This document shows positions 1 through 64,000 of a stretch of 64,000 bases of DNA, piece after piece; the stretch's first letter is position 1; every line of letters starts with the position of its first letter. Position numbers and translations under genes: made by a program. The DNA is from Candidatus Poribacteria bacterium (lineage in GTDB: Bacteria; Poribacteria; WGA-4E; WGA-3G). The notes beneath the pieces were generated by a model. The model was not told where the DNA came from. It did not search any database and saw only the letters and a list, made by a program, of their open reading frames with translations. The DNA lies in NCBI GenBank assembly GCA_022827625.1, contig JAJEIE010000004.1:1-64000 (forward strand). The letters run 5' to 3'.

Positions 1-469
1 AAAAGCGAAAAAAACCGAAAAAAAGGCGTAATTTTAGGTTTTTTCCTCTTTTTTTTGCATTTTTTTGTAACTTAAACTTGACAAAATGTGTTAAACGTCA
101 CCTTCGGGAAACGCGCCCTTGTGAGCCGTGGGTTCTCTCCACTTTCATCTATCGCAAATTATAGGTATTCTGCGGCAAAATATTCTAAATTGCGCAACTT
201 TTCGCAAACTCTGCAGGCGCGACACTTGCCAATGCCAAAAGCACATTAATTATAACATTTTAAAAAAGCGTCGTCAGGAGTGTGTACATATTTTGTCGGA
301 GGTCCCCTCACCCTTATGACGATTTCTAATCGGGCGTTGTGTTTCTATATGTGTCGGCAATTATGCGCTTTCTTTCATACTTGCGTGTTTAGTTTGCTCC
401 TAATAGAATCGGAATACATCTATTTTTCCGACCTGTTTTACTGTTTTTTCAAGCTGTCCTCCCCGAAGT
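1..469. other. Gene-free AT-rich stretch
   Basis: No convincing gene was found. The first 80 bases are poly-A/poly-T rich. The only open frames, near 128-319 and 280-477 on the plus strand, are short, lack a ribosome binding site and encode low-complexity sequence unlike any family I recognise. The stretch sits downstream of the minus-strand protease gene and left of a MITE-like element. Confidence 0.5.
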
Positions 470-650
470 TACATTAATATATAACCCAAGTTGCCACTTG
501 TAGCACAAACTTTCCAGTTTGTGCCTGTGAATGCGCAAACTAAAAGTTTACGCTACGAGACCTTCGCGGCTTATGAACGCTTTTTACTGAAAAACAAGGT
601 CTGCATACACAAAATCTTATAAGTAGCAACTTGGGTTAATATATAATGTA
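470..650. mobile_element. MITE-like element with ~30 bp terminal inverted repeats
   Basis: The left end (470-499) and the reverse complement of the right end (621-650) match at about 27 of 30 positions; both read TACATTA, then an AT-rich tract, then ACCCAAGTTGC. The interior contains smaller inverted repeats, such as CACAAACT..AGTTTGTG near 504-523. No coding capacity is present, so this looks like a non-autonomous miniature element. Target-site duplication could not be established by eye. Confidence 0.7.
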
Positions 651-673
651 CCGTGCATGAGAGGACATGTCAA
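645..673 (-). promoter_or_regulatory. Promoter-like site reading into the MITE
   Basis: On the minus strand TTGACA (673-668), a 17 bp spacer and TACATT (650-645) form a good sigma-70 pattern. The -10 box is made of the terminal bases of the MITE-like element. No open frame follows on the minus strand, so any transcript would be non-coding. Confidence 0.35.
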
Positions 674-677
674 CCTG

Positions 678-2120
678 CTATTCAGCCACCTCTTTCCAAT
701 CCAAGATTTCTTGATTCCATTCAAACTCTTGTAGTGGACCAAATTTGAGGTTGACCGTTAAACTCTTCGGCGTTGGTGAACTGTCGAAGAGATTGAAGTC
801 GCGGACGACGACATAGGTGTGCTGTCCATCGGTAATCGTTTTGCACGCCTCAATAAAGTCATCGAGGTCGCGAATCTGTTTTCCGTTTACGTCAAGGATG
901 ACGACCTTAGAGTTCCCATTTCGTTCTTGCAAACCGACCCGCGAGAAACTGCTACCTGCCACGGCGTGCGGTAAATAGACACCGTCGGCTTCTAAGAAGA
1001 GTATCCGACGCAGTTGCGGGGTAATATCGTGAAAAACGGCACCCCCAAATCGAACGAATCGACGGACTTTCTTCGCCTCCAAATCCTCTACGGGGATATC
1101 GAGACTCAAGTTTTCACCGTTGCGGTAGACCTCCAAGTTGACCTCTTTTCCGACCTTCTGATTCAGGATAGCATCGAAGGTGTAGAGATCATCCCTTATG
1201 AGTTTGTTGTTGATACGGTAGATGATGTCGGATGCGCGAAGGATCGTTTCACCCGTTGTCCTCGGAATAATTGACTCGATCTGGATTACCTTAGGTGTTC
1301 CGGCTTTAGAGGGACCAATCTCTTTCCGTAAGGCTGCAGGGAAATTGAAGTGTTTAATAGCTTCGCCAATAGAGATGAGTTCTAAATCAACGCCGATTTC
1401 ACCGCGTTGGATTGCTACCTTGTTCCGAATCAGTTCAAGTGCGTCGTGGAGATAGTCGATGGGGAGCTCAAAGCTGGAGGTGTCCGTCCCGCGTGCGTGA
1501 ATAGCGATCACCTCACCTGCGGTATTCCAGACCGGACTTCCGCTGGATCCACCTGTCCGATCGAACGTGGTGTGGATGTAACTGGAATGTCGATCACCTT
1601 TGTTAACGTTGAGGTTTGTAATCCTTCCGAATTTGATCGTGTATTCCTCTTTTTCGTTGTTGCCGATGAGGAGGAGTTCGTCGCCAAGGGAGAGTGCATC
1701 CCATTCGCCGAGTTCGACGGCTTGAAGTTCAAAATCGACTTCTTCGGGATTAATCTGGTAGAATCCAAAATCGTGTGTCGGATCGTAGTAGAGGATACGT
1801 GCTTCCGTGAAGCTGCCGTCGTGGAAGTTGATTTTAACGTAGGAAGGGCTGCTGCCAGTGACATGACGGTTCGTGGCAATAATCCCACGTTCCGCGTCTA
1901 CAACGAAACCTGTAGCGAAATTTGTGCCTTTTGCTTCCGTTTCAAAGACGACCTCGGAAGAGGTTTCAACATTTACCACCATCGGTTTGTAGGCAGCAAC
2001 TTGTTCTGTCCAGTCGTGTTGTGCGTTGGCGTTTGTAATCAGTGTGAAGAGTAGGGTGATCGCCAGGATTGTGGTGCTTGTGTGGGTTTTGACGGCCCTT
2101 GTAGTAAAAATCTGTTTCAT
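678..2120 (-). CDS. HtrA/DegP-like S1C serine protease with PDZ domains
   Basis: Predicted periplasmic trypsin-like protease of 480 aa. A signal peptide covers residues 1-34, ending NANAQ. The catalytic triad is visible as His86 (ATNRHVTG), Asp117 (DPTHDFGF) and Ser193 (GGSSGSP). From about 245 on there are two PDZ-like regions; the first contains the DIIYRINN stretch and the second the KVVILDVNGKQI stretch. The gene starts with ATG after GAGGCTACA. It follows the small membrane-protein gene by 8 bp, so the two are probably co-transcribed from the promoter at 2628-2656. The PDZ units are more divergent than in DegP, and the substrate cannot be told from sequence. Confidence 0.9.
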   Translation of the reverse strand: MKQIFTTRAVKTHTSTTILAITLLFTLITNANAQHDWTEQVAAYKPMVVNVETSSEVVFETEAKGTNFATGFVVDAERGIIATNRHVTGSSPSYVKINFHDGSFTEARILYYDPTHDFGFYQINPEEVDFELQAVELGEWDALSLGDELLLIGNNEKEEYTIKFGRITNLNVNKGDRHSSYIHTTFDRTGGSSGSPVWNTAGEVIAIHARGTDTSSFELPIDYLHDALELIRNKVAIQRGEIGVDLELISIGEAIKHFNFPAALRKEIGPSKAGTPKVIQIESIIPRTTGETILRASDIIYRINNKLIRDDLYTFDAILNQKVGKEVNLEVYRNGENLSLDIPVEDLEAKKVRRFVRFGGAVFHDITPQLRRILFLEADGVYLPHAVAGSSFSRVGLQERNGNSKVVILDVNGKQIRDLDDFIEACKTITDGQHTYVVVRDFNLFDSSPTPKSLTVNLKFGPLQEFEWNQEILDWKEVAE

Positions 2121-2128
2121 TGTAGCCT

Positions 2129-2605
2129 CTATTTTTCTGAACCATTTTGTGGCGTGCCTGGGGGTGGTTCTGTGAAAGGCTCACCGCGTGCTTCGGCAGC
2201 TTTTCTGCGTTCGTCCCATTCGGCAATCTGTCGATATGCTTCTGCTACGCCTTCTGCTTTGCCTTCTGCTTTCCCTTGCTCAAAGCCTTCCGCCTTGGCT
2301 TCCTCTTGTGCTGCTTGTATACGTTTTTCTTGTCTTGCGAGATACCAATCTGATAGTAACATGATAATGTCAATGCCTCCTACAATGATTCCGACTAAGA
2401 ACGCGCCAACCGGAATAAACGCTGAAAGGTCCTTTACGACGTTCTGGACAGATGCATGTCCGTTCCAGCCTTTCGTTATCTCATAATTCAGTGCCATGTA
2501 GCTGTAAATGATACCGAAGAGCGAAATCAGGAACAAGACAAAACCAGTTTTTCCGGTTTTCCAAAAGTCCCGTACACTCTTCCATAATTCGTATTCTCTT
2601 TTCAA
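2129..2605 (-). CDS. Small membrane protein with charged coiled-coil tail (unknown)
   Basis: A protein of about 158 aa that I do not recognise. It has two hydrophobic segments (FVLFLISLFGIIYSYMAL and a VGAFLVGIIVGGIDIIML region), then a Lys/Glu/Ala/Gly-rich helix with repeated EGKAEG motifs and a proline-rich end. I chose the TTG start at 2605: an AGGGGGG ribosome site lies just upstream, and the in-frame ATG at 2656 overlaps the -35 box of a strong promoter. The gene precedes the HtrA-like protease, so a membrane stress or quality-control partner role is possible but is inference only. Confidence 0.65.
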   Translation of the reverse strand: MKREYELWKSVRDFWKTGKTGFVLFLISLFGIIYSYMALNYEITKGWNGHASVQNVVKDLSAFIPVGAFLVGIIVGGIDIIMLLSDWYLARQEKRIQAAQEEAKAEGFEQGKAEGKAEGVAEAYRQIAEWDERRKAAEARGEPFTEPPPGTPQNGSEK

Positions 2606-2627
2606 AATGCCCCCCTGACTTACATAT

Positions 2628-2656
2628 AGCATACCATGTATGAGAGAAGATGTCAA
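2628..2656 (-). promoter_or_regulatory. Sigma-70 promoter of membrane protein-htrA operon
   Basis: TTGACA (2656-2651), 17 bp spacer, TATGCT (2633-2628). The predicted transcript starts near 2621, which excludes the in-frame ATG at 2656 as a start and supports TTG at 2605. Confidence 0.75.
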
Positions 2657-2695
2657 CCTAAAACCATGATGGTTCTGCCCCTATTACGCCCTTAT

Positions 2696-2725
2696 CTTGA
2701 CGAGACTCGTCAAGTGTGGTATCTT
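2696..2725 (+). promoter_or_regulatory. amdA promoter overlapped by palindromic operator
   Basis: TTGACG (2697-2702), 17 bp spacer, TATCTT (2720-2725). The -35 box lies inside the perfect inverted repeat CTTGACGA-gac-TCGTCAAG (2696-2714), an operator-like arrangement suggesting repression by a dimeric regulator. The regulator is not identifiable in the window. Confidence 0.6.
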
Positions 2726-2798
2726 ATTTGCACCTTAAATATAGAACAGCGCATTTCAGCTGGCAAGCTGTACTGACAATAGAAGAGGAATTTCAGAA

Positions 2799-3719
2799 AT
2801 GGCAACACATCACTTTGAACCGACAATCTATCACACAGCAATCGGCGCGCACGAACCGGTACTCCATATCGAAAGCGGCGACACTGTCTTCACAACGACC
2901 GTAGATAACGCAGGCTACGATGCCACGGATACACAAGTGACCCCAGGTGGCAACCCACAGACGGGTCCTTTTTATATTGAATCGGCGGAACCCGGTGATA
3001 CGTTAGCAGTCCACTTTGATCGGATCCTCCCGAATCGAAAAATCGGCAGGACGGGTACCGTTGTTGCCCCGAATGTCCTTGATCCGCACTATGTAGCGTC
3101 CGAGATGCCCGAAGGTGGACGCGCAGAATGGCATGTGGATGTGGAAAAGTGGACGGCGACCTTGATGACCCCAGAGACACAGTTGGGTAAACTCACGCTC
3201 CCGCTTGAACCGATGGTCGGATGTTTCGGTGTCGCGCCGCCGCGTGGACAAGCGATCTCAACGGCAACCTCTTCTACGCACGGCGGCAATATGGACTATC
3301 GCGGTTTTCAGGAGGGTGTTACCGTCTATTTCCCAGTTTTCGTCCCCGGCGGGCTTTTTCACCTCGGTGATGGACACGCTGTGCAGGGTGATGGCGAGAT
3401 TGTCGGTACCGGTGTTGAAATCTCTTTTGATGTACAATTTACGGTTGAAGTCCTCAAGGGAAAAAGTATCAACTGGCCCCGTGCAGAAAACAGTGATTAT
3501 ATTCTCGCAGCAGGCAACGCGCGTCCCTTGGATCAGGCAGTGCAACACGCGACAACGGAGTTGCTCCGGTGGTTAGATGATCTTGGCTTGGAGAAACGCG
3601 CAGCACACATTCTTTTAGGACAAGCGGTAGCGTACGATATGGGGAATGTCTTTGATCCAGCGTATACGATGATCTGCAAAATCAAGAAGTCGATATTACG
3701 TGAGATTGGGGTTGTGTAA
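2799..3719 (+). CDS. Acetamidase/formamidase family protein
   Basis: Predicted 306 aa cytoplasmic amidohydrolase of the FmdA/AmdA family, which releases ammonia from short amides such as formamide or acetamide. Family features include the early IESGDTV stretch, EPGDTLAVHFDRI, the central GVAPPRG segment, STHGGNMD and the late HLGDGHAVQGDGEI block, all typical of this fold. Length matches the family. ATG follows AGAGGAATTTCAGA, a clear ribosome site. It appears to be a single-gene unit with its own promoter and operator at 2696-2725, and G-rich palindromic repeats follow the stop. The exact amide substrate is not determinable. Confidence 0.92.
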   Translation: MATHHFEPTIYHTAIGAHEPVLHIESGDTVFTTTVDNAGYDATDTQVTPGGNPQTGPFYIESAEPGDTLAVHFDRILPNRKIGRTGTVVAPNVLDPHYVASEMPEGGRAEWHVDVEKWTATLMTPETQLGKLTLPLEPMVGCFGVAPPRGQAISTATSSTHGGNMDYRGFQEGVTVYFPVFVPGGLFHLGDGHAVQGDGEIVGTGVEISFDVQFTVEVLKGKSINWPRAENSDYILAAGNARPLDQAVQHATTELLRWLDDLGLEKRAAHILLGQAVAYDMGNVFDPAYTMICKIKKSILREIGVV

Positions 3720-3748
3720 GATGTGAATACAAGTCTCAATCAAGGACC

Positions 3749-3878
3749 TTATCAGGGGGCGAGATGTGGTGCTGATTGTGCTTAACCCCCCAACCCCCCT
3801 TATCAGGGGGGTAAGATATTGTGTGGTGCTGATTGTGCTTAACCCCCCAACCCCCCTTATCAGGGGGGTAAGATGTTA
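3749..3878. repeat. Tandem G/C-rich palindromic repeats (57 bp period)
   Basis: Two near-identical 57 bp units begin at 3765 and 3822. Each starts TGTGGTGCTGATTGTGC and contains a palindrome of the type CCCCCCTTATCAGGGGGG. A partial third copy of the CTTATCAGGGGG core lies at 3749-3759. The core occurs again at 4300-4323, 4886-5025, 10180-10215 and 15456-15517, forming a dispersed family. They may stabilise the amdA 3' end. Confidence 0.85.
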
Positions 3879-3916
3879 TGCGGATTTTGTCTTAAAGTCC
3901 TCCTGGTAAGGAGGAT

Positions 3917-4447
3917 TTAGGAGGTTTCGGATTTGAGCGATTTTATCTCGGATATGCGTTCACATAAATTCTGATACACGCCTTCAAGATTATTTAGCAC
4001 CTCAGCGTTGGTATATCGAATCACTTCAATACCATATTTGTTTAGATTTTCAGTTCTGTGTTTATCGTATTGTTCTTGATTTGCGTGTGTATCCCCATCA
4101 ATCTCAATAGCAAGCATCAATTCAGCAGAATAAAAATCAACAATGTATGCATCCAAGGGCTTTTGGCGGGTAAATTTTAGGTTGTTCAATCGTTTGTTTC
4201 CCAAAACCTCGTACCACAGTTTCTTTTCTGCTGCGGTTGGATTTTTTCGATTTTCGCGTGCTTTTTGGGTTAGTGCCTTGTTGTAAGGAATATAACCCCC
4301 CTTTCCCCCCTTATCAGGGGGGTAAGAGTGTGTTCTTCCCTGCTTTTGTTCAGGGGAAACTCCCTTGCCCTCCTTATAAAGAGTGGCGGAGCGTAAAGCT
4401 ACCTGCTTCTGTCCAACTGATATTGCTTTATATTTTATCATTTTCAT
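3917..4447 (-). CDS. DUF559 family protein (Vsr/endonuclease-like)
   Basis: Predicted small DUF559 protein related to very-short-patch-repair/restriction-type nucleases. The conserved core starts at IPYNKALTQKARENRKNPTA and runs through LWYEVL, FTRQKPLDAYIVDFYS and LMLAIEIDGDTH to YGIEVIRYTNAEV; the D-x(n)-ExDG pattern fits a PD-(D/E)XK-like active site. The first ~52 codons of the longest frame are translated G-rich repeat and are unlikely to be native. Conserved sequence begins at an ATT codon (4291), which would give about 124 aa, the usual family length, with the repeat's G-run upstream as a possible ribosome site. The longest frame overlaps the upstream STAS-like gene by 20 bp. Confidence 0.75.
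   Translation of the reverse strand: MKMIKYKAISVGQKQVALRSATLYKEGKGVSPEQKQGRTHSYPPDKGGKGGYIPYNKALTQKARENRKNPTAAEKKLWYEVLGNKRLNNLKFTRQKPLDAYIVDFYSAELMLAIEIDGDTHANQEQYDKHRTENLNKYGIEVIRYTNAEVLNNLEGVYQNLCERISEIKSLKSETS
4300..4325. repeat. G-rich palindrome inside the DUF559 reading frame
   Basis: A copy of the CCCCCCTTATCAGGGGGG family, here CCCCCTTTCCCCCCTTATCAGGGGGG. It is read in frame as PPDKGGKGG-like peptide at the 5' end of the DUF559 open frame. Confidence 0.75.
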
Positions 4448-4793
4448 CTTCTAACACTTCCCGAATTGCTTGATTGTATCGTTTTGGATCTTTGAAGTAC
4501 AACTTAGCATTGTCAACGACGCGTTTTAACAGCGCAAGATCGTCTTGTTCTGCGCCCTCAACTTTCAACAAGTCCCGAATGTGCTTTTCGTTGAAGATCC
4601 CATATAACTGCCCAATCGCTGCATTTAGGAAAGCCGCTGTGAGCGTTGTGATATTGTGAAATGAGAGGGCAACATGTTGATCTGCTTTAAGCGCAGCTGC
4701 AAGTCGTTCATAAACCTTCTGTCCATCATTGGAAGCGACGCATAAAGAGCTGCCCACGATTTCAAATAGAGATATTCTAATACCTCTCGACAT
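4428..4793 (-). CDS. STAS-like domain (DUF4325) protein
   Basis: A 121 aa single-domain protein resembling the DUF4325 STAS-like family: N-terminal strand ISLFEIV, then VYERLAAAL, VALSFHNITTLTAAFLNAAIGQLYG and a helical C-terminus with FNEKHIRDLLKVEG. STAS-like proteins are typically small regulatory or phosphorylation-switch domains, and DUF4325 proteins are often next to an HATPase-type partner, which is absent here. ATG follows AAGGAGATACC. The neighbouring genes give no functional clue. A signalling role is family-based inference. Confidence 0.7.
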   Translation of the reverse strand: MSRGIRISLFEIVGSSLCVASNDGQKVYERLAAALKADQHVALSFHNITTLTAAFLNAAIGQLYGIFNEKHIRDLLKVEGAEQDDLALLKRVVDNAKLYFKDPKRYNQAIREVLEDENDKI

Positions 4794-4848
4794 GGTATCT
4801 CCTTAGAAAATACGTTTTACGTTTGTTGGATTTACACATTTCCTTTTT

Positions 4849-5029
4849 AAAGTCCCTGATAAGTAAGTTTAGAGGATTCCCTCTTAAAGTCCCCCTGATA
4901 AGGGGGATTTAGGGGGTTATAAGAGGCATATACCTCTCAGTTTCCCCCTGATAAGGGGGATTTAGGGGGTTATAGGAGACGGATATCTCTCAGCTTCCCC
5001 CCTGATAAGGGGGGTTAGGGGGGTTCACT
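4849..5029. repeat. Cluster of G-rich palindromic repeats
   Basis: At least three good copies (about 4886-4920, 4944-4972 and 4996-5025) plus a decayed one near 4849-4875. Each contains CCCCTGATAAGGGG followed by ATTTAGGGGGTTATA, spaced 54-58 bp. They fill the gap between the SDR 3' end and the STAS-like gene, so any STAS-gene promoter must lie among or beyond them. Confidence 0.85.
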
Positions 5030-5050
5030 TGTTTCATGCTAACAACCTCT

Positions 5051-5878
5051 CTAAGCCTTATTCATATCCAACCCCGCCATAGACCTAAGATTCAACAACG
5101 GAGTCATCACACCGCCCGCAGCAGGGAGGACAACGCCGGTGTCGTAGAGTTTCATCGCAGAGATAGTGGCGTGTGCGACATCTTCAGGCGCACCGGCGCG
5201 GACCATAAAGATGTAACCTTTCTCCGCCGCCTCTTCATAATCCGGGATGCGGACGCGCGAGAGGTCGGTATCAATGACACCCGCAGCGATGCCGTTCACT
5301 TTAATGCCGTGTGCTGCCAACCGTCCGGCGTAGGCGCGCATGCTCATTTCTAAGCCTGCTTTTGAGATACAGTAGGCGGTTCGGTTGTCGGATGCCATTG
5401 TGTCGGAAATTGAGAGCGTGTAGATGATGCAGCCGCGTATCTCGTTTGCTACCATGTAGTTTGCGACGCGTTGTGTGAGAAAATGGGTCGCTTTGAGGTT
5501 GGTGTTGATAATAAAATCGAACTGTTCTGGGGTCTCCTCAAGAATGTCAGCGATCCGCGTGATACCGGCGTTATTGATGAGAATGTCTACCTTTCCGAAG
5601 GCATCGTGTGCGGTATTGAGGAGTTTTTCGTGTGCCTCAAGATCGCTGATGTCGGCTTGAATGATAACTGCTTTTCTACCGAGTGCTTCCACCTCCTGTT
5701 GTACGGATTCGGCGGCATCCCGGTTTTGGTTGTAGTTAATCAGGACATCGGCACCTTGACGGGCGAGTTCAATTGCGATTGCGCGTCCGATGCCGCGACT
5801 GGAACCGGTTACGATTGCGGATTTGTCTGTGAATGAAACGTCTGTTGCGAAGAATCCCAGATCGGTGTGTGTTGACAT
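5051..5878 (-). CDS. SDR-family NAD(P)-dependent oxidoreductase
   Basis: Predicted 275 aa classical short-chain dehydrogenase. The Rossmann motif TGSSRGIG lies near residue 22, NNAG near 105, and the catalytic pair is in YCISKAG. FabG-type family members reduce 3-oxo groups on sugars or acyl chains, but the substrate here is not evident. ATG follows AGGAAACATAA. The gene is 147 bp downstream of oppC and may be the last gene of the transporter operon, but a repeat lies between them. Confidence 0.92.
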   Translation of the reverse strand: MSTHTDLGFFATDVSFTDKSAIVTGSSRGIGRAIAIELARQGADVLINYNQNRDAAESVQQEVEALGRKAVIIQADISDLEAHEKLLNTAHDAFGKVDILINNAGITRIADILEETPEQFDFIINTNLKATHFLTQRVANYMVANEIRGCIIYTLSISDTMASDNRTAYCISKAGLEMSMRAYAGRLAAHGIKVNGIAAGVIDTDLSRVRIPDYEEAAEKGYIFMVRAGAPEDVAHATISAMKLYDTGVVLPAAGGVMTPLLNLRSMAGLDMNKA

Positions 5879-5892
5879 TTATGTTTCCTTTT

Positions 5893-6028
5893 TTTAGTAG
5901 TTATCAGCCGTCAGTAGTCGGCAGTCAGGCACGCGTTGTGGCAGTTGCGAAGGTTTGTCATCTCCAAAGGTTGTCTTGCTGATAGCCGAGAGTGGAGCGC
6001 AGCGAAACGCCCTGATGGCTGACTGCTA
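5893..6028. repeat. Inverted-repeat element (CAGTCGGCAGTCAG type)
   Basis: The left part reads TATCAGCCGTCAGTAGTCGG, and the right end near 6008-6028 reads TGATGGCTGACTGCTA in the opposite sense. The arrangement is an imperfect hairpin of the kind also found at 8146-8262, 12218-12320, 28262-28312, 33147-33292, 46950-46997 and 57415-57505. Confidence 0.6.
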
Positions 6029-7141
6029 ATCCGAATACGGATCTGCTGCGTCGCGGAGGGCATCTCCTAAGAAGTTAAAGGCGATAACAACAACGAGAAC
6101 GGGTACTGCTGGAAAAATGAGCCATGGATAGTGGAGCAGAACGGTGACGCGCTGTGCCTCTTCGAGCAGAACGCCCCAACTGGTCATCGGGGGGCGGATC
6201 CCCAAGCCTAAGAAACTAAGCGCGGTTTCCCCCAAAATCATGCCCGGAATAGCGAGCGTGGCGATGACGATGATATGACTGTAGCAGCCAGGCAGCAGGT
6301 GTTTCGTGATAATGTGCCATTGTCCAGCGCCAGCAGCACGCGCCGCCATCACGAAATCGCTTTCTCGATATGCCAAGACCTTTCCACGCACCTGTCGTGC
6401 CAATCCGCCCCATCGGATAATCGATAAGATAATCGTAATCCCGAAATAGATTTGGATGCTTGACCAGCCTGGAGGTAGCGCGGCACCGAGTGCCATCCAT
6501 AGCGGGATGTCCGGGAATGCTGAAAGGATTTCGATAATCCGTTGGATCAGATTGTCTATCCAACCGCCATAGTAGCCGGAGATAGTGCCGAGAATAGAAC
6601 CGAGAATGATGCTCAAAAAGACACCGACTAAACCGAGTGTCATTGAGACACGCGCCCCGTACATGATTCGCGAAAGCAGGTCGCGCCCCATCCGGTCGGT
6701 GCCTAACAGGAACATAGGACCCGCGGAACTGAAGAGATGTCGCCTGCCCTCTGCATCTTTGAAGAAGAATTCAGCAGGGACCTTTTGGGACATATCTCTG
6801 GTGAATTCTAATTCGAGACTTTCTGGATTGCGAACCGATTTTAAGGCGTGGACGTAGAATCCATCTTGGAATGAGAAATGGAGTCGTTGGGGCGGGACGT
6901 GGCGGAGCCGCATGTTGATTTCGCTGTAGTGATACGGCGCGAAAAAATCTGCACCGATGGCGAGGAGGTAGAAGATGATTAGGATGACACCGGCGATGAT
7001 CCCCATCCGATTTTTGCGAAACCGCCGCCATATCAACTGACGGTAGCTCAATTGGCCCCCATCTGTATGAAGGTCGCCAGTAGGTTCTATTTCTGGGGTG
7101 TCCTTGATTTCTTGATTGGCAGTTGTTTGTGTCTTATTCAT
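6026..7141 (-). CDS. Peptide ABC transporter permease (OppC/DppC type)
   Basis: Inner-membrane permease of 371 aa. An N-terminal tail and first membrane helix (GIIAGVILIIFYLLAIGADF) precede a ~100 aa periplasmic stretch, then the binding-protein-dependent transport domain (about 160-360). The EAA loop reads ARAAGAGQWHIITKHLLPG. The DRMGRDLLSRIMYGARVS segment is typical of OppC/DppC. The start overlaps the oppB stop by 8 bp, indicating translational coupling. It should pair with the OppB-like protein and the two ATPases at 11216-13396. Confidence 0.94.
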   Translation of the reverse strand: MNKTQTTANQEIKDTPEIEPTGDLHTDGGQLSYRQLIWRRFRKNRMGIIAGVILIIFYLLAIGADFFAPYHYSEINMRLRHVPPQRLHFSFQDGFYVHALKSVRNPESLELEFTRDMSQKVPAEFFFKDAEGRRHLFSSAGPMFLLGTDRMGRDLLSRIMYGARVSMTLGLVGVFLSIILGSILGTISGYYGGWIDNLIQRIIEILSAFPDIPLWMALGAALPPGWSSIQIYFGITIILSIIRWGGLARQVRGKVLAYRESDFVMAARAAGAGQWHIITKHLLPGCYSHIIVIATLAIPGMILGETALSFLGLGIRPPMTSWGVLLEEAQRVTVLLHYPWLIFPAVPVLVVVIAFNFLGDALRDAADPYSD

Positions 7142-8120
7142 AGCGTATCCTCGGATCTACCCAAGCAAGGGCTATATCTGCGATCAAGTTCCCGATAACC
7201 AGTAGGAGGCTCAGCATCATAATAAGCGTCCCCGCGAGGTAGATGTCCTCGTTCAGTAGACTTCGTAAGAGAATCGGACCGACCGTCGGCAGCCCGAGCA
7301 CAATAGAGACGATTGCTGAACCGGAGAGAATACCCGGTAGACTCATCCCTAAAATGCTAATGAGCGGATTAATCGCAATCCGCACGGCATGCTTGCTTAC
7401 CACGACGACTTCCTTCAGTCCCTTCGCGCGTGCGGTTTGGACGAAAGGTTGTCCCAGAACATCAAGTAGGTTGCCTCGCATGATGCGCATCAAACTGGCG
7501 GTCCCGTTAATCCCGACGACGATGACAGGAATCCAGAGGTGGGTAAGCAGGTCGCCCAACTTGCCCCAAGTCCACGGCGCGCCTTCATAGTAAGCCGAAA
7601 ATAGCCCGAATAGCGGAACACCGAAAATGTCAAATGCGAATACCATCAGCGATAGTGCTAAGAGGAAAGCCGGTATTGACATCCCGACGAAGCTGAGGAA
7701 GGTCAGAAAATGGTCTGACCATTGGTATTGATGCGTTGCGGAATAGACACCGAGTGGGATAGCGAGGACATAGGTAAAGATGAGTGATCCGACGGAGATA
7801 ATCAACGTGAAGGCGATTCTATCCCATATCAGTTCGTGGACTTCTCGTTTATACTCGAACGACTCACCGAAGTCGCCACGGACAAAGCCGCTTATCCAGA
7901 TAAGATAGCGTTTCCAGAGCGGGTCGTTCAACCCGTAGCGTTCCCGGAGTTCCTCGACCTGTGCCAGCGAGCTGCTATCGCCGAATTCCTCTTCTAACCG
8001 TTGAATTTCGCGGTCGAGGTAGTCGCCTTGTGGGAGCTGGATAATGATAAAAGAGATGATGGAAATCGCCAAGAGCGTCGGAATTGCGATCAAACATCGG
8101 CGAATAATATAGGTAATTAT
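7134..8120 (-). CDS. Peptide ABC transporter permease (OppB/DppB type)
   Basis: Inner-membrane permease with six predicted helices. The EAA-loop region reads TARAKGLKEVVVVSKHAVR, and LRERYGLNDPLWKRYLIW matches the OppB N-terminal domain. The conventional start is TTG at 8093, but conserved family sequence (ITYIIRRCLIAIPTLL) extends upstream. An AAGGAG ribosome site at 8134-8129 sits 8 nt from an ATA (8120) and 11 nt from an ATT (8117). I therefore extend the gene to about 8120, accepting a non-canonical start; the exact codon is uncertain. Confidence 0.88.
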   Translation of the reverse strand: MITYIIRRCLIAIPTLLAISIISFIIIQLPQGDYLDREIQRLEEEFGDSSSLAQVEELRERYGLNDPLWKRYLIWISGFVRGDFGESFEYKREVHELIWDRIAFTLIISVGSLIFTYVLAIPLGVYSATHQYQWSDHFLTFLSFVGMSIPAFLLALSLMVFAFDIFGVPLFGLFSAYYEGAPWTWGKLGDLLTHLWIPVIVVGINGTASLMRIMRGNLLDVLGQPFVQTARAKGLKEVVVVSKHAVRIAINPLISILGMSLPGILSGSAIVSIVLGLPTVGPILLRSLLNEDIYLAGTLIMMLSLLLVIGNLIADIALAWVDPRIRYE

Positions 8121-8145
8121 CGGTCTATCTCCTTTTTTGGCTATC

Positions 8146-8262
8146 GGCTGTCAGGTCGCTACGCTTTCAGCAATCAGCAAGAGAAACTTGTGGCGGACAA
8201 AACGTTGTTCTTTGCCGGACGGTCTACTGACTGCCGACTGCTGACGGCTGACGGCTATTCCT
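8146..8262. repeat. Inverted-repeat element with GGCGGACAAAACGTT core
   Basis: Imperfect terminal inverted repeats (TATCGGCTGTCAGG at the left, CTGACGGCTGACGGCTAT at the right) flank the core TGGCGGACAAAACGTTGTTC. A related core, TGGCAGATAAAACGTTTTTG, occurs in the element at 12218-12320. It lies between the substrate-binding protein gene and oppB. Confidence 0.7.
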
Positions 8263-10267
8263 TATCCATCCAACACTGTTCCGGATAACTCGTTGCGGGT
8301 GTAACAATTGCCCAGGGCCCCAGAATACCGTCGTTTGGAACGTTGTGAAAATGGTTTGCTACGACTAAAAGCGATGGCGAACGTGCGGCGGAACCGAGAT
8401 GAAACGGTCCCTCATCGATGTGAATCCTAACGGCATCTCGGACGTATTGGTGCCGTTGTTGTGCGTCGGGTTCCCGTTTAATTTCGTCGTATAAGTCCAG
8501 TAGTTTCTTTAGGGGTCCCGTGGGAGGTTCACCCTTTTCACCGCCCGTTTCGTACCACTTTCCGACTTTAGGATGCCAGTACTTAGGGAGCGTTGGGAAG
8601 ACCCAATCGGGATAGGTAAAGAGGTCCATTTCTGCTTCACCGTGCATACTGATCGTGAATTTTCCGAGCGTGCGGCGTAGACTTAATTCGGCACCCGGGG
8701 GTGTGTAGAGCAGCGTTTTTAAGCCGAGCTGCTCCCATCCTTCCTGAATGATTAGCCCGATGTCGTTTTCCTGACTGTTAAGGTTAGAACTCGGGACGTC
8801 CATGAGTATCTCAATCTGTTCGCCATCTGGACGTAACCGATAACCATCTTTATCGCGTTCCGTGAGTCCCATTTCATCAAGGAGGCGATTTCCTGCAGTA
8901 ATGTCGAAGTCGGCATCGGCACGTTTCCATTCCTCAAAGAGGGCTTGCCCGTCTTCATCGGCGAAGTGCCAACCCTCTTGGCTCACGGTCGCTGCCTGCG
9001 GTTCCAACAAACCGCGCCATGCGATCTCGTTACACTTCACGCGATCGATGCCGTAAGCGAGTGCCTTTCGGAACCGTTGATCCCGAATGAGTTTTCTTAA
9101 TTCAGGATCGGGTGCCGTCCAGTTAATCAGAATCGCGGGTTGCGCGCCAGCCGTGCTTTTCCAACGCCGGACCTTATAGCCACCCTTCTCCTGTCCTTTT
9201 AGATAGAGTGCGAGATCCCGAAGTTCCATCCCGCGGTATTGACAGTCGATCTCTCCGGCAAGGATTTTAAGGACACGCACTTGCGGTTCAGGGACCAAAC
9301 TCGTCTTGACCCTATCAATGTAAGGCAGTTGCCTTCCGAGTGTATCAACGACGTAGTAATAAGGGTTGCGTTCCAACTCGACGCGGAACCCCCCTTTTTC
9401 ATACTTTATGACTCGCCAGGGCCACAACGTCGGACGTTCCGGGTTTTGGTGCGGAATGTCTTCCTTCTCGAATTGGATGAAATCCTTATATTCCGGGTTG
9501 CTGTCTGGGTGAAACTGCTTCATGTGGTGCTCAGGGATGTTATATTGATTGCACCACCAAAATCCTGTTGCCAACCAAAGCGGCACGAGCCAATTGGGAC
9601 CTGCGAATTTCATCACGATTGTGTGGTCGTCAGGGGTCTCGACTTCCATTGGAATGCCGTTTACTTTACACCAAACCGGCGGGCTGTATTTATACCGATC
9701 ATCAAGGCAGAGATCATACCAGAAAGCGAACGAGGCTGAAGTATAGGGGTGACCGTCTGACCATTTAACGCCTTTGCGGAGATGCAATGTCAAGATACTG
9801 CCATCCGCATTAAACTCCCACGTTTCGGCAAGACCGGGTTCCAGACCAGAGGCATCGAATTTCCAGCGGATGAGTGGGGCATAACCCGCTGTCATCTTCC
9901 ACGTTCCTAAGTCTGGATGTGTGTGGAACCGGTGCCATGTTCCCCCATAAGGACCGGGTTGTTCATAGCCGTCGAAATCCGTTTTAGCAACGAGTGGATT
10001 CTCTGGGAGCCGCTCGGAGAGAGGAGGGAGTTTTCCCGCAGCAACCTGTTTTGCCCACATCGGTGCCTCTTTCGCCTCAATTCCACGCGGAAAGTCAGAG
10101 GTCTCTTCTATCTGGCTCCCTGAACATCCTACGATGAAAATTAGGAAGATGAGGAATGGTCTAATGGAATAGGAGTTCCTAACCCCCTTTGCCCCCCTTA
10201 TCAGGGGGGAATGGAACCGTCTTATGACATTTAGGGCAGTTTGGAAAGTTTCTGTTAGCTTGGACAT
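8255..10267 (-). CDS. Peptide ABC transporter substrate-binding lipoprotein
   Basis: Predicted SBP_bac_5 family (DppA/OppA-like) solute-binding protein of about 670 aa. A lipobox-like FIVGC-SGS follows the hydrophobic stretch RPFLIFLIFIV. The mature domain has the usual order: GLAETWEFNADGSILTLHLRKGVKWSDG, then RFRKALAYGIDR, and a long C-terminal lobe. The ATG at 10267 lies one base after the upstream stop (TGAG-ATG) with GAGGA upstream, so it is probably the start. About 35 residues then precede the lipoprotein signal, partly encoded by an inserted G-rich palindrome, so an internal start nearer the signal is also possible. It supplies substrate to OppB/OppC. Confidence 0.92.
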   Translation of the reverse strand: MSKLTETFQTALNVIRRFHSPLIRGAKGVRNSYSIRPFLIFLIFIVGCSGSQIEETSDFPRGIEAKEAPMWAKQVAAGKLPPLSERLPENPLVAKTDFDGYEQPGPYGGTWHRFHTHPDLGTWKMTAGYAPLIRWKFDASGLEPGLAETWEFNADGSILTLHLRKGVKWSDGHPYTSASFAFWYDLCLDDRYKYSPPVWCKVNGIPMEVETPDDHTIVMKFAGPNWLVPLWLATGFWWCNQYNIPEHHMKQFHPDSNPEYKDFIQFEKEDIPHQNPERPTLWPWRVIKYEKGGFRVELERNPYYYVVDTLGRQLPYIDRVKTSLVPEPQVRVLKILAGEIDCQYRGMELRDLALYLKGQEKGGYKVRRWKSTAGAQPAILINWTAPDPELRKLIRDQRFRKALAYGIDRVKCNEIAWRGLLEPQAATVSQEGWHFADEDGQALFEEWKRADADFDITAGNRLLDEMGLTERDKDGYRLRPDGEQIEILMDVPSSNLNSQENDIGLIIQEGWEQLGLKTLLYTPPGAELSLRRTLGKFTISMHGEAEMDLFTYPDWVFPTLPKYWHPKVGKWYETGGEKGEPPTGPLKKLLDLYDEIKREPDAQQRHQYVRDAVRIHIDEGPFHLGSAARSPSLLVVANHFHNVPNDGILGPWAIVTPATSYPEQCWMDKE
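10180..10215. repeat. G-rich palindrome in frame within the binding-protein gene
   Basis: Copy of the dispersed family, AACCCCCTTTGCCCC followed by CCCTTATCAGGGGGG, read in frame as SPLIRGAKGV just before the lipoprotein signal sequence. Confidence 0.75.
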
Positions 10268-10268
10268 C

Positions 10269-11213
10269 TCAAGCGTCCTCCTCATCTCTTACGAGGGAAT
10301 CTGTGAATATATTTAAATCTTGAGAGACGCTGGCAAAGAGTGCGTCAATTGATTTCGCATGTGGTTCTGTTTGTTCATAAATTAACTCTTCGCCATAGAT
10401 GTTATTGACGACATGTCGAAATTTCAAAAGGTTTTCTAATCGGAGAAATGTCTGTTCGGAAATTACGGGGACGCGTTCAGGACGTTGTGCTGCCATCTGT
10501 GCAAGCAGGTTCTTGTGCCATTCCTCGCCTGTTGGGATGTGTCTATCCACCTCACGGGCAATTCGCTCAAAAATTCGCTCTATCCCGCTATAGACATTAG
10601 CGAGATCTGTAGCAATTGATTTTTCTATATATGGTTTTGCCGCAGCCGGAAGCACTTCAATATCCGCTAACGCTTTCGCGATTCCGTCAATAGTAGATTC
10701 TGTTTTTGCAAGTTCATCATTGATACGTTGTGTCAGTCTTTTTCGGTTCATTTCGTAAATATCTCCGGGGTTTTCAGGAAAAACGTGTCGTTGCAAATGT
10801 TCGTAAAGCGTCTGCCACAACACCGGGGGCACTCCCTTTTCGATAGAAATCGCTTGGTGTTTGATTCGCTCTCTAAAGAGCCCCTTCGACCTATCGAAGT
10901 TAATGATGTCTATTTTGAACCCCGACTTGCAGTCCCATATTGCATTCCACGCCTTATTGTATGCATCGTCAGAGAGACCTGAGACGGCGATGTCGATATC
11001 CGACTCCTTTGTGAACGACATGGGTTCCGTGAGTGAACCGAAGACGACGACTTGTGTCGCGCCAAACTTCTCGTAAAGCAGCGTAGCGACTTGATACGCT
11101 GTCTGCCATGCCCGATGGAGCAATCCTTCGTCCATTGTTCGGCTTTTCCAGAGGCGTTCCAGCCGCTTTCTACATGCTAAAAGTTCATCTGAAGATATAT
11201 TTTGTCCTGCCAT
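10269..11213 (-). CDS. Nucleotidyltransferase-HEPN (MNT-HepT-like) fusion protein
   Basis: A 314 aa two-domain protein. The N-terminal part carries the minimal nucleotidyltransferase signature (VFGSLTEPMSFTKESDIDIA, near residues 57-77), with the later Asp in FKIDIINFDR. The C-terminal ~150 aa are all-helical and resemble HepT-like HEPN ribonuclease toxins, with the hallmark region FRHVVNNIYG. At the expected RX4H position this sequence has Asn (RHVVNN) rather than His. ATG sits 3 bp after the oppF stop with GGAG upstream; the gene end is 1 bp from the binding-protein ATG, so it is embedded in the transporter operon. A toxin-antitoxin-type fusion role is inferred from the family. Confidence 0.8.
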   Translation of the reverse strand: MAGQNISSDELLACRKRLERLWKSRTMDEGLLHRAWQTAYQVATLLYEKFGATQVVVFGSLTEPMSFTKESDIDIAVSGLSDDAYNKAWNAIWDCKSGFKIDIINFDRSKGLFRERIKHQAISIEKGVPPVLWQTLYEHLQRHVFPENPGDIYEMNRKRLTQRINDELAKTESTIDGIAKALADIEVLPAAAKPYIEKSIATDLANVYSGIERIFERIAREVDRHIPTGEEWHKNLLAQMAAQRPERVPVISEQTFLRLENLLKFRHVVNNIYGEELIYEQTEPHAKSIDALFASVSQDLNIFTDSLVRDEEDA

Positions 11214-11215
11214 CG

Positions 11216-12214
11216 CTAAACTCCCTGTAACGCCAATGTATCACTGTGGTGACACGCCACCTGAACACCTTCTGTTATCTGACGGAGTTCTGGAGTCTCT
11301 TGTTTACATATATCCGTCGCATAACGGCACCGTGGATGGAAGTAGCAGCCGGTAGGTGGTTGAGACGGATCGGGGACATCACCTTCGAGTCGGATATGTT
11401 CACGTTTGCGCTGTACACTCGGGTCTGGGAGGGGGACGGCAGAAATTAACGCCTCTGTATACGGATGCTTCGGTGATTGATAAAGGGTTTCGGCATCGCT
11501 AATTTCTACAATTTTTCCGAGATACATGACTGCAACGCGATCACTAATATGTTCCACAACGCTTAAATCGTGGGCGATGAAGATATAAGAGAGTTGAAAC
11601 TTTTCTCGGAGTTCTGACAATAGATTCAGAATTTGTGCTTGTACCGAGACATCGAGTGCTGAGACGGGTTCGTCTGCGACAATAAGTTCGGGTTGGAGTG
11701 CTAATGCGCGCGCGATGCCGATGCGTTGACGTTGTCCGCCGCTGAAGGCATGGGGATAGCGGCGTGTATCCTGTGATCTGAGTCCTACAGATTCAAGGAG
11801 TTCAACGATCCTGTCTTGGAGGGCGCTCCCTGTTTCAGTCCGGTTGACGCGCATCGGTTCTCCGACGATATCTCCGACCGTCATCCGTGGGTTCAGCGAG
11901 GCGTGTGGGTCTTGGAAGATCATTTGGATGCGTCTGCGGAACGGACGGAGTTCTTGATGTGACAACTTCGCCAAGTCTACCTGTTCCTCACCGAAAATGA
12001 AACTCCCGCTCGTCGGCGGAATTAATCGAAGCAGGCATCGTCCGGCTGTGGTTTTTCCACATCCACTTTCGCCGACGAGTCCGAGCGTTTCGCCGCGTTG
12101 CACGTCAAAACTGATACCATCAACCGCTTTGACGTAGCCAATGGTGCGTTGGAAGATGCCTTTCTGGATTGGGAAGTATTTTCGGAGGTCGTTCACCTCA
12201 AGCAGTTTTGTCAT
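11216..12214 (-). CDS. Peptide ABC transporter ATPase (OppF/DppF type)
   Basis: Cytoplasmic ATPase subunit of 332 aa. Walker A reads GESGCGKTT (near 47), the Q-loop is in [13 protein letters not shown], the signature is [15 protein letters not shown], and Walker B is [13 protein letters not shown]. The C-terminal oligopeptide/dipeptide domain contains PHRCRYA-like Cys residues ([15 protein letters not shown]). This C-terminal Cys cluster is typical of OppD/OppF. There is no clear Shine-Dalgarno; the start follows a dispersed repeat at 12218-12320. Confidence 0.95.
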
Positions 12215-12217
12215 TTT

Positions 12218-12320
12218 TTTAGTAGTTGTCAGTTGTTGGTTGTTAGTTGTCAGTTAATACTTCTGGCAGATAAAACGTTTTTGTACACCATACGCGCTAC
12301 TAACTGCCGATGGCTAATAA
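12218..12320. repeat. Inverted-repeat element between oppD and oppF
   Basis: Reads AGTAGTTGTCAGTTGTTGG at the left and CTAACTGCCGATGGCTAATAA at the right. The core TGGCAGATAAAACGTTTTTG matches the element at 8146-8262. It separates two genes that are normally adjacent in an operon. Confidence 0.65.
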
Positions 12321-12323
12321 CCC

Positions 12324-12356
12324 GGGGAGTGCCATACAGCATTCATACCGTTGATT
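12324..12356. repeat. GAATGCC palindrome repeat, copy 1
   Basis: 33 bp unit starting GGGGAGTGCCATACAGCATT and ending CATACCGTTGATT, sharing 31 of 33 bases with 15472-15504 (they differ at the fifth-to-seventh and fifteenth bases). Its centre is an imperfect hairpin, GAGTGCC-ATAC-AGCATTC. Confidence 0.8.
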
Positions 12357-12361
12357 AGTCA

Positions 12362-13396
12362 TCATACATCTGTATGCAGCCAACATCGAACGGCGTGTCC
12401 ATCATTTTCCGTTTTTCCATTAATTCCGACGAGTTCAGGCATCTCGTCGCATTTCGGCATCCGTTCTGGACACCGAGGACCGAATGAACATCCGTCTGGC
12501 AGTGCAAGCGGATGCGGGACTGTTCCGGGTATAGACGGTAATGTGCTTTGGGGTGTTCTTCCAAGGACGGGTATGGATTTTAGGAGTCCTTGTGTATACG
12601 GGTGCAGTGGATTATAGAAGATGTCGTCAACCGAACCTCGTTCGACAACGCGTCCCGAGTACATCACAACGACTTCATCGGCGAGATCGGCAATAACCCC
12701 GAGGTCGTGTGTGATGAGCATGATTGCCATTCCCATCTCTGCTTGGAGTTCCTGCATGAGTCCGAGTACTTGGGCTTGAATCGTAACATCAAGGGCAGTT
12801 GTCGGTTCATCTGCGATGAGCAACGTCGGTGAGCAGCAGAGTGCCATCGCGATCATGATACGTTGGCGCATGCCCCCGGAAAGTTGATGCGGATATTCAT
12901 CGACGCGTTGTGCGGGGGCAGGTATACCGACGCGTGCAATCATCTCAATGGCGCGTTCGCGCGCCGTTTTTTTGTCCACCTGATCGTGTAACATAACAGC
13001 TTCTGCGATCTGGTTTCCGACGGTATAGACCGGATTAAGGGAGGTCATCGGTTCTTGGAAGATGATTGCGATTTCGTTGCCACGGATTTGGCGCATCAAT
13101 TCGCTCTTCGGGGACACTTGTGCGATGTCTAAGGGTTCATCGTCGGCGTTGCGATAAAATAAAATCTCACCTGCTTCAATACGTCCAGGTGATGGTACGA
13201 GTTGAAGCATTGAGAGACCTGTGATACTTTTCCCACAGCCGCTCTCGCCGACAACGCCTACGGTCTGCCCGCGCGCGATGGAAAAACTGACATCGTTCAC
13301 AGCGTTCACAATGCCGTCGTCTGTCGGAAAGATTGTCTTTAAACCTGAAATTTCAAGAAGAGGTGTTTGATCCGATGTTTTTTCTGCTGAAGCCAT
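12362..13396 (-). CDS. Peptide ABC transporter ATPase (OppD/DppD type)
   Basis: Cytoplasmic ATPase subunit of 344 aa. Walker [10 protein letters not shown] (near 51), Q-loop [12 protein letters not shown], signature [15 protein letters not shown], Walker [14 protein letters not shown] and the C-terminal Cys-containing [19 protein letters not shown] is at 13396 after a clear promoter at 13435-13463, so this is the first gene of the transporter operon. Together with oppF and the two permeases it forms a complete importer. Confidence 0.95.
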
Positions 13397-13434
13397 TCTC
13401 TTGGGTTACCTTGATGCTGTCCAAGCTTTCGGCT

Positions 13435-13463
13435 ATTGTACACAAAAAACGAATGTGTGTCAA
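13435..13463 (-). promoter_or_regulatory. Sigma-70 promoter of the peptide-transporter operon
   Basis: TTGACA (13463-13458), 17 bp spacer, TACAAT (13440-13435), reading into oppD at 13396. Confidence 0.8.
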
Positions 13464-13553
13464 TCTTTTTTCTTGATTGGCGGAATTATTGAGTTTTTAG
13501 GGGATTAATCGGACAACAGAAGAGTGCTTGAGAGGCATGTCCGAGAACTACGA

Positions 13554-13594
13554 AAAAAGACCTAAGCGCGCTTACAGGGGGCGCGTAAGCGCGC
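13554..13594 (-). terminator. Rho-independent terminator of the anti-sigma gene
   Basis: A 10 bp perfect stem, GCGCGCTTAC (13566-13575) with GTAAGCGCGC (13585-13594), has a 9 nt loop. On the minus strand it is followed by TTAGGTCTTTTTT (13565-13554). It begins 9 bp past the anti-sigma stop. Confidence 0.85.
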
Positions 13595-13602
13595 TCGTGA
13601 TC

Positions 13603-14322
13603 CTACAATTCTGTTTTGATTTGATTCCAAAATACGGTGAGTTTTTCACTCGCAGCCGCTTGATGATAGTTAGCGACGCGTGGCTCGTCCATCTGTTTAC
13701 TGATTGTTACTGTATTCGTGCGCCACGTTTCAGAGATGTCTCGCCTCGTTGTGAAAAAATGGTTGGGTCCATTCTGGACGGCGATAACTGACTGCTGCCC
13801 TATGTGCCTGTTTTCAGTCTTTGACTCCGTGTCTTTCAGTAATCCCCACGGTGTCGGTGAGATTCTAACCTGTTGGAGCCGCGTCTTTTCCATCGCAGTC
13901 AAGCCAAGGTCGGGTTCTTGTGGGTTCGTAAAAAACGCGAGTTTTACGAAAAAACAAGAGGCGATAATATAGAAAAGCAGGGCTGTGGCGTTGACGAACC
14001 TCGGTGAAAAATCTAACTTCAACCGGTCAAGGCACCACACCAACGGATTCGCAAAGAGTGCCACTTGCTGCCTTTTATGGAGGCACCATATCCGCTGCTG
14101 AATGTTCCTGGCTAATTCCGGCGGCGGTGTCGGTTCGTCTATACTCTCTAATAGACTCGCGGTATTCCACAACGCCTCGTATTCCATCTGGCACTCTGGA
14201 CAGATTCGCAGATGCTCCAAAAGCGCGCGCCGAGAGATATCGTCAGAAATCTGTTCTCTCGTTTCCGCGTTTTCCTGTTGGACCAGGTGCGGCAGATTGT
14301 TAAGCGTCTGTTCGCAATTCAT
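13603..14322 (-). CDS. Zinc-finger anti-sigma factor
   Basis: Predicted 239 aa single-pass membrane protein. Its N-terminus has an anti-sigma zinc-finger (zf-HC2-like) motif, LEHLRICPECQMEYE (residues about 34-48), where His and two Cys bind zinc. A membrane segment follows near 130-150 (ALLFYIIASCFFVKLAFF), then a ~90 aa extracytoplasmic tail with no recognised domain. ATG follows AAAGGAGATGCCTCC. It lies 15 bp after the ECF sigma gene, the standard order, so it should hold that sigma factor inactive at the membrane until a signal arrives. The signal is unknown. Confidence 0.85.
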   Translation of the reverse strand: MNCEQTLNNLPHLVQQENAETREQISDDISRRALLEHLRICPECQMEYEALWNTASLLESIDEPTPPPELARNIQQRIWCLHKRQQVALFANPLVWCLDRLKLDFSPRFVNATALLFYIIASCFFVKLAFFTNPQEPDLGLTAMEKTRLQQVRISPTPWGLLKDTESKTENRHIGQQSVIAVQNGPNHFFTTRRDISETWRTNTVTISKQMDEPRVANYHQAAASEKLTVFWNQIKTEL

Positions 14323-14337
14323 GGAGGCATCTCCTTT

Positions 14338-14895
14338 CTAAAGATAATATTTGCTCAGTTTCCGCTTGAGGTTTTTCAATGCCTGATTCAGTCGCGATGC
14401 AACGGTACCTTCTGAACAATTTAAAACTTCGGCGATTTCCCTATATTTCAGGTGTTGCATATAGTACAATGTGACGACTTCACGCTGTTTCGGTGGCAAC
14501 CAATTGATAGCACTTTGAACCATCTCGTTCTGTTCGTCTTTAAGGGTCGCCCGCTCAGGCGAATCCTCGTCGGAAGCGATACCATTAATCTCAGCCTCTC
14601 TCGTGTAAGCCGTAACCTTGTGATCGTGCGATTGAGACTTACGGATGTGCTGCTGACATGTGTTGATACCGATACGATACAGCCAGGTCCCGAACTGCGA
14701 TTGGAATCGGAAGGCTTTGATTGATTTATATGCTTCTAAGAACGTTTCCTGTGTCGCGTCGGCGGCATCTTCCCGATTACCGAGCATCCGATAGGCAAGC
14801 CCATAGATTTTTGAATGATGTCGATTAACGAGCTCGTTGAATGCTTCGGCATCACCTTCTACTGTTTTGTGTACATACACATCATCAGGTATCAT
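14338..14895 (-). CDS. ECF-family RNA polymerase sigma factor
   Basis: Sigma-70 family protein of 185 aa. Region 2 spans roughly residues 17-85 (MLGNREDAADATQETF and FQSQFGTWLYRIGINTC) and region 4 about 130-180 (LPPKQREVVTLYYMQHLKYR followed by IAEVLNCSEGTVASRLNQAL). Sigma-70 regions 1 and 3 are missing, as expected for the extracytoplasmic-function class. The downstream gene encodes its anti-sigma factor. Target promoters cannot be identified from this window. Confidence 0.93.
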   Translation of the reverse strand: MIPDDVYVHKTVEGDAEAFNELVNRHHSKIYGLAYRMLGNREDAADATQETFLEAYKSIKAFRFQSQFGTWLYRIGINTCQQHIRKSQSHDHKVTAYTREAEINGIASDEDSPERATLKDEQNEMVQSAINWLPPKQREVVTLYYMQHLKYREIAEVLNCSEGTVASRLNQALKNLKRKLSKYYL

Positions 14896-14965
14896 GTTAA
14901 ACTCACTTTTTGAGATGTTATTTGGTTTGTTGCATCTCGATTAATTTTTCTTTAATTTTTTTTAT

Positions 14966-15436
14966 TTATTGACTATCCAGCGAACGCCACGCGTTGCAGT
15001 GTCCAGCGAAACGTTTTAAGGCACCGCTTTTAACAATGATTGCCTCCGGACGCAACACCGTGGCGTAAGATGTGAGCAGCGCGATTGTATCGAGTAGCGA
15101 GTTGTAGCCTGACAAACCAGAGATGTCGATGTAAATTTTGCTGAACGGCTCGTCGAGTTCAAGTGCTGCCCTGACGTCGAAGCCGTCGAGTACTTCAAAA
15201 TGGAGTTCAGGATGTGTCTCCCTTGCCCGTTCAATACATTTCGGACTAATATCTGTCCCGATAACTTTCTTGCAATGCGGCGCAATCAAGGTCGTCGTTG
15301 TTCCCCACTCACAGCCGATTTCCAACACAACATCCTCAGCCTTTACCCAGATCGGAATTGTTTCTCGATACTCTTTGACTCCCCGCGTTGCGATGAAGTC
15401 GGTGTATCCCTCAAATAATTGATTATGAGTTGCCAT
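14966..15436 (-). CDS. Class I SAM-dependent methyltransferase (small)
   Basis: A 156 aa protein with the SAM-binding motif I VVLEIGCEWGTTTTLI (about 36-51), motif II acidic strand VIGTDIS, and a later strand KIYIDISGLSGY. The family methylates small molecules or proteins, but the substrate is not indicated. ATG follows AGAGAAAGAGGTT. The C-terminus is short, and the typical last strands of the fold are only partly present, so it may be a reduced member. It has no obvious functional link to the neighbouring sigma factor. Confidence 0.8.
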   Translation of the reverse strand: MATHNQLFEGYTDFIATRGVKEYRETIPIWVKAEDVVLEIGCEWGTTTTLIAPHCKKVIGTDISPKCIERARETHPELHFEVLDGFDVRAALELDEPFSKIYIDISGLSGYNSLLDTIALLTSYATVLRPEAIIVKSGALKRFAGHCNAWRSLDSQ

Positions 15437-15455
15437 AACCTCTTTCTCTTACAGT

Positions 15456-15517
15456 CCCCTTGATAAGGGGCGGGGAATGCCATACGGCATTCATACCGTT
15501 GATTCTTTAGGGGGTTA
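15456..15517. repeat. Nested repeats: GAATGCC palindrome inside a G-rich palindrome
   Basis: The outer element reads CAGTCCCCTTGATAAGGGG, then is interrupted, then resumes with TTTAGGGGGTTAATC. The interruption (15472-15504) is the second copy of the GGGGAATGCCATACGGCATT unit seen at 12324-12356. The uninterrupted outer form, CCCTGATAAGGGGGATTTAG, occurs at 4886-4972. Confidence 0.75.
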
Positions 15518-15542
15518 ATCAACTTCGTCTGTCTCGCGCCTT

Positions 15543-16091
15543 TTATACCGTTTCACAGACCTCGCAGACCAGCGCGAAACGTTTGGAACCATTTGTCTCA
15601 AACTCCGTTTCGTGATCGTAGCTAACGGGGACGTTTGATTCACCACACCAGTCGCAGCGTCCACGGAAGGTGTGCGCTTTCTGTGCCAAGAGTGCCTGCT
15701 TCTGTTCCTCGACTTTTCGGGTAGCGGCGATGAGGTCAAGGGCGCGTTGACGGAGTTTACGATCGGTTTCTTCCTTGGCAATCTTTTCGAGGAGCGGTTG
15801 GAGTCTCGGATCGTTCGGATTTCCACCGTCATCGAGCGTGTGCCATGCCGCTTTTCGGACGCGCAGGTCTGGATCCACCAAGCCTTTGTAGAGGGCGACC
15901 CAAACTTTGTCAATGCTTTTCCGAACATGGCAGGGACAGAGGTTATCCATTGCTTCAATGCGGTCGTCGGCGTTGGGGGAATAGGCGAGGGAGAGATAGT
16001 ATTCTACGTCATCTCCGCGTAACCGATCTTCACCGCGACGATGTGCTTTCCGTTGATACTTGTTCATGCCGAATTTCTTTCGCTTTGCCAT
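15543..16091 (-). CDS. HEAT-repeat protein with C-terminal zinc ribbon
   Basis: A 182 aa protein. The N-terminus is basic (MAKRKKFGMNKYQRKAHRR). Residues about 30-110 form two or three HEAT-like helical pairs (DDRIEAMDNLCPC, DPDLRVRKAAWHTLDDGG and DRKLRQRALDLIAAT). A four-Cys zinc ribbon ends the protein (CDWCG near 149, CEVC near 178). The combination suggests a protein- or nucleic-acid-binding scaffold, but I do not know this family. ATG follows GGAGGAAACAA. Function is unassigned. Confidence 0.7.
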   Translation of the reverse strand: MAKRKKFGMNKYQRKAHRRGEDRLRGDDVEYYLSLAYSPNADDRIEAMDNLCPCHVRKSIDKVWVALYKGLVDPDLRVRKAAWHTLDDGGNPNDPRLQPLLEKIAKEETDRKLRQRALDLIAATRKVEEQKQALLAQKAHTFRGRCDWCGESNVPVSYDHETEFETNGSKRFALVCEVCETV

Positions 16092-16181
16092 TTGTTTCCT
16101 CCGAATTTAAAATGATAACATAAGTCTTTCGGCGTTTTCCAGTTAATCGATGAATGTGTCAGATCTCTCTTAGCCTTATAT

Positions 16182-16871
16182 CTACTCGATTTCTTCAAGA
16201 ATCTGCGCGATGATCGGTTGAAGCGGAGGAATTAGTTCCGTAACAACTTCCCAGACGATAGTGTAGTTAACGTCAAAGTACGCATGGATAATCCGGTCTC
16301 GCATTCTTGCCATTTGCCGCCAAGGCACTTGTGGGTACTCTTGTCGAATCGTCTCAGGAACATTCTTAGTCGCTTCCCCGATAATTTCAAGTTTTCGGAC
16401 GACAGCAGAAGCGGTTTTATCATCACCAGCGAACGCCTCAAAATCTATTCCTTCAACGAATACTTGAGCGGCACTCATGGCTTCAAAGATGTCTTTCAGA
16501 TAAAGTCGGTAGTTTCTCATAGGCAGTTCATTTGTTTCAACACAAGATATAGATTGGAGTTGAGTACAGTCCTCCCTGCCGATTTCACAGCTTATCATTT
16601 CTCTAAAAACGGAGGGACGCAGCTCTTCGCGAAGTGAATCCCGCGGCACAACATCCACCTTACACCCGAGTTTATCCTCCAAAAATTGCTCTAGCCCGAT
16701 CATATCAAAGAGATTAACACCCTCATCAAAATCCACTAAGAGATCCAGATCGCTGTCTGCGTGGAAATCTCCTCGGGCATACGAACCGAAGATAGCTTTA
16801 ATCTGCGCTTTGTATTGCCGACGGATTTCGTCTTTTTCTTCTCTGACTATCTTTTTTACCTTCTCAATCAT
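16182..16871 (-). CDS. MNT-HepT (DUF86) fused toxin-antitoxin protein
   Basis: A 229 aa fusion of two proteins usually encoded separately. Residues 1-95 are a minimal nucleotidyltransferase (MntA-type antitoxin) with AIFGSYARGDFHADSDLDLL at about 27-46 and the third acidic strand CKVDVVP. Residues 117-229 match HepT, beginning MRNYRLYLKDIFEAM and carrying the catalytic RX4HXY motif as RDRIIHAY near residue 192. In characterised pairs MntA AMPylates the HepT tyrosine to silence the RNase. An intact Met at residue 117 could mark the old hepT start. ATG follows AAGGAATCGCGTC. Confidence 0.85.
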   Translation of the reverse strand: MIEKVKKIVREEKDEIRRQYKAQIKAIFGSYARGDFHADSDLDLLVDFDEGVNLFDMIGLEQFLEDKLGCKVDVVPRDSLREELRPSVFREMISCEIGREDCTQLQSISCVETNELPMRNYRLYLKDIFEAMSAAQVFVEGIDFEAFAGDDKTASAVVRKLEIIGEATKNVPETIRQEYPQVPWRQMARMRDRIIHAYFDVNYTIVWEVVTELIPPLQPIIAQILEEIE

Positions 16872-16893
16872 GACGCGATTCCTTGGAATCAGA

Positions 16894-18198
16894 TTACTTT
16901 GCCCCGTTCACCAGTGCTTCGACTTCATCAATCTCTTTCGGAACGCCATCCGTTAGCACTTCAGAACCCGTTTCGGTGACAAGAATATCGTCCTCTATGC
17001 GGACACCGATGCCGAGATACGCTGATGGGACGTTTTTTGTTCCCTCGGCGACGTAGAGACCCGGTTCGATTGTTATTACCATTCCGGGTTGGAAGGTTTT
17101 GAACTCGCCTTCTGCGTCGTGAATGCAATTGACATCATGGACATCTAAACCGAGCATGTGTCCGATCCTATACATATAGAACTGCCGATATTTCTCTTTC
17201 TTTATTAATTTCTTTGGTTTCCCCTTAAGCAGACCAAGACTCAGCATCGCTTCTGTTAGCAACTCGATCGACTTCTCGTGCGGTTCGTTAATAGGGACAC
17301 CCGGACGGATAGAATCAATGATAGTGTAGTGTGCATCAAGGACGAGTTGATAGATGTCTCTCTGTGCCGCAGTGAAAGTGCCGTTTGCGGGGAAGGTACG
17401 GGTCACATCGCCAGAATACCGACCGTATTCCGCACCTGCGTCAATGAGAACGAGTGTGTCGTCTTCAATCCGACAGTCATTCGTTGTGTAGTGGAGTGTC
17501 GTGGCGTTACCGCCACTCGCAACAATTGTCGGGAAGGCGGGACCGCTTGCCCCGTTCATGCGGAACGTAGATTCAACGAGTGCTTCCAAGTCGTATTCGT
17601 ACATCCCCGGCTGAACCGCCTTCATTGCGGCAACATGACCGGCGACTGTAATGTCCGTTGCCATCTGGATACGCTCCAGTTCCGTCTCATTTTTGATTAA
17701 CCGCAGTTCACTGAGAATAGGGCTTGGATCGACTAAGGTATCGAGTCCTTTACCGGAACGAATGCGCGACTTAACCGCCCCCGTAAAGAGCGAGAGGATT
17801 TCGCCGTCGATGTCTGGGTTGGAACCGAGTGTGTAGTAAAGCCTTTCGGCTCCCTCTAAGTACTTTCCGATTTTCTCACCGAACTTTTCTATCGAATAGG
17901 CTTTATCTGCGCCATAGCGTTTACGTGCGTCCTTAACCCCAACGCGCTTACCGTTCCAAATTTCCGCTTGTTTGTCTTTCGGTCGGACGAATAGGATGTA
18001 TTGGTGCTTCGGATGATCGGGCGCGATGACACAAATCGACTCGGGTTCTTCAAACCCTGTAAGATAATAAAAATTTGGATCCGGACGATACACATATTCG
18101 GTGTCGTGATTCCATATTGCAGGGGATCGACTCGCAAAGATTGCGACCCCGCCACGTCCCATTTTTTCAATAAAGGCTTTGCGATTCTGTGCGTGCAA
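16894..18198 (-). CDS. pepP: Xaa-Pro aminopeptidase (aminopeptidase P, M24B)
   Basis: Predicted 434 aa metallopeptidase that removes an N-terminal residue preceding proline. An AMP_N domain (residues 1-130, with YLTGFEEPES) precedes the pita-bread catalytic domain. Metal ligands are seen in LIDAGAEYGRYSGDVTRTFP, GHMLGLDVHD and ITIEPGLYV, with a final EDDILVT. I chose the TTG start at 18198 because AGGAGG lies 7 nt upstream and the frame begins MHAQNRKAFIEKM. This matches the bacterial PepP length. Confidence 0.95.
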   Translation of the reverse strand: MHAQNRKAFIEKMGRGGVAIFASRSPAIWNHDTEYVYRPDPNFYYLTGFEEPESICVIAPDHPKHQYILFVRPKDKQAEIWNGKRVGVKDARKRYGADKAYSIEKFGEKIGKYLEGAERLYYTLGSNPDIDGEILSLFTGAVKSRIRSGKGLDTLVDPSPILSELRLIKNETELERIQMATDITVAGHVAAMKAVQPGMYEYDLEALVESTFRMNGASGPAFPTIVASGGNATTLHYTTNDCRIEDDTLVLIDAGAEYGRYSGDVTRTFPANGTFTAAQRDIYQLVLDAHYTIIDSIRPGVPINEPHEKSIELLTEAMLSLGLLKGKPKKLIKKEKYRQFYMYRIGHMLGLDVHDVNCIHDAEGEFKTFQPGMVITIEPGLYVAEGTKNVPSAYLGIGVRIEDDILVTETGSEVLTDGVPKEIDEVEALVNGAK

Positions 18199-18329
18199 AC
18201 TGCTGCCTCCTCATAAATTCGCTATTCGTTATTTGCGGTCCGATTTGATCCTTTAATCCCTTGAAACCCCGCATGCTTACTCCTTAGTGATTCGCGGGCC
18301 ACTATTTGCGGTTCGCGGTTCGCGGACCC

Positions 18330-19316
18330 CTATAGATACCCAATTGGTGTGCCAATTTTGCCAATGATGCCGCCACTCGCTACCATCGGATAGACCGGCT
18401 TCGCCCAAAAAATACCTTCTACGGGTGATCGGATGGACTCCCGCACGTTTCCGAATACATCTCGGATGTCAGCGATCGGTTGGTACGCCGCTACCTTGTC
18501 ATATAATTCCGCCTTGTAATAGACAAATCCACCTTCGTTGCTCAGAAGTGGAATAAACTGTTTAACGACAATTTGCCGTTCGGGAACCTCCGGTATTCCG
18601 TCGATGAAGTGGTAGTATTGCAAGACATTAAGCACACCGCGAACACCTTTTTCGATGCTTGCCGCATCCCAGCCATGCGTCCCACCTAATTCTGGATCGA
18701 TTGTCGGAATGCCGACCTCCGGGGCAGCCTGTGCGAGTTGGCCTTTGGGGCCCTTCTGATTGAGAATATGCCCGATACCGAAGACGCGCGCAAGTTCAAG
18801 GCAGGCACTGTGGAGTGTATGTTTTTCATCGACGCGGACGCGGACCTCGTCAATCATCGGGTGTACACCACCTTGATGTAGATCGAGGCAGTAGTCTGCC
18901 TGCTGAACGGCACGTCGAAAGAGGTGATAGGCGATCCGTTCGCTGGAAGTACCGTCGCGTCTACCCGGAAAACAGCGGTTCATCTTTCGGTTATCCACAG
19001 GGCTGAGTGCCTGCTTGGTGTGGAAGGCGTGGACGTTAACAAGGGGCACAGCGATAATCTTACCGCGCAGCTGCTCAGGTGCTATGTTCTGGAGGACTTT
19101 GTGAATAACAGCGATGCCGTTGAGTTCGTCTCCGTCGCTAATTGCTTGGATGTAGAGCGTTTTACCGGGGTACCTCCCATTGATTAGGATGACCGGTAGT
19201 CGAACCGCCGTTCCGTCTGGCATGCTTCCGACTCTCAGGTGTCCTTCCATCCGAGTGCCAGGTTCGGCGAGTAATTGCCCGACTACCAGTTTGCTGTGGC
19301 GAATGTTGTTCCTCAT
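18330..19316 (-). CDS. AstE/AspA-family deacylase (M14-like zinc enzyme)
   Basis: A 328 aa protein of the succinylglutamate desuccinylase/aspartoacylase superfamily. Recognisable parts are the early SDGDELNG motif, the central RDGTSSERIAYHLF and DYCLDLHQGG (zinc-binding His), and PELGGTHGWDAASIEKGVRG near the end. In most members the first zinc-ligand segment is HGDExNG; here the His position is Asp (SDGDELNG), which makes activity uncertain. I start at ATG 19316, which lies 7 nt after a clear -10 box, so the mRNA is probably leaderless. The longer frame to 19430 would run back across the promoter. Confidence 0.85.
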   Translation of the reverse strand: MRNNIRHSKLVVGQLLAEPGTRMEGHLRVGSMPDGTAVRLPVILINGRYPGKTLYIQAISDGDELNGIAVIHKVLQNIAPEQLRGKIIAVPLVNVHAFHTKQALSPVDNRKMNRCFPGRRDGTSSERIAYHLFRRAVQQADYCLDLHQGGVHPMIDEVRVRVDEKHTLHSACLELARVFGIGHILNQKGPKGQLAQAAPEVGIPTIDPELGGTHGWDAASIEKGVRGVLNVLQYYHFIDGIPEVPERQIVVKQFIPLLSNEGGFVYYKAELYDKVAAYQPIADIRDVFGNVRESIRSPVEGIFWAKPVYPMVASGGIIGKIGTPIGYL

Positions 19317-19323
19317 GGCAGTT

Positions 19324-19352
19324 ATTTTAACATAATCCGAGAAATAAGTCAA
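19324..19352 (-). promoter_or_regulatory. Promoter of the AstE-like gene
   Basis: TTGACT (19352-19347), 17 bp spacer, TAAAAT (19329-19324). The ATG at 19316 starts 7 nt after the -10 box, implying a leaderless transcript. Confidence 0.75.
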
Positions 19353-19383
19353 ACTGCCAATCGCCAACCGCGAATATAGAAAC

Positions 19384-19412
19384 TTGATTTTGCAGCGATT
19401 TTCTGGTACACT
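19384..19412 (+). promoter_or_regulatory. rpiA promoter
   Basis: TTGATT (19384-19389), 17 bp spacer, TACACT (19407-19412). The rpiA ATG is only 10 nt further on, so the leader would be very short or absent. Confidence 0.55.
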
Positions 19413-19422
19413 TATAGGCATC

Positions 19423-20121
19423 ATGAACACTGAAGATCAAAAAAAGATTGCTGCAGAAAAAGCGACAGAGAGCGTCAAATCTGGTATGGTTGTCGGGTTA
19501 GGGACGGGGTCTACTGTTTATTATGCACTCCTGAGACTTGGCGATAGGGTCCGGGAAGGGCTTGATATCGTCGGTATTCCGACATCCGATGGCACCGAAA
19601 GAATCGCAGTCGCACAACAAATCCCGCTCACAACGCTTGCTGCTCATCCTACCATTGATCTGACGATTGATGGTGCTGATGAAGTTGACCGGCATCTTAA
19701 CCTCATCAAAGGGGGTGGTGCCGCACTCGTCAGAGAGAAGATTATCGCAAATGCGTCTAAAAAGATATTGATTGTTGTCGATGAGAGCAAGGTGTCGCGC
19801 GTCCTTGGCACGAACTTTCCACTGCCGATAGAAATTGCACGGTTCGGCTGGGAGGCGACCCAAACAGCGGTTAACCAGATTTGTAGCAGTTCAACGCTCC
19901 GCCTCGCACTCGCACACGATAGAGACCAACCCCTCATTACCGACAACGGCAACTATATACTCGACTGTCATTTTGATGGCATTCCCGCACCAGATCAGGT
20001 TGAGTTGCAGCTGAATAACATCCCGGGCGTGGTAGAAAACGGGATTTTTGTCAATCGCGCAGATAAGATTATTGTTGGGACCCCTTCCGGCATCCGGTAT
20101 ATGGAGGGACGCAATGCGTAG
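19423..20121 (+). CDS. rpiA: Ribose-5-phosphate isomerase A
   Basis: Predicted 232 aa enzyme interconverting ribose 5-phosphate and ribulose 5-phosphate in the pentose phosphate pathway. Conserved motifs are GLGTGSTVYYAL (near 29), TSDGTERIA, TIDGADEVDRHLNLIKGGGAALVREK split over about 85-110, and the C-terminal NGIFVNRADKIIVGTP. Asp and Lys of DGADEVD and KGGGAA are the active-site residues. I start at the ATG 19423; an in-frame TTG at 19384 lies in the promoter. The stop overlaps the downstream outer-membrane protein gene by 8 bp. Confidence 0.96.
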   Translation: MNTEDQKKIAAEKATESVKSGMVVGLGTGSTVYYALLRLGDRVREGLDIVGIPTSDGTERIAVAQQIPLTTLAAHPTIDLTIDGADEVDRHLNLIKGGGAALVREKIIANASKKILIVVDESKVSRVLGTNFPLPIEIARFGWEATQTAVNQICSSSTLRLALAHDRDQPLITDNGNYILDCHFDGIPAPDQVELQLNNIPGVVENGIFVNRADKIIVGTPSGIRYMEGRNA

Positions 20122-20998
20122 ACACTGGATTTTGCTTTTGCTGCTCGTTTTGGCATCTTTAATGGTGTCTACTTCTGCAAACGGAGGGATGTTTATGGAT
20201 AGTGGGTTGGTGGATATCCCGACGGGGGCAGTACTGGAACATGGCGTGTTCGCAGTAGGACCGTATGTTGCTGCCCGATTGGATCAGAGGCAAACCTCGT
20301 CTGATGTCATCGGAACATCTCTCGTGGCTACAACCTGCTTCCACCTTAACTTCGGATTATTCGATAGGGTTGAAGTAGGGTTGGGGTACGTGTGGAAAGA
20401 GGATGGGTGGGGCAAGTATAGGTGGGGCGAGCAGAGAGGCGAACTTTCCACTGAGCAGGCTGCGAGTTTGAAGGTGCAACTCTTAAAAGAGCGAGATGTT
20501 GGGGCAGTTCCGAGTATCGCAATCGGTATTGAATACCTCGGTGATGGGATTCTCACCACGGACTCAGTAGTGGAAAACTCGAGTCCTTCGCCGTTTCTAT
20601 CTGTCAGTAAAACGTTCAATCTACCGCGGATCCACCAATTTTCCGGTCATATCGGTGTTGGTGCAAATCGATTTCAGTTTGGAGAAGGACCTTTAGGGCT
20701 GTTTGTCGGTCTGAGCAAGGAATTTCGACCCGCTTTTGCACGCGGTGATATTACGATGAGTTTGGAATTTGATGGTGCTGATATCAACGCCGGTATGCAA
20801 TATATCCCCGCAAGCGGACTTCAGATCGCACTCGGTGCGGAGACACTGAACGATCCAGGTGAATTACGTTGTCTTGCTTCGGTTTCGTGGACAAATAAGC
20901 ATCTCCTTGAACAGATTGATGAAACCAGACGCTTAATCCAGCGTGCGACCGAGCTTGTTGTTGAGGCAAAGCGCGCTGCCGAAAAGACTTCTGAATAG
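20114..20998 (+). CDS. Putative outer-membrane beta-barrel protein (unknown)
   Basis: A 294 aa protein with a signal peptide (residues 1-24, RRHWILLLLLVLASLMVSTS). The mature part has alternating hydrophobic/aromatic strands, such as FDRVEVGLGYVW, VPSIAIGIEYLGD, HIGVGANRFQFG and LGLFVGLSKEF, typical of a beta-barrel. It begins DSGLVDIPTG, reminiscent of YjbH-like proteins, and ends in a short helical tail. The ATG at 20114 overlaps rpiA by 8 bp. The exact family and the reason for coupling to rpiA are unknown. Confidence 0.65.
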   Translation: MRRHWILLLLLVLASLMVSTSANGGMFMDSGLVDIPTGAVLEHGVFAVGPYVAARLDQRQTSSDVIGTSLVATTCFHLNFGLFDRVEVGLGYVWKEDGWGKYRWGEQRGELSTEQAASLKVQLLKERDVGAVPSIAIGIEYLGDGILTTDSVVENSSPSPFLSVSKTFNLPRIHQFSGHIGVGANRFQFGEGPLGLFVGLSKEFRPAFARGDITMSLEFDGADINAGMQYIPASGLQIALGAETLNDPGELRCLASVSWTNKHLLEQIDETRRLIQRATELVVEAKRAAEKTSE

Positions 20999-21040
20999 CA
21001 AGTTTTGGTTTGCAAACTGTGCCAAAAGCGAAAAATAAAA

Positions 21041-21943
21041 CTACTGGGTTTCCCGCTTCTCAATCGATACCATCACTTTCTGGAGCGATGTCAGGAGTTC
21101 GGCTAAAAAGTCTTGCGGCGGTACGAGAATAATTTCGATTCTCCGGTTTTTCGCTTTGGCTTCGGGTGTATCGGCGGTATCTATGGGTTGATAGAAGGCG
21201 TACCCCGTTGCTGCTAAGCGTTGCGCGTCAACACCGGCGTGTACCTGCAAGTATTTCACGGCAGCGATCGCGCGTTCCGTTGAGAGATCCCAATTTCGGA
21301 TCTCAGAACCACCGATCGGCGCGTTGTCCGTGTGTCCCTCGATTCGCACCGCATAATTCGCATAATCTGTATTTAGTAGTATCTCTTGAGCAATCGCATC
21401 GAGAAGCGTTTTGCCCTCTGTACTCAGAATCGCACTCCCTGTTTCAAAGAGAATTTTCCCCTTTACATCAAGTTTCAACCGTCCTGCATCGTCTAACACC
21501 GCACCGACGGTGTCCTTGAATCTCTCTTGGATAGCCGTAATTGAGCGTTGCGATTGCACGCGAATGCGTTGTAGTTCCGATTCAATCTCGGTCAATTTTG
21601 CGCGAAGATTCTCTTTTTCGCCTTCAAGAGCACTTTTTTCTTTTTGGAGGGCATTCCGTTCAGCGGCGATTTTCCGCGCGGCTTCACTTGCGTTTTGGAG
21701 TATCTCCTGCGTTTGGCTGAGTTCTGAACGGATTTTTTCCAATGTGGTTTGGGTTTGGGTTAATTCCGTCTCCAGATCCGCTTTTGCCGTTTCAGTTGTC
21801 TGCAAAGTCGCTTTGGTGGTAGCCAATTCAGCCTGTGTCTGTTTGAGTTTGTTGGAATTTGAATAGAGCAGCACCGCTAAAACAGTAACTGCGATAACGG
21901 CTGCACAGATAGTTACGATTGCGAGGATTCCTTTTTTAGACAT
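21041..21943 (-). CDS. OmpA/MotB-domain protein with coiled coil
   Basis: A 300 aa protein anchored by an N-terminal membrane helix (LAIVTICAAVIAVTVLAVLL, residues 5-25), followed by a long coiled coil (about 30-145) and an OmpA-like peptidoglycan-binding domain at 160-285. The domain's TGSAILSTEGKTLLDAIAQ, VRIEGHTDNAPIGG, NWDLSTERAIAAVKYL and AKNRRIEIIL blocks are typical. It probably links the inner membrane or a motor-like complex to the cell wall. ATG overlaps the RNHCP gene by 8 bp, and a GGAGAACCCA site precedes it. Confidence 0.9.
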   Translation of the reverse strand: MSKKGILAIVTICAAVIAVTVLAVLLYSNSNKLKQTQAELATTKATLQTTETAKADLETELTQTQTTLEKIRSELSQTQEILQNASEAARKIAAERNALQKEKSALEGEKENLRAKLTEIESELQRIRVQSQRSITAIQERFKDTVGAVLDDAGRLKLDVKGKILFETGSAILSTEGKTLLDAIAQEILLNTDYANYAVRIEGHTDNAPIGGSEIRNWDLSTERAIAAVKYLQVHAGVDAQRLAATGYAFYQPIDTADTPEAKAKNRRIEIILVPPQDFLAELLTSLQKVMVSIEKRETQ

Positions 21944-22241
21944 TGGGTTCTCCTTGTAGCGTGAGGATAGCCTCGAAGTTGTCTTTTTTTGAGGTTTTGT
22001 TCTTTTTTTCGATGCTGCATGTTGTGCAGCGGTGGGTCAGGATGTAATCGCCGTGTTTTATGGTGAACCCAACCGGTTTCATCATACCGAGACAAGATGC
22101 AGCGCGGTCGCCGGGATTGACATCGACGTGTCGGCTCCAGAGGCATTCTGGACAGTGGTTGGTGTAGCCATCACCTGTGACGGAGGCACCACAATATCCA
22201 CAGATGAAATCTTCGATGTAGCGTTGGAATCTTTTGTTCAC
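21936..22241 (-). CDS. RNHCP-domain zinc protein
   Basis: A 101 aa protein matching the RNHCP family: FICGYCGASV, then NHCPECLWSRHVD, then NPGDRAASCLGMMKPVG and a final HRCTTCSIEKKNKT. Cys pairs suggest two zinc sites. I start at GTG 22241: its GTGA overlaps the upstream M20 peptidase stop by 4 bp, and the frame begins MNKRFQRYIEDF. The role of the family is unclear. The tight linkage to a peptidase and an OmpA-domain gene suggests one transcript. Confidence 0.85.
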   Translation of the reverse strand: MNKRFQRYIEDFICGYCGASVTGDGYTNHCPECLWSRHVDVNPGDRAASCLGMMKPVGFTIKHGDYILTHRCTTCSIEKKNKTSKKDNFEAILTLQGEPNV

Positions 22242-23476
22242 AGTTCCGCCCGCGTCATAAAGGTTGCGTAGATAGCAGAAGTCCTGACCAAATCTGGAAT
22301 GTTCACACGCTCGTTTATAGCATGCCCACCCTCGCCGCTCGGTCCGTAGCCAACTCCCGGTAACCCTGTGTTGACGAAATAGTGCAAGTCTGTAAATCCC
22401 GTAGTTCCCCTGAATCTTGGTTGGTTGAAACGTACGGTTCGCACGGCGTTGGCGAACGCTTGTGCTACCGGTGAAGCCGTATCTGTCAAACACGGCTCAA
22501 TTCGCAAGATGGCGCGCGCTTCTGCTTTCAAGTCAGGATAGTACTGGCATGCCCCCGAAATCGCTTCTCGCAGTTCGAGTTCGACGAATTCAAGCTCTTC
22601 GTTCGGTGTGATGCGCCGGTCGATTGAGAACGTAACACGCGCTGGGACGGTGTTAACTTTATCACCATCGGTGCCGCGGAATATACCACCGATGTTCAGG
22701 GTGGGATAACGCTCGTTGCCATCTGGAAGTTTAAATGCGCGTTCCGGCGATTTCAAGTTCCTTTTAACCCGTTGCAACGCCGTCACGAGTTCAGCGGTTT
22801 TCTCAAAGGCATTTATCCCTTTATCCGGTTGTGCGCCGTGCGCTGCTTTACCCTCAACGTCAATTTCTAACCAGAGTACGCCGTTGTGTCCGTTGCCGAT
22901 GTTCATCTCCGAACCGCCTTCGCAGTTGACAACGTAGTCTGCATGAACCAGTCCTTCTTCAACAATATATCCTGCTCCCAACTGTCCGCCGGTCTCTTCA
23001 TCGCATGTGAAAGAGCATTCGATATTGAAGTTCGGTTCGGTCCCGGTTTCTTGGATAGCCTCAATTGCAAAGAGGAGCGCAGCAATGGCATCTTTCATGT
23101 CATCGGCACCGCGTCCATAGAGCCATTCACCATCAATTTCTCCACTGAATGGATTGTTGAAACGCCAAGTTCCTGCGACCGGAACCACGTCGTAGTGAGC
23201 GTTAAAATGCACCGTCTTTTCTGCACCGACATCCCAACGGGCAATGAGGTTTAGCCGTGGATGGGTCGCTGCGTTTGAAATTACCTGCGCTGCACGATCC
23301 GTAGGAACCTCGGCAATCTGTGTAACCATCCCCAGTGCCTGACACTTTGCCTCAAGGAGTCCGACAATCTCGGCGTAATTTTCGCCCGGTGGATTGACGG
23401 TCGGAATCCTGACGAGTTCCTGTAGCAACGCACAGAGAGCAGTTTGATTGTCCTTAATATAGGTTTGAACGGACAT
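22238..23476 (-). CDS. M20-family metallopeptidase (ArgE/DapE/CPG2-like)
   Basis: Predicted 412 aa dizinc hydrolase acting on amide or peptide bonds. Zinc-site motifs include HFNAHYDVVP (near 90), WLYGRGADDMKDAIAAL, CDEETGGQLGAGYI and the C-terminal GTTGFTDLHYF with GEGGHAINERV. The central lid domain contains NIGNGHNGVLWLEIDVEGKA and the NERYPTLNIGGI stretch. ATG follows GGGAGATCTAAA. It is the first gene of a unit with the RNHCP and OmpA-domain genes. DapE- versus peptidase-type substrate use cannot be decided. Confidence 0.93.
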   Translation of the reverse strand: MSVQTYIKDNQTALCALLQELVRIPTVNPPGENYAEIVGLLEAKCQALGMVTQIAEVPTDRAAQVISNAATHPRLNLIARWDVGAEKTVHFNAHYDVVPVAGTWRFNNPFSGEIDGEWLYGRGADDMKDAIAALLFAIEAIQETGTEPNFNIECSFTCDEETGGQLGAGYIVEEGLVHADYVVNCEGGSEMNIGNGHNGVLWLEIDVEGKAAHGAQPDKGINAFEKTAELVTALQRVKRNLKSPERAFKLPDGNERYPTLNIGGIFRGTDGDKVNTVPARVTFSIDRRITPNEELEFVELELREAISGACQYYPDLKAEARAILRIEPCLTDTASPVAQAFANAVRTVRFNQPRFRGTTGFTDLHYFVNTGLPGVGYGPSGEGGHAINERVNIPDLVRTSAIYATFMTRAEL

Positions 23477-23497
23477 TTTAGATCTCCCCAGTCGTCG

Positions 23498-23911
23498 TTA
23501 TGTGACAACCGCTTGATCGCCCGATGATAAATGTTCTACCGTTTCGCCCGTTTCCGTAAATGTGCGGGTTACGTTGACAGAGGCGTAGGTCCATAAGATT
23601 TTCATCGGCGCATTGCTGTCATTCCAAAATCGGTGTGGAATGCCTGCTGGGACAAATGTCGTATCGAAGGCTTTCATCGTAAAAATATCGCCATCAACTT
23701 CACAGGTGGCTTCCCCTTCGAGAATCGTGACCGACTCATCGCAGTTATGGTAGTGCCGCGCGATCGCTGCACCCGGATCAAATGCCGTTACGCCGTTAGT
23801 AAGTGAGGTGGAATCGATCCATTTACCCGCTAAAGGCACCGTTTTCACACCGGTCCCTCGGTCAATAGGGTTCTGCTTCTCAAAATCAATGATATGTGCT
23901 TTTGTACGCAT
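23498..23911 (-). CDS. Cupin-domain protein
   Basis: A 137 aa single cupin. Motif 1 reads [21 protein letters not shown] (His, His, Glu metal ligands), and motif 2 ends [12 protein letters not shown]. Cupins of this size bind metals and act as small-molecule enzymes or sensors; no substrate is indicated. The upstream ATG at 23944 abuts the -10 box of a good promoter, so I start at ATG 23911, which has GAGGGCCTCCAAA upstream and begins [10 protein letters not shown]. Confidence 0.88.
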
Positions 23912-23944
23912 TTTGGAGGCCCTCTTTGTAATAGGATTTGCCAT

Positions 23945-23973
23945 AGTTTAGCATGAACGGACAAAAATCGCAA
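23945..23973 (-). promoter_or_regulatory. Cupin-gene promoter
   Basis: TTGCGA (23973-23968), 17 bp spacer, TAAACT (23950-23945); supports the downstream start at 23911. Confidence 0.6.
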
Positions 23974-24014
23974 GAAATCGCAATTGACAAATCAGAAGTG
24001 ACTTTAGCACACTT

Positions 24015-25178
24015 TTAAACTTCACTGAGCGTAGCAAACGCCTCAATCGCCTGTTGTATCTCTGTTCCTGTGTGTGTTGCCATGACAGTAAGTCTTAAAC
24101 GACTTGTTCCGGTTGGCACGGCTGGTGGACGGATTGCCGGTGCAAATACGCCCTCGGTGAGGAGTGCTTCTGCTAAACTTGTTGCGCGTTTTGGATTTCC
24201 TAATACCAACGGGAGAATCTGCGTTTCACTCGGTAGTAGGGTATAGCCTAAATCAATCAGTGCTGTTTTGAGACGTTTCGCGTGCGAGCGCAGGTTTTGT
24301 CGGAGTTCCGGTGAAGATCGGATAACATCGAGCGCAGCATTTGCCGCCGCCAACGTCGCCGGAGGTAATCCGGTTGTGAAAATAAATCCACGGGCGCGGT
24401 TAATAAGCAACTCGATCAGGGTGCGGTTTCCCGCAATATACCCACCGAGCGCGCCAACCGCCTTGCTGAGTGTACCCATCTGGATAATCTCTTTCCCTTC
24501 CAAACCGAAGTGTGAAACCGTGCCTCTCCCGTCCTTGCCTAATACCCCAAACCCGTGTGCGTCATCTACCAATAGCATCGCGTCGTATTGCGCAGCGAGG
24601 TCGCAGATGTCAGGTAAGGGGGCGATATCGCCGTCCATACTGAAAACACCGTCTGTCACGATGAGCCGCCGCCGAAACGCAGTAGATTCCGACAACAAGG
24701 TTCTAAGGTGTCCTGTGTCGCAGTGTTGATAGATTTTTTTACTCGCACGACTGAGGCGACATCCGTCTATGAGACTGGCGTGATTGAGCGCATCGCTTAA
24801 AATGAGGTCGCCTTCCCCTGCAAGCACTGGAATAACACTTGTATTCGCAGCATAACCGGAACTAAAGACAAGTGCCGCTTCAGTACCTTTCGTCTTTGCG
24901 AGGTTGGATTCCAAAGTTGTATAGAGTTCGCTATTTCCTGAAATTAGGCGGGATCCGCTCGCACCTGTTCCAAAAGTTTGCGTTGCCTCGACTGCGGCAG
25001 TGATCACTTCAGGGTGCGTGCTTAACCCCAAATAGTTATTTGAACCGAGCAGCACAACATCGTGACCGTCAAGATGAATCGTTCCGGTTGGCGCGCTCAT
25101 GACGGTGCGGAGGCGGCGGCGTAAACCGACTTGTTCTATTGCGGCAAATTCTGGGTCCAACCAGTCGTAACGGCTCAT
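24015..25178 (-). CDS. bioF: 8-amino-7-oxononanoate synthase (BioF-like)
   Basis: A 387 aa PLP enzyme of the alpha-oxoamine synthase family. BioF condenses pimeloyl-ACP/CoA with alanine in biotin synthesis. Markers are GSNNYLGLSTHP (near 45), FGTGASGSRLISG, DDAHGFGVLGKDGRG and the PLP-lysine segment MGTLSKAVGALGGYIAGN. Other biotin genes are missing here, so it could be another family member such as a KBL- or SPT-type enzyme. ATG lies 4 bp after the isomerase-like gene stop. Confidence 0.85.
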   Translation of the reverse strand: MSRYDWLDPEFAAIEQVGLRRRLRTVMSAPTGTIHLDGHDVVLLGSNNYLGLSTHPEVITAAVEATQTFGTGASGSRLISGNSELYTTLESNLAKTKGTEAALVFSSGYAANTSVIPVLAGEGDLILSDALNHASLIDGCRLSRASKKIYQHCDTGHLRTLLSESTAFRRRLIVTDGVFSMDGDIAPLPDICDLAAQYDAMLLVDDAHGFGVLGKDGRGTVSHFGLEGKEIIQMGTLSKAVGALGGYIAGNRTLIELLINRARGFIFTTGLPPATLAAANAALDVIRSSPELRQNLRSHAKRLKTALIDLGYTLLPSETQILPLVLGNPKRATSLAEALLTEGVFAPAIRPPAVPTGTSRLRLTVMATHTGTEIQQAIEAFATLSEV

Positions 25179-25182
25179 CGGA

Positions 25183-26097
25183 TCATCCAGTGAACTGTCT
25201 CAAAAAGATATGGCTCTGTTGAAGGGAACGTTGTCGCGCCGCCAGCGTCTCTTCGTAAGCCCGATCCTCTACCTCAACACAGACTGCGCCGTCATAACCG
25301 GCATCACTGAGGACAGAGAAGAAGCTGCCCCAATTGACATCACCGAGTCCGGGGAGTTTCGGCGTGTGATACGACAAAGGGGTTGCGAGGATACCAACTT
25401 CATCAAGTTTTGCCCTGTCCAACCGGACGTCTTTCGCATGCACGTGGAAGATGCGATCCGCAAAAGTGACCAACGGTTTCAGATAGTCCATCTGGAGCCA
25501 TATAAAATGAGATGGGTCGAAATTGAGTCCGAAATTCGGGGATGGAATCTCCGCAAACATCCGTTCCCAAACGGCGGGACAATAGGCGAGATTTTGTCCA
25601 GCGGGCCATTCGTCTTCGGTGAAAAACATCGGACAATTCTCAATACCGATGCGGATGCCGTGGTCAGCGGCGAATTGGATGAGCGGTTGCCACACCTGCT
25701 TAAAACGGTCCCAGTTTTCATCTATAGTCCGCGTCTGATCCCGCCCGATGAAGGTGTTCACGATGTCTACGGATAGTTTTTCTGCCGCCAGAATCAGTTT
25801 TTTCAGGTGTTCGCTATAGATAGCGGCTTCAGTTTCGTTGGGAGTCAGTGGGTTTGGGTAGTAGCCTAATCCGCTAATGGTTATGCCTGCGTCTGAAACG
25901 CATTGCAGGACTTCATCCGCTTCTGCTTGGGAAAAATCTGTTACATCAACGTGCGTAACACCGGCGTAACGCCGTTCTGCTCTCCCTTTGGGCCAGCACA
26001 TCAGTTCGACGCAATCAAAACCGGTGTCTGCGGCGAATTGGACAACTTCTGTCAGCGTCTGTTCCGGTAAAATTGCACTTACAAATCCGAGTTTCAT
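25183..26097 (-). CDS. Sugar phosphate isomerase/epimerase-like TIM-barrel protein
   Basis: A 304 aa xylose-isomerase-like TIM barrel (AP endonuclease 2 superfamily). Metal-site motifs include [51 protein letters not shown] and [16 protein letters not shown]. Such proteins isomerise or epimerise keto-sugars, or act in inositol metabolism. ATG follows GAGGTACATA with its own promoter at 26125-26153. Substrate unknown. Confidence 0.9.
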
Positions 26098-26124
26098 TAT
26101 GTACCTCTGTTTGATTTTTTAGAT

Positions 26125-26153
26125 ATTGTATTACAAAAAAGCCCATCTTGCAA
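26125..26153 (-). promoter_or_regulatory. Promoter of the TIM-barrel gene
   Basis: TTGCAA (26153-26148), 17 bp spacer, TACAAT (26130-26125), in the divergent gap to the PhyH gene. Confidence 0.7.
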
Positions 26154-26253
26154 GTGCTAATAGTTGTAGGAGGGATTTCCGAATCCCGACTTTTTCTATG
26201 GAACCCAGAAGTATCTAAAAACTGAATCGCTCTGGAATGTTTGTTGGGATAGG

Positions 26254-26283
26254 TTACATTAAAATCGTAAAATATGATACAAT
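26254..26283 (+). promoter_or_regulatory. Promoter of the PhyH gene
   Basis: TTACAT (26254-26259), 18 bp spacer, TACAAT (26278-26283), about 60 bp ahead of the ATG at 26345. Confidence 0.55.
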
Positions 26284-26344
26284 CCGTTGCACAGGCGTTC
26301 CTGAATTTTGATCGGACAATTGGCATGCAGACAAGGAGTAAGAA

Positions 26345-27184
26345 ATGACCCCGGAACAACGCTATCTGTTTGATGTTACAGGCTACTTGCACATTAAAGG
26401 AGCTGTTAAAGGTGATGCTCTCAAAGCAGCACAAGCGGCTGTGGATCGGTATATTCATACCCCGCTTGATGAGCGTCCAGAAGGATTTACGACGCGCCCG
26501 CGTGAATTGGAACCCGGCAGAGGCGGGAGGTATGAGCACGGATTCGCCTTTGATCGGTCGCTCGAAACATTGACAGTGCATCCCGCTATCTGGCACCTCA
26601 TCAAGGAATTCACCTTCAATAAACCGCGCTTTGTCACTGGCACGCTTACCCTTGAACAGCACAACCCGGATCGCCAACCGATGGGAACAAATCCCGCAGG
26701 TTTACATTGTGCCCGTGAAGGACGACACTGGCTTACGCGTTACGAAGTTAAGGATAGCCGGATCTACTGCAACGATTTCGTGGCGTTCTTTTATTTGACA
26801 GACGTACAACCCGGCGACGGTGGACTGATTGTTATTCCGGGTTCACATAAAAGCAAATTTGAGAGACCTGAAGATCTCCTGACCCCAGGACCCGACGGTA
26901 TCGATCCAGAGCCCGATGATGTTTTCACAAATATCACACCCAAGGCAGGGGATTTTGTCGTCATCTCTGAGTTGTTGACGCATGGGGTCTTACAATGGAG
27001 ACCGACAGATCGGGACAGACGTTTCTTGATTCTCCGGTATCGTCCGCAGTATGACGGGAAGGTGAGTCTACCGGAGACAATTATCAACCGTTTAACGCCT
27101 GAAGTGCAGGAACTTGTGCAGACGGCATCGTATCAGCATACCAAAGAGATTGTCAAACAGGATGTTGTCGAGTTGAGTGTTTAG
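26345..27184 (+). CDS. Phytanoyl-CoA dioxygenase (PhyH) family protein
   Basis: A 279 aa Fe(II)/2-oxoglutarate oxygenase of the PhyH fold. Blocks seen are YLFDVTGYLHIKGAV at the start, the LHCAREG region, FFYLTDVQPGDGGLIVIPGSHKS, and DFVVISELLTHGVLQWRP near 200-220, which carries the second iron His. The iron-ligand HxD motif is not clear by eye: H121 sits in NPAGLHCARE without an obvious following Asp, so activity is uncertain. ATG follows AAGGAGTAAGAA. It is followed by a Gfo/Idh/MocA gene, a frequent pairing in such genomes. Confidence 0.88.
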   Translation: MTPEQRYLFDVTGYLHIKGAVKGDALKAAQAAVDRYIHTPLDERPEGFTTRPRELEPGRGGRYEHGFAFDRSLETLTVHPAIWHLIKEFTFNKPRFVTGTLTLEQHNPDRQPMGTNPAGLHCAREGRHWLTRYEVKDSRIYCNDFVAFFYLTDVQPGDGGLIVIPGSHKSKFERPEDLLTPGPDGIDPEPDDVFTNITPKAGDFVVISELLTHGVLQWRPTDRDRRFLILRYRPQYDGKVSLPETIINRLTPEVQELVQTASYQHTKEIVKQDVVELSV

Positions 27185-27214
27185 AGAGTATCAAAAGATG
27201 GGGAGGGACATCCG

Positions 27215-28258
27215 ATGGGAACGAATCAATACCGTGCTTGCATTGTTGGGTGTGGTAGAATGGGTGGTACAATTGATGAAGAGGTCCGCGCAACGCCACA
27301 CGGTGCGCTGCCGTATTCGCATGCCGCAGGATATACCGCTTTTGAACGCACAGACCTTATCGCTGCTGCGGATGTGGTCGAGGAGAAAGCACAATACGTC
27401 TGCGACAAGTGGGATATTCCGAAGTACTATTTAGACTATCGCGAGATGATAGTCCAAGAGAAACCGGATATTGTGAGTATCGCCACGCGCCCCGGCAACC
27501 ACGCAGATATTACACAATTCGCTGCGGAGAACGGTGTGCAGGGCATCTATTGCGACAAACCGCTCTGTGCTTCTATGGAAGAGGCGGACGCTATGTTGGA
27601 GGTATGCGGGAAATACAACATCAAGTTCAATCTCGGTACACAAAGGCGTTTCACACCCGGATACATCAAGATGCGGGAAATTCTTGAAAGCGGCACACTC
27701 GGCGACAGGCGTTCTATTATTTCCTATACCGGTGGTGCTGCGCTTTGGGGATATACACACGCCGCAGATCTACTCCTCTTTTTGGCGAGCGATTCTCCGA
27801 TAGAATACGTGCAAGGCAACGTCGCCGTTGACGATGCCGACTTTGAGGACAATCGTACTGAAACCGATCCGGGTATTGTGATGGGATTCATCCGTTTTGA
27901 AAATGGTATAAACGGTATCAGCATTCCCGGCACGGCTTATGAATTTGAGGTGAACTGTAGCGAAGGCACCGTTCGTTCGCTCAACAACGGACTCGGTTTT
28001 CAACTCCGCAAGCGGCAAGGGCAATTTAATGAAATTTTAGATGCGCAATTCCCGGCTTTTGAACGGAAAAGCGGCACCGTCGGTTGTATTGAGGACATTG
28101 TTGAGGCGATTGACACCGATACCGAGACGCAAGGCAACATTCAGCTCGCACACCGAAGCACTGAGATGGTCTTCGCGATTGTTGATTCACAACGACAGCA
28201 AGGGAAGCGGGTGCCGATGCCTATGGAAAATCGAGGACTCTACCTCGGAAGGTGGTAA
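27215..28258 (+). CDS. Gfo/Idh/MocA-family oxidoreductase
   Basis: A 347 aa NAD(P)-binding oxidoreductase. The Rossmann motif VGCGRMGG is near residue 12, and CDKPLCASMEEADAMLEV supplies the conserved Lys-Pro (EKP-type motif). The C-terminal domain contains RRFTPGYIKMREILESG and HAADLLLFL, the latter holding the catalytic His region. These enzymes oxidise sugars or inositol-type substrates. ATG follows GGGGAGGGACATCCG. It is 30 bp after the PhyH gene and probably co-transcribed with it. Confidence 0.93.
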   Translation: MGTNQYRACIVGCGRMGGTIDEEVRATPHGALPYSHAAGYTAFERTDLIAAADVVEEKAQYVCDKWDIPKYYLDYREMIVQEKPDIVSIATRPGNHADITQFAAENGVQGIYCDKPLCASMEEADAMLEVCGKYNIKFNLGTQRRFTPGYIKMREILESGTLGDRRSIISYTGGAALWGYTHAADLLLFLASDSPIEYVQGNVAVDDADFEDNRTETDPGIVMGFIRFENGINGISIPGTAYEFEVNCSEGTVRSLNNGLGFQLRKRQGQFNEILDAQFPAFERKSGTVGCIEDIVEAIDTDTETQGNIQLAHRSTEMVFAIVDSQRQQGKRVPMPMENRGLYLGRW

Positions 28259-28261
28259 AAC

Positions 28262-28312
28262 TTTTGGTTATTAGTTGTTAGTTATTGGTTGTTGGTTAAG
28301 GTCTCGTGGCGG
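28262..28312. repeat. TTAGTTGTTAGTTATTGG-type repeat
   Basis: Short partial copy, TTATTAGTTGTTAGTTATTGG then GTTGTTGGTTAAGG, resembling one arm of the elements at 12218-12320 and 33147-33292. Confidence 0.5.
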
Positions 28313-28347
28313 ATACGTAATGCTTAGCAGCTTAGGAAGTGAAATCA

Positions 28348-29091
28348 ATGTGTAGAAAACTTTGTATTTTAGTATGCCTTATTGCCGTGGCTTTTCTATT
28401 AGATTATGCCACAACCGCACAAGATGCCCAGCGTCCAGCAAGCACTCGCTATGAACAACGGACACCGAGCCGAGACGGTATCGGTAAATTCTACATGGGA
28501 CGCGAAATCTCTCGAGTGATGGGGCATCAAGGGGCGGAGTGGTTGGAACGTCCTGAACGTGAACGTGAAGAGATGCCGAACCGTCTTGTTGAATTGCTGA
28601 AATTACAGGAGGGGGATGTTGTAGCGGATATCGGTGTCGGAACCGGCTATATCGCTCGGCGTATCTCCCCGAAAATTGGTAACACCGGTATTGTCTACGG
28701 GGTTGATATTCAGCAGGAAATGCTCGACCTACTGTCCGAAAAGATGGCAGCGGCAGGCATCACAAACGTCAAAGGCGTATTAGGGACTATCACCGACCCG
28801 AAATTATCACCGGAATCGGTAGATTTGGTGATTATGGTGGATGTCTACCACGAGTTTTCGCATCCGTACGAGATGCTGCAGAATATCTGCCGTGCGCTCA
28901 AACCGGGGGGGCGGGTTGCGTTCGTGGAATACCGCGCCGAGGATCCGAAGGTCCCGATCAAGCGTTTGCATAAGATGAGTGAGTTGCAGGTAATTAAAGA
29001 GGCAACACCGCATCCGCTTGTTTGGGTAGAGACGCTTGACGACCTACCCTGGCAGCATGTGATTGTTTTTCAGAAAATTGCAGCAGAGTAG
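28348..29091 (+). CDS. Exported class I SAM methyltransferase
   Basis: A 247 aa protein with an N-terminal hydrophobic segment (LCILVCLIAVAFLLDYATTA) that looks like a signal peptide or anchor, unusual for a methyltransferase. The SAM-binding motif VVADIGVGTGYIARRI is near 90, IVYGVDIQQEML near 120, and the LVIMVDVYHEFSHP and ALKPGGRVAFVEYR blocks complete the fold. ATG at 28348 has AGGAAG 8 nt upstream; a GTG at 28339 overlaps that site. Substrate unknown. Confidence 0.85.
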   Translation: MCRKLCILVCLIAVAFLLDYATTAQDAQRPASTRYEQRTPSRDGIGKFYMGREISRVMGHQGAEWLERPEREREEMPNRLVELLKLQEGDVVADIGVGTGYIARRISPKIGNTGIVYGVDIQQEMLDLLSEKMAAAGITNVKGVLGTITDPKLSPESVDLVIMVDVYHEFSHPYEMLQNICRALKPGGRVAFVEYRAEDPKVPIKRLHKMSELQVIKEATPHPLVWVETLDDLPWQHVIVFQKIAAE

Positions 29092-29145
29092 GGTTTTCTG
29101 TGTTATTCATCGGCAGCAAACTTCTAACGAGTATGTCGAAAGTAT

Positions 29146-29174
29146 TTGACAAAAAAGCAACCATACCGTAGAAT
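29146..29174 (+). promoter_or_regulatory. Promoter of the PSCyt-DUF1501 pair
   Basis: TTGACA (29146-29151), 17 bp spacer, TAGAAT (29169-29174). The leader to the ATG at 29308 is about 125 nt. Confidence 0.75.
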
Positions 29175-29307
29175 TATTGCTAAACCTTTTGACTCACTGA
29201 GCGTCACAGTATGCTAAGTCTGTTATAACAAATTGCAGCTCACGCTTTTGTCAAAGGAAACTTGCAAACTGCGTCCTACCTAACTGCTGAAACGGGAGAG
29301 AATTCCA

Positions 29308-32300
29308 GTGAAAACTACTAATAATACGATTCCACTAACGCCCATCATGTTCTTGTCTGTGTTGGTGTGCTTCTGTCTCGCTGTGTTTGGGCTTTCCTCA
29401 GTATCTGCGGAAGAAAGCGAACCAACACAAGCAACGGTTAATTACAACCTTGATGTCCGACCAATCCTTGCTGATAACTGCTTCGCCTGCCACGGACCGG
29501 ATGCGAAGACTCGAGAAGCTGACCTGCGGCTTGATACGAAAGCGGGCGCGTTCTCCGAACCGAGCGGGTATCCGGTCATCGTTCCGGGTAAACCAGAAGA
29601 GAGCGAACTCTACCTCCGCGTAGCCTCGAATTTTGACAATTACCGTATGCCGCCGGCAGGTTTCAATAAGACGCTGACACCAGAACAGATTGATGTCATT
29701 ACTCAGTGGATTCGCGAAGGCGCGAAATGGGAAGAACATTGGGCATTTACAACGCCTGTCCGTCCGACACCACCAGATGTCAAAAACGGAGACTGGATCC
29801 GAAACCCTATTGACGCGTTCATACTCTCACGTCTTGAAAAAGAGGGGTTACACCCGGCAAGCGAAGCCAACAAACGGACGCTCATTCGCCGTCTCAGTTT
29901 CGATCTCACCGGTTTACCGCCAACCCGCGAAGAGGTCCATCAATTCCTTGCAGATGATTCACCGGACGCTTACGAAAAACTTATTGATACCTTCATGACA
30001 AAGCCGGAATATGGCGAACATCTCGCACGGTTCTGGTTGGATGTTGCGCGCTATGGTGATACCCACGGACTCCATTTAGATAACTACCGTGAAATGTGGC
30101 CCTACCGAGATTGGGTGATTGAGGCGTTTAATAAAAATATGCCGTTTGACCAGTTCACGATTGAGCAGCTGGCGGGGGATCTCTTGCCGGAACCGACGCT
30201 TGATCAACTCATCGCCACTGGGTTCAATCGGTGCCACGTCACCACAAGCGAAGGCGGCTCTATTGACGAAGAGTACTACGTTCAATACGCCATTGACAGA
30301 GCCGATACGACCTCTACTGTCTGGATGGGGTTGACCGTCGGGTGCGCGCAGTGCCACGATCATAAATACGATCCAATTACGCAGAAAGAGTTCTATCAAC
30401 TCTACGCCTATTTCAACAATATCACCGAAAAGGCGATGGACGGCAACCGCAAGGATTCTCCGCCTGTTGTGAAACTGCCGACCCCGGAGCAGGAAGCCGA
30501 ACTCGTTGCGTTTGATGAACAGATTACGGAATTAGATGCACAGACGAAAGCACCTATCCCGGAAATTGATGCCACGCAAATCGCTTGGGAAAATAGGATG
30601 CCCCGCTGGACACCGTTAAAACCGACATCGGTCTCCTCTAAAGGCGGCGCAACCCTGGAAGTCTTGGAAGATAACTCTATCTTAGCCAGCGGCACCAATC
30701 CAGAGCAGGAAATTTACGAGGTTGTTGCGGAACTGCCACCCGGAAAATGGAGCGCTGTCCGATTGGAGGGGCTTACACACGAATCCTTCCCAAGAGGCGG
30801 GATCGGGAGAAGTGCTAACAGCAACACGGTTTTAACTGATTTTGCTGTCTTCATTGCTCCACCTGAAGCAGATAGTAGTAAGCAATCAGGGCGGATTCCT
30901 TCGGAATCCTCTCAGCAGTCAGACGAAGAGATATCAGGTAACAATCCACCGACCTCTGAAAGTCAACTGCTATCACAAACCGATCTCGCCGCCGAGAGCC
31001 TTGATTCTGAGAGCCGAGAGCCGAGAGCCGAGAGCCAGTCAACCGAAACGGATGTGGAAAGTGAAACTGCGGATGTCGATCCTGAGGATCCCTGGACACG
31101 TATACCGGTAGTGCAGGCATGGGCGGACCATGAACAGGTACTTGGTGAAGACGGACTTGAGGGTGTGGTGGCGAATGCGATTGACGACAAACCGGAAACC
31201 GGATGGGCACTCGACAGACGGATCGAAAATCGGCAAGCAATCTTTCTTGTCGCTGCGCCTTTTGGGATGGAAGGCGGTAGATTGAAGATCCGCCTTAAGC
31301 ATGAATACGACTTGCGGCAAAAGCAGCTCGGACGCTTCAGACTTGCGTTGACAGATGCCCCGACGATTTATCCGATCGGTTCTAAGATTATATTAGGAGA
31401 TTGGCACGCTGCGGGTCCCTTTACAGCAGCGCACGGTAACCTTGCTTTCTATCAAGTCTATGAACCTGAAACGAAAAACGTCAACACAAACGACACTTTT
31501 GAAGTGGACGGCAAGACCGTCAAGTGGGAGAAGCAGGCGCATTGGGTTGACGGACAGGTCCATAACGACATTGTTGGTGAAAACAGCGCGACTTACGTTT
31601 TCCGAAACATAACCTCTGTTACGCAGCAGAGAGCACAACTCTACATCGGCAGTAACGATGCCCTCAAGGTGTGGATGAACGGGACTGAAGTCCTCTCCAA
31701 GAACGTCCAACGGGATGCGGATGCCAACCAAGAGCAGCTACAGGTCCAGCTCAAACCCGGTAATAATACACTGCTCCTGAAAGTTGTCAACTATTCGGGT
31801 CTCTCTGGTTTTTATTTCCGTATGGAAACCGATGCACCGATGATACCAGCAGATATTGTCGAAATTGCGGAGATGCCCCGTGGCGAACGTGAGACTGAGA
31901 AGCAGGCACGCATTCGGGATTACTATCGGAACAACGTCACACCGGATAAGACAGTGAACGAAAATGCGAAGCGTGCATTCGCCGATCTGAAAGCACGCTT
32001 TACGGACTTAGCAGAGGTGCGACAGAAGCGGAATACATTGGACGCTGCGCTAACGACAACGCTCGTGATGCAGGAACGCGAGGAGCCAAGGGGTGCTTAT
32101 GTCTTAGCACGGGGTGAGTATCAACATCGAGAAGAACAGGTCTATCCGCAGACCCCTTCTATCTTGACTACGTTACCAGAGGGTTCCCTACCGAACCGTC
32201 TCGGTTTCGCGAAGTGGTTGCTGTTACCGGAACACCCGCTCACCGCTCGTGTCGCGATTAACAGGTTCTGGCAGAACGTCTTTGGTACCGGTATTGTGGA

Positions 32301-33147
32301 AACAGCGGAGGACTTCGGTACACAAGGCATACCGCCGGTACATCCTGAACTCCTTGATTGGCTTGCGACCGAATTTATCGCCTCTGGATGGGATGTACAA
32401 AAAATGATGAAATTGATGCTCACTTCGGCGACCTATCGACAGGGTACGCAGGTTACGTCTGAAAAATTAGAACGTGATGCCGATAACGCGCTTCTCTCCC
32501 GCGGTCCAAGATACCGGCTTGATGCTGAAGTGGTGCGTGATAACGCGCTTGCTGTCGGTGGTTTGTTGTATACCAAAGTGGGCGGTCCGAGCGTCAAACC
32601 GCCCCAGCCGGACGGGCTCTGGAAAGCCGTCGGGTTCACTGGATCGAATACCGACACGTTTGTTCAGGATACCGGTCCCGATAAAGTCTATCGTCGAAGT
32701 CTTTATACTTTCTGGAAACGGACTGCACCGCCGCCACAGATGAATATCTTGGATGCCCCATCGCGCGAGGCTTGCACCATCCGCCGTGAGCGGACAAACA
32801 CACCGATGCAGGCGTTAATGTTGATGAACGATCCACAGTTCTTTGAAGCGGCACGCGCCTTTGCAGAGCGTGCTATTAAAGAAGCCAGCGAAACACCGGA
32901 GGCGCGCATCGCCTATCTCTTTGAGACGGCGACTGCCCGTTTACCCAAACCGGTTGAAGCGGAACTTTTACTGAAGACGTTCCAAGCACATTATCAAGAG
33001 TTGAAAGCTGATCCCGAAGCGGCAAAAGCACTTATTACTGTCGGTGAATCAGCACCTGATGAAACCTTAGACGCAGTCGAAGTCGCGGCATGGACAATGA
33101 TTGCAAACCTTATTCTCAATTTGGATGAAGTCCTGAATAAAGGGTAG
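29308..33147 (+). CDS. PSCyt1/DUF1549/DUF1553 cytochrome-c-type exported protein
   Basis: A 1279 aa exported protein of the planctomycete-cytochrome type. A signal peptide (about 1-34) precedes a PSCyt1 heme-binding domain with CFACHGPD (near 57) and RMPPAGFNKTL. DUF1549 follows (about 160-370), with FDLTGLPPT, ARFWLDVARYGDTHG and a second heme-like CAQCHDHKYDP. The middle holds a carbohydrate-module-like region (LYIGSNDALKVWMNGTEV). DUF1553 ends the protein (LAKWLLLPEHPLTARVAINR, TPMQALMLMNDP). Residues about 525-595 are a low-complexity Ser/Glu/Gln insert coinciding with repeat DNA. Its usual partner, DUF1501, follows. Function is unproven; the families occur in planctomycetes and relatives. 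Confidence 0.93.
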   Translation: MKTTNNTIPLTPIMFLSVLVCFCLAVFGLSSVSAEESEPTQATVNYNLDVRPILADNCFACHGPDAKTREADLRLDTKAGAFSEPSGYPVIVPGKPEESELYLRVASNFDNYRMPPAGFNKTLTPEQIDVITQWIREGAKWEEHWAFTTPVRPTPPDVKNGDWIRNPIDAFILSRLEKEGLHPASEANKRTLIRRLSFDLTGLPPTREEVHQFLADDSPDAYEKLIDTFMTKPEYGEHLARFWLDVARYGDTHGLHLDNYREMWPYRDWVIEAFNKNMPFDQFTIEQLAGDLLPEPTLDQLIATGFNRCHVTTSEGGSIDEEYYVQYAIDRADTTSTVWMGLTVGCAQCHDHKYDPITQKEFYQLYAYFNNITEKAMDGNRKDSPPVVKLPTPEQEAELVAFDEQITELDAQTKAPIPEIDATQIAWENRMPRWTPLKPTSVSSKGGATLEVLEDNSILASGTNPEQEIYEVVAELPPGKWSAVRLEGLTHESFPRGGIGRSANSNTVLTDFAVFIAPPEADSSKQSGRIPSESSQQSDEEISGNNPPTSESQLLSQTDLAAESLDSESREPRAESQSTETDVESETADVDPEDPWTRIPVVQAWADHEQVLGEDGLEGVVANAIDDKPETGWALDRRIENRQAIFLVAAPFGMEGGRLKIRLKHEYDLRQKQLGRFRLALTDAPTIYPIGSKIILGDWHAAGPFTAAHGNLAFYQVYEPETKNVNTNDTFEVDGKTVKWEKQAHWVDGQVHNDIVGENSATYVFRNITSVTQQRAQLYIGSNDALKVWMNGTEVLSKNVQRDADANQEQLQVQLKPGNNTLLLKVVNYSGLSGFYFRMETDAPMIPADIVEIAEMPRGERETEKQARIRDYYRNNVTPDKTVNENAKRAFADLKARFTDLAEVRQKRNTLDAALTTTLVMQEREEPRGAYVLARGEYQHREEQVYPQTPSILTTLPEGSLPNRLGFAKWLLLPEHPLTARVAINRFWQNVFGTGIVETAEDFGTQGIPPVHPELLDWLATEFIASGWDVQKMMKLMLTSATYRQGTQVTSEKLERDADNALLSRGPRYRLDAEVVRDNALAVGGLLYTKVGGPSVKPPQPDGLWKAVGFTGSNTDTFVQDTGPDKVYRRSLYTFWKRTAPPPQMNILDAPSREACTIRRERTNTPMQALMLMNDPQFFEAARAFAERAIKEASETPEARIAYLFETATARLPKPVEAELLLKTFQAHYQELKADPEAAKALITVGESAPDETLDAVEVAAWTMIANLILNLDEVLNKG
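30876..31040. repeat. Repeat-derived in-frame insert within the PSCyt gene
   Basis: Contains the palindrome GGATTCCTTCGGAATCC (30893-30909), CAGCAGTCAGAC-type motifs and a tandem GAGAGCC series (about 31006-31036: GAGAGCCGAGAGCCGAGAGC). It encodes the low-complexity linker and keeps the frame open. Confidence 0.6.
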
Positions 33148-33292
33148 AATGGTTGTTAGTTGTCAGTTGTTGGTTAAGAGGTCTTCTTGTAACAATTGAC
33201 TACTTCTTAGCGTACGCCAAGTTTGGGTGATTGTTACAAAAGCAGCTCTTAACTGAAAACTAATAACCGATAACTAACAACCATTAACCAAG
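33147..33292. repeat. Hairpin-type inverted-repeat element between the PSCyt and DUF1501 genes
   Basis: The outer arms are AATGGTTGTTAGTTGTCAG.. on the left and the reverse complement of ..GATAACTAACAACCATT on the right, about 33-40 bp each. An inner pair, CTTGTAACAAT and ATTGTTACAAAAG, adds a second hairpin. It lies in the intergenic gap and could modulate expression of the downstream gene. Confidence 0.75.
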
Positions 33293-33302
33293 GAGTTGAA
33301 GC

Positions 33303-34811
33303 ATGGATCCGATTAAAGAATATCTGAAACTTGAGACCCGCCGCCAATTCTTTAGTAAGTGTGCGTCGGGACTTGGTGCCGCGGCACTCGCCTCGTTGAT
33401 GCCGAACACCGTTGTCAATGCGCTGGAAACGTCGGGGTCCCCGCCCGTTACTGGGGAGGGGCTCGCGAAACCGAGATTTGGGGGGCTACCGGAATTACCG
33501 CACTTTGCACCGAAGGCGAAGCAGGCTATCTACCTATTTATGTCTGGCGCGCCTTCCCAGCTCGACCTATACGATTACAAACCCAATATGGGAGAATGGT
33601 TCGATGTAGACCTCCCGGAATCTGTCCGGATGGGACAACGCCTCACCACGATGACCTCTGGGCAGGATAAATTTCCGATCGCACCCTCTATATTTGAATT
33701 CAAGAAGCACGACAACGGGGGTGATGGTGTCTGGATTAGTGAGTTGTTGCCGCATACGGCGAGCATGGTGAAGGACCTCGCAATTATCAAGACGGTACAC
33801 ACCGAAGCGATTAATCACGACCCGGCAATCACTTTCTTCTGTACCGGCGATGAAAGTCCTGGAAAGCCGAGTCTCGGGGCATGGTTAAGTTATGGATTGG
33901 GTAGCGAAAACCAAAACCTGCCTGCTTTCATCGTGATGAATGCGACATGGAGTGGGCCGAAGGGTGCACAGGCACTCTACAATCGCCTCTGGGGATCTGG
34001 TTTCCTCCCATCAGAACATCAAGGTGTGCTGCTCCGCAGCCAAGGGGATCCTGTCCTATTCCTTTCAAATCCAGAAGGGGTCAGCGAGAAAGCAAGAAAA
34101 CAGATGCTTGATACCCTTGTTGCGTTGAACAAGGAACTCTACGAAGAGGTGGGTGACCCCGAAACGCATGCACGTATCTCGCAATATGAAATGGCGTTCC
34201 GTATGCAAACAAGTGTCCCCGAACTCACAGATCTCTCGAAAGAGCCTGACCATGTACTGGAAATGTACGGTCCTGAAGTCAAGGTCCCTGGTACCTTTGC
34301 CAACTGTTGCATCCTCGCACGTCGGATGATGGAGCGCGATGTCCGCCTCGTCCAAGTTTTCCATCGCGGCTGGGATCAACACGGCGACCTTCCGAAAAAC
34401 ATTCGGAATCAGGCGCGCGACATCGACCAACCCTCGACAGCCCTTGTCCAAGACCTCAAACAACGCGGCATGTTGGATGAAACCTTAGTCGTCTGGGGTG
34501 GCGAGTTCGGACGGACGGTTTACTGCCAAGGTAAACTCAGTCGGGATAACTACGGACGCGACCATCATCCGAAATGCTTTACACGCTGGATGGCTGGCGG
34601 TGGCATAAAGGGTGGTGTTGTCCACGGTGAAACGGATGATTTTAGTTATAATATCGTCCGCGATCCTGTCCATGTTCGGGATATAAATGCTACAATTCTC
34701 CATCAACTCGGCATTGATCACGAGCGATTAACCTTTAAGTTCCAAGGGCTGGATCATCGCCTGACAGGGGTCGAGGAAGAAGCACGGATCGTTAATGAGA
34801 TATTGGCATAA
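33303..34811 (+). CDS. DUF1501-domain protein (Tat-exported)
   Basis: A 502 aa DUF1501 (sulfatase-like alkaline-phosphatase fold) protein. A Tat-type signal, [19 protein letters not shown], is at residues 12-30. Later blocks include [52 protein letters not shown] and [21 protein letters not shown]. In these genomes it is nearly always next to a PSCyt/DUF1553 protein, as here. ATG follows AAGGAGTTGAAGC. The molecular activity of the family is not established. Confidence 0.95.
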
Positions 34812-34923
34812 TAGCTATCAGTGATCAGATCGCTGTGCTTTCGGCAGTCAGTAGAGCGTGTGGCTGAAATATTTTGGGATGACAAATGCATTCTCCGCTT
34901 CTCAAGGATATGAGGAGGTAAGT

Positions 34924-36060
34924 ATGCAAATTTACCAGGGTACCGAACAGACGCTCGATGCCAAAACGCTCCTCTCAATCTTAAGCGAGGATTGGGAAGG
35001 TGTGTTTTTAACGCGGTGCATCATTGAAGGAACCGTCCTCTTTCCAACGCAATCCGTTGTTAATAAGGAAATCGTCTGCATTGGATGCACCTTTAAGAAC
35101 GTTGTCAGATTCGAGAAAGTTGATTTTCAGAAGGAGGTTTTCCTCGGAAATTCCGTTTTCCAAGAAGCACTTCATTTTCGTGGTGCGGTCTTTCAAGATA
35201 CCTGCGACTTCGGGGAATCTACATTTGAAGGGTCCGTTTTCTTTCGCGAGACGACCTTTTATGGAAAGGCAAATTTTCACCAGACCTGTTTCCAGCAAAT
35301 TGCCGATTTCAACGAGGCACGCTTCTTAGAAAAGTCGGTTTTCAGAAACGCGGTCTTTCAGGACACCGCACATTTCAATCGCGTATTGTTCAATAAACAG
35401 TTAGAATGCGCGCAGGCGCGCTTCTCGGAGACCACTGTTTTTAACGATTCAACATTCCTTGGAGAAACTGACTTCACTTCTACACGGTTCGCTGTTGCAG
35501 CAGCCTATCGGAATGTTCATTATATCCCGAACACAATCTGGCAATGGTTTGACAACAAGTGGAAACAACAGGCTGCACAGCCGACGGAATTCTACCTCGA
35601 TAGCGAAGATATTAATGAGGTTTTGAATCCTTTTTTCAAACGTTACGTAGCGGATCAACAGTTCGTCCGAGCCTTTAAAGAGAAACATCCGTTCTGGGCG
35701 CGAATTTGGAGATGGAGCTCGGATTATGGCCGCAGTTTGGCACTTTGGGCACTCTGGTCGCTGCTTATCGCCCTTTCGTTTTCACTGATGTATATGCCAG
35801 CACCGACCTGGTTTCCAGAAGGGCTGCAAGAAGTGATGCCGCAGTTCCATCAAGTAACCGGCGAGAAAGTGGATGAACCCTTGACGTTTTGGAAATCTTT
35901 TTACTTTAGTATTGTAACCTTTACGACTTTGGGGTTCGGGGATGTCGTAGCGGACAATACCTCGGCGCGTATTCTCGTTACACTTGAGGTTATCTTCGGA
36001 TATATAATGTTGGGCGGTTTAATTAGTATCTTCGCCAATAAACTCGCCAGTCGGAGTTAA
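34924..36060 (+). CDS. Pentapeptide-repeat K+-channel-like membrane protein, copy 1
   Basis: A 378 aa protein combining two modules. Residues about 60-215 are a run of Phe-containing pentapeptide-like repeats (VFQEALHFRGAVFQDTCDFG pattern). A short linker with PFFKRYVADQQF precedes a two-helix pore domain: helix 1 near 270-290 (LALWALWSLLIALSFSLMYM), pore helix and selectivity filter TTLGFGD near 333, helix 2 about 345-370. GFGD is consistent with a potassium-selective filter. ATG at 34924 has AGGAGG 6 nt upstream. The architecture suggests a soluble repeat domain that gates or scaffolds the pore; that is inference. Confidence 0.85.
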   Translation: MQIYQGTEQTLDAKTLLSILSEDWEGVFLTRCIIEGTVLFPTQSVVNKEIVCIGCTFKNVVRFEKVDFQKEVFLGNSVFQEALHFRGAVFQDTCDFGESTFEGSVFFRETTFYGKANFHQTCFQQIADFNEARFLEKSVFRNAVFQDTAHFNRVLFNKQLECAQARFSETTVFNDSTFLGETDFTSTRFAVAAAYRNVHYIPNTIWQWFDNKWKQQAAQPTEFYLDSEDINEVLNPFFKRYVADQQFVRAFKEKHPFWARIWRWSSDYGRSLALWALWSLLIALSFSLMYMPAPTWFPEGLQEVMPQFHQVTGEKVDEPLTFWKSFYFSIVTFTTLGFGDVVADNTSARILVTLEVIFGYIMLGGLISIFANKLASRS

Positions 36061-36071
36061 AGTAGACACAA

Positions 36072-37229
36072 ATGTACGAAAAGCATGGCGAAACAATTAG
36101 TGCACAAGCCTTCCTTGAGGCGTTACAGGGCGATGCGGGACGTGTTGTCCTTACAAATTGCGTAATTGAGGGGGTTGTTGACATCTTTTCTACCGGCTTA
36201 GAACGAGATGAGCACAACAGGATTCTTCTCAAAAAGGCCCTCACCTGCACGGGATGCACATTTAGAAATATCGTCAATTTCCGGGCAGTCGTTTTTCAAC
36301 AGGAGGTTGACTTTCGGCGCACGCTCTTTGAGGGGATCCTTGATCTCGATGAAGCCGTCTTATACGGTCCCTGTGCCTTCCGTGAGGCTATCTTCCAGAG
36401 ACGTGCTGATTTTCATAGCGCGATGTTCCGCAGAAGTGCGAGTTTTTGGCGGGCGAGATTTAACAACGTTGCTGATTTCCATGGGGTGCAATTCCGGGAG
36501 AACGCCGTTTTCCACGAGGCTGACTTCCATACTGAGGTCAATTTTCGGCGCGTCCTGTTTCAAGGCACGCTTGATTGTACAGGCACATTGTTTCCTGAAA
36601 TCACTACGTTCAATAACGCTACATTTCTGGGACCTGCCAACTTTACTGGGTCACGATTCATTTCTGTTGCTGCCTTTCGGGATGTGCAATATATTCCAGA
36701 CACACTCTTTCGAGCAGCGAAAGCGAAGCTGAGCAGAGAACAGCATCGTCCCACCGAATTCTATTTGGATAGCCAACATGTAGACGAAGTGGCGAGCCCT
36801 TTTTTCAAACGCTACGTCGCCGATCAGCAATTCATCCGTGCTTTCAATCAGGCAAATCCTATATTGGCATACTTATGGCGATGGAGTTCTGATTATGGGC
36901 GGAGTCTGGGGCTTTGGGCACTCTGGTCGGTATTCTTTGCGATTCTGTTTACGCTTGCGTATATGCCGTTTCCAGAATGGCTGCCGTCGTGGATTCAAGA
37001 CTGGGCGCCGCGTTTCCATCAAACGACGGGTTTCTATAGTGGCCGGACGTTAACCTTCTCGGACTGCTTCTATTTTAGTGTTGTAACATTCACAACGCTC
37101 GGTTTTGGGGATGTCGTTGCCGACAACGCTCCTGCCCGCTTCCTTGTCGCACTGGAGGTAATTTTTGGGTATGTGATGTTGGGTGGATTGATTAGTATTT
37201 TCTCAAACAAACTGGCAAGTCGGAGTTAA
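36072..37229 (+). CDS. Pentapeptide-repeat K+-channel-like membrane protein, copy 2
   Basis: A 385 aa tandem paralogue, 11 bp downstream of copy 1. Residues about 65-215 carry F-x-x-x-x type repeats (VVFQQEVDFRRTLFEGILDL), then FYLDSQHVDEVASPFFKRYV, pore helices LGLWALWSVFFAILFTLAYM (about 277-297) and filter TTLGFGD (near 340), then LISIFSNKLASRS, identical at its end to copy 1 apart from one residue in FxNKL. The close pair could form a heteromeric channel. I see no regulatory ligand domain other than the repeats. Confidence 0.85.
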   Translation: MYEKHGETISAQAFLEALQGDAGRVVLTNCVIEGVVDIFSTGLERDEHNRILLKKALTCTGCTFRNIVNFRAVVFQQEVDFRRTLFEGILDLDEAVLYGPCAFREAIFQRRADFHSAMFRRSASFWRARFNNVADFHGVQFRENAVFHEADFHTEVNFRRVLFQGTLDCTGTLFPEITTFNNATFLGPANFTGSRFISVAAFRDVQYIPDTLFRAAKAKLSREQHRPTEFYLDSQHVDEVASPFFKRYVADQQFIRAFNQANPILAYLWRWSSDYGRSLGLWALWSVFFAILFTLAYMPFPEWLPSWIQDWAPRFHQTTGFYSGRTLTFSDCFYFSVVTFTTLGFGDVVADNAPARFLVALEVIFGYVMLGGLISIFSNKLASRS

Positions 37230-37380
37230 TCCGCCTGAGAAAGGAAAGAATTTGGAACGCGCCCGGGAGCGATTTTTTATTTATCCGAAAATGGGGTCTG
37301 GCTATGTGTTTGGCACCGTACAATTATAGCATAATCAAACCCAAGCGCGAACCTTTTTCAATAGGCTCTTTGCATGCCAC

Positions 37381-37410
37381 TTGACAAATTTTGTGAACAG
37401 CGTCTATAAT
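37381..37410 (+). promoter_or_regulatory. Consensus promoter of the metzincin-TPR gene
   Basis: TTGACA (37381-37386), 18 bp spacer, TATAAT (37405-37410). The first in-frame ATG is only 17 nt downstream, so the leader is short. Confidence 0.8.
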
Positions 37411-37426
37411 TTGTGTATATCCTAAA

Positions 37427-39862
37427 ATGGGAATTTCTTATATGCCAATGAGAAACTTACGAATATTTTCCGCTGTTACCTTCATAGTCTTCTTATTCCT
37501 ACTTCTAAACAACTCGACAGCACATCAATCCACGAATACCGACTATTTCGATCACATCACGCTGTTTTCTCAGGGGAGAATCACCCGTTTCACACGGATG
37601 CCGATCCGGGTCTACATCTCGCCTGTCCTGAAAGAGAGTCCGTATTTGCCCGAAATCCGATATGCCATGCAAACGTGGCACGCTGCCAGTGATGGCGATG
37701 TCCGCTTTGAGGAGATTGATACGCCGCAAGACGCAGATATCCGCGTCAGTTGGGGATATACCGGTTTTCTCGTCGACTTTCAGGATACCCGACTCGGCAG
37801 TGCGCATTTAACGCGCCTCAAGGATAGTGTCCAAATCGGCACCTTTTCCAAAGGGTTCGCCGTGGGTCCTATCAGTCCAGCTGAAGACTCGGAAAACGAA
37901 ACAGCACATGAGATTCGTTTTACGGTAGAGATTATCCTCATGTTAGAAGGCGACGGGACAATCGGGGTCCTATCACAGGAAGAGATGCGAACGGTCTGCC
38001 TCCACGAGTTTGCGCATGCAATCGGGTTATGGGGACATAGTCCACATCCCGGCGACATCTGTTATCCAACAGCAACAGCCCAGCAACCCAACCCCCGCGA
38101 TATAGCGACCCTACGTAAACTCTATAACACACCACTGAATACACCACAGCATGATGTCGCTATCAGCGTCCTGAAAACCGAGATTGAACAGAAACCTTAC
38201 GCCGACCCACAAATACGACTCCGAAATCACTATCTGCTCGGTGCCATATACTTCGACAAAGGCGATATACCCGCAGCGATTGCTACCTTCCAGACCTGTA
38301 AGGAGATGGATCCCAAATTTCAACCCGCAGTGGAAAAACTCATCCAGATCTATCACGAAACCGGAGAGACCGATCAAGCGATTGCACTTGTTGAGAATAG
38401 GGTGACGCAAAAACCGTCGCCCGCGGATTACAACACACTCGGTATCTTCTACTATGACAGAAAGGACGTTGAGAAGGCGATCCAGGCGTTTGAGAAGGCA
38501 CTTCACATCGCTCCCTATCACAAAGCCGCTCGGCGGAATCTACATCAACTTCTACGGGCAAAGGGGTTCAAGGCGTTGGCAGTCAAGGACTTTGAGACTG
38601 CCACCGCTATTTTTGAAAGGGTGCTGCAAATGGAGCCACTCGATGCACCTACGTATCAACTGATGGGCAATGGCTACGCGCAGGCTGGGGAATTTGAGAC
38701 AGCGATCACCTACTATCAGAAGGCTATTGACATTAACCCTGTCGATGCGCTGACTCGGCAGAATCTCGCACAATGCTATAATAACTACGGCGTGACCTTA
38801 CGGAATCGTGGAGAATGGGATGCGGCGATCGAGGCGTATCAGAATGCGCTCCAGTTGATGCCGACGCTGCATATTGCCCGCACAAACTTAAGCGATGCGT
38901 TCACTCGAAAAGCGGATGCACATAACGAAGCGGGTGAATTGGAGGCAGCGGTGCAGGCGTACCTTGCGTTACAGAAACTCCATCCTAATGAGATGCATAT
39001 CCGTAATTTGCTCGGCGAGTTATATCTGAAAAAAGGTGACTATGGAGAGGCATTATCGACGTTCCAACACGTTTATAACAACAACCCAAATGCTGTGCAT
39101 GCTTTGCATAACCTCATTGCAGCCTATCATCACTATGCCCGAAGCCTCAGCGATGCTGGCAATTATACAACAGCAATCGAATTGCTTGAAAAAGCGCTTC
39201 AGCTCGTGCCGGCTGATCTGAATTTGCGTATGAGTTTGGCGAATGCCTATCAGGGTGCCGGCGACTATGAACGTGCCTCCCTTGAACTCTCGCGCGTCTT
39301 GGCACGAGCACCGGAGAGTCGACAAGCGAAAGAGGAACAAATTAACCTGAGAATCCGACACGGGAATGCCCTCATGCAGCAACGAGAATACGCCGCTGCT
39401 TTGGCTGAATTCGAGGCGATCCCCGAATCCGAGCGCGACACTCGGATTTACAATACCATCGGTTACCTATGTCTTGTGCAAGGTGAACACCAAAAAGCGT
39501 TTTCGGTTTTTGAAACCGTCCTCCAGAGGGATCCGATTAATATGCCGGCGTTCAGGAACCTATTATCCTTGGAATCCCAACTCATCCGGCGGCGTTCCGA
39601 TAAGACACGGGACGATATTCTCGCCAGAACCCGGTGTGTTCTCGCTATTACCTTGGTAAAACGTAAACAGATGACTGCTGCTGTCGAAAAGTATCGACTC
39701 GCCCTGACTTCTGTCAAGAAATTCAGCGAATCTGAAACGTTAGATTCGCTTCTCATTGAAACCGGTAGGCGACTCGCGAATGCCTTTCAGCAATACGGTG
39801 ACACCGAGAACCGTGAGACGGTTCTCCGCTTGATCGAGGAACGCGGGGGCAAACGTTTTTAG
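37427..39862 (+). CDS. Metzincin-like protease domain fused to TPR repeats
   Basis: An 811 aa exported protein. A signal peptide covers the first ~35 residues (IFSAVTFIVFLFLLLNNSTA). Residues about 50-230 form a matrixin-like metalloprotease domain with the zinc motif HEFAHAIGLWGH at about 194-205. From about 245 to the end there are roughly 12 TPR units (for example AIQAFEKALHIAPYHKAARR and AITYYQKAIDINPVDALTRQ). TPRs usually bind partner proteins. Two or three ATGs lie near the start (37427, 37442, 37448); no clear ribosome site chooses among them. Exported TPR-proteases are inferred to process or scaffold extracytoplasmic proteins. Confidence 0.85.
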   Translation: MGISYMPMRNLRIFSAVTFIVFLFLLLNNSTAHQSTNTDYFDHITLFSQGRITRFTRMPIRVYISPVLKESPYLPEIRYAMQTWHAASDGDVRFEEIDTPQDADIRVSWGYTGFLVDFQDTRLGSAHLTRLKDSVQIGTFSKGFAVGPISPAEDSENETAHEIRFTVEIILMLEGDGTIGVLSQEEMRTVCLHEFAHAIGLWGHSPHPGDICYPTATAQQPNPRDIATLRKLYNTPLNTPQHDVAISVLKTEIEQKPYADPQIRLRNHYLLGAIYFDKGDIPAAIATFQTCKEMDPKFQPAVEKLIQIYHETGETDQAIALVENRVTQKPSPADYNTLGIFYYDRKDVEKAIQAFEKALHIAPYHKAARRNLHQLLRAKGFKALAVKDFETATAIFERVLQMEPLDAPTYQLMGNGYAQAGEFETAITYYQKAIDINPVDALTRQNLAQCYNNYGVTLRNRGEWDAAIEAYQNALQLMPTLHIARTNLSDAFTRKADAHNEAGELEAAVQAYLALQKLHPNEMHIRNLLGELYLKKGDYGEALSTFQHVYNNNPNAVHALHNLIAAYHHYARSLSDAGNYTTAIELLEKALQLVPADLNLRMSLANAYQGAGDYERASLELSRVLARAPESRQAKEEQINLRIRHGNALMQQREYAAALAEFEAIPESERDTRIYNTIGYLCLVQGEHQKAFSVFETVLQRDPINMPAFRNLLSLESQLIRRRSDKTRDDILARTRCVLAITLVKRKQMTAAVEKYRLALTSVKKFSESETLDSLLIETGRRLANAFQQYGDTENRETVLRLIEERGGKRF

Positions 39863-39896
39863 CCTTCCATGCCTCGATTATGATATATCACCAACT

Positions 39897-39932
39897 CTAA
39901 AAAGAGAAAGGTCGGACACAGATGCCCGACCT
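39897..39932 (-). terminator. Possible terminator between convergent genes
   Basis: Stem AGGTCGG (39909-39915) and CCGACCT (39926-39932), followed on the minus strand by TTTCTCTTTTTAGAG. It would end the 39982-40497 gene read from the minus strand. Confidence 0.5.
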
Positions 39933-39981
39933 ATAGAATCATAACGAATGAGACTCGGAGTCTTTACTTGTCTAACGGCTA

Positions 39982-40497
39982 CTACCTGCCACCACCGCCA
40001 CCGCGACGACCCCCTTCACCACGCCAGCGATTCATACGATTCGCTTGTTCTTCCTGACGCTTTTTCGTTAGAGCGTTGAGTTGCGTCATCTGCTCTGCAG
40101 TCAAGACCTCTTTGAGGGCAGTTTGGAACTCTTTGCCAACAGTTGCGGCATAACTTTGCATCTCCGTCCTAGCCGACCGCATATCGCCTGAGGCTTGTAG
40201 TTCTTTCATCTTTGCTTCAAATTTGTCGCGACTTGCCTGATAGATGGGACGCGCTTTTACGAGCGTTGCGTCATCTACTTTTACGCTGAATGTTAAATCG
40301 ACCCAAGAGTTATCGACCAAAGAGACAGGATTTATATTCATCATGCCCGCACCACCCCTACCACCACCAGCACGCCCTTGATTTCTGTCTTGTGCGTTTC
40401 GATCCGGACGTTGTGCTGACGTTACATGTTCAAAGACAAAAAGACCTACGATGGCGATAACTGCGACTGCGCCGATTGTGAAAAGTTTCTGCTTCAT
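39982..40497 (-). CDS. Spy/CpxP-like small exported protein (LTxxQ-type)
   Basis: A 171 aa protein with a signal peptide (residues 1-29, LFTIGAVAVIAIVGLFVFEH then VTSAQ). The mature part is helical with LTAEQMTQLNALTKKRQEEQ resembling the LTxxQ motif of Spy/CpxP periplasmic chaperones. It is flanked by Arg/Gly-rich stretches (GGGRGG near 40 and GGRRGGGGGR at the end). I use ATG 40497 because AGGAG lies 8 nt upstream; ATG 40503 is too close to it. A periplasmic stress-chaperone role is inferred only. Confidence 0.7.
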   Translation of the reverse strand: MKQKLFTIGAVAVIAIVGLFVFEHVTSAQRPDRNAQDRNQGRAGGGRGGAGMMNINPVSLVDNSWVDLTFSVKVDDATLVKARPIYQASRDKFEAKMKELQASGDMRSARTEMQSYAATVGKEFQTALKEVLTAEQMTQLNALTKKRQEEQANRMNRWRGEGGRRGGGGGR

Positions 40498-40648
40498 TTT
40501 CATTTCTCCTATTAAAATAATGTAAAGCAAAGACAAATTCTTCGCTATTTGGTTTTGCTTCTTTAGTCAGATGCTGTTAAAAAAAGGTTCGTTTTTTATT
40601 TTTTCGTCCAAATAGAGAAATCAGGTCATTGAGTTTTCCAATAATTTG

Positions 40649-40756
40649 GGTCCGGAAGCCCGGATTTAGTCTGGGGAGAGACTAAATCCATTCCTTGTAT
40701 TACATTCTTGTTCGGGAAAAGTGCGCTGTCCCGAATAAATTCGGGCTTCCGGAGAC
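40649..40756. repeat. Structured inverted-repeat element upstream of murB
   Basis: Outer arms GTCCGGAAGCCCGGA.. (40650-40664) and ..CGGGCTTCCGGAGAC (40742-40756) are inverted. Inside are a perfect 10 bp stem GATTTAGTCT/AGACTAAATC (40663-40672 and 40679-40688), a TTCGGGA/TCCCGAA pair and CCGAATAAATTCGG. It ends about 30 bp before the murB -35 box. Confidence 0.75.
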
Positions 40757-40787
40757 GGGAACCCTTTACAAGAGAAATCGCCTGACA

Positions 40788-40816
40788 TTGACACCCTCCA
40801 CAATATATGCTATAAT
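40788..40816 (+). promoter_or_regulatory. Consensus murB promoter
   Basis: TTGACA (40788-40793), 17 bp spacer, TATAAT (40811-40816), then AAAGGAGGAGG and ATG 40836. Confidence 0.9.
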
Positions 40817-40835
40817 AAAGAAAGGAGGAGGCAGC

Positions 40836-41744
40836 ATGGATTGGAAAGAGGCACTACCGAAAATCATAACGCAGCCCGGTTCACGACTCCGGTTTGCAGA
40901 GCCACTTGCGAAACATACCTACTTCGGTATCGGTGGCGAAGCTACTGCTTACATGGAAGTCAACACCGTAAACGAATTGGCAGCACTGGCGCGTTTCCAC
41001 AAGCAGTGGGATGTTCCAATTGCTGTTATTGGTCGTGGGTCGAATCTACTCGTAAGCGATGCTGGTTTCAAGGGGATTGGTGTTAGGTTGATCGGCAAGT
41101 TAGCGAAACTGGAGGTTGACGGAGATGTCGTTTCGGTGGGTGCAGGACTTTCACTGCCACGCCTCTCAAAAACCATGTCCCGAAGGGGCTTGAGCGGTGT
41201 GGAATTTGCGCTCGGTATTCCGGGTTCAGTCGGCGGTGCACTCATCATGAACGCCGGTGCATGGGGCAGTAGTTTCGGGGATGTTGTCAGAAATGTTACT
41301 GTCATGACCGACACGGGTGAGCTTGTCGAATTAACCCATGCCGAGGCGAACTTTGAATATCGACACAGCGGTCTGGATGCCTATTTCTGTGTTACGGGTG
41401 CTACACTCACGCTCGAGCCGGGGGACGTTGACACAATCACTGAGCGGATGCAAGCCTTCTACAAGCAGAAAGTCGCAACACAACCCTTTGCTGAGGAGAA
41501 TGCTGGATGTATGTTCAAAAATCCAGCCGGCGATTCGGCAGGACGGTTGATTGACATCAGTGGATTAAAAGGCTACCGTATTGGTGGCGCAGAGGTGTCC
41601 ACGGTACACGGAAATTTTATTCTCAATATTGACAATGCAACAGCAGAAGACGTGCTAAACTTAGTTGCACACATCCAACAACAGGTCCGAGAAAAGACCG
41701 GAATTTCCCTCCAAACAGAAGTAAAACGGTTAGGATTTGACTAA
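40836..41744 (+). CDS. murB: UDP-N-acetylenolpyruvoylglucosamine reductase
   Basis: A 302 aa FAD enzyme reducing UDP-GlcNAc-enolpyruvate to UDP-MurNAc in peptidoglycan synthesis. FAD-binding block VIGRGSNLLVSDAGFKG (near 65) and ALGIPGSVGGALIMNAGAWG (near 125) are conserved. The conserved serine region is seen in AGCMFKNPAGDSAGRLID, and LVAHIQQQVREKTGISLQTE closes the C-terminal domain, typical of the short MurB type. ATG 40836 is placed by AAAGGAGGAGG and a perfect promoter; the longer frame to 40695 is excluded by it. The TTG at 41737 of the next gene overlaps its end. Confidence 0.97.
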   Translation: MDWKEALPKIITQPGSRLRFAEPLAKHTYFGIGGEATAYMEVNTVNELAALARFHKQWDVPIAVIGRGSNLLVSDAGFKGIGVRLIGKLAKLEVDGDVVSVGAGLSLPRLSKTMSRRGLSGVEFALGIPGSVGGALIMNAGAWGSSFGDVVRNVTVMTDTGELVELTHAEANFEYRHSGLDAYFCVTGATLTLEPGDVDTITERMQAFYKQKVATQPFAEENAGCMFKNPAGDSAGRLIDISGLKGYRIGGAEVSTVHGNFILNIDNATAEDVLNLVAHIQQQVREKTGISLQTEVKRLGFD

Positions 41745-41787
41745 GACCGTTACCTCTCCAGTGTTTTCCTATGCCGGGTTAAATCTA

Positions 41788-43215
41788 ATGAAAACTTTAC
41801 TTTGTCGGTTATCTATTGCATTAGGCTTCTATGTCTTAAGTGGGCATCTTGCTATTGCTCAGAACGCTTATGAGTTAGGAACAACAGCACTCCGGCAGGG
41901 TGACTATAAGGAAGCCATTCGGCACTTTACCGATGCCGAGAAAGATGAAAGGACACTTACCCGTTTAGGGTACGCCTATTCTCAGTTGGGTCGCTACGCC
42001 GATGCCGTCCGCGCTTATCAGGACGTACTCGGCTTTGATACAGATGAGGAACGCAGCTTAGAAGCCGAGGTTGCGGTGTCACAAGCACTGTTGGGGTTGG
42101 GGTACATCGCTTACCGGCAAGGTAAATTTGATGAAGCGATTCAACTGTATATGGAAGTCGTGCAACGAGGCACGGCGGGTCTCGTTGAGGCGCATCACAA
42201 TCTCGGTCGTATCTATGCGGAACGAGGAGAGATTGAAAAGGCGATTACTGAACAACGGTTGGCTGTCGCGGGAAATCCTGAATTTGCCGATGCACATTAC
42301 CATCTCGGTGTCCTTTACAGCCGAAAACAGGATTGGCATGCGGCAATTGAAGCGTATCAGAAAGCAGTTGCATTAGCACCGACGCTGCCGAATGTCTATT
42401 ACCAACTCGCTCGCTGCTATCGGCAAACCGGGGATACATTGGCAGCTGAGGAAGCGATGCAGCGGTTTCGGGTCTTAAAGTCTGCAGATGCGGAAATCCA
42501 GAAAGGCGTTGAGGCGGTTTTCGTTGCCGATGCCGACGAAAAGGCTGAGATTCTGATCAGACTCGCGAATGTTTATGTCAAGCGCGAGAAATACGAAGCG
42601 GCTGTCCGTGCGTTTGAACGCGTTCCCAAATATAGCACTTCGGATACCCACGCTGCAGCGGTATCCGCCGGACTCGCGAAGGTCGCGTTGGCGCAAGGGG
42701 ACGCTGCACAAGCGATTGTCCGCTATGAAAAGGCGATTCAACTCGGTTTGAGGACAGCGGAAATTTACCACAATCTCGGTATCGCCTATATGCAAAGTCG
42801 GGATGGAGAGAACGCCTTGAAGCAGTTTCACAGCGCACTTGAAGTCAACGCTGATTTGCCAGAATCACTGGTGATGTTGGGTGTGCTCTATGCTGCGAAC
42901 AGTGATTTTGAAGCATCGGAGACGTATTATCAGCAGGCGATAGAACTCTCACCAGAAGCGGCAGTGGCGCACCACGGACTCGCTTATCTCTATGGGCAAC
43001 ACGGTCGCAACTTAGAAAAAGCGATCGAATTGGCGCGCCGCGCCACAGAATTGTCACCTAATTCTGCCGCATATCATAACACCTTATCGTGGCTATATTA
43101 CAAGGTTGGAAAATATAAAGCAGCAGAAATGGCGATTTTAAAAGCGGTTGAACTCGCGCCGGATAACCCGCTTTACCAAGAAGGTTTGGAGGCAATCCGG
43201 CAGCGAGAGAGATAG
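41788..43215 (+). CDS. Exported tetratricopeptide-repeat protein
   Basis: A 475 aa protein with a signal peptide (residues 1-25, LLCRLSIALGFYVLSGHLAIA) and about ten TPR units covering most of the rest, for example AVRAYQDVLGFDTDEERSLE, AIEAYQKAVALAPTLPNVYY and AIELARRATELSPNSAAYHN. I start at ATG 41788 because it precedes a signal sequence; a TTG at 41737 overlaps murB. TPRs suggest protein-complex assembly in the periplasm. No enzymatic domain is visible. Confidence 0.9.
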   Translation: MKTLLCRLSIALGFYVLSGHLAIAQNAYELGTTALRQGDYKEAIRHFTDAEKDERTLTRLGYAYSQLGRYADAVRAYQDVLGFDTDEERSLEAEVAVSQALLGLGYIAYRQGKFDEAIQLYMEVVQRGTAGLVEAHHNLGRIYAERGEIEKAITEQRLAVAGNPEFADAHYHLGVLYSRKQDWHAAIEAYQKAVALAPTLPNVYYQLARCYRQTGDTLAAEEAMQRFRVLKSADAEIQKGVEAVFVADADEKAEILIRLANVYVKREKYEAAVRAFERVPKYSTSDTHAAAVSAGLAKVALAQGDAAQAIVRYEKAIQLGLRTAEIYHNLGIAYMQSRDGENALKQFHSALEVNADLPESLVMLGVLYAANSDFEASETYYQQAIELSPEAAVAHHGLAYLYGQHGRNLEKAIELARRATELSPNSAAYHNTLSWLYYKVGKYKAAEMAILKAVELAPDNPLYQEGLEAIRQRER

Positions 43216-43219
43216 AAAG

Positions 43220-44017
43220 TTATAGACCCGTTTTCAGTTTTCCCCATATCGTCGTTAGCTTACTGTCGGGTTCCACTGCCAACAGGCCGGTTGCGCTTTC
43301 GAGACCATCTTCCATAATCGTTTTGATGTCGTCCTGTTCAAGTGGAACGTTGAACAGCGCAACCTCATCAAGCAAGCCTTCACACTGATGCCCGCCGTTT
43401 GAGCCGTCACCAATCCGCATCCGGGCAGGATCTGCATCGAGGCTCGGTTTTGCGTACGGTTGCGTCCCAACTTCTTCACCGTCGGTATAAATTGTCAGAC
43501 CCGTTTTTTCACCGAAGACACCAGCGAGGTGGTGCCATCCATCGCCTGTGACGGGAGGCCCCCCAATTGGACCGCCCCATGCACCGGGCGCGCCTTTCGT
43601 AATGCTCAACTGAAGTCTCTGACTGTCTTTGTCTACAGCCAACAGGTAATTCCGTGGGTTCTGACCGCGCATCATAATGGATTGCCAACGCGTGCCTTGG
43701 GACGGTTCTAAATTTGCCCAGGCAACAATCGTGAGCTCTTCAAGTATAATGCTCTTGTTGGCTTCTACTTGTACGTAAACACTATTGCCGTCGAATTCCA
43801 ATGCCTTCCCAAATTTTCCATCTTCCCACTTCTTGGGACCCACAATGTCCCCGTCGTTTCCAGCGGCGGAAGTATCCTTGGCGACATCGCCTGCGCCTTC
43901 TTCAAACAGCCACATGCCGACGAGGGTTTCGGGATCCACTTTCGCCAATGCATGCGGGCTTGCAATAAGCACGATCACCGCTGCGAAACCGAGAATGGCA
44001 ATAACTCTATTGTTCAT
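43220..44017 (-). CDS. LamG-domain exported protein
   Basis: A 265 aa protein with a signal peptide (residues 1-25, ending PHALA). The remainder is a concanavalin-like LamG/LamGL domain: GMWLFEEGAGDVAKDTSAAGNDG, LEFDGNSVYVQV, LTIVAWANLEP, GWHHLAGVFGEKTGLTIYTDGE and LLDEVALFNVPL. ATG follows GGAGGGAAATCCA. A promoter for it lies inside the 3' end of the upstream ASPIC gene. Such proteins are inferred to bind or recognise carbohydrates. Confidence 0.88.
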   Translation of the reverse strand: MNNRVIAILGFAAVIVLIASPHALAKVDPETLVGMWLFEEGAGDVAKDTSAAGNDGDIVGPKKWEDGKFGKALEFDGNSVYVQVEANKSIILEELTIVAWANLEPSQGTRWQSIMMRGQNPRNYLLAVDKDSQRLQLSITKGAPGAWGGPIGGPPVTGDGWHHLAGVFGEKTGLTIYTDGEEVGTQPYAKPSLDADPARMRIGDGSNGGHQCEGLLDEVALFNVPLEQDDIKTIMEDGLESATGLLAVEPDSKLTTIWGKLKTGL

Positions 44018-44061
44018 TGGATTTCCCTCCATATAAAATGGACTGAACTCTGCAAAAACAT

Positions 44062-45711
44062 TTAGCGTTTGATAGATATAATACCATTGCCTTCTTGAAT
44101 TGTCAACCACTGATTACACTGTATATTTTCCATTTTATCCTGAGTGCCGCTCTGCCAACGGACAATCAGTCGATTAACTTGCTCAGCCTTACCTAATCCA
44201 ATCAGGAGTTGATACGTGTTCTGGGAGAGATAACTGACTCCACTTTTTACCTCTCGGAGTAGGTATGTGTCACCCATCTGGAGGGTCACCCTCGCACCGA
44301 GTCCATCACGATTTGAAGTTTTGCCGACAAGTTTAATACTCAGCCAGTGATGGACGGGCGGTGTGTCGTTTCTAAGCAGATCGGGAGTGTCGGCGGTGTT
44401 CATCACGAGGATATCGAGGTCACCATCGTTATCGTAGTCTCCAAAAATCGCGCCCCGACTGGACTTCTCGATGCGCATACCACTGCCAGATGTGTCGGAA
44501 ACGTCCGCATAAGTTCCGTCCTGTTGATTGTGAAAGAGTTGGTTTTGTTGTTTGTAAGCCCCAATTTCTTCGAGTGCTTCGATGTTATCGTGGAGGTGTC
44601 CGTTGGCGAAGAAGAGGTCGAGCCAACCGTCGTTATCAAAGTCTACAAAGCCAGTCCCCCACGCCAAGGGTAAGAGCGTCGGTTCACTCAAACGGCTTTG
44701 CGCCGTAACATCCCAGAAAACGCCGTTACCGTCATTCTGGTAAAGCGTATTCGTTTCGGCTTGGTAGTGGGTAAGGACCACATCAAAATCACCGTCGTTG
44801 TCGTAATCCGCCGTGTCGATACCCATGCTACTTTCTGCGTCACCGTGTTCGTTGCGTGCGATCCCATGGCGTTCGCCGAGTTCCGTAAATGTCCCGTCGC
44901 CATTGTTTCGGTAGAGGAAGTTCGGCTCTCGGTCATTGGCAATATAAAGGTCAACCCAACCGTCGTTATTGACATCCGTCCAAATCGCACCCAACCCCCT
45001 GCCGAGTGCAGTGAGTCCGACATCGTGTGTTACGTCGGTAAAAGAGCCGTCGCCGTTGTTCTGATAAAGCACATCCGGTGCGGGTGCGAAATCTTCTGGA
45101 CGGCAGTATGCCGGTATGCCGTTTTGTGAGCAGTCGGGTGCGGTTTCTAAATCGGTTAGGACATAGTTCACGACAACCAGATCCAACCAGCCATCGTTGT
45201 TATAATCGGCGAAGGCACAGCCCGTTGAGAAACACGGTTCATCAGTAATACCAGCGTCGTGTGTCACACTGTTGAAAGAACCGTCGCCGTTGTTTCGGTA
45301 GAGCACATTGTGTCCGAAGTTAGTAATAAACAGATCGCGATTGCCGTCGTTATCGTAGTCTGCGACGCAGCAACCGATACCGTATTCGGTGTTGCCGACC
45401 CCGGCTTGTTGTGTCACATCGGTAAATGTCCCGTCGCCACTGTTTCGATAGAGTTGGTTGGTAGGCTGCACGTTTGTTGTGCTTTCGGTCAGCACCGCCC
45501 CGTTGACAAAATAGAGATCAGGCATGTCGTCGTTGTCGTAATCAAAGAAAGCAGCACCACCACCCATCGTCTCAGGGAGGTGTTTTGCTCCAGTCGCACC
45601 ACTGAAGTGCCGGAATTGGATACCGGCTTCGTCGGTTACCCGTGTGAACTGGATCTCTGCGTATGTGAGGCTTGCCCAGAGTGCGAAAGCGACGTGAACG
45701 ATGCGTTTCAT
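44062..45711 (-). CDS. FG-GAP/VCBS repeat protein with ASPIC-UnbV domain
   Basis: A 549 aa exported protein. A short signal peptide (MKRIVHVAFALWASLTYA) precedes about eight FG-GAP/VCBS units (DYDNDGMPDLYFVN-type, for example DYDNDGNRDLFITN and DYNNDGWLDLVVVN) that form a calcium-binding beta-propeller-like stretch. Residues about 450-540 match ASPIC/UnbV (GDTYLLREVKSGVSYLSQN and LLIGLGKAEQVNRLIVRW). ATG 45711 starts the signal peptide; the longer frame runs back to 45819 into the mannonate dehydratase gene. The operon includes the upstream ManD gene. Confidence 0.9.
   Translation of the reverse strand: MKRIVHVAFALWASLTYAEIQFTRVTDEAGIQFRHFSGATGAKHLPETMGGGAAFFDYDNDDMPDLYFVNGAVLTESTTNVQPTNQLYRNSGDGTFTDVTQQAGVGNTEYGIGCCVADYDNDGNRDLFITNFGHNVLYRNNGDGSFNSVTHDAGITDEPCFSTGCAFADYNNDGWLDLVVVNYVLTDLETAPDCSQNGIPAYCRPEDFAPAPDVLYQNNGDGSFTDVTHDVGLTALGRGLGAIWTDVNNDGWVDLYIANDREPNFLYRNNGDGTFTELGERHGIARNEHGDAESSMGIDTADYDNDGDFDVVLTHYQAETNTLYQNDGNGVFWDVTAQSRLSEPTLLPLAWGTGFVDFDNDGWLDLFFANGHLHDNIEALEEIGAYKQQNQLFHNQQDGTYADVSDTSGSGMRIEKSSRGAIFGDYDNDGDLDILVMNTADTPDLLRNDTPPVHHWLSIKLVGKTSNRDGLGARVTLQMGDTYLLREVKSGVSYLSQNTYQLLIGLGKAEQVNRLIVRWQSGTQDKMENIQCNQWLTIQEGNGIISIKR
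44078..44106 (-). promoter_or_regulatory. Intragenic promoter for the LamG gene
   Basis: TTGACA (44106-44101), 17 bp spacer, TATTAT (44083-44078). The -35 and -10 lie inside or just after the 3' end of the FG-GAP gene, 60 bp ahead of the LamG ATG. Confidence 0.75.
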
Positions 45712-45721
45712 ATTTTTTAAA

Positions 45722-46915
45722 TTACGGTCGGATAACCGTTCCGTCCATCCGCCGCACGGGTGCCCAACCGCCGTTAAGCGGATGTTCTGGGAACGGGAAT
45801 CGTGCCGCGAGTTCCTCATTTATGTCGATGCCGAGTCCCGGTGCCTCACTTGCCCAATAGCAGCCGTCTCGAATTTCGGGGCAGCCGGGAAAGACCTCTT
45901 TGGTATTTTCACCGAAGACGTGTTGTTCCTGAATACCGAAGTTGTAACACGCTAAATCCAATGCAACGTTGGCAGCATGCCCGACTGGAGATACATCCCC
46001 AGGTCCGTGCCACGCCGTCCGCACACCAAAGAATTCACAGAAAGCGGCGAGTTTGCGCGCAGGACTGATGCCACCGATTTGCGAGATATGCACTCGGATA
46101 AAGTCGATGAGTCTGTTTTTGATAACGTTGATGTACTCGTTTGGGTTGTTGAACAGTTCCCCCATCGCGATGGGAATGCTTGTCTGTTGACGCATGAGTT
46201 GGAAGTAGTCTACGTCCTCTGGTGCAAATGGGTCTTCGAGAAAAAAGAGGTTGTAGGGTTCTAACCCTTTGGCGAGGTTGATTGCTTGAATGGGCGGAAT
46301 GCGTTCATGTACATCGTGGAGGAGTTCTACCTCTTCACCGAGTTGCGTACGTAGATGGTCGAAGAGTTTGATAACAGTGTTCACATAAGGAGTAGGTTCA
46401 AAGGCATCCGAGCTCCGCCTTCCGCGCCCCGCTCCATACGTCGAATAACCGGGTATTGCCACCTGTGCGCGGACATAGCGATAACCTTGTTCCATGTAGC
46501 CACGGATGCTCTCCTCTACCTCTTCAAAAGTCCTGCCGCCTGCGTGTGCGTAGAGCGTTGCAGCCTCACGACATTTGCCGCCGAGCAGTTGATAGACCGG
46601 CATATTCGCGCGTTTGCCCATGATGTCCCATAAGGCGATATCTACACCGCTGAGTGCGTTGTTCAGGACGGGTCCGTTCCGCCAATAAGAGCTGACAAAA
46701 CTGGTTTGGAAGATGTCCTCTATGTTGGCTGGATCTTTTCCAACGAGAAAGGGTTTGAGATATTCATCAACTGCTGTTGCTACGGCAAGCGGACGTTGTG
46801 TAAACGTAGCACAGCCGATGCCATATAAACCGGGTTCACTCGTTTCGATCTTAACAACGACGAGACGAATGCCATTGGGTGCTGTCAGAATTGTTTTAAC
46901 GTCTGTAATTTTCAA
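45722..46915 (-). CDS. Mannonate/gluconate dehydratase (ManD, enolase superfamily)
   Basis: A 397 aa enolase-superfamily enzyme. N-terminal capping domain includes SGVDIALWDIMGKRANMPVY. Barrel motifs are LLHDVHERIPP, FFLEDPFAPEDVDY, IAMGELFNNPNEY and AWHGPGDVSPVGHAAN, the last with the ManD-type His. Family members dehydrate D-mannonate or D-gluconate. The gene starts with TTG at 46915 after AGGAGAAGTACCACT. It heads an operon with the FG-GAP gene under the promoter at 47132-47160. Sugar specificity is not resolved. Confidence 0.92.
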   Translation of the reverse strand: MKITDVKTILTAPNGIRLVVVKIETSEPGLYGIGCATFTQRPLAVATAVDEYLKPFLVGKDPANIEDIFQTSFVSSYWRNGPVLNNALSGVDIALWDIMGKRANMPVYQLLGGKCREAATLYAHAGGRTFEEVEESIRGYMEQGYRYVRAQVAIPGYSTYGAGRGRRSSDAFEPTPYVNTVIKLFDHLRTQLGEEVELLHDVHERIPPIQAINLAKGLEPYNLFFLEDPFAPEDVDYFQLMRQQTSIPIAMGELFNNPNEYINVIKNRLIDFIRVHISQIGGISPARKLAAFCEFFGVRTAWHGPGDVSPVGHAANVALDLACYNFGIQEQHVFGENTKEVFPGCPEIRDGCYWASEAPGLGIDINEELAARFPFPEHPLNGGWAPVRRMDGTVIRP

Positions 46916-46949
46916 AGTGGTACTTCTCCTGTCTTCTGTTTCTGCTTGG

Positions 46950-46997
46950 TTATCGGTTATCAGTCATCGGTTGTCGGTTAACTGATGACCGACAACT
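46950..46997. repeat. Short inverted repeat upstream of the ManD gene
   Basis: TATCGGTTATCAGTCATCGG and, in the opposite sense, AACTGATGACCGACAACTAA form an imperfect hairpin in the ManD leader. Close to it, 47037-47065 has AGCATAAACTGTTAGTTTGTGCT, a second small palindrome similar to one inside the MITE at 470-650. Confidence 0.6.
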
Positions 46998-47131
46998 AAT
47001 ACTAAGTCTAATTGAATATTTTTCAATAGGAGTCCTGTAGCATAAACTGTTAGTTTGTGCTATCGTGGATCGTTTTAGAAACTCAGCAATGCAATACTTA
47101 TTTCCTGAAATGATATAACAACCACTACGGG

Positions 47132-47160
47132 AGTATAGCAAATCAGGCGCGACGTGTCAA
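47132..47160 (-). promoter_or_regulatory. Promoter of the ManD-ASPIC operon
   Basis: TTGACA (47160-47155), 17 bp spacer, TATACT (47137-47132). The predicted leader is about 210 nt and contains the repeats at 46950-47065. Confidence 0.75.
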
Positions 47161-47176
47161 AAGAATTTGGAGTCTG

Positions 47177-49294
47177 TTATTTTTTTGTCAAGATGAGATT
47201 TTGGTAGGCATCAACAACGGCGAAGAAATTCGCAGGTATTACAGTCGTCGCGCTAAATTCTGTTACAATTGCGGGACCGACAATACGATTGCCAGGACGC
47301 AACATTTCGCGACGATAGAAGTCAGTGGAGAGCGATGCGTTCTCAAAGATGACGGGAGTTTGGGAGATACGCGCTTCAGAGGTGTCCGTATCGGAAACCA
47401 GGGGGGTCGGTTGAATGGGAGGTTTGTCGGTTTCGCCGATGGCTGTAAGGCGGAGGTTCACCACCTCGGCTGGGGCATCGGTGCGGGCATAACCGAACCG
47501 TTGGGCATGTGCAGCGTGGAATCTGTCAACAAGCGTCTGTACCTCTTTTCCGATGCTATGATAGGGAATATTGAGTTCGTAAGATTGCCCTGCATACCGC
47601 ATATCAAGTGAGCAATTGACTTTGAGTTGATCAGGGGTGAATCCTTCCGTTTTCATCTCGGTTTCGGCGCGAATGAGGAGCGCGTCAAATCCTGCGTCTA
47701 ATGCTTTAGCAAATTCTTCATTGCTGCTCTTTTCGAGCTGCCACAGCACTGTCTGTGAGTAGTCTTTGATGACATCCGCAAAGAGCATCCCGTAGGCAGA
47801 GAGGAGACCGCCGTTTGGTGGGATGAGGACTGTTCCAATGCCGAGGTTCTCAGCCATAAATGCGGCGTGTAGACCACCGGCACCGCCAAAGGAGACGAGT
47901 GTGAAGTCGCGCGTATCATACCCACGTTCCACAGAAATAACTTTGATGGCGCGTTCCATGGCGGCATTGGCGACCTTGAGAATGCCGTCGGCGGCTTGTA
48001 AAGGTGGGATACCGAGATGCGACGCAAATTTTTCAATGTATGCGCCGGGTTTATGGGTGTCAAGGGACATCGCGCCCCCCAAAAATTGTGTCGCCGCGAT
48101 CCGTCCTAAGAAGAGATTCGCGTCGGTTACTGTAATGGCTTCGCCGTTGTTTCCGTAACAGATTGGACCCGGATTTGCCCCCGCACTCTCCGGTCCAACA
48201 CGGAGCGCACCGCCTGTATCGACGCTTGCAATTGAGCCGCCACCGGCACCGACGGTATGGATATCGATGAGCGGGACCTTAATTGGCAATCCACTAATAG
48301 TGCTTTCCGTCGTGAGGGAGATACCGTTATTACAAAGACTCACATCCGTTGACGTACCACCCATGTCAAATGTGATAATCTGATTATATCCAGCGGTTTT
48401 AGCGATTTCAAACGCACCCAGAACACCGCCAGCGGGACCGGAGAGCACAGTGCGGATGCCTGCCGATTCACTTCTGTATGGCAAGTTTTCAGCTTGCGAG
48501 CTGCGCTGACTTCTCGTTAGCAAGTTTTCAGCTTGCGAGCTGCGCTGAAAAATCCTTCCAGAAACACTCCCACCGTTGGAGAGCATCAAACGGAACGACT
48601 TCGGAAACTGTTTTGATGCTATGAGTGTGGAGAGGTGTCGTTCCAAGGTGGGACGGATGTAAGCGTTCGCAACGGTGGTGCTGAAGCGGGCATATTCTCG
48701 ATATTCCGGTAGGACTTCGTGTGAGCAGGAAACGGGTATCTCAGGTTTCCGTGATGAGAGGTATTCCGCAACAATCTGCTCGTTTTTTGGGTTGACGTAG
48801 GCGAAAAGGAAACAGATCGCAATGGCATCAAGTTCTAATGCGGCGAGTTGGGTCGCGAGTGCGTCCAACGCATCCGTTTCAATCTCAATTTGGATTTCGC
48901 CTGTGTGCAGTGTCCGTTCTGAAATACCGAAACGTCGTTCGGCAGGGACGAGTGGTGCTGGACGTTCTACGAAGAAGTCATAAAGGTTTGGGCGCGACTG
49001 TCTCCCAATCTCTAAAACGTCTTCAAAGCCTTTCGTTGTAACGAGCGCAATACGTGCACCTCTGCGTTCAAGGAGTGCATTCGTTGCAACCGTGGACCCG
49101 TGAACAATCTCCACCTCTTCAGGGTTGGTGTCGTGCTTATGTAGGATTTCACCTACGCCTTGTATCACGGCATGCGCAGGATTTTGCGGCGTGGACAGGA
49201 CTTTGTGTGTGAACAGCGAATCGTTAGTGTGCATCACGATGTCGGTGAAGGTCCCGCCAGTATCAACACCGATTTTTTTTCGTTGTGTTTGCAA
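47177..49294 (-). CDS. Hydantoinase/oxoprolinase (HyuA) family protein
   Basis: A 705 aa ASKHA-fold enzyme of the N-methylhydantoinase A/5-oxoprolinase A family. N-terminal GVDTGGTFTDIV (near 9), GSTVATNALLERRGARIALV, the ATP-site block RTVLSGPAGGVLGAFEIAKT and FDMGGTSTDVSLC are visible, as is GAGGGSIASVDTGG. It starts with TTG after GAGGAAAATCA. An unusual ~25 aa insert before the LSGPAGG block is encoded by two copies of a 29 bp repeat (48482-48510 and 48521-48549), 39 bp apart. The HyuB partner is not in the window. Confidence 0.92.
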   Translation of the reverse strand: MQTQRKKIGVDTGGTFTDIVMHTNDSLFTHKVLSTPQNPAHAVIQGVGEILHKHDTNPEEVEIVHGSTVATNALLERRGARIALVTTKGFEDVLEIGRQSRPNLYDFFVERPAPLVPAERRFGISERTLHTGEIQIEIETDALDALATQLAALELDAIAICFLFAYVNPKNEQIVAEYLSSRKPEIPVSCSHEVLPEYREYARFSTTVANAYIRPTLERHLSTLIASKQFPKSFRLMLSNGGSVSGRIFQRSSQAENLLTRSQRSSQAENLPYRSESAGIRTVLSGPAGGVLGAFEIAKTAGYNQIITFDMGGTSTDVSLCNNGISLTTESTISGLPIKVPLIDIHTVGAGGGSIASVDTGGALRVGPESAGANPGPICYGNNGEAITVTDANLFLGRIAATQFLGGAMSLDTHKPGAYIEKFASHLGIPPLQAADGILKVANAAMERAIKVISVERGYDTRDFTLVSFGGAGGLHAAFMAENLGIGTVLIPPNGGLLSAYGMLFADVIKDYSQTVLWQLEKSSNEEFAKALDAGFDALLIRAETEMKTEGFTPDQLKVNCSLDMRYAGQSYELNIPYHSIGKEVQTLVDRFHAAHAQRFGYARTDAPAEVVNLRLTAIGETDKPPIQPTPLVSDTDTSEARISQTPVIFENASLSTDFYRREMLRPGNRIVGPAIVTEFSATTVIPANFFAVVDAYQNLILTKK
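48482..48549. repeat. Duplicated GCAAGTTTTCAGCTTGC element inside hyuA
   Basis: Two identical 29 bp copies (GCAAGTTTTCAGCTTGCGAG then CTGCGCTGA) with period 39 bp, each a small palindrome. Period 39 is divisible by 3, so the frame is kept. Confidence 0.85.
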
Positions 49295-49376
49295 TGATTT
49301 TCCTCGTTGTGTTTCTCCAACACCCGCTTTTACCCTTGGATCGAGTTCAGGTTAAATAAACTCAGAGGTTCTCGGT

Positions 49377-50336
49377 TCAAACGACTACATTTTGAGGGCT
49401 GTCTTCCAGGAAAGCGATGATGTTGTCTACCGCGCCTTCGTTGAGGAGTTCAACGCCTTCTGGAGTCATATCGGCACAGTGCGGTGTTAAGATTACCTGC
49501 TCACAGGTTAAGAGCGGATGGTCTGCAGGGAGCGGTTCTTGATCGTAAACGTCGATAGCAGCACCGCCGAGATGTCCGCTATTCAAAGCAGAGATGAGCG
49601 CATCTGTATCAACCACGCCGCCACGTGCGACATTGATGAGCAGTGCTCCTTGTTTCATTGCGGCGAGTTCGCTTTTGCCGATAAGATGCCGACTCTCTTC
49701 TGTTAGCCTGACGTGCAGGCTAACGACATCGGCGGTCTGGAGCAATTCGTCCAGAGAGACAAACTGGACGCCTAATTCTGCTGCGCGTGCTGCTGAGGGG
49801 TGGTACGTCCACGCGATAACGTTCATCCCGATGGCTCGTCCGAGACGCGCCATCTCAGCACCGATGTGTCCAGTGCCAATAATCCCTAAGGTTTTCCCTT
49901 GAAGGTAGACGTTATCCATACGGGGCCATCCGCCGGTTTTCATGGAGGCTGTCAGGAATGCTGCCCGTTTGGCAAGCCCAAACATCAGTCCGAACCCGTG
50001 TTCTGCGACAACGGGAGCCGTCCGTCCGGGTTGATTGCAAACCGTAATTCCGAGTTTCTTCGCTGCATCAAGCCCAATCATATCCGTTCCAATCGAACAG
50101 AGCGAAATGAGTTTAAGTGTCGGAAGTTGCTGCAACAGTTCATCGGGCCACTTGACGAGTCCGCGCGAATTGATGAGGATGTCGGCATCCTCGGCGCGGC
50201 GGAGTTGTTCTTCGTGGGTTTCGGGGCGATCGGTGTAGAGAACGACATCGCCATAAGGCTTCAAGCGTTCCAGGTGCGGTGAGCCTTGGATTTGCGGGGG
50301 TGAATCACCGGGGACAACGATTCTGAGTCTGTTCAC
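49377..50336 (-). CDS. D-2-hydroxyacid dehydrogenase (phosphoglycerate dehydrogenase-like)
   Basis: A 319 aa NAD-dependent dehydrogenase. Coenzyme motif LGIIGTGHIGAEMARLGRAI is near 145; catalytic Arg is in INVARGGVVDTDALI, Glu in DVYDQEPLP, His in TPHCADMT. An unusual position is CSIGTDMIGLDAAKKLGIT, which is otherwise normal. I start at GTG 50336, with AAGGAA 7 nt upstream; the frame to 50363 overlaps the upstream alcohol dehydrogenase gene. Substrate (glycerate, phosphoglycerate or other) is unresolved. Confidence 0.92.
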   Translation of the reverse strand: MNRLRIVVPGDSPPQIQGSPHLERLKPYGDVVLYTDRPETHEEQLRRAEDADILINSRGLVKWPDELLQQLPTLKLISLCSIGTDMIGLDAAKKLGITVCNQPGRTAPVVAEHGFGLMFGLAKRAAFLTASMKTGGWPRMDNVYLQGKTLGIIGTGHIGAEMARLGRAIGMNVIAWTYHPSAARAAELGVQFVSLDELLQTADVVSLHVRLTEESRHLIGKSELAAMKQGALLINVARGGVVDTDALISALNSGHLGGAAIDVYDQEPLPADHPLLTCEQVILTPHCADMTPEGVELLNEGAVDNIIAFLEDSPQNVVV

Positions 50337-50353
50337 AATTTGTTCCTTTGTAG

Positions 50354-51511
50354 TTAAAAACATTCCCAGTACAGCGAAACAATCTCTTCAGCGGTAGCCT
50401 GTCGCGGGTTGTTAGCCGGACTCCCACTTGCGATGGCGTCGACTGCCATCTGTTCGACGACAGCCTCAAATTTTTCTTTTTCGATACCGATTTCACCGAG
50501 TCGCGGCATCTGGATGTCGGTGACGAGCCGTTCAACAGCGGAGATTGCTGCGTCTGCTTGGTGCATCGGCGATAATCCATCAATCGGTTCACCCATGGCG
50601 CGCGCAATATCGGCAAAACGGGCGGGAGCACCGACGACGCTGAACGCCATCACGTCGCGCAATAACACGGAATTTGAGAGTCCATGATGGATGTGGAAAT
50701 ACGCGCCGATCGGACGGGACATCCCGTGGACTAAAGCTACAGATGAATTGCTGAACGCCATGCCTGCGATAGACGCACCGATCATCATATCCGTACGCGC
50801 AGGGACATTTTCACCATCTGCCCACGCTTGTCGAAGCGAACCTGAAATCATCTCAACTGCTTTCAGGGACAGGGCATCGGTTATCGGTTGGGCGCGTTTG
50901 GAGATGTAAGCCTCTATTGCGTGCGTCAGGGCATCAACACCGACTGCGGCGGTCAGATGGGGTGGGGTTGTCAGGGATAGCAACGGATCCACGAGGGCAA
51001 CGGACGCGAGGAGGCATGGACTGCTGAGCATCATCTTAACGTTCCGTTCGGTGTCGGTAATGACGGTGACTTTAGAGACTTCACTTCCCGTCCCACCTGT
51101 CGTCGGTATCGCGATGAGCGGTGCTCCCGGATTCGGAATCTTGTCCACACCCATGTAATCGGCGAAATCGCCATCGTTTGTGAGTTTCATAGCGATGCCT
51201 TTTCCGCAGTCGATGGCACTTCCACCACCGATACTCACGATTACATCACAGTTTTCGTCAATGTATTGCTTTAGTCCCTCCTGCACATTCTGTAGGGTTG
51301 GATCGGGTGTGACATCAGAGAAACATGAGGACGCTATCCCCGCGTCGCGCAGATTCTGGGCGATCGTGTCAGCGTATCCGATTTTGGCGATACCCGGATC
51401 GGTCACGATGAGTGCATTTGTTGCACCGAGGCGTTTCGCTTGTTCACCAACGTTCTCAGACGCGCCCGCACCTGTGATTATTGTGGGTGGGAGTGTTAGT
51501 GTTGTAGGCAA
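50354..51511 (-). CDS. Iron-containing alcohol dehydrogenase
   Basis: A 385 aa group III alcohol dehydrogenase. NAD-binding SIGGGSAIDCGKGIA (near 95), PTTGGTGSEVSKVTVI, and the iron-binding region DALTHAIEAYISKRAQPITD with later GMSRPIGAYFHIHHGLSNSV (metal His residues). It begins with TTG at 51511 after AGGAAACCAAAAA. The linked D-2-hydroxyacid dehydrogenase suggests a small oxidation cassette. The alcohol substrate is unknown. Confidence 0.94.
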   Translation of the reverse strand: MPTTLTLPPTIITGAGASENVGEQAKRLGATNALIVTDPGIAKIGYADTIAQNLRDAGIASSCFSDVTPDPTLQNVQEGLKQYIDENCDVIVSIGGGSAIDCGKGIAMKLTNDGDFADYMGVDKIPNPGAPLIAIPTTGGTGSEVSKVTVITDTERNVKMMLSSPCLLASVALVDPLLSLTTPPHLTAAVGVDALTHAIEAYISKRAQPITDALSLKAVEMISGSLRQAWADGENVPARTDMMIGASIAGMAFSNSSVALVHGMSRPIGAYFHIHHGLSNSVLLRDVMAFSVVGAPARFADIARAMGEPIDGLSPMHQADAAISAVERLVTDIQMPRLGEIGIEKEKFEAVVEQMAVDAIASGSPANNPRQATAEEIVSLYWECF

Positions 51512-51539
51512 TTTTTGGTTTCCTATGAAGATGTACTGT

Positions 51540-51812
51540 TCAGTTGTCTGTAGAGTGGATTAAAGGCAGATCACTAATCTGAGTCTGTGAAGAGAGTCCG
51601 GGAGGAAATTCTTCTCCGTGTTCCAAGAGCGACTCAACAAGCAGATCGACAGCATCTTGCAAATTCTTTAAAGCCTCTTTTTGTGTATATCCCCAACTTG
51701 AACCCCCTTGGGACACCAACGCGGGAATATAAGCCCGCCACACAGGGTCCTTAATTCGCTCGTCAAGCCACTCGTCCTCTTCTATGATAACTTCAAATGT
51801 ATACGTTTTCAT
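51540..51812 (-). CDS. HicB-family (DUF1902-like) antitoxin-like protein
   Basis: A 90 aa protein: YTFEVIIEEDEWLDERIKDP, WRAYIPALVSQGGSSWGYTQ and EALKNLQDAVDLLVESLLEHGE, the partial RNase-H fold of HicB proteins. No HTH or ribbon-helix-helix domain is evident. ATG follows GAGGAACAG. It lies next to a complete hicA-hicB pair, so it may be a second antitoxin copy. Confidence 0.75.
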   Translation of the reverse strand: MKTYTFEVIIEEDEWLDERIKDPVWRAYIPALVSQGGSSWGYTQKEALKNLQDAVDLLVESLLEHGEEFPPGLSSQTQISDLPLIHSTDN

Positions 51813-51822
51813 CTGTTCCTCC

Positions 51823-52068
51823 TTAGTGATTACCCGTGCCGTTCAAGAATTCTTCAATGTTCTTACCAATGGTTGGCGACGGAAGTGCCTCATTATCGCG
51901 ATGGAAGATTTCTATCCACTCGTCAACAATCTCGCATAATTGTTGATACACTTCAACTTCATCAGTCCCGTGGCAGCAGGGACCAATGATTCCGGGGCAA
52001 TATCCTATAAAGCATTCGTCCTCGTCCGACCACTCAACAATCTTAATGTACTTTATACTTTCATTCAT
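51823..52068 (-). CDS. HicB-type antitoxin
   Basis: An 81 aa protein with the HicB pseudo-RNase-H strand pattern (IKIVEWSDEDECFIGYCPGI) followed by a helix (VYQQLCEIVDEWIEIFHRD). The GDGxT-type switch is replaced by CCHGTDEVEV. Its ATG overlaps the hicA stop (ATGA, 4 bp), the usual hicA-hicB order. Confidence 0.85.
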   Translation of the reverse strand: MNESIKYIKIVEWSDEDECFIGYCPGIIGPCCHGTDEVEVYQQLCEIVDEWIEIFHRDNEALPSPTIGKNIEEFLNGTGNH

Positions 52069-52259
52069 TTTTGAGACTCCTCAATTCCTTTTTTGATTAA
52101 CTTTTCTTGAAAGGGCTTAGCATCATCGCCAAGTTTTCCAGAAATCGTAACCCTTGATCCTTTCGGATGTTTGAAATTCCGATGGCTACCTTTCCCACCT
52201 ATGTTGATGAAACCGGCTTTTCTTAGATCCGCGATGAGTTGTCGTATTTTTCTTGGCAT
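52065..52259 (-). CDS. HicA-type mRNA interferase toxin
   Basis: A 64 aa protein with dsRBD-like fold: LIADLRKAGFINIGGKGSHR, with catalytic His in GSHRNF, then HPKGSRVTISGKLGDDAKPF. It matches the HicA YcfA family in size and motif. The toxin cleaves mRNA and is neutralised by the HicB protein encoded immediately after it. Confidence 0.9.
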   Translation of the reverse strand: MPRKIRQLIADLRKAGFINIGGKGSHRNFKHPKGSRVTISGKLGDDAKPFQEKLIKKGIEESQK

Positions 52260-52316
52260 AGCGTATCATAAAGATGATCGGATGTCCAGTTTTTGAAAGG
52301 ATTATATGAGCGCAAA

Positions 52317-52832
52317 TCAAGGCGCGTCTAATCTGCCAGTCAATTTTGCCCAATCTCTGACTGCAAGACAATCTAATGGACTCAGATCATTACGTTTAGC
52401 GATTTCTTGGGCGGGTTTGGAGTTCATGAAGTAATCGTCTAATATATATCCCACTCGACCTATATCTAACCGGTCGGCATCCCAGCAGGCTGCGATCGTA
52501 ATATCGTCCGTCGTCCGTTTATCCGTATGCCATTCACAGGCATAGTAGAATTTGTCAAAATCGTTCGGAGAAATATTGATGAGTTCGCTCCTGATTTGCG
52601 CAGCATACTCAGCACCTCTACGTCCATGCCCGGGGTCGATGCTATCATTCCAGCGCATGCAGTCATGGAACACTGCGAACAGCTGCACGATTGTTTTGTT
52701 AGCCCCTGTTTTCTCTGCAACATAGAGACCATTCCTCTCAACGCGTACCCAATGGTCAGGACCGTGTATAGAGTAATATTCAACTGAGGTGTCGTTTAGT
52801 ACTCGGGACCAAATTGCTTCTAAATTTACCAT
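52317..52832 (-). CDS. HD-domain phosphohydrolase-like protein
   Basis: A 171 aa HD-fold protein. First ligand in IHGPDHWVRVERNG, the HD pair in LFAVFHDCMRWND and the last Asp in CWDADRLDIGRVG. Such small HD proteins hydrolyse nucleotides or phosphates. ATG follows GATAAGGC. It is 57 bp upstream of hicA. Substrate unknown. Confidence 0.85.
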   Translation of the reverse strand: MVNLEAIWSRVLNDTSVEYYSIHGPDHWVRVERNGLYVAEKTGANKTIVQLFAVFHDCMRWNDSIDPGHGRRGAEYAAQIRSELINISPNDFDKFYYACEWHTDKRTTDDITIAACWDADRLDIGRVGYILDDYFMNSKPAQEIAKRNDLSPLDCLAVRDWAKLTGRLDAP

Positions 52833-52857
52833 GCCTTATCTCAACAAGAATCGGGTC

Positions 52858-54423
52858 TTAGTGCCGGAAATGGCGCACGCTTGTCAACACCATCGCTATG
52901 CCGTAAGCGTCGGCAGTTTCAATCACAGGTTCATCGTTGACCGAGCCACCGGGTTGGATAATGGCACTGATCCCTGCTTCGCCTGCAATCTCAACGCCGT
53001 CTGGGAATGGGAAGTAGGCATCCGAGGCTAACACCGCTCCCTTCGCCTTTTCACCGGCTTTTCGGGCAGCGATAATGGTGGAATCCACACGACTCATCTG
53101 CCCAGCACCGATACCGACGCTTTGTGTGTCCTGCGCAAGTAGGATGCAGTTGGACTTGACGTGTTTACACGCCTTCCACGCGAAAAGTAGAGATTTTATC
53201 TCTGCGTCCGTTGGTGCGCGCTGCGTGACGACCTTTAAGGCGTCGGGACTCAACTCGTGAACGTCCGGGTCTTGGACCAATATACCCCCTGTGACATTGC
53301 GAATTTGTAAGACGGGTTCCGAGGCGGAAAGCGGTCCTGTTTCCAGAATCGGACGGCGTTTGACACGAGACAAGGCGCGCAATGCCTTATCCGTATAGCT
53401 CGGTGCGATGATTGCGTCGATTTTCACGCCAGCATTCGCGGCTTCTCGGATCGTGTTCGCGGTCTGAATTGTCACTTTGCGGTTTAACCCAACAATCGAA
53501 CCGAAAGCAGAGGTTCGGTCGCATTCTAAAGCTTGCGTGAAGGCATTTTGCAGGTTATCAGCCGTCGCGAGTCCGCACGGATTATTGTGTTTAATGATGG
53601 CACATGTGGGTTGCGCGAAGTCCTTGACGATTTCCAAAGCAGCTTCCAAATCGAGGATGTTGTTAAAGGAGAGCGGTTGTCCACTGAGTTGGTTTGCCCA
53701 CGCAGCGCACGCCCCTGGATCGGTTTCAGTTTTGTAGAAAGCGGCGCGTTGGTGTGGATTTTCACCGTAACGGAGTGTTCGTTCTTTCTTAAAACGGAGC
53801 GTCAAGTCAGGAGCGAATTCGTCTGGTTCCGAATCTACGTTAGCGAGATAGGTGGAAATTGCGGCATCATATTGGGCGGTATGCGTGAACGCTGCTTTTG
53901 CCAATTCAAATCGTCGCTCTTCCGAAAGGTAACCGTCGTTGGCATCTAAGTCATCAATAATTTGTGTGTATTGGTTCACAGCCGTAACGACAGCGGTGTA
54001 TCGGTAATTTTTCGCTGCAGCGCGAATCATTGTTGGACCGCCGATGTCGATATTCTCAATCGCTTCGGGAAGCGTTACGTCCGGTTTAGCGACGGTTGTT
54101 TCAAATGGATAAAGATTACAGATCACCATGTCAATGGGATTTATGCCGTGTGCTTCCGTTTGGGCACTGTGCTCCGTATTCTCCCATTCGGCGAGGAGAC
54201 CACCGTGAATTTTGGGGTGCAAGGTTTTAACCCGTCCGTCGAGCATTTCAGGGAAGCCGGTGTAGTCAGAGACATCAAGGATGTCGATTCCGGCATCTCG
54301 GAGGTGCTGAGCCGTGCCACCGGTAGAGAGGATTTCTACGCCACGCTCGACGAGGGCGGTTGCTATTTCCAAGAGGTCGGTTTTGTCGTAGACGCTAATA
54401 AGCGCGCGTTCTATTTTTTTCAT
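52858..54423 (-). CDS. purH: Bifunctional AICAR formyltransferase/IMP cyclohydrolase
   Basis: A 521 aa enzyme for the last two steps of purine synthesis. The N-terminal MGS-like IMP cyclohydrolase domain (about 1-190) contains [31 protein letters not shown] and [20 protein letters not shown]. The C-terminal AICAR transformylase domain has [26 protein letters not shown] and the end-block [20 protein letters not shown] with [13 protein letters not shown] 54423 begins [10 protein letters not shown]; the longer frame to 54471 lies over a repeat-like TTATCAGTTAAAGAGG patch. Confidence 0.97.
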
Positions 54424-54492
54424 TTTCGCTTTCAGCTTTCGGTTATCAGTTAAAGAGGTTTGACTTACCAAGCTGCCTTTTAACCAGCAGCC

Positions 54493-55806
54493 CTAAGTAA
54501 CATATCGGGGGAATCCAAACCCGTCATTGGCGACGTGGCTTCGCGCTGGGATTTGCGAACGGTTCGGTATAAACAGGTCCGATTCTGAGGTGTTCTCAAT
54601 GACGGTACCGTCTCCAATCCGAACTTCGTCGGCGATATGGATTTTCCCTGGGTGTTCTGATGCCCCGCGGATAGTCCCGATAACGACTGACGAACCGATC
54701 CGACACCGTTTCTCAATTTCAACAAACCCATAGATTTCGGTATTCGTACCAACAGTGGAGTAATCAGCGATCTGCACAGGACCGAGTAGACTCGTGTCCG
54801 TACCGATTTCAACAAAATCCCCGATGACGGGGTGGCGTTGTTTAACTTTAACGCTCAAGCCGCCGAGCGTACAAGGGTAGATAACGCATCCGGAGCCTAT
54901 GATGCCTGTTTGTCCAGTGGTTACACCGCGATGCGGGTGTTCTAAGAAGTTGGCGTCGCCTATCTGTGTTTCTGGATGCAGGTCGGCTTGATAGTAGCGT
55001 CCGGCGAGTTCCGAAATGGCGCGCGGCAGTAGAGGAACGGGGACTCTCTGGATTTCTGGACTTTCGTCAAGCGGCGCGCTTTGCGTCAGTGCGTGCGCGA
55101 CATCGTGGTAGAAAAGTATTCGCCAACCGGGGTAGGTGCTCCCGACCAATTGGAGTTGGTAGTCTAAAACGGAGGCGAGGTTCACAGTACCGAGGAAATC
55201 CTGATACGGTTCAAAAGTCCGTTCCTGAATTGCCTCGTCAATTTGGGAGCGGAAATCTAAGGCGGCGATTTTTTCGCGAGAGATGCCGGTGTGGAGGAGA
55301 TACGCGTCCCAAACGGCGGGATCTTTGAGGGAAGCGAAACGGTTCCAGAGTGCCCGACTTTTAAAGCGTGGTAATTCCCAGAGGAGTGAGAAGGCGGTTT
55401 CCAGGGCGGCACCGAGGTGTGTTTCGTCCGTAACGGCTAAAAAAGACTGTGCGACCATAGCATACAACTGGTCCGCGACCTCTTCAATCGCGTCTGAAAG
55501 GTTTTGGTTCTGATGGTGAAGGTGCGGGGCGTTGTGTGACCCTGGTGCGACGCATTCTAAGAGGTTGCCAAGCACGGTTTCGAGGGTATCCCGATTGACG
55601 AATCCGCGTCCAGAACGTTGTGCCAAGCCTTCACGGCTTGTGCGATCGATACGAAGGACGCTCAGTTCGGCTCTGCTATAGATAGGACGAAGCCGTTCCA
55701 AGGTTTCAGTCAGCAGGGGCTTCTTTCGTTCTTCATACGAGGCATCAAAAAGCGTCGTTTCAGTTTTTTTAATTTTCCTTGCGGTCCGTTCAGGTAGGTT
55801 TTGCAT
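54493..55806 (-). CDS. Serine O-acetyltransferase-like enzyme (EpsC/CysE type)
   Basis: A 437 aa protein, longer than ordinary CysE. The N-terminal ~250 residues are helical, followed by left-handed hexapeptide repeats (GIIGSGCVIYPCTLGGLSVK, FVEIGTDTSLLGPV and DYSTVGTNTEIYGFVEI). FYHDVAHALTQSAP sits just before this domain and resembles the catalytic His region. EpsC-type serine acetyltransferases make O-acetylserine for cysteine. ATG follows GGAAGGCACGTCAC. Serine acetylation is inferred; other acyltransfer reactions remain possible. Confidence 0.8.
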   Translation of the reverse strand: MQNLPERTARKIKKTETTLFDASYEERKKPLLTETLERLRPIYSRAELSVLRIDRTSREGLAQRSGRGFVNRDTLETVLGNLLECVAPGSHNAPHLHHQNQNLSDAIEEVADQLYAMVAQSFLAVTDETHLGAALETAFSLLWELPRFKSRALWNRFASLKDPAVWDAYLLHTGISREKIAALDFRSQIDEAIQERTFEPYQDFLGTVNLASVLDYQLQLVGSTYPGWRILFYHDVAHALTQSAPLDESPEIQRVPVPLLPRAISELAGRYYQADLHPETQIGDANFLEHPHRGVTTGQTGIIGSGCVIYPCTLGGLSVKVKQRHPVIGDFVEIGTDTSLLGPVQIADYSTVGTNTEIYGFVEIEKRCRIGSSVVIGTIRGASEHPGKIHIADEVRIGDGTVIENTSESDLFIPNRSQIPARSHVANDGFGFPRYVT

Positions 55807-55895
55807 GTGACGTGCCTTCCCGTAGATCCGCCTGCGTGTTTTTGCTTGGGGTTTTTGCTTGGGCGTTTCTGCGGATTTCTGCGTATTGTTGCAGG

Positions 55896-57035
55896 CTACA
55901 GGTTACCGTTAAAAACTTCTTGTGCAGCAGCGATGCCTGCCCCCAGTGGAATGTCGTATCCGATCTCTACTAAGCCTCGCTCGAATGCAGAGATGGCGAC
56001 GATCACATCGTTTTCGTTCACCCAACCGAGGTGTGCGATCCGGACGATTTTCCCGCTGAGTTGACTCTGACCGCCAGCGTAAGTAATACCGTATGTGTCT
56101 CGCATCAGATTGATGAACGCCTTTCCGTCAATTTCTTCCGGCAATCGGATGGAGGTTAAGGTATTCGCCGGAGATGCTGCGAACAGCGGTAGCCCTAATG
56201 CCTTCATCGCGCTTCGCGTCGCAAGTGCCAGACGCTTGTGACGGGCGATGGTATTGCGGATACCTTCTTTACGGATACGATTCAAGGCACATTGAAGTGC
56301 AGTCAGCAGTGTCACTGCCGGTGTATAGGGGACAGAACCTTCCAACCCGCTCTCGTACGCCTTGCGGTAGTCTAAGTAATACTTCGGGAGATTAGAACGT
56401 TCAACAGCATCCCATGCGCGTTGATTGAGTGCAGCAAATGCGAGACCCGGTGGTGTCATCAAGCCTTTCTGTGAGCAGGAGACAACGACATCCACACCCC
56501 AGGTGTCCATCTGTAGGTCGTCTGCACCGAGTGCGCTGACAGCATCAACAACTAAAAGGGTTGGACGAATTCGGGTTAGATTTGCGAGTGCTTCAATGTC
56601 GTGCAAAGCACCCGTTGATGTCTCGCAGAGCGTTGCAAAAACGGTTCTTACATCGGCGTGTTCTGTTAAGAGTCCTTCTACTGTCTGTGGATCAACAGAA
56701 TTTCCCCAGCTGACATCAATGGGAATAACTTCAATGCCATAAGCGTTACAGATTTCACCCCACCGTTCCCCGAATTTACCGCTCCGAATTACGATTGCCT
56801 TATCGTTACGGGACAAAAGATTGGCGACTGCGCCTTCCATGGCACCTGTGCCGGATGATGTTAAGAATAAGACATCGTTTTCGGTCTGGAAGACGTGTTT
56901 GAGTTTTTCGAGTACGTCTTTGATTAAAGCGACGGTGGCACTGCTGCGGTGATAGTCAATCGGTTGTGCCATCGCTAAGAGTGCTTCGGGGGGAATTGGC
57001 GTGGGACCCGGTGTAAAAAGTAAATCTTTTTTCAT
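55896..57035 (-). CDS. Class V aminotransferase (alanine/serine-glyoxylate type)
   Basis: A 379 aa PLP enzyme. FTPGPTPIPPEALLAM at the start, FLTSSGTGAMEGAVANLL near 70, STGALHDIEALANL, LLVVDAVSALGADDLQMDTW and the PLP-lysine segment VVVSCSQKGLMTPPGLAFAA. It probably transfers amino groups between alanine or serine and glyoxylate, or similar keto acids. ATG 57035 gives the family N-terminus; the longer frame starts in non-homologous sequence. It precedes a serine acetyltransferase-like gene, which suggests serine metabolism, as inference. Confidence 0.93.
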   Translation of the reverse strand: MKKDLLFTPGPTPIPPEALLAMAQPIDYHRSSATVALIKDVLEKLKHVFQTENDVLFLTSSGTGAMEGAVANLLSRNDKAIVIRSGKFGERWGEICNAYGIEVIPIDVSWGNSVDPQTVEGLLTEHADVRTVFATLCETSTGALHDIEALANLTRIRPTLLVVDAVSALGADDLQMDTWGVDVVVSCSQKGLMTPPGLAFAALNQRAWDAVERSNLPKYYLDYRKAYESGLEGSVPYTPAVTLLTALQCALNRIRKEGIRNTIARHKRLALATRSAMKALGLPLFAASPANTLTSIRLPEEIDGKAFINLMRDTYGITYAGGQSQLSGKIVRIAHLGWVNENDVIVAISAFERGLVEIGYDIPLGAGIAAAQEVFNGNL

Positions 57036-57103
57036 ATTTTTAACGATTAAATCTGAGCTGCTGCGTCCGTTGTCCTTGCAGTTTTCCAATTGTTAAAAAA
57101 CTT

Positions 57104-57132
57104 TTCATAACCTAAAGATGGATTTTCATCAA
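57104..57132 (-). promoter_or_regulatory. Possible promoter of the aminotransferase gene
   Basis: TTGATG (57132-57127), 17 bp spacer, TATGAA (57109-57104), in the 141 bp gap upstream of the ATG at 57035. Confidence 0.4.
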
Positions 57133-57176
57133 TTTTAGATCGGTGTCGATCCTGACATACATGATGAAAAAACAGG

Positions 57177-57392
57177 TTAAGCAGTATTGACAGCGACAAC
57201 TGTTTTACCTTCAACGTTAACCACGACCCATTCTTGGTCGAGAAGTTCACAAAGATTTATGACTGCAGCGCGCTGCGATGTGCTGTCCATCGGTACTTCG
57301 ATGGTGAGTGTGGCGAATTCTTCTTTTTGGATTTCACCTTCTTTATCGAATTTCATGGGTGTAATCTGAATCTTTTTCAATTTTGCGTCCAT
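57177..57392 (-). CDS. Small hypothetical protein (unknown)
   Basis: A 71 aa protein with no recognised domain. It has the pattern ITPMKFDKEGEIQKEEFATL, then TIEVPMDSTSQRAAVINLCE, and ends in two predicted strands (EWVVVNVEGKTVVAVN). ATG 57392 follows AAGGAAAAAT. It lies between the aminotransferase and a Gfo/Idh/MocA gene. No function is proposed. Confidence 0.65.
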   Translation of the reverse strand: MDAKLKKIQITPMKFDKEGEIQKEEFATLTIEVPMDSTSQRAAVINLCELLDQEWVVVNVEGKTVVAVNTA

Positions 57393-57414
57393 ATTTTTCC
57401 TTTTTGTATTAGTT

Positions 57415-57505
57415 CTCGGCTGTCGGCTTTCAGCCATCAGTAAAGAGAACTCTGGTTGATCGGAAACCTCTTACTGACAGCCGACAACTGACGGCTGACA
57501 GCCAT
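57415..57505. repeat. CGGCTGTCGGCTTTCAGCC-type inverted repeat
   Basis: Left arm TCGGCTGTCGGCTTTCAGCC and right arm CTGACAGCCGACAACTGACG form an imperfect hairpin with a CTTACTGACAG/CAGTAAAGAG pairing inside. Same family as 5893-6028 and 8146-8262. Confidence 0.65.
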
Positions 57506-57510
57506 TTAAA

Positions 57511-58521
57511 TTATACATCGTCCATGAACGACGCGATATCAATACATTCTCCGTTGCGACGGGAAGATTCCCAACCGGCTAAAATCGGGGCTAAAGAGAA
57601 AAGCCCATCGTGGTAATCACTCAGTAGGAGACTTGCATCTCCAGACTGGATGGCGCGGATAAAGGTTTTGTCCTGTTCCAGCCACGGGTCGAATGCATCG
57701 GCTTCATAATGTACTTCCCGATTTACGAGGATCCTGTCGTATCCGTGAATTTCGAGACATCCGCCTTCATAGAAAATAGTGAATCGCGGTTCATCTCTCG
57801 GACCCGGACCCGCTGAGACAAAACTCAAGGTCATCGTAGCACCGTTCTCAAGGCAGTAGTTAAAACTGCTGGACAGTGCGTTGGCGTAATCTGGATGGGT
57901 ATAATAAAATGCTTGGGATTTGACGACGTTCAATCCAGTCATAAAACGGGTATAGTCGGTTGCGTGAACCCCCCAATCCAAAGCGCGTCCACCGGATTTA
58001 TCCATCTCTTCCCACCATGTTTTCGGTCCGCCCTCTGTTGAAGGTGGTAAACCCCCAAAACTCTGAAATCGGACGTGTACAATCTGCTTGTCAGTCAAGT
58101 ATCGGCGGGCTTCTTGAAAGATCGGACGATACCGTTCGCGGAATCCGACGGTGCTGAGGACTCCTGCTTGCTGAATGGCATCGTTAATTCGGTGAGCAAC
58201 CGCCATCGTGATGGCTTGTGGCTTTTCACTAAAAATATGGATGCCTTTTTCTGCAGCAGTTACTTCAACATCGGTTCGCACGTACGCCGGTACGATAGAG
58301 TATAGCACGTCAATCGCTTCAGTGTCAAGCATTTCGTGGGCATCTTGGTAGACACTGGGAATCTTGAACTGCGTTGCTGTTTCCTGTGCCGTTTGCGGGT
58401 TGCTATCGCATGCAGCGACAATATCCACGGCATTCGTTTGCAATAGGTTTGGGATTCGGGTACGGTTCGCGAAGTTACCACATCCGTAGAAGGCGACGCG
58501 AACGCGCGGTGCTGTTGGCAC
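57511..58521 (-). CDS. Gfo/Idh/MocA-family oxidoreductase
   Basis: A 336 aa protein. Rossmann motif AFYGCGNFANRTRIP at the N-terminus; IHIFSEKPQAITMAVAHRIN contains the Glu-Lys-Pro motif; SGGRALDWGVHATDYTRFMT carries the catalytic His region. Starts with GTG (58521) preceded by GGAGAATATTTACC. The neighbours, an MBL-fold hydrolase and a small unknown protein, do not identify the substrate. Confidence 0.92.
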   Translation of the reverse strand: MPTAPRVRVAFYGCGNFANRTRIPNLLQTNAVDIVAACDSNPQTAQETATQFKIPSVYQDAHEMLDTEAIDVLYSIVPAYVRTDVEVTAAEKGIHIFSEKPQAITMAVAHRINDAIQQAGVLSTVGFRERYRPIFQEARRYLTDKQIVHVRFQSFGGLPPSTEGGPKTWWEEMDKSGGRALDWGVHATDYTRFMTGLNVVKSQAFYYTHPDYANALSSSFNYCLENGATMTLSFVSAGPGPRDEPRFTIFYEGGCLEIHGYDRILVNREVHYEADAFDPWLEQDKTFIRAIQSGDASLLLSDYHDGLFSLAPILAGWESSRRNGECIDIASFMDDV

Positions 58522-58554
58522 GGTAAATATTCTCCAAATGCGTAGTCGTAATTT

Positions 58555-59448
58555 TTAAGTCTCTCGCCACGGTGGAACGGTCCACGTGTTGAACCACTCC
58601 CATTTCCAGATGACCCGTTTCTCTGGCATTTCTACTTCGTATTCTACACCTGCGGTGAAGGGGAGCAGATGTGTTCTATCTCCAACTATTTCACGGATTG
58701 CTTCAATGAACGCCATTTCATCGGTGACGTTTGGGGGCCAATGTCCAGCGGGTATCGGATCGGATTTCCGATCGGTTCGGTAATGCGTCGGTATCATAAA
58801 ACGGGGTTGGGTTAGTTCAAGGAGTTCTATAAGTCGAGGCGCGAGTCCCTCACCGATACCGAGTTTCATGTGAATTAAGAAATCTACCTTACCTCGAAGA
58901 TTCGCCAGTGCAGGGTAGGGTTCGTGCAAGTCCCCAGTGTGTAGGATGGAGACATTTTTTGCTGTGTGTGTTATGAGATAGCCGTTTGTCGGGATGTCTG
59001 GGGTTTGGTTTTCACCGCTTTCGATTGTTTCGACCTGAATATTTCCAAGATTGAATGTGTCTGAACCTTGAAATGCGCGCGATCTTCCCTGTTTTTCGTT
59101 GAGATGTTTCGGGTAGAGGACCGCGACCCTATCGGCGGGAATATGCTTGGTAATCGGTAGGTCTCGCGCAAATGCAGCATCTCCGTATTTTTCAGCGATC
59201 GGTGCTGCGGGCGTGATGCAACCGGAATTGACGAATAATTTTTTGAAGTGCTTACCGCAACACAACTGCCGTAAAGTTTCGGGATGACAGTGGTCGAAGT
59301 GTTCGTGGGAGATAAAGATATAGTCGTATATCGGTTCAGCGTTAGTTAAGTTTTCGTTGAATAGATATGGGTCAAACGCAATATTGATATCTCCGAAGCG
59401 GACATCAAACGCCCCACATCCCCACCATCTCAAAAATACGTTGTCCAT
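58555..59448 (-). CDS. MBL-fold metal-dependent hydrolase
   Basis: A 297 aa metallo-beta-lactamase-fold protein. Zinc-site motif FISHEHFDHCHPETL (near 49), later FLIHMKLGIGEG and SILHTGDLHEPYP, and FMIPTHYRTDRK. UlaG-like sugar-lactonase members share this arrangement. It is 33 bp from a Gfo/Idh/MocA gene with the same direction, which would fit a sugar-acid pathway, as inference. Confidence 0.9.
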   Translation of the reverse strand: MDNVFLRWWGCGAFDVRFGDINIAFDPYLFNENLTNAEPIYDYIFISHEHFDHCHPETLRQLCCGKHFKKLFVNSGCITPAAPIAEKYGDAAFARDLPITKHIPADRVAVLYPKHLNEKQGRSRAFQGSDTFNLGNIQVETIESGENQTPDIPTNGYLITHTAKNVSILHTGDLHEPYPALANLRGKVDFLIHMKLGIGEGLAPRLIELLELTQPRFMIPTHYRTDRKSDPIPAGHWPPNVTDEMAFIEAIREIVGDRTHLLPFTAGVEYEVEMPEKRVIWKWEWFNTWTVPPWRET

Positions 59449-59475
59449 GACGAGAAGCCTTTCTGTTTTAAGGAC

Positions 59476-59847
59476 TCAATACGGTTGATTAACTTTTAAT
59501 TCTGGAATCATGCGGAAGTGTCGTGTGTTTCTTGTATAGAGTGTCAGATTATGTTCCATAGCCGTTGCGGCAATAAGGGCATCTGGCAAAATGAGACCGT
59601 GACTGAGGTAAAACGATTCCATCAGTTGAAAGGCAACTTGTGAAACACTGGCTGTAACTGGTAAGAGTTTGCATCTTTGAAAGAATCTCTGTAGTTTCCT
59701 CATTTCAGTTTTGTTGCGACAACCGGCAATTAATTCCATAGCCGAAACAATGCTAATCTGTATTTCTGTTTTTTGTTGTTCTTCCAGAAACGCAACAGCA
59801 CCCACGATGCCATTCATAGCATCAATAAGGATGTTGGAATTGATCAC
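59476..59847 (-). CDS. PIN-domain toxin (VapC-like)
   Basis: A 123 aa PIN domain with acidic residues in INSNILIDAMNG, VSAMELIAGC and LPDALIAATAMEHNLTLYTRNTRHF. VapC-type toxins cleave RNA. GTG 59847 is used because its GTGA overlaps the antitoxin stop by 4 bp. The first acidic residue, usually Asp, is Asn in NSNILIDA, followed by a normal Asp at IDA. Confidence 0.85.
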   Translation of the reverse strand: MINSNILIDAMNGIVGAVAFLEEQQKTEIQISIVSAMELIAGCRNKTEMRKLQRFFQRCKLLPVTASVSQVAFQLMESFYLSHGLILPDALIAATAMEHNLTLYTRNTRHFRMIPELKVNQPY

Positions 59848-60128
59848 TCCGTCCGCGTGAGGCGTTGCTGCCACTTCTTTCTCTCCTTGCGTAGCCACGC
59901 GACACTATCACGCATATCTCCCCTATCTGCCCACATCCCGAAGCAGGGTAAGTTAGCAAAATCTTCGGATTCGTCGGAATCTGTGTGTTGATTGTCACCT
60001 CCATTAACGGAGGTCAGATCTATAAATTCTATTTGTACGCGAACTTCAGTCCCCTCGGGTAAGGAGAGAGGTTTAGATAACACAATGTGCCCATTGTTTA
60101 CCTTACCGTCCTCTATTATTAAAACCAT
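59844..60128 (-). CDS. Antitoxin-like protein upstream of the PIN toxin (DUF104-like)
   Basis: A 94 aa protein starting VLIIEDGKVNNGHIVLSKPL with a strand pattern like AF2212/PG0164 (DUF104) antitoxins, followed by a helical tail (AWLRKERKKWQQRL) that would contact the toxin. AGGAG precedes ATG 60128. The 4 bp overlap with the PIN gene supports a toxin-antitoxin pair. Confidence 0.8.
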   Translation of the reverse strand: MVLIIEDGKVNNGHIVLSKPLSLPEGTEVRVQIEFIDLTSVNGGDNQHTDSDESEDFANLPCFGMWADRGDMRDSVAWLRKERKKWQQRLTRTE

Positions 60129-60179
60129 TTTTTTCTCCTATTTTCAGTTTGCGTCAACGCTCTGATGGCAGAATCGTGG

Positions 60180-62012
60180 TTATTTCAGTAACCACATTTT
60201 CCGAACAGTGTGGGTATCGCCCGCTCGGAACTCGTAGAAATAGATACCGCTGGCGATGGTTTCTCCGTCTCGGTTTTTCCCGTCCCAATAAAGCACTCTT
60301 TCGCCATGAGATTGATGTCCGAGGTTAAATGCCCGGATTAGGACCCCGTTTTGTGCGTAGATCGAGATCGAGACATCAGCCGACTCGGAAAGTCGATAGG
60401 GTATCCATGTTTCTGGGTTAAACGGATTCGGATAGTTCTGAAAGACCTCGGCAGCTTTGATTTTTCCCCATGTGATGGATCGTTTTCCATGTGGTTCAAC
60501 GGCAACTATTACATTTTCCGCCTCAATAAAAGTATAGACATTGCCATCAAAATAGAGGTCGTAAGTCTCGACGATTCCAGAGGGCCATGTCAAAGTAATA
60601 GAGCCGCTCTGATGGTCACGGGGCAGACCAAATTCGAGTTCAGGGCTGTCACTACCCAAAAATCCCGTGCCGCAGATTAACTCTTGCGTCTGAATATGGT
60701 TGCCTGTTGCCACTGTCACGCGTGTACCGACGCCATCGCGATTGCTTTCTGTGCCGCGGAGCCGAATTTTGATGCTTCGGTTGCCAGCGTTGACATCGTT
60801 CTGGAGGAGGGTGTTGCTGGTGTTGTTGACGATGTAGACATCGATGTCGCCATCGTTATCAAAATCGCCAGTAGTCGCGCCGCGCCCAACGGCATCGACA
60901 GTAACGTTAAGTGCATCGGCACGGTCAACGAAGTTTCCGTTCTGGTTGTGATAGAGACGGTTACGATTGGTTTTCTGGGAATTATCAACATCACCGTTGA
61001 CGACGTAAAGATCACGCCAACCATCGTTGTCATAGTCAATGAAGCTGGCGTACCATCCGACGCCTTCGTTTGCGACACCGACGGCTTCAGCGACATTGGT
61101 GAAAGTACCGTCACCGTTATTGCGCCAGAGGAGATCGGCATCATAATTCGTGATAAAGAAATCCAGGTCTGTGTCGTTATCGTAGTCCCCGACACAGAGC
61201 CCCATTGCGCCTGTCGGTTTTCCGTTAACTTCCGTCACGATACCGGATTGCTCTGAGACATCTTCAAAAGTGCCATCGCCTCGGTTGCGGTAGAGTTTAT
61301 CGGGTCCGTGATCGTTCGCAACGAAGAGGTCTGCCCAAGTATCGCCATCATAGTCAAAAAAGATTGATCCCCAAGCGATGCCATCATCACCAACACCGGC
61401 TATACCAGTGGTTTCTTCAAAGGTGCCATCGCCTCGGTTGCGATAGAGGACGTTGGTTTTTGGCGCGGGATTTGGGTTTAGGAGGGACGGGGCTCGCCCC
61501 CAATTCGCGATGTAGATGTCGAGCCAACCGTCGTGGTCATAGTCAGCGATGGCGGGATTGGTGCCGTGTTTTTCGTCAGCAACGCCAGCTGCCTGTGTCA
61601 CGTTTGTGAAGGTGCCATCGCCGTTGTTCTCAAAGAGGTAATTTGGACCGGCGCAGGTTACGTAGAGATCGCTCCAACCGTCGTTGTTGTAGTCAAACCA
61701 GACGCATCCACGTCCCCTCGGTGTATCAGCGACCCCTGCTTTTGTTGCGACATCTGTGAAAGTGCCGTCGCTGTTATTATGATAAAGCGCGTTCGGTAGA
61801 CCGCCATCACCGACAACAAAAATATCGAGATGGCAGCCGTCGTTGTCGTAGTCAGTGGCGGCAGTACCGGGACCCAGCCAAGCCCCGGATGCTGCGTCAA
61901 TAGGAATGTCACGTTGATGGACGTTTGCAGTGAGACTGACATCTGTGAAGGTAGATGCTGCTAAAGTAGAGACACTGAAGAGTGTCAAAAAAACAATTAA
62001 ACGATACTGCAT
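60180..62012 (-). CDS. FG-GAP/ASPIC-UnbV protein with C-terminal sorting-type domain
   Basis: A 610 aa exported protein. Signal peptide YRLIVFLTLFSVSTLAAS, then many FG-GAP/VCBS units (YDNDGCHLDIFVVGDGGLPN, FDYNNDGWSDLYVTC, YDGDTWADLFVANDHGPDKL and similar). An ASPIC/UnbV-like block follows (SNRDGVGTRVTVATGN, GLPRDHQSGSITLTWPSGI). The C-terminal ~85 residues read FQNYPNPFNPETWIPYRLSE and IASGIYFYEFRAGD, a FlgD/Por-type sorting domain seen in exported proteins of this group. It is expected to act at the cell surface. Confidence 0.92.
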   Translation of the reverse strand: MQYRLIVFLTLFSVSTLAASTFTDVSLTANVHQRDIPIDAASGAWLGPGTAATDYDNDGCHLDIFVVGDGGLPNALYHNNSDGTFTDVATKAGVADTPRGRGCVWFDYNNDGWSDLYVTCAGPNYLFENNGDGTFTNVTQAAGVADEKHGTNPAIADYDHDGWLDIYIANWGRAPSLLNPNPAPKTNVLYRNRGDGTFEETTGIAGVGDDGIAWGSIFFDYDGDTWADLFVANDHGPDKLYRNRGDGTFEDVSEQSGIVTEVNGKPTGAMGLCVGDYDNDTDLDFFITNYDADLLWRNNGDGTFTNVAEAVGVANEGVGWYASFIDYDNDGWRDLYVVNGDVDNSQKTNRNRLYHNQNGNFVDRADALNVTVDAVGRGATTGDFDNDGDIDVYIVNNTSNTLLQNDVNAGNRSIKIRLRGTESNRDGVGTRVTVATGNHIQTQELICGTGFLGSDSPELEFGLPRDHQSGSITLTWPSGIVETYDLYFDGNVYTFIEAENVIVAVEPHGKRSITWGKIKAAEVFQNYPNPFNPETWIPYRLSESADVSISIYAQNGVLIRAFNLGHQSHGERVLYWDGKNRDGETIASGIYFYEFRAGDTHTVRKMWLLK

Positions 62013-62027
62013 AGCTGTTGTCCATTT

Positions 62028-62798
62028 CTAATACTGGGTTTTTACTGCTGCCCAGGTTGTTGTGGCTTTGCCGCCGGGTTCAACAGGGAAAGGGTTCAGG
62101 TTGTCTCTGAAATATTCGTATTCAACTTCTAAGCTTCCAGCACCTGCAGCAACACCGGCGTAGACGCCGAGCCATACAGGCGGTGTGAGGTCAAATTCGG
62201 TCACACCAATCTCAATCCAATCCTCGTTTTCCTTGGTTTTATACCAAGCACTGTATTCATCACCATCTCTGGCGAGACGGAGGAAGAGTTCGGTTTCTCC
62301 GAATTCAGGCGTGAATCCGGCGTTTCCAGTGAGACCACCGCCACCTTCATTCTGTTTCGTCTGATACTGGATCTGCCCTTTCGCTGCTGCATCTCGGGAC
62401 CAGAATTTGATGGTTACCCAGTTATCGTCCGCTGGGCTTTTCACGACGAGTCCGTTAACGCCGGAAGAGGTGTCCCATCTGGCGAAGAAGTGGGTCTCGA
62501 CATCGAATATATCTGTGTCGGTCTCCTGATAGAGGAAATGCGACATATCATTTGCCCAGAGATTTCGATTGGGTTCGCTGTCGATATAAAGGAAGTCCTC
62601 ACGGGTTTCGCCGACATCCCATTTCGGGGGTTCGTTTTGCCATTCCCAGTTCGGATTCTGCAGTTCGCCCTTCTCAAACGGGTCGCCGAACGAATCTTGT
62701 GCAACTGCGGTGCCTCCGAAAAGGAGCATGAGCACGCATACACTGGCACTATACTTGATAATTTCTCTAAAGTTTAGCATTAATAGTCGAGTTTGCAT
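62028..62798 (-). CDS. Exported DUF1349-like concanavalin-fold protein
   Basis: A 256 aa protein with a signal peptide (LNFREIIKYSASVCVLMLLF, ending VAQ) and a concanavalin-like domain in which DDNWVTIKFWS, FGETELFLRLARDGDEYSAW and PVWLGVYAGVAAGAGSLEVE match DUF1349-type proteins. The ATG at 62825 overlaps the -10 box, so I begin at ATG 62798, 20 nt after the predicted transcript start. It is 15 bp upstream of the FG-GAP/ASPIC gene and probably co-transcribed with it. Carbohydrate binding is an inference. Confidence 0.75.
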   Translation of the reverse strand: MQTRLLMLNFREIIKYSASVCVLMLLFGGTAVAQDSFGDPFEKGELQNPNWEWQNEPPKWDVGETREDFLYIDSEPNRNLWANDMSHFLYQETDTDIFDVETHFFARWDTSSGVNGLVVKSPADDNWVTIKFWSRDAAAKGQIQYQTKQNEGGGGLTGNAGFTPEFGETELFLRLARDGDEYSAWYKTKENEDWIEIGVTEFDLTPPVWLGVYAGVAAGAGSLEVEYEYFRDNLNPFPVEPGGKATTTWAAVKTQY

Positions 62799-62824
62799 AA
62801 GTCTCTCTATACCTCCTACGTTCA

Positions 62825-62853
62825 ATTTTAAAACAAATTGTTAGGGTTGTCAA
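62825..62853 (-). promoter_or_regulatory. Promoter of the DUF1349-like/ASPIC operon
   Basis: TTGACA (62853-62848), 17 bp spacer, TAAAAT (62830-62825). Confidence 0.8.
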
Positions 62854-62877
62854 GATGAATCAAATTCTGCGCGAGGG

Positions 62878-63294
62878 TTAATCTCGCTTGATCCCGACGA
62901 CGACGTTCTCAGACGATACGTCTTCGGGTATGACGACGAAAATCTTTCCAGATTCGGAACCGTCGCTCTGTTTTTCCAGATACGCTGTTATTTCGTTTTC
63001 ATCAAGAAGGACTGCCCCGTCGGTAATGGATTCGGGCAGCGGTGTGCGTTGGGATCCGAACTTTCGGATCCATTTGAAAATAGTACTCGGTGCGACCGAA
63101 AACATCCGAGCGATCGTGCTGATAGAGACCCCACGGCAGTATAGGAAAACCGCCAAGGCTCTCTGCCACGGGGGTCTCCCGCGGGTCGTCAGACGGGTAA
63201 ATTGAAAACCGCAGTCTTTACATTTATAGCGTTGGCTTCCTCTGGCTTTTCCATTTTTGACAGCGTTTTCCCGTTTACAGCGTGGGCAGTTCAT
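62878..63294 (-). CDS. Orphan IS1 InsA-like zinc-ribbon/HTH protein
   Basis: A 138 aa protein with an InsA-type four-Cys zinc ribbon (CPRCKRENAVKNGKARG, near 3-19, and CKDCGFQF) and a helix-turn-helix (ISTIARMFSVAPSTIFKWIR). A ~50 aa tail ends in ENEITAYLEKQSDGSESGKI and lacks a DDE catalytic domain. No InsB frame or terminal repeat is seen, so it is more likely a DNA-binding remnant or regulator than an active transposase. ATG 63294 is preceded by AAGGAG, 12 nt upstream. Confidence 0.75.
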   Translation of the reverse strand: MNCPRCKRENAVKNGKARGSQRYKCKDCGFQFTRLTTRGRPPWQRALAVFLYCRGVSISTIARMFSVAPSTIFKWIRKFGSQRTPLPESITDGAVLLDENEITAYLEKQSDGSESGKIFVVIPEDVSSENVVVGIKRD

Positions 63295-63334
63295 CGCGGT
63301 GTGTTTCTCCTTATGATAAAATATGGTAGGAAAA

Positions 63335-63363
63335 AGTATAGCATAAAAATTCCTGCTATGCAA
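63335..63363 (-). promoter_or_regulatory. Promoter of the InsA-like gene
   Basis: TTGCAT (63363-63358), 17 bp spacer, TATACT (63340-63335). Confidence 0.6.
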
Positions 63364-63433
63364 TATGTTCCATTCGTTTTCACAGGATTGAGTTTGTACT
63401 TTGTGTTTTTAAGGGGATTCCGTAAAATTTTCC

Positions 63434-63462
63434 TTGTTATTTTTTCTGGCATTGTATATTAT
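63434..63462 (+). promoter_or_regulatory. Possible promoter of the Gfo/Idh/MocA gene
   Basis: TTGTTA (63434-63439), 17 bp spacer, TATTAT (63457-63462). The rest of 63295-63603 shows no gene. Confidence 0.4.
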
Positions 63463-63603
63463 ATCTTTTGTGTAGAATTCATACATTCATATTACAAGCG
63501 AAAAACGGAATTTTAAAAAGACAGGTTGTCAGGCTCGATCAGGACTTGAATAGGAAGCATACTGTGCTTGCGGCGCGTCCAGCGCATAAAGGAGTACACG
63601 ATT

Positions 63604-64000
63604 ATGGCAGGGAAACTAAAAGTTGCAGCAGTTGGGTGTGGGGGCATCGGGCGTCTGCATCAACTCGGTTATCTGCAGCATCCAGGTGCAGAATTGGTGG
63701 CAGTCTGTGATATAGATGTCGCTAAAGCCCAAGCCCGTGCCGAAGAACTCGGTGTTGCTAAGTGGTACCCCTCCATCAAAGAGATGCTCGCGCATGAGGA
63801 GTGCGATTTGGTAGATGTTGTAACGGCTGACTATCTGCACTTTGAGCCGGTGATGGAGTGTCTTGAAGCGGGCAAACATGTTATCTCTGAGAAACCGCTA
63901 TCGCTTTACATCAACGAGGCGGAACAGATGGTGGCAAAAGCGGAGGAGAGGGGAGTCTACCTCGCTATTGATTACAACCGACGGTTCGCACCCGGATACG
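63604..64000 (+). CDS. Gfo/Idh/MocA-family oxidoreductase, cut by window end
   Basis: The first 132 codons of an NAD(P)-dependent oxidoreductase: Rossmann motif VAAVGCGGIGRLHQLGYL, second strand AVCDIDVAKAQARAEELG, and VISEKPLSLYINEAEQM with the Glu-Lys-Pro motif, then AIDYNRRFAPGY. ATG 63604 follows AAAGGAGTACACGATT. The C-terminal domain lies beyond base 64000. Confidence 0.93.
   Translation, partial: MAGKLKVAAVGCGGIGRLHQLGYLQHPGAELVAVCDIDVAKAQARAEELGVAKWYPSIKEMLAHEECDLVDVVTADYLHFEPVMECLEAGKHVISEKPLSLYINEAEQMVAKAEERGVYLAIDYNRRFAPGY

Follow-up and report, generated by a model that had tools for sequence, protein, structure and literature searches.

Organization of the gene pair

The analysed window, a stretch of 64,000 nucleotides on contig JAJEIE010000004.1, originates from a MAG of Candidatus Poribacteria, a sponge symbiont. 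By their open reading frames and profile matches, two genes were identified on the forward strand, where the sequence-only reading had placed a tandem. Gene A (P0001, positions 34924 to 36060) codes for a protein of 378 amino acids and is preceded by a strong Shine-Dalgarno sequence, GAGGAGGT, at positions 34912 to 34919 (+). Gene B (P0002, positions 36072 to 37229, +) codes for a protein of 385 amino acids and follows after an intergenic gap of 11 bp (36061 to 36071). The two proteins are paralogues and share 49% identity over their full length. Both were matched by two Pfam profiles, judged against the curated cut-offs: PF13576 (Pentapeptide_3) with E values of 1e-19 for P0001 and 3e-30 for P0002 (70.7 and 104.7 bits, cut-off 27), and PF07885 (Ion_trans_2) with 4e-14 and 4e-12 (52.6 and 46.4 bits, gathering score 22.5). 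A profile scan of genome contigs revealed that, among the matches listed, the nearest relatives are themselves Candidatus Poribacteria. Further downstream, a perfect sigma-70 consensus (TTGACA, 18 bp, TATAAT) is present at positions 37381 to 37410 of the window, closely 5' of a gene for a matrixin/TPR protein.

The repeat domain

A count of the periodicity identified 13 ungapped 11-residue repeats of the type FxxxxxFxxxx in each protein, at residues 57 to 199 of gene A (positions 35092 to 35520, +) and residues 64 to 206 of gene B (36261 to 36689, +). Pairs of phenylalanines at a distance of 11 residues were found 19 times in A and 18 times in B, compared to 3.5 and 3.0 in shuffled sequences (z 9.4 and 9.9), which places the repeat far above chance. 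At distances of 10 and 20 residues, no enrichment of such pairs over the shuffles was obtained in either protein. Since the spacing of the phenylalanines alternates between +5 and +6, the repeat unit is 11 residues, and a five-residue periodicity was ruled out for P0001 and P0002. The pentapeptide unit assumed for both proteins on first reading therefore had to be replaced; the term "pentapeptide repeat" is valid here as a Pfam label and invalid as a unit length.

In an AlphaFold2 model calculated from a 40-sequence alignment (pLDDT 85.7 for the full-length protein), the repeat region of gene A forms a regular solenoid with pLDDT values mostly between 95 and 98. The solenoid was matched to the solved structures 6fls (Z 17.7), EfsQnr (17.2), QnrB1 (16.4) and MfpA (15.9), and profile matches of the N-terminal domain in the PDB were likewise to proteins of the Qnr/MfpA type. 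The beta-helix proposed from the sequence is thus well borne out by the model. Qnr, MfpA, AlbG and 6fls, which the predicted solenoid resembles with Z scores of 15 to 18, are soluble proteins with a period of 5, whereas the solenoid described here has a period of 11 and is fused to a channel. A strongly charged beta-helix, as for nucleic-acid binding or DNA mimicry, was considered and rejected, with unremarkable net charges of -3 and 0. Among the orthologues of gene A, the repeats evolve faster than the pore, which does not favour one fixed site for a small molecule.

The linker and the pore

In gene A, the solenoid is followed by a conserved linker of residues 232 to 267 (FFKRYVADQQF..WRWSSDYGR; positions 35617 to 35724, +), assigned from the alignment and the model and predicted to form helices N-terminal of the pore. 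Hydrophobicity and the model identified an outer pore helix S5 at residues 272 to 290 (35737 to 35793, +), which is followed by the selectivity filter TTLGFGD at residues 334 to 340 (35923 to 35943, +) and, in the model, by an inner pore helix S6 at residues 346 to 377 (35959 to 36054, +), which stops one residue short of the C-terminus. In gene B, the conserved linker comprises residues 239 to 274 (36786 to 36893, +), the same filter is located at positions 37092 to 37112 (+), and S6, by alignment to A, at 37128 to 37223 (+). Both chains terminate directly after S6. The minimal two-helix pore of the sequence-only reading was hence recovered, with two hydrophobic helices flanking a filter of the TxGxGD type and Ion_trans_2 scores above the cut-off. 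Basic residues are present beside the helices, on the N-terminal and on the C-terminal side, and no signal peptide was identified in A or B.

The segment joining solenoid and pore (FKRYxADQQF..WRWSSDYGRSL) is mostly helical in the model, and its conservation is about that of S5. Among the orthologues of A, conservation is highest in the filter, the linker and S6, and the turret is variable. With the linker profile, no PDB chain, HalA included, was matched at E values up to 10. The pore profile matched K+ channels in the PDB, with K2P channels among the nearest sequences. When modelled alone (pLDDT 76.5), the pore resembled GORK, NaK, SthK, HalA and KirBac3.1, all with a Z score of about 10. 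The predicted build is that of a beta-helix like those of Qnr and MfpA on a pore like those of KirBac, NaK and KcsA.

The filter contains GFG rather than GYG, which would suit a channel-like protein without K+ conduction, either non-selective or a non-conducting sensor. However, K2P channels are K+-selective with GFG filters, and the filter and the pore helix of the new proteins are nearly invariant across relatives. Such a protein is considered highly improbable.

Comparison to characterised channels

The expectation that no channel of this layout has been characterised was supported by searches of the PDB by sequence, which identified none with exactly this layout, and by a literature search, with most subscription papers beyond its reach, in which no description of a pentapeptide-repeat ion channel was found. 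In a 2021 review of the repeat family, the word "channel" does not occur. For the full-length model, no match in BFVD was obtained with Foldseek at an E value of 0.001.

Among characterised channels, HalA of the anti-phage Hailong system comes closest in layout, as an analogue and not as a demonstrated relative; it is an ion channel which is blocked by poly-dA adducts of HalB (PMC13275509). Like the proteins described here, HalA (PDB 9nyi) consists of a large N-terminal domain and a C-terminal pore (residues 260 to 356 of the aligned chain). The pore model was superimposed on HalA with a Z score of 10.1 and an rmsd of 2.7 over 96 residues, a fold which is common to many K+ channels and not diagnostic. 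In contrast, the linker profile revealed no sequence likeness. The full-length model matched HalA with a Foldseek E value of 0.026 and a TM score of 0.25, and HalA was not among the 50 listed matches of the N-terminal domain. Gating of HalA by DNA and its DNA-binding crown domain were reportedly described by Tan et al. in 2025. No HalB-like nucleotidyltransferase was recognised in the immediate neighbourhood of the channel genes.

With KirBac and Kir channels, the proteins share a 2TM/P pore with a helix ahead of S5 (KirBac3.1, Z 9.8) and a weak match to the IRK profile PF01007, which at 20.4 and 17 bits remained below the cut-off of 22.7. However, the immunoglobulin-like cytosolic domain at the C-terminus of Kir channels is absent, since the protein stops after S6. 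Kch, MthK and GsuK (pore Z 9.7) likewise combine a K+ pore of the 2TM type with a cytosolic regulatory domain, as proposed here, but in P0001 and P0002 this domain would be an N-terminal beta-helix, and no TrkA_N/RCK domain was matched by Pfam in either protein.

History of the locus

In relatives, the gene order is DUF1501, A, in some cases a Gfo/Idh-like gene, an AAA_15 ATPase, B and the matrixin/TPR protein, and in most of them the ATPase and/or the Gfo/Idh-like gene are located between A and B. At the locus in the window, the immediate neighbours are DUF1501 and the matrixin/TPR gene. The ATPase is missing from this locus, and the genome contains only distant ATPases, so that A and B now adjoin. 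Within the genus of the window, its own genome included, B was identified in 33 genomes and A in 12. In G016, a gene A remnant of 56 residues with a stop seen within it is located between DUF1501 and the ATPase (L044:5037-5204). In G017, gene B is interrupted after about residue 320 (L041:7575-8766), where an element with an OrfB_IS605/TnpB-like gene (7677-8798, +) is located.

A recent tandem duplication was ruled out: A and B are ancient paralogues, which have separate orthologues in many genomes. The tandem is best explained as the product of local rearrangement at an old locus with two paralogues. For both genes, dN/dS values of 0.09 to 0.16 were obtained, also between species without the ATPase, showing that both are under purifying selection.

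It had been suggested that the two paralogues form a heteromer, and their identity, common strand and close spacing would suit an obligate heterotetramer. However, B alone is the more common state; A alone is seen as well, genome-wide in G033 and at a locus with A and the ATPase in G064, where A is the single match; and other genes intervene in nearly all genomes containing both. Since the tandem is not conserved and many species have only one of the genes, an obligate heteromer is very unlikely.

The ATPase itself might point to a role in conflict. It precedes B by 43 to 208 bp, in the same orientation, in 26 of the 26 same-genus genomes that have it (for example directly 5' of gene B at L043:6284-7759 and L041:4940-6352, both +), and its closest PADLOC model is AriA of the PARIS system (2e-33). 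As HalA is a channel effector (PMC13275509) with a matching pore, the new channel could be an anti-phage effector which, once released by the ATPase as a sensor, depolarises the cell. Against this, the channel is near-universal, syntenic and vertically inherited in the family, whereas defence genes are patchy; the ATPase is absent in the species of the window and in others with a channel under purifying selection; it is also absent from the sampled loci of genus g20, in which A and B are both present; and PADLOC gave no match for either channel. An anti-phage function is therefore judged unlikely. A channel gene need not be accompanied by the ATPase or by its sister gene.

Distribution of the fusion

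The fusion is not peculiar to this locus, as might have been assumed from the single sequence. A survey of genomes identified the linker-plus-pore module in 60 of the 85 Poribacteria genomes, namely in almost every genome of the family to which the window belongs and rarely beyond it, and at least six further phyla carry the fusion. Among the matches listed, it was identified in Aminicenantes, Planctomycetota, Pseudomonadota, Thermodesulfobacteriota, Myxococcota, Lentisphaerota, Electryoneota and two IMG/VR contigs; among the aligned members listed, Ion_trans_2 was matched in 40 of 40 and Pentapeptide_3 in 39 of 40. In many phyla, the linker motif D-Q-x-F..LW..SS-D-Y/C-GRS and the S6 end EVIxGYVMLGGLISIxANKLARRS are kept.

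The period of 11 was found in all Poribacteria copies examined for it and in two copies from Aminicenantes. Relatives from most other phyla contain genuine period-5 repeats, joined to the same linker and pore, and the length of the repeat region differs widely among members. One linker-plus-pore module is thus coupled to two repeat classes. For a single switch of the repeat class on the pore tree, the AU test gave a p value of 0.035 with all rows and of 0.108 without three of the rows.

At four loci from Gammaproteobacteria MAGs, a triple fusion of 842 to 857 amino acids was identified, in which a region similar to flavin monooxygenases (FMO) is followed by pentapeptide repeats and then by the same channel (L112:1466-4036, L117:3844-6414, L119:3856-6414 and L121:3889-6414, all +). 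The FMO-like region was tested with Pfam in two of the four loci. At L117, a gene with a GAF domain is the next after the fusion gene.

Proposed function

In our proposal, each gene codes for one subunit of an inner-membrane channel, presumably tetrameric and selective for K+, and A and B, as ancient paralogues, would each be able to work as a homotetramer. The N- and C-termini are placed in the cytosol on account of the basic residues flanking both helices and the lack of a signal peptide, so that four beta-helices would be suspended beneath the pore. A ligand, a partner protein or a fused sensor would dock onto the beta-helix, and the linker helices, like the slide helix of Kir channels, would transmit force from there to the S5/S6 bundle. 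The beta-helix would thereby serve as the gating handle, a role filled in other channels by RCK or cyclic-nucleotide domains. Conduction and gating through the linker are plausible from the sequence and the model, and this reading as a whole is considered the most likely one, with moderate confidence.

The strongest hint of the beta-helix as an input platform is the triple fusion with the FMO-like region, as would be expected of a platform which carries sensors. Outside Poribacteria, no recurrent neighbour genes were identified beyond close relatives, and for most members no ligand is therefore named by the context.

The chief alternative is a K+ channel in which the beta-helix does no more than anchor, cluster or stabilise the tetramer, while the pore leaks or is opened and closed at the filter or by lipids. 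A rod with a purely structural or anchoring task would yield identical sequence data. With such a spacer or scaffold, the wide variation in repeat length would be tolerable; the change of repeat class by lineage above an unchanged linker and pore, and the absence of a conserved partner outside Poribacteria, also speak for it. On the other side, the high conservation of the linker is expected of a coupling element, and the FMO fusions argue against a mere anchor. A passive beta-helix is thus regarded as rather unlikely.

Should the beta-helix gate the pore, it would add a new input module, shared by many phyla, to those of K+ channels, and in the FMO fusions the membrane potential would be tied to the redox state. 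With a repeat protein wired to a pore, the current would become a measurable read-out of what the beta-helix binds. More tentatively, the proteins may constitute a widespread, so far undescribed class of K+ channels gated N-terminally by a cytosolic beta-helix sensor, with the FMO versions gated by redox state or NADPH; if true, the latter would be a bacterial counterpart of Kv channels and their Kv-beta subunits.

Further members and their settings

A relative with a TTLGYGD filter (L152:395-1702, -) has a signal-peptide-like stretch ahead of the repeat domain, which conflicts with a cytosolic location of this domain, unless translation begins further downstream. Three IMG/VR contigs (L134:1097-2407, L135:3852-5171 and L136:3852-5171, all +) share a syntenic gene for a channel-like protein of 440 amino acids with the filter FTTLGFGD and an N-terminal domain without clear repeats. 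In the Poribacteria genome G054, no fewer than four full-length members were identified, which are divergent and each located on a contig of its own (L032, L033, L034 and L035). The member from Thalassotalea has an integrase-like gene on one side and, on the other, a PLD-like and then a resolvase-like gene (L105:4500-8475), a setting typical of a mobile island. In two Pseudomonadales MAGs, a gene for an FHA-domain protein is divergent to the channel gene (L126:2079-3059 and L128:4176-5207, both -), and its FHA domain was tested with Pfam in L128.
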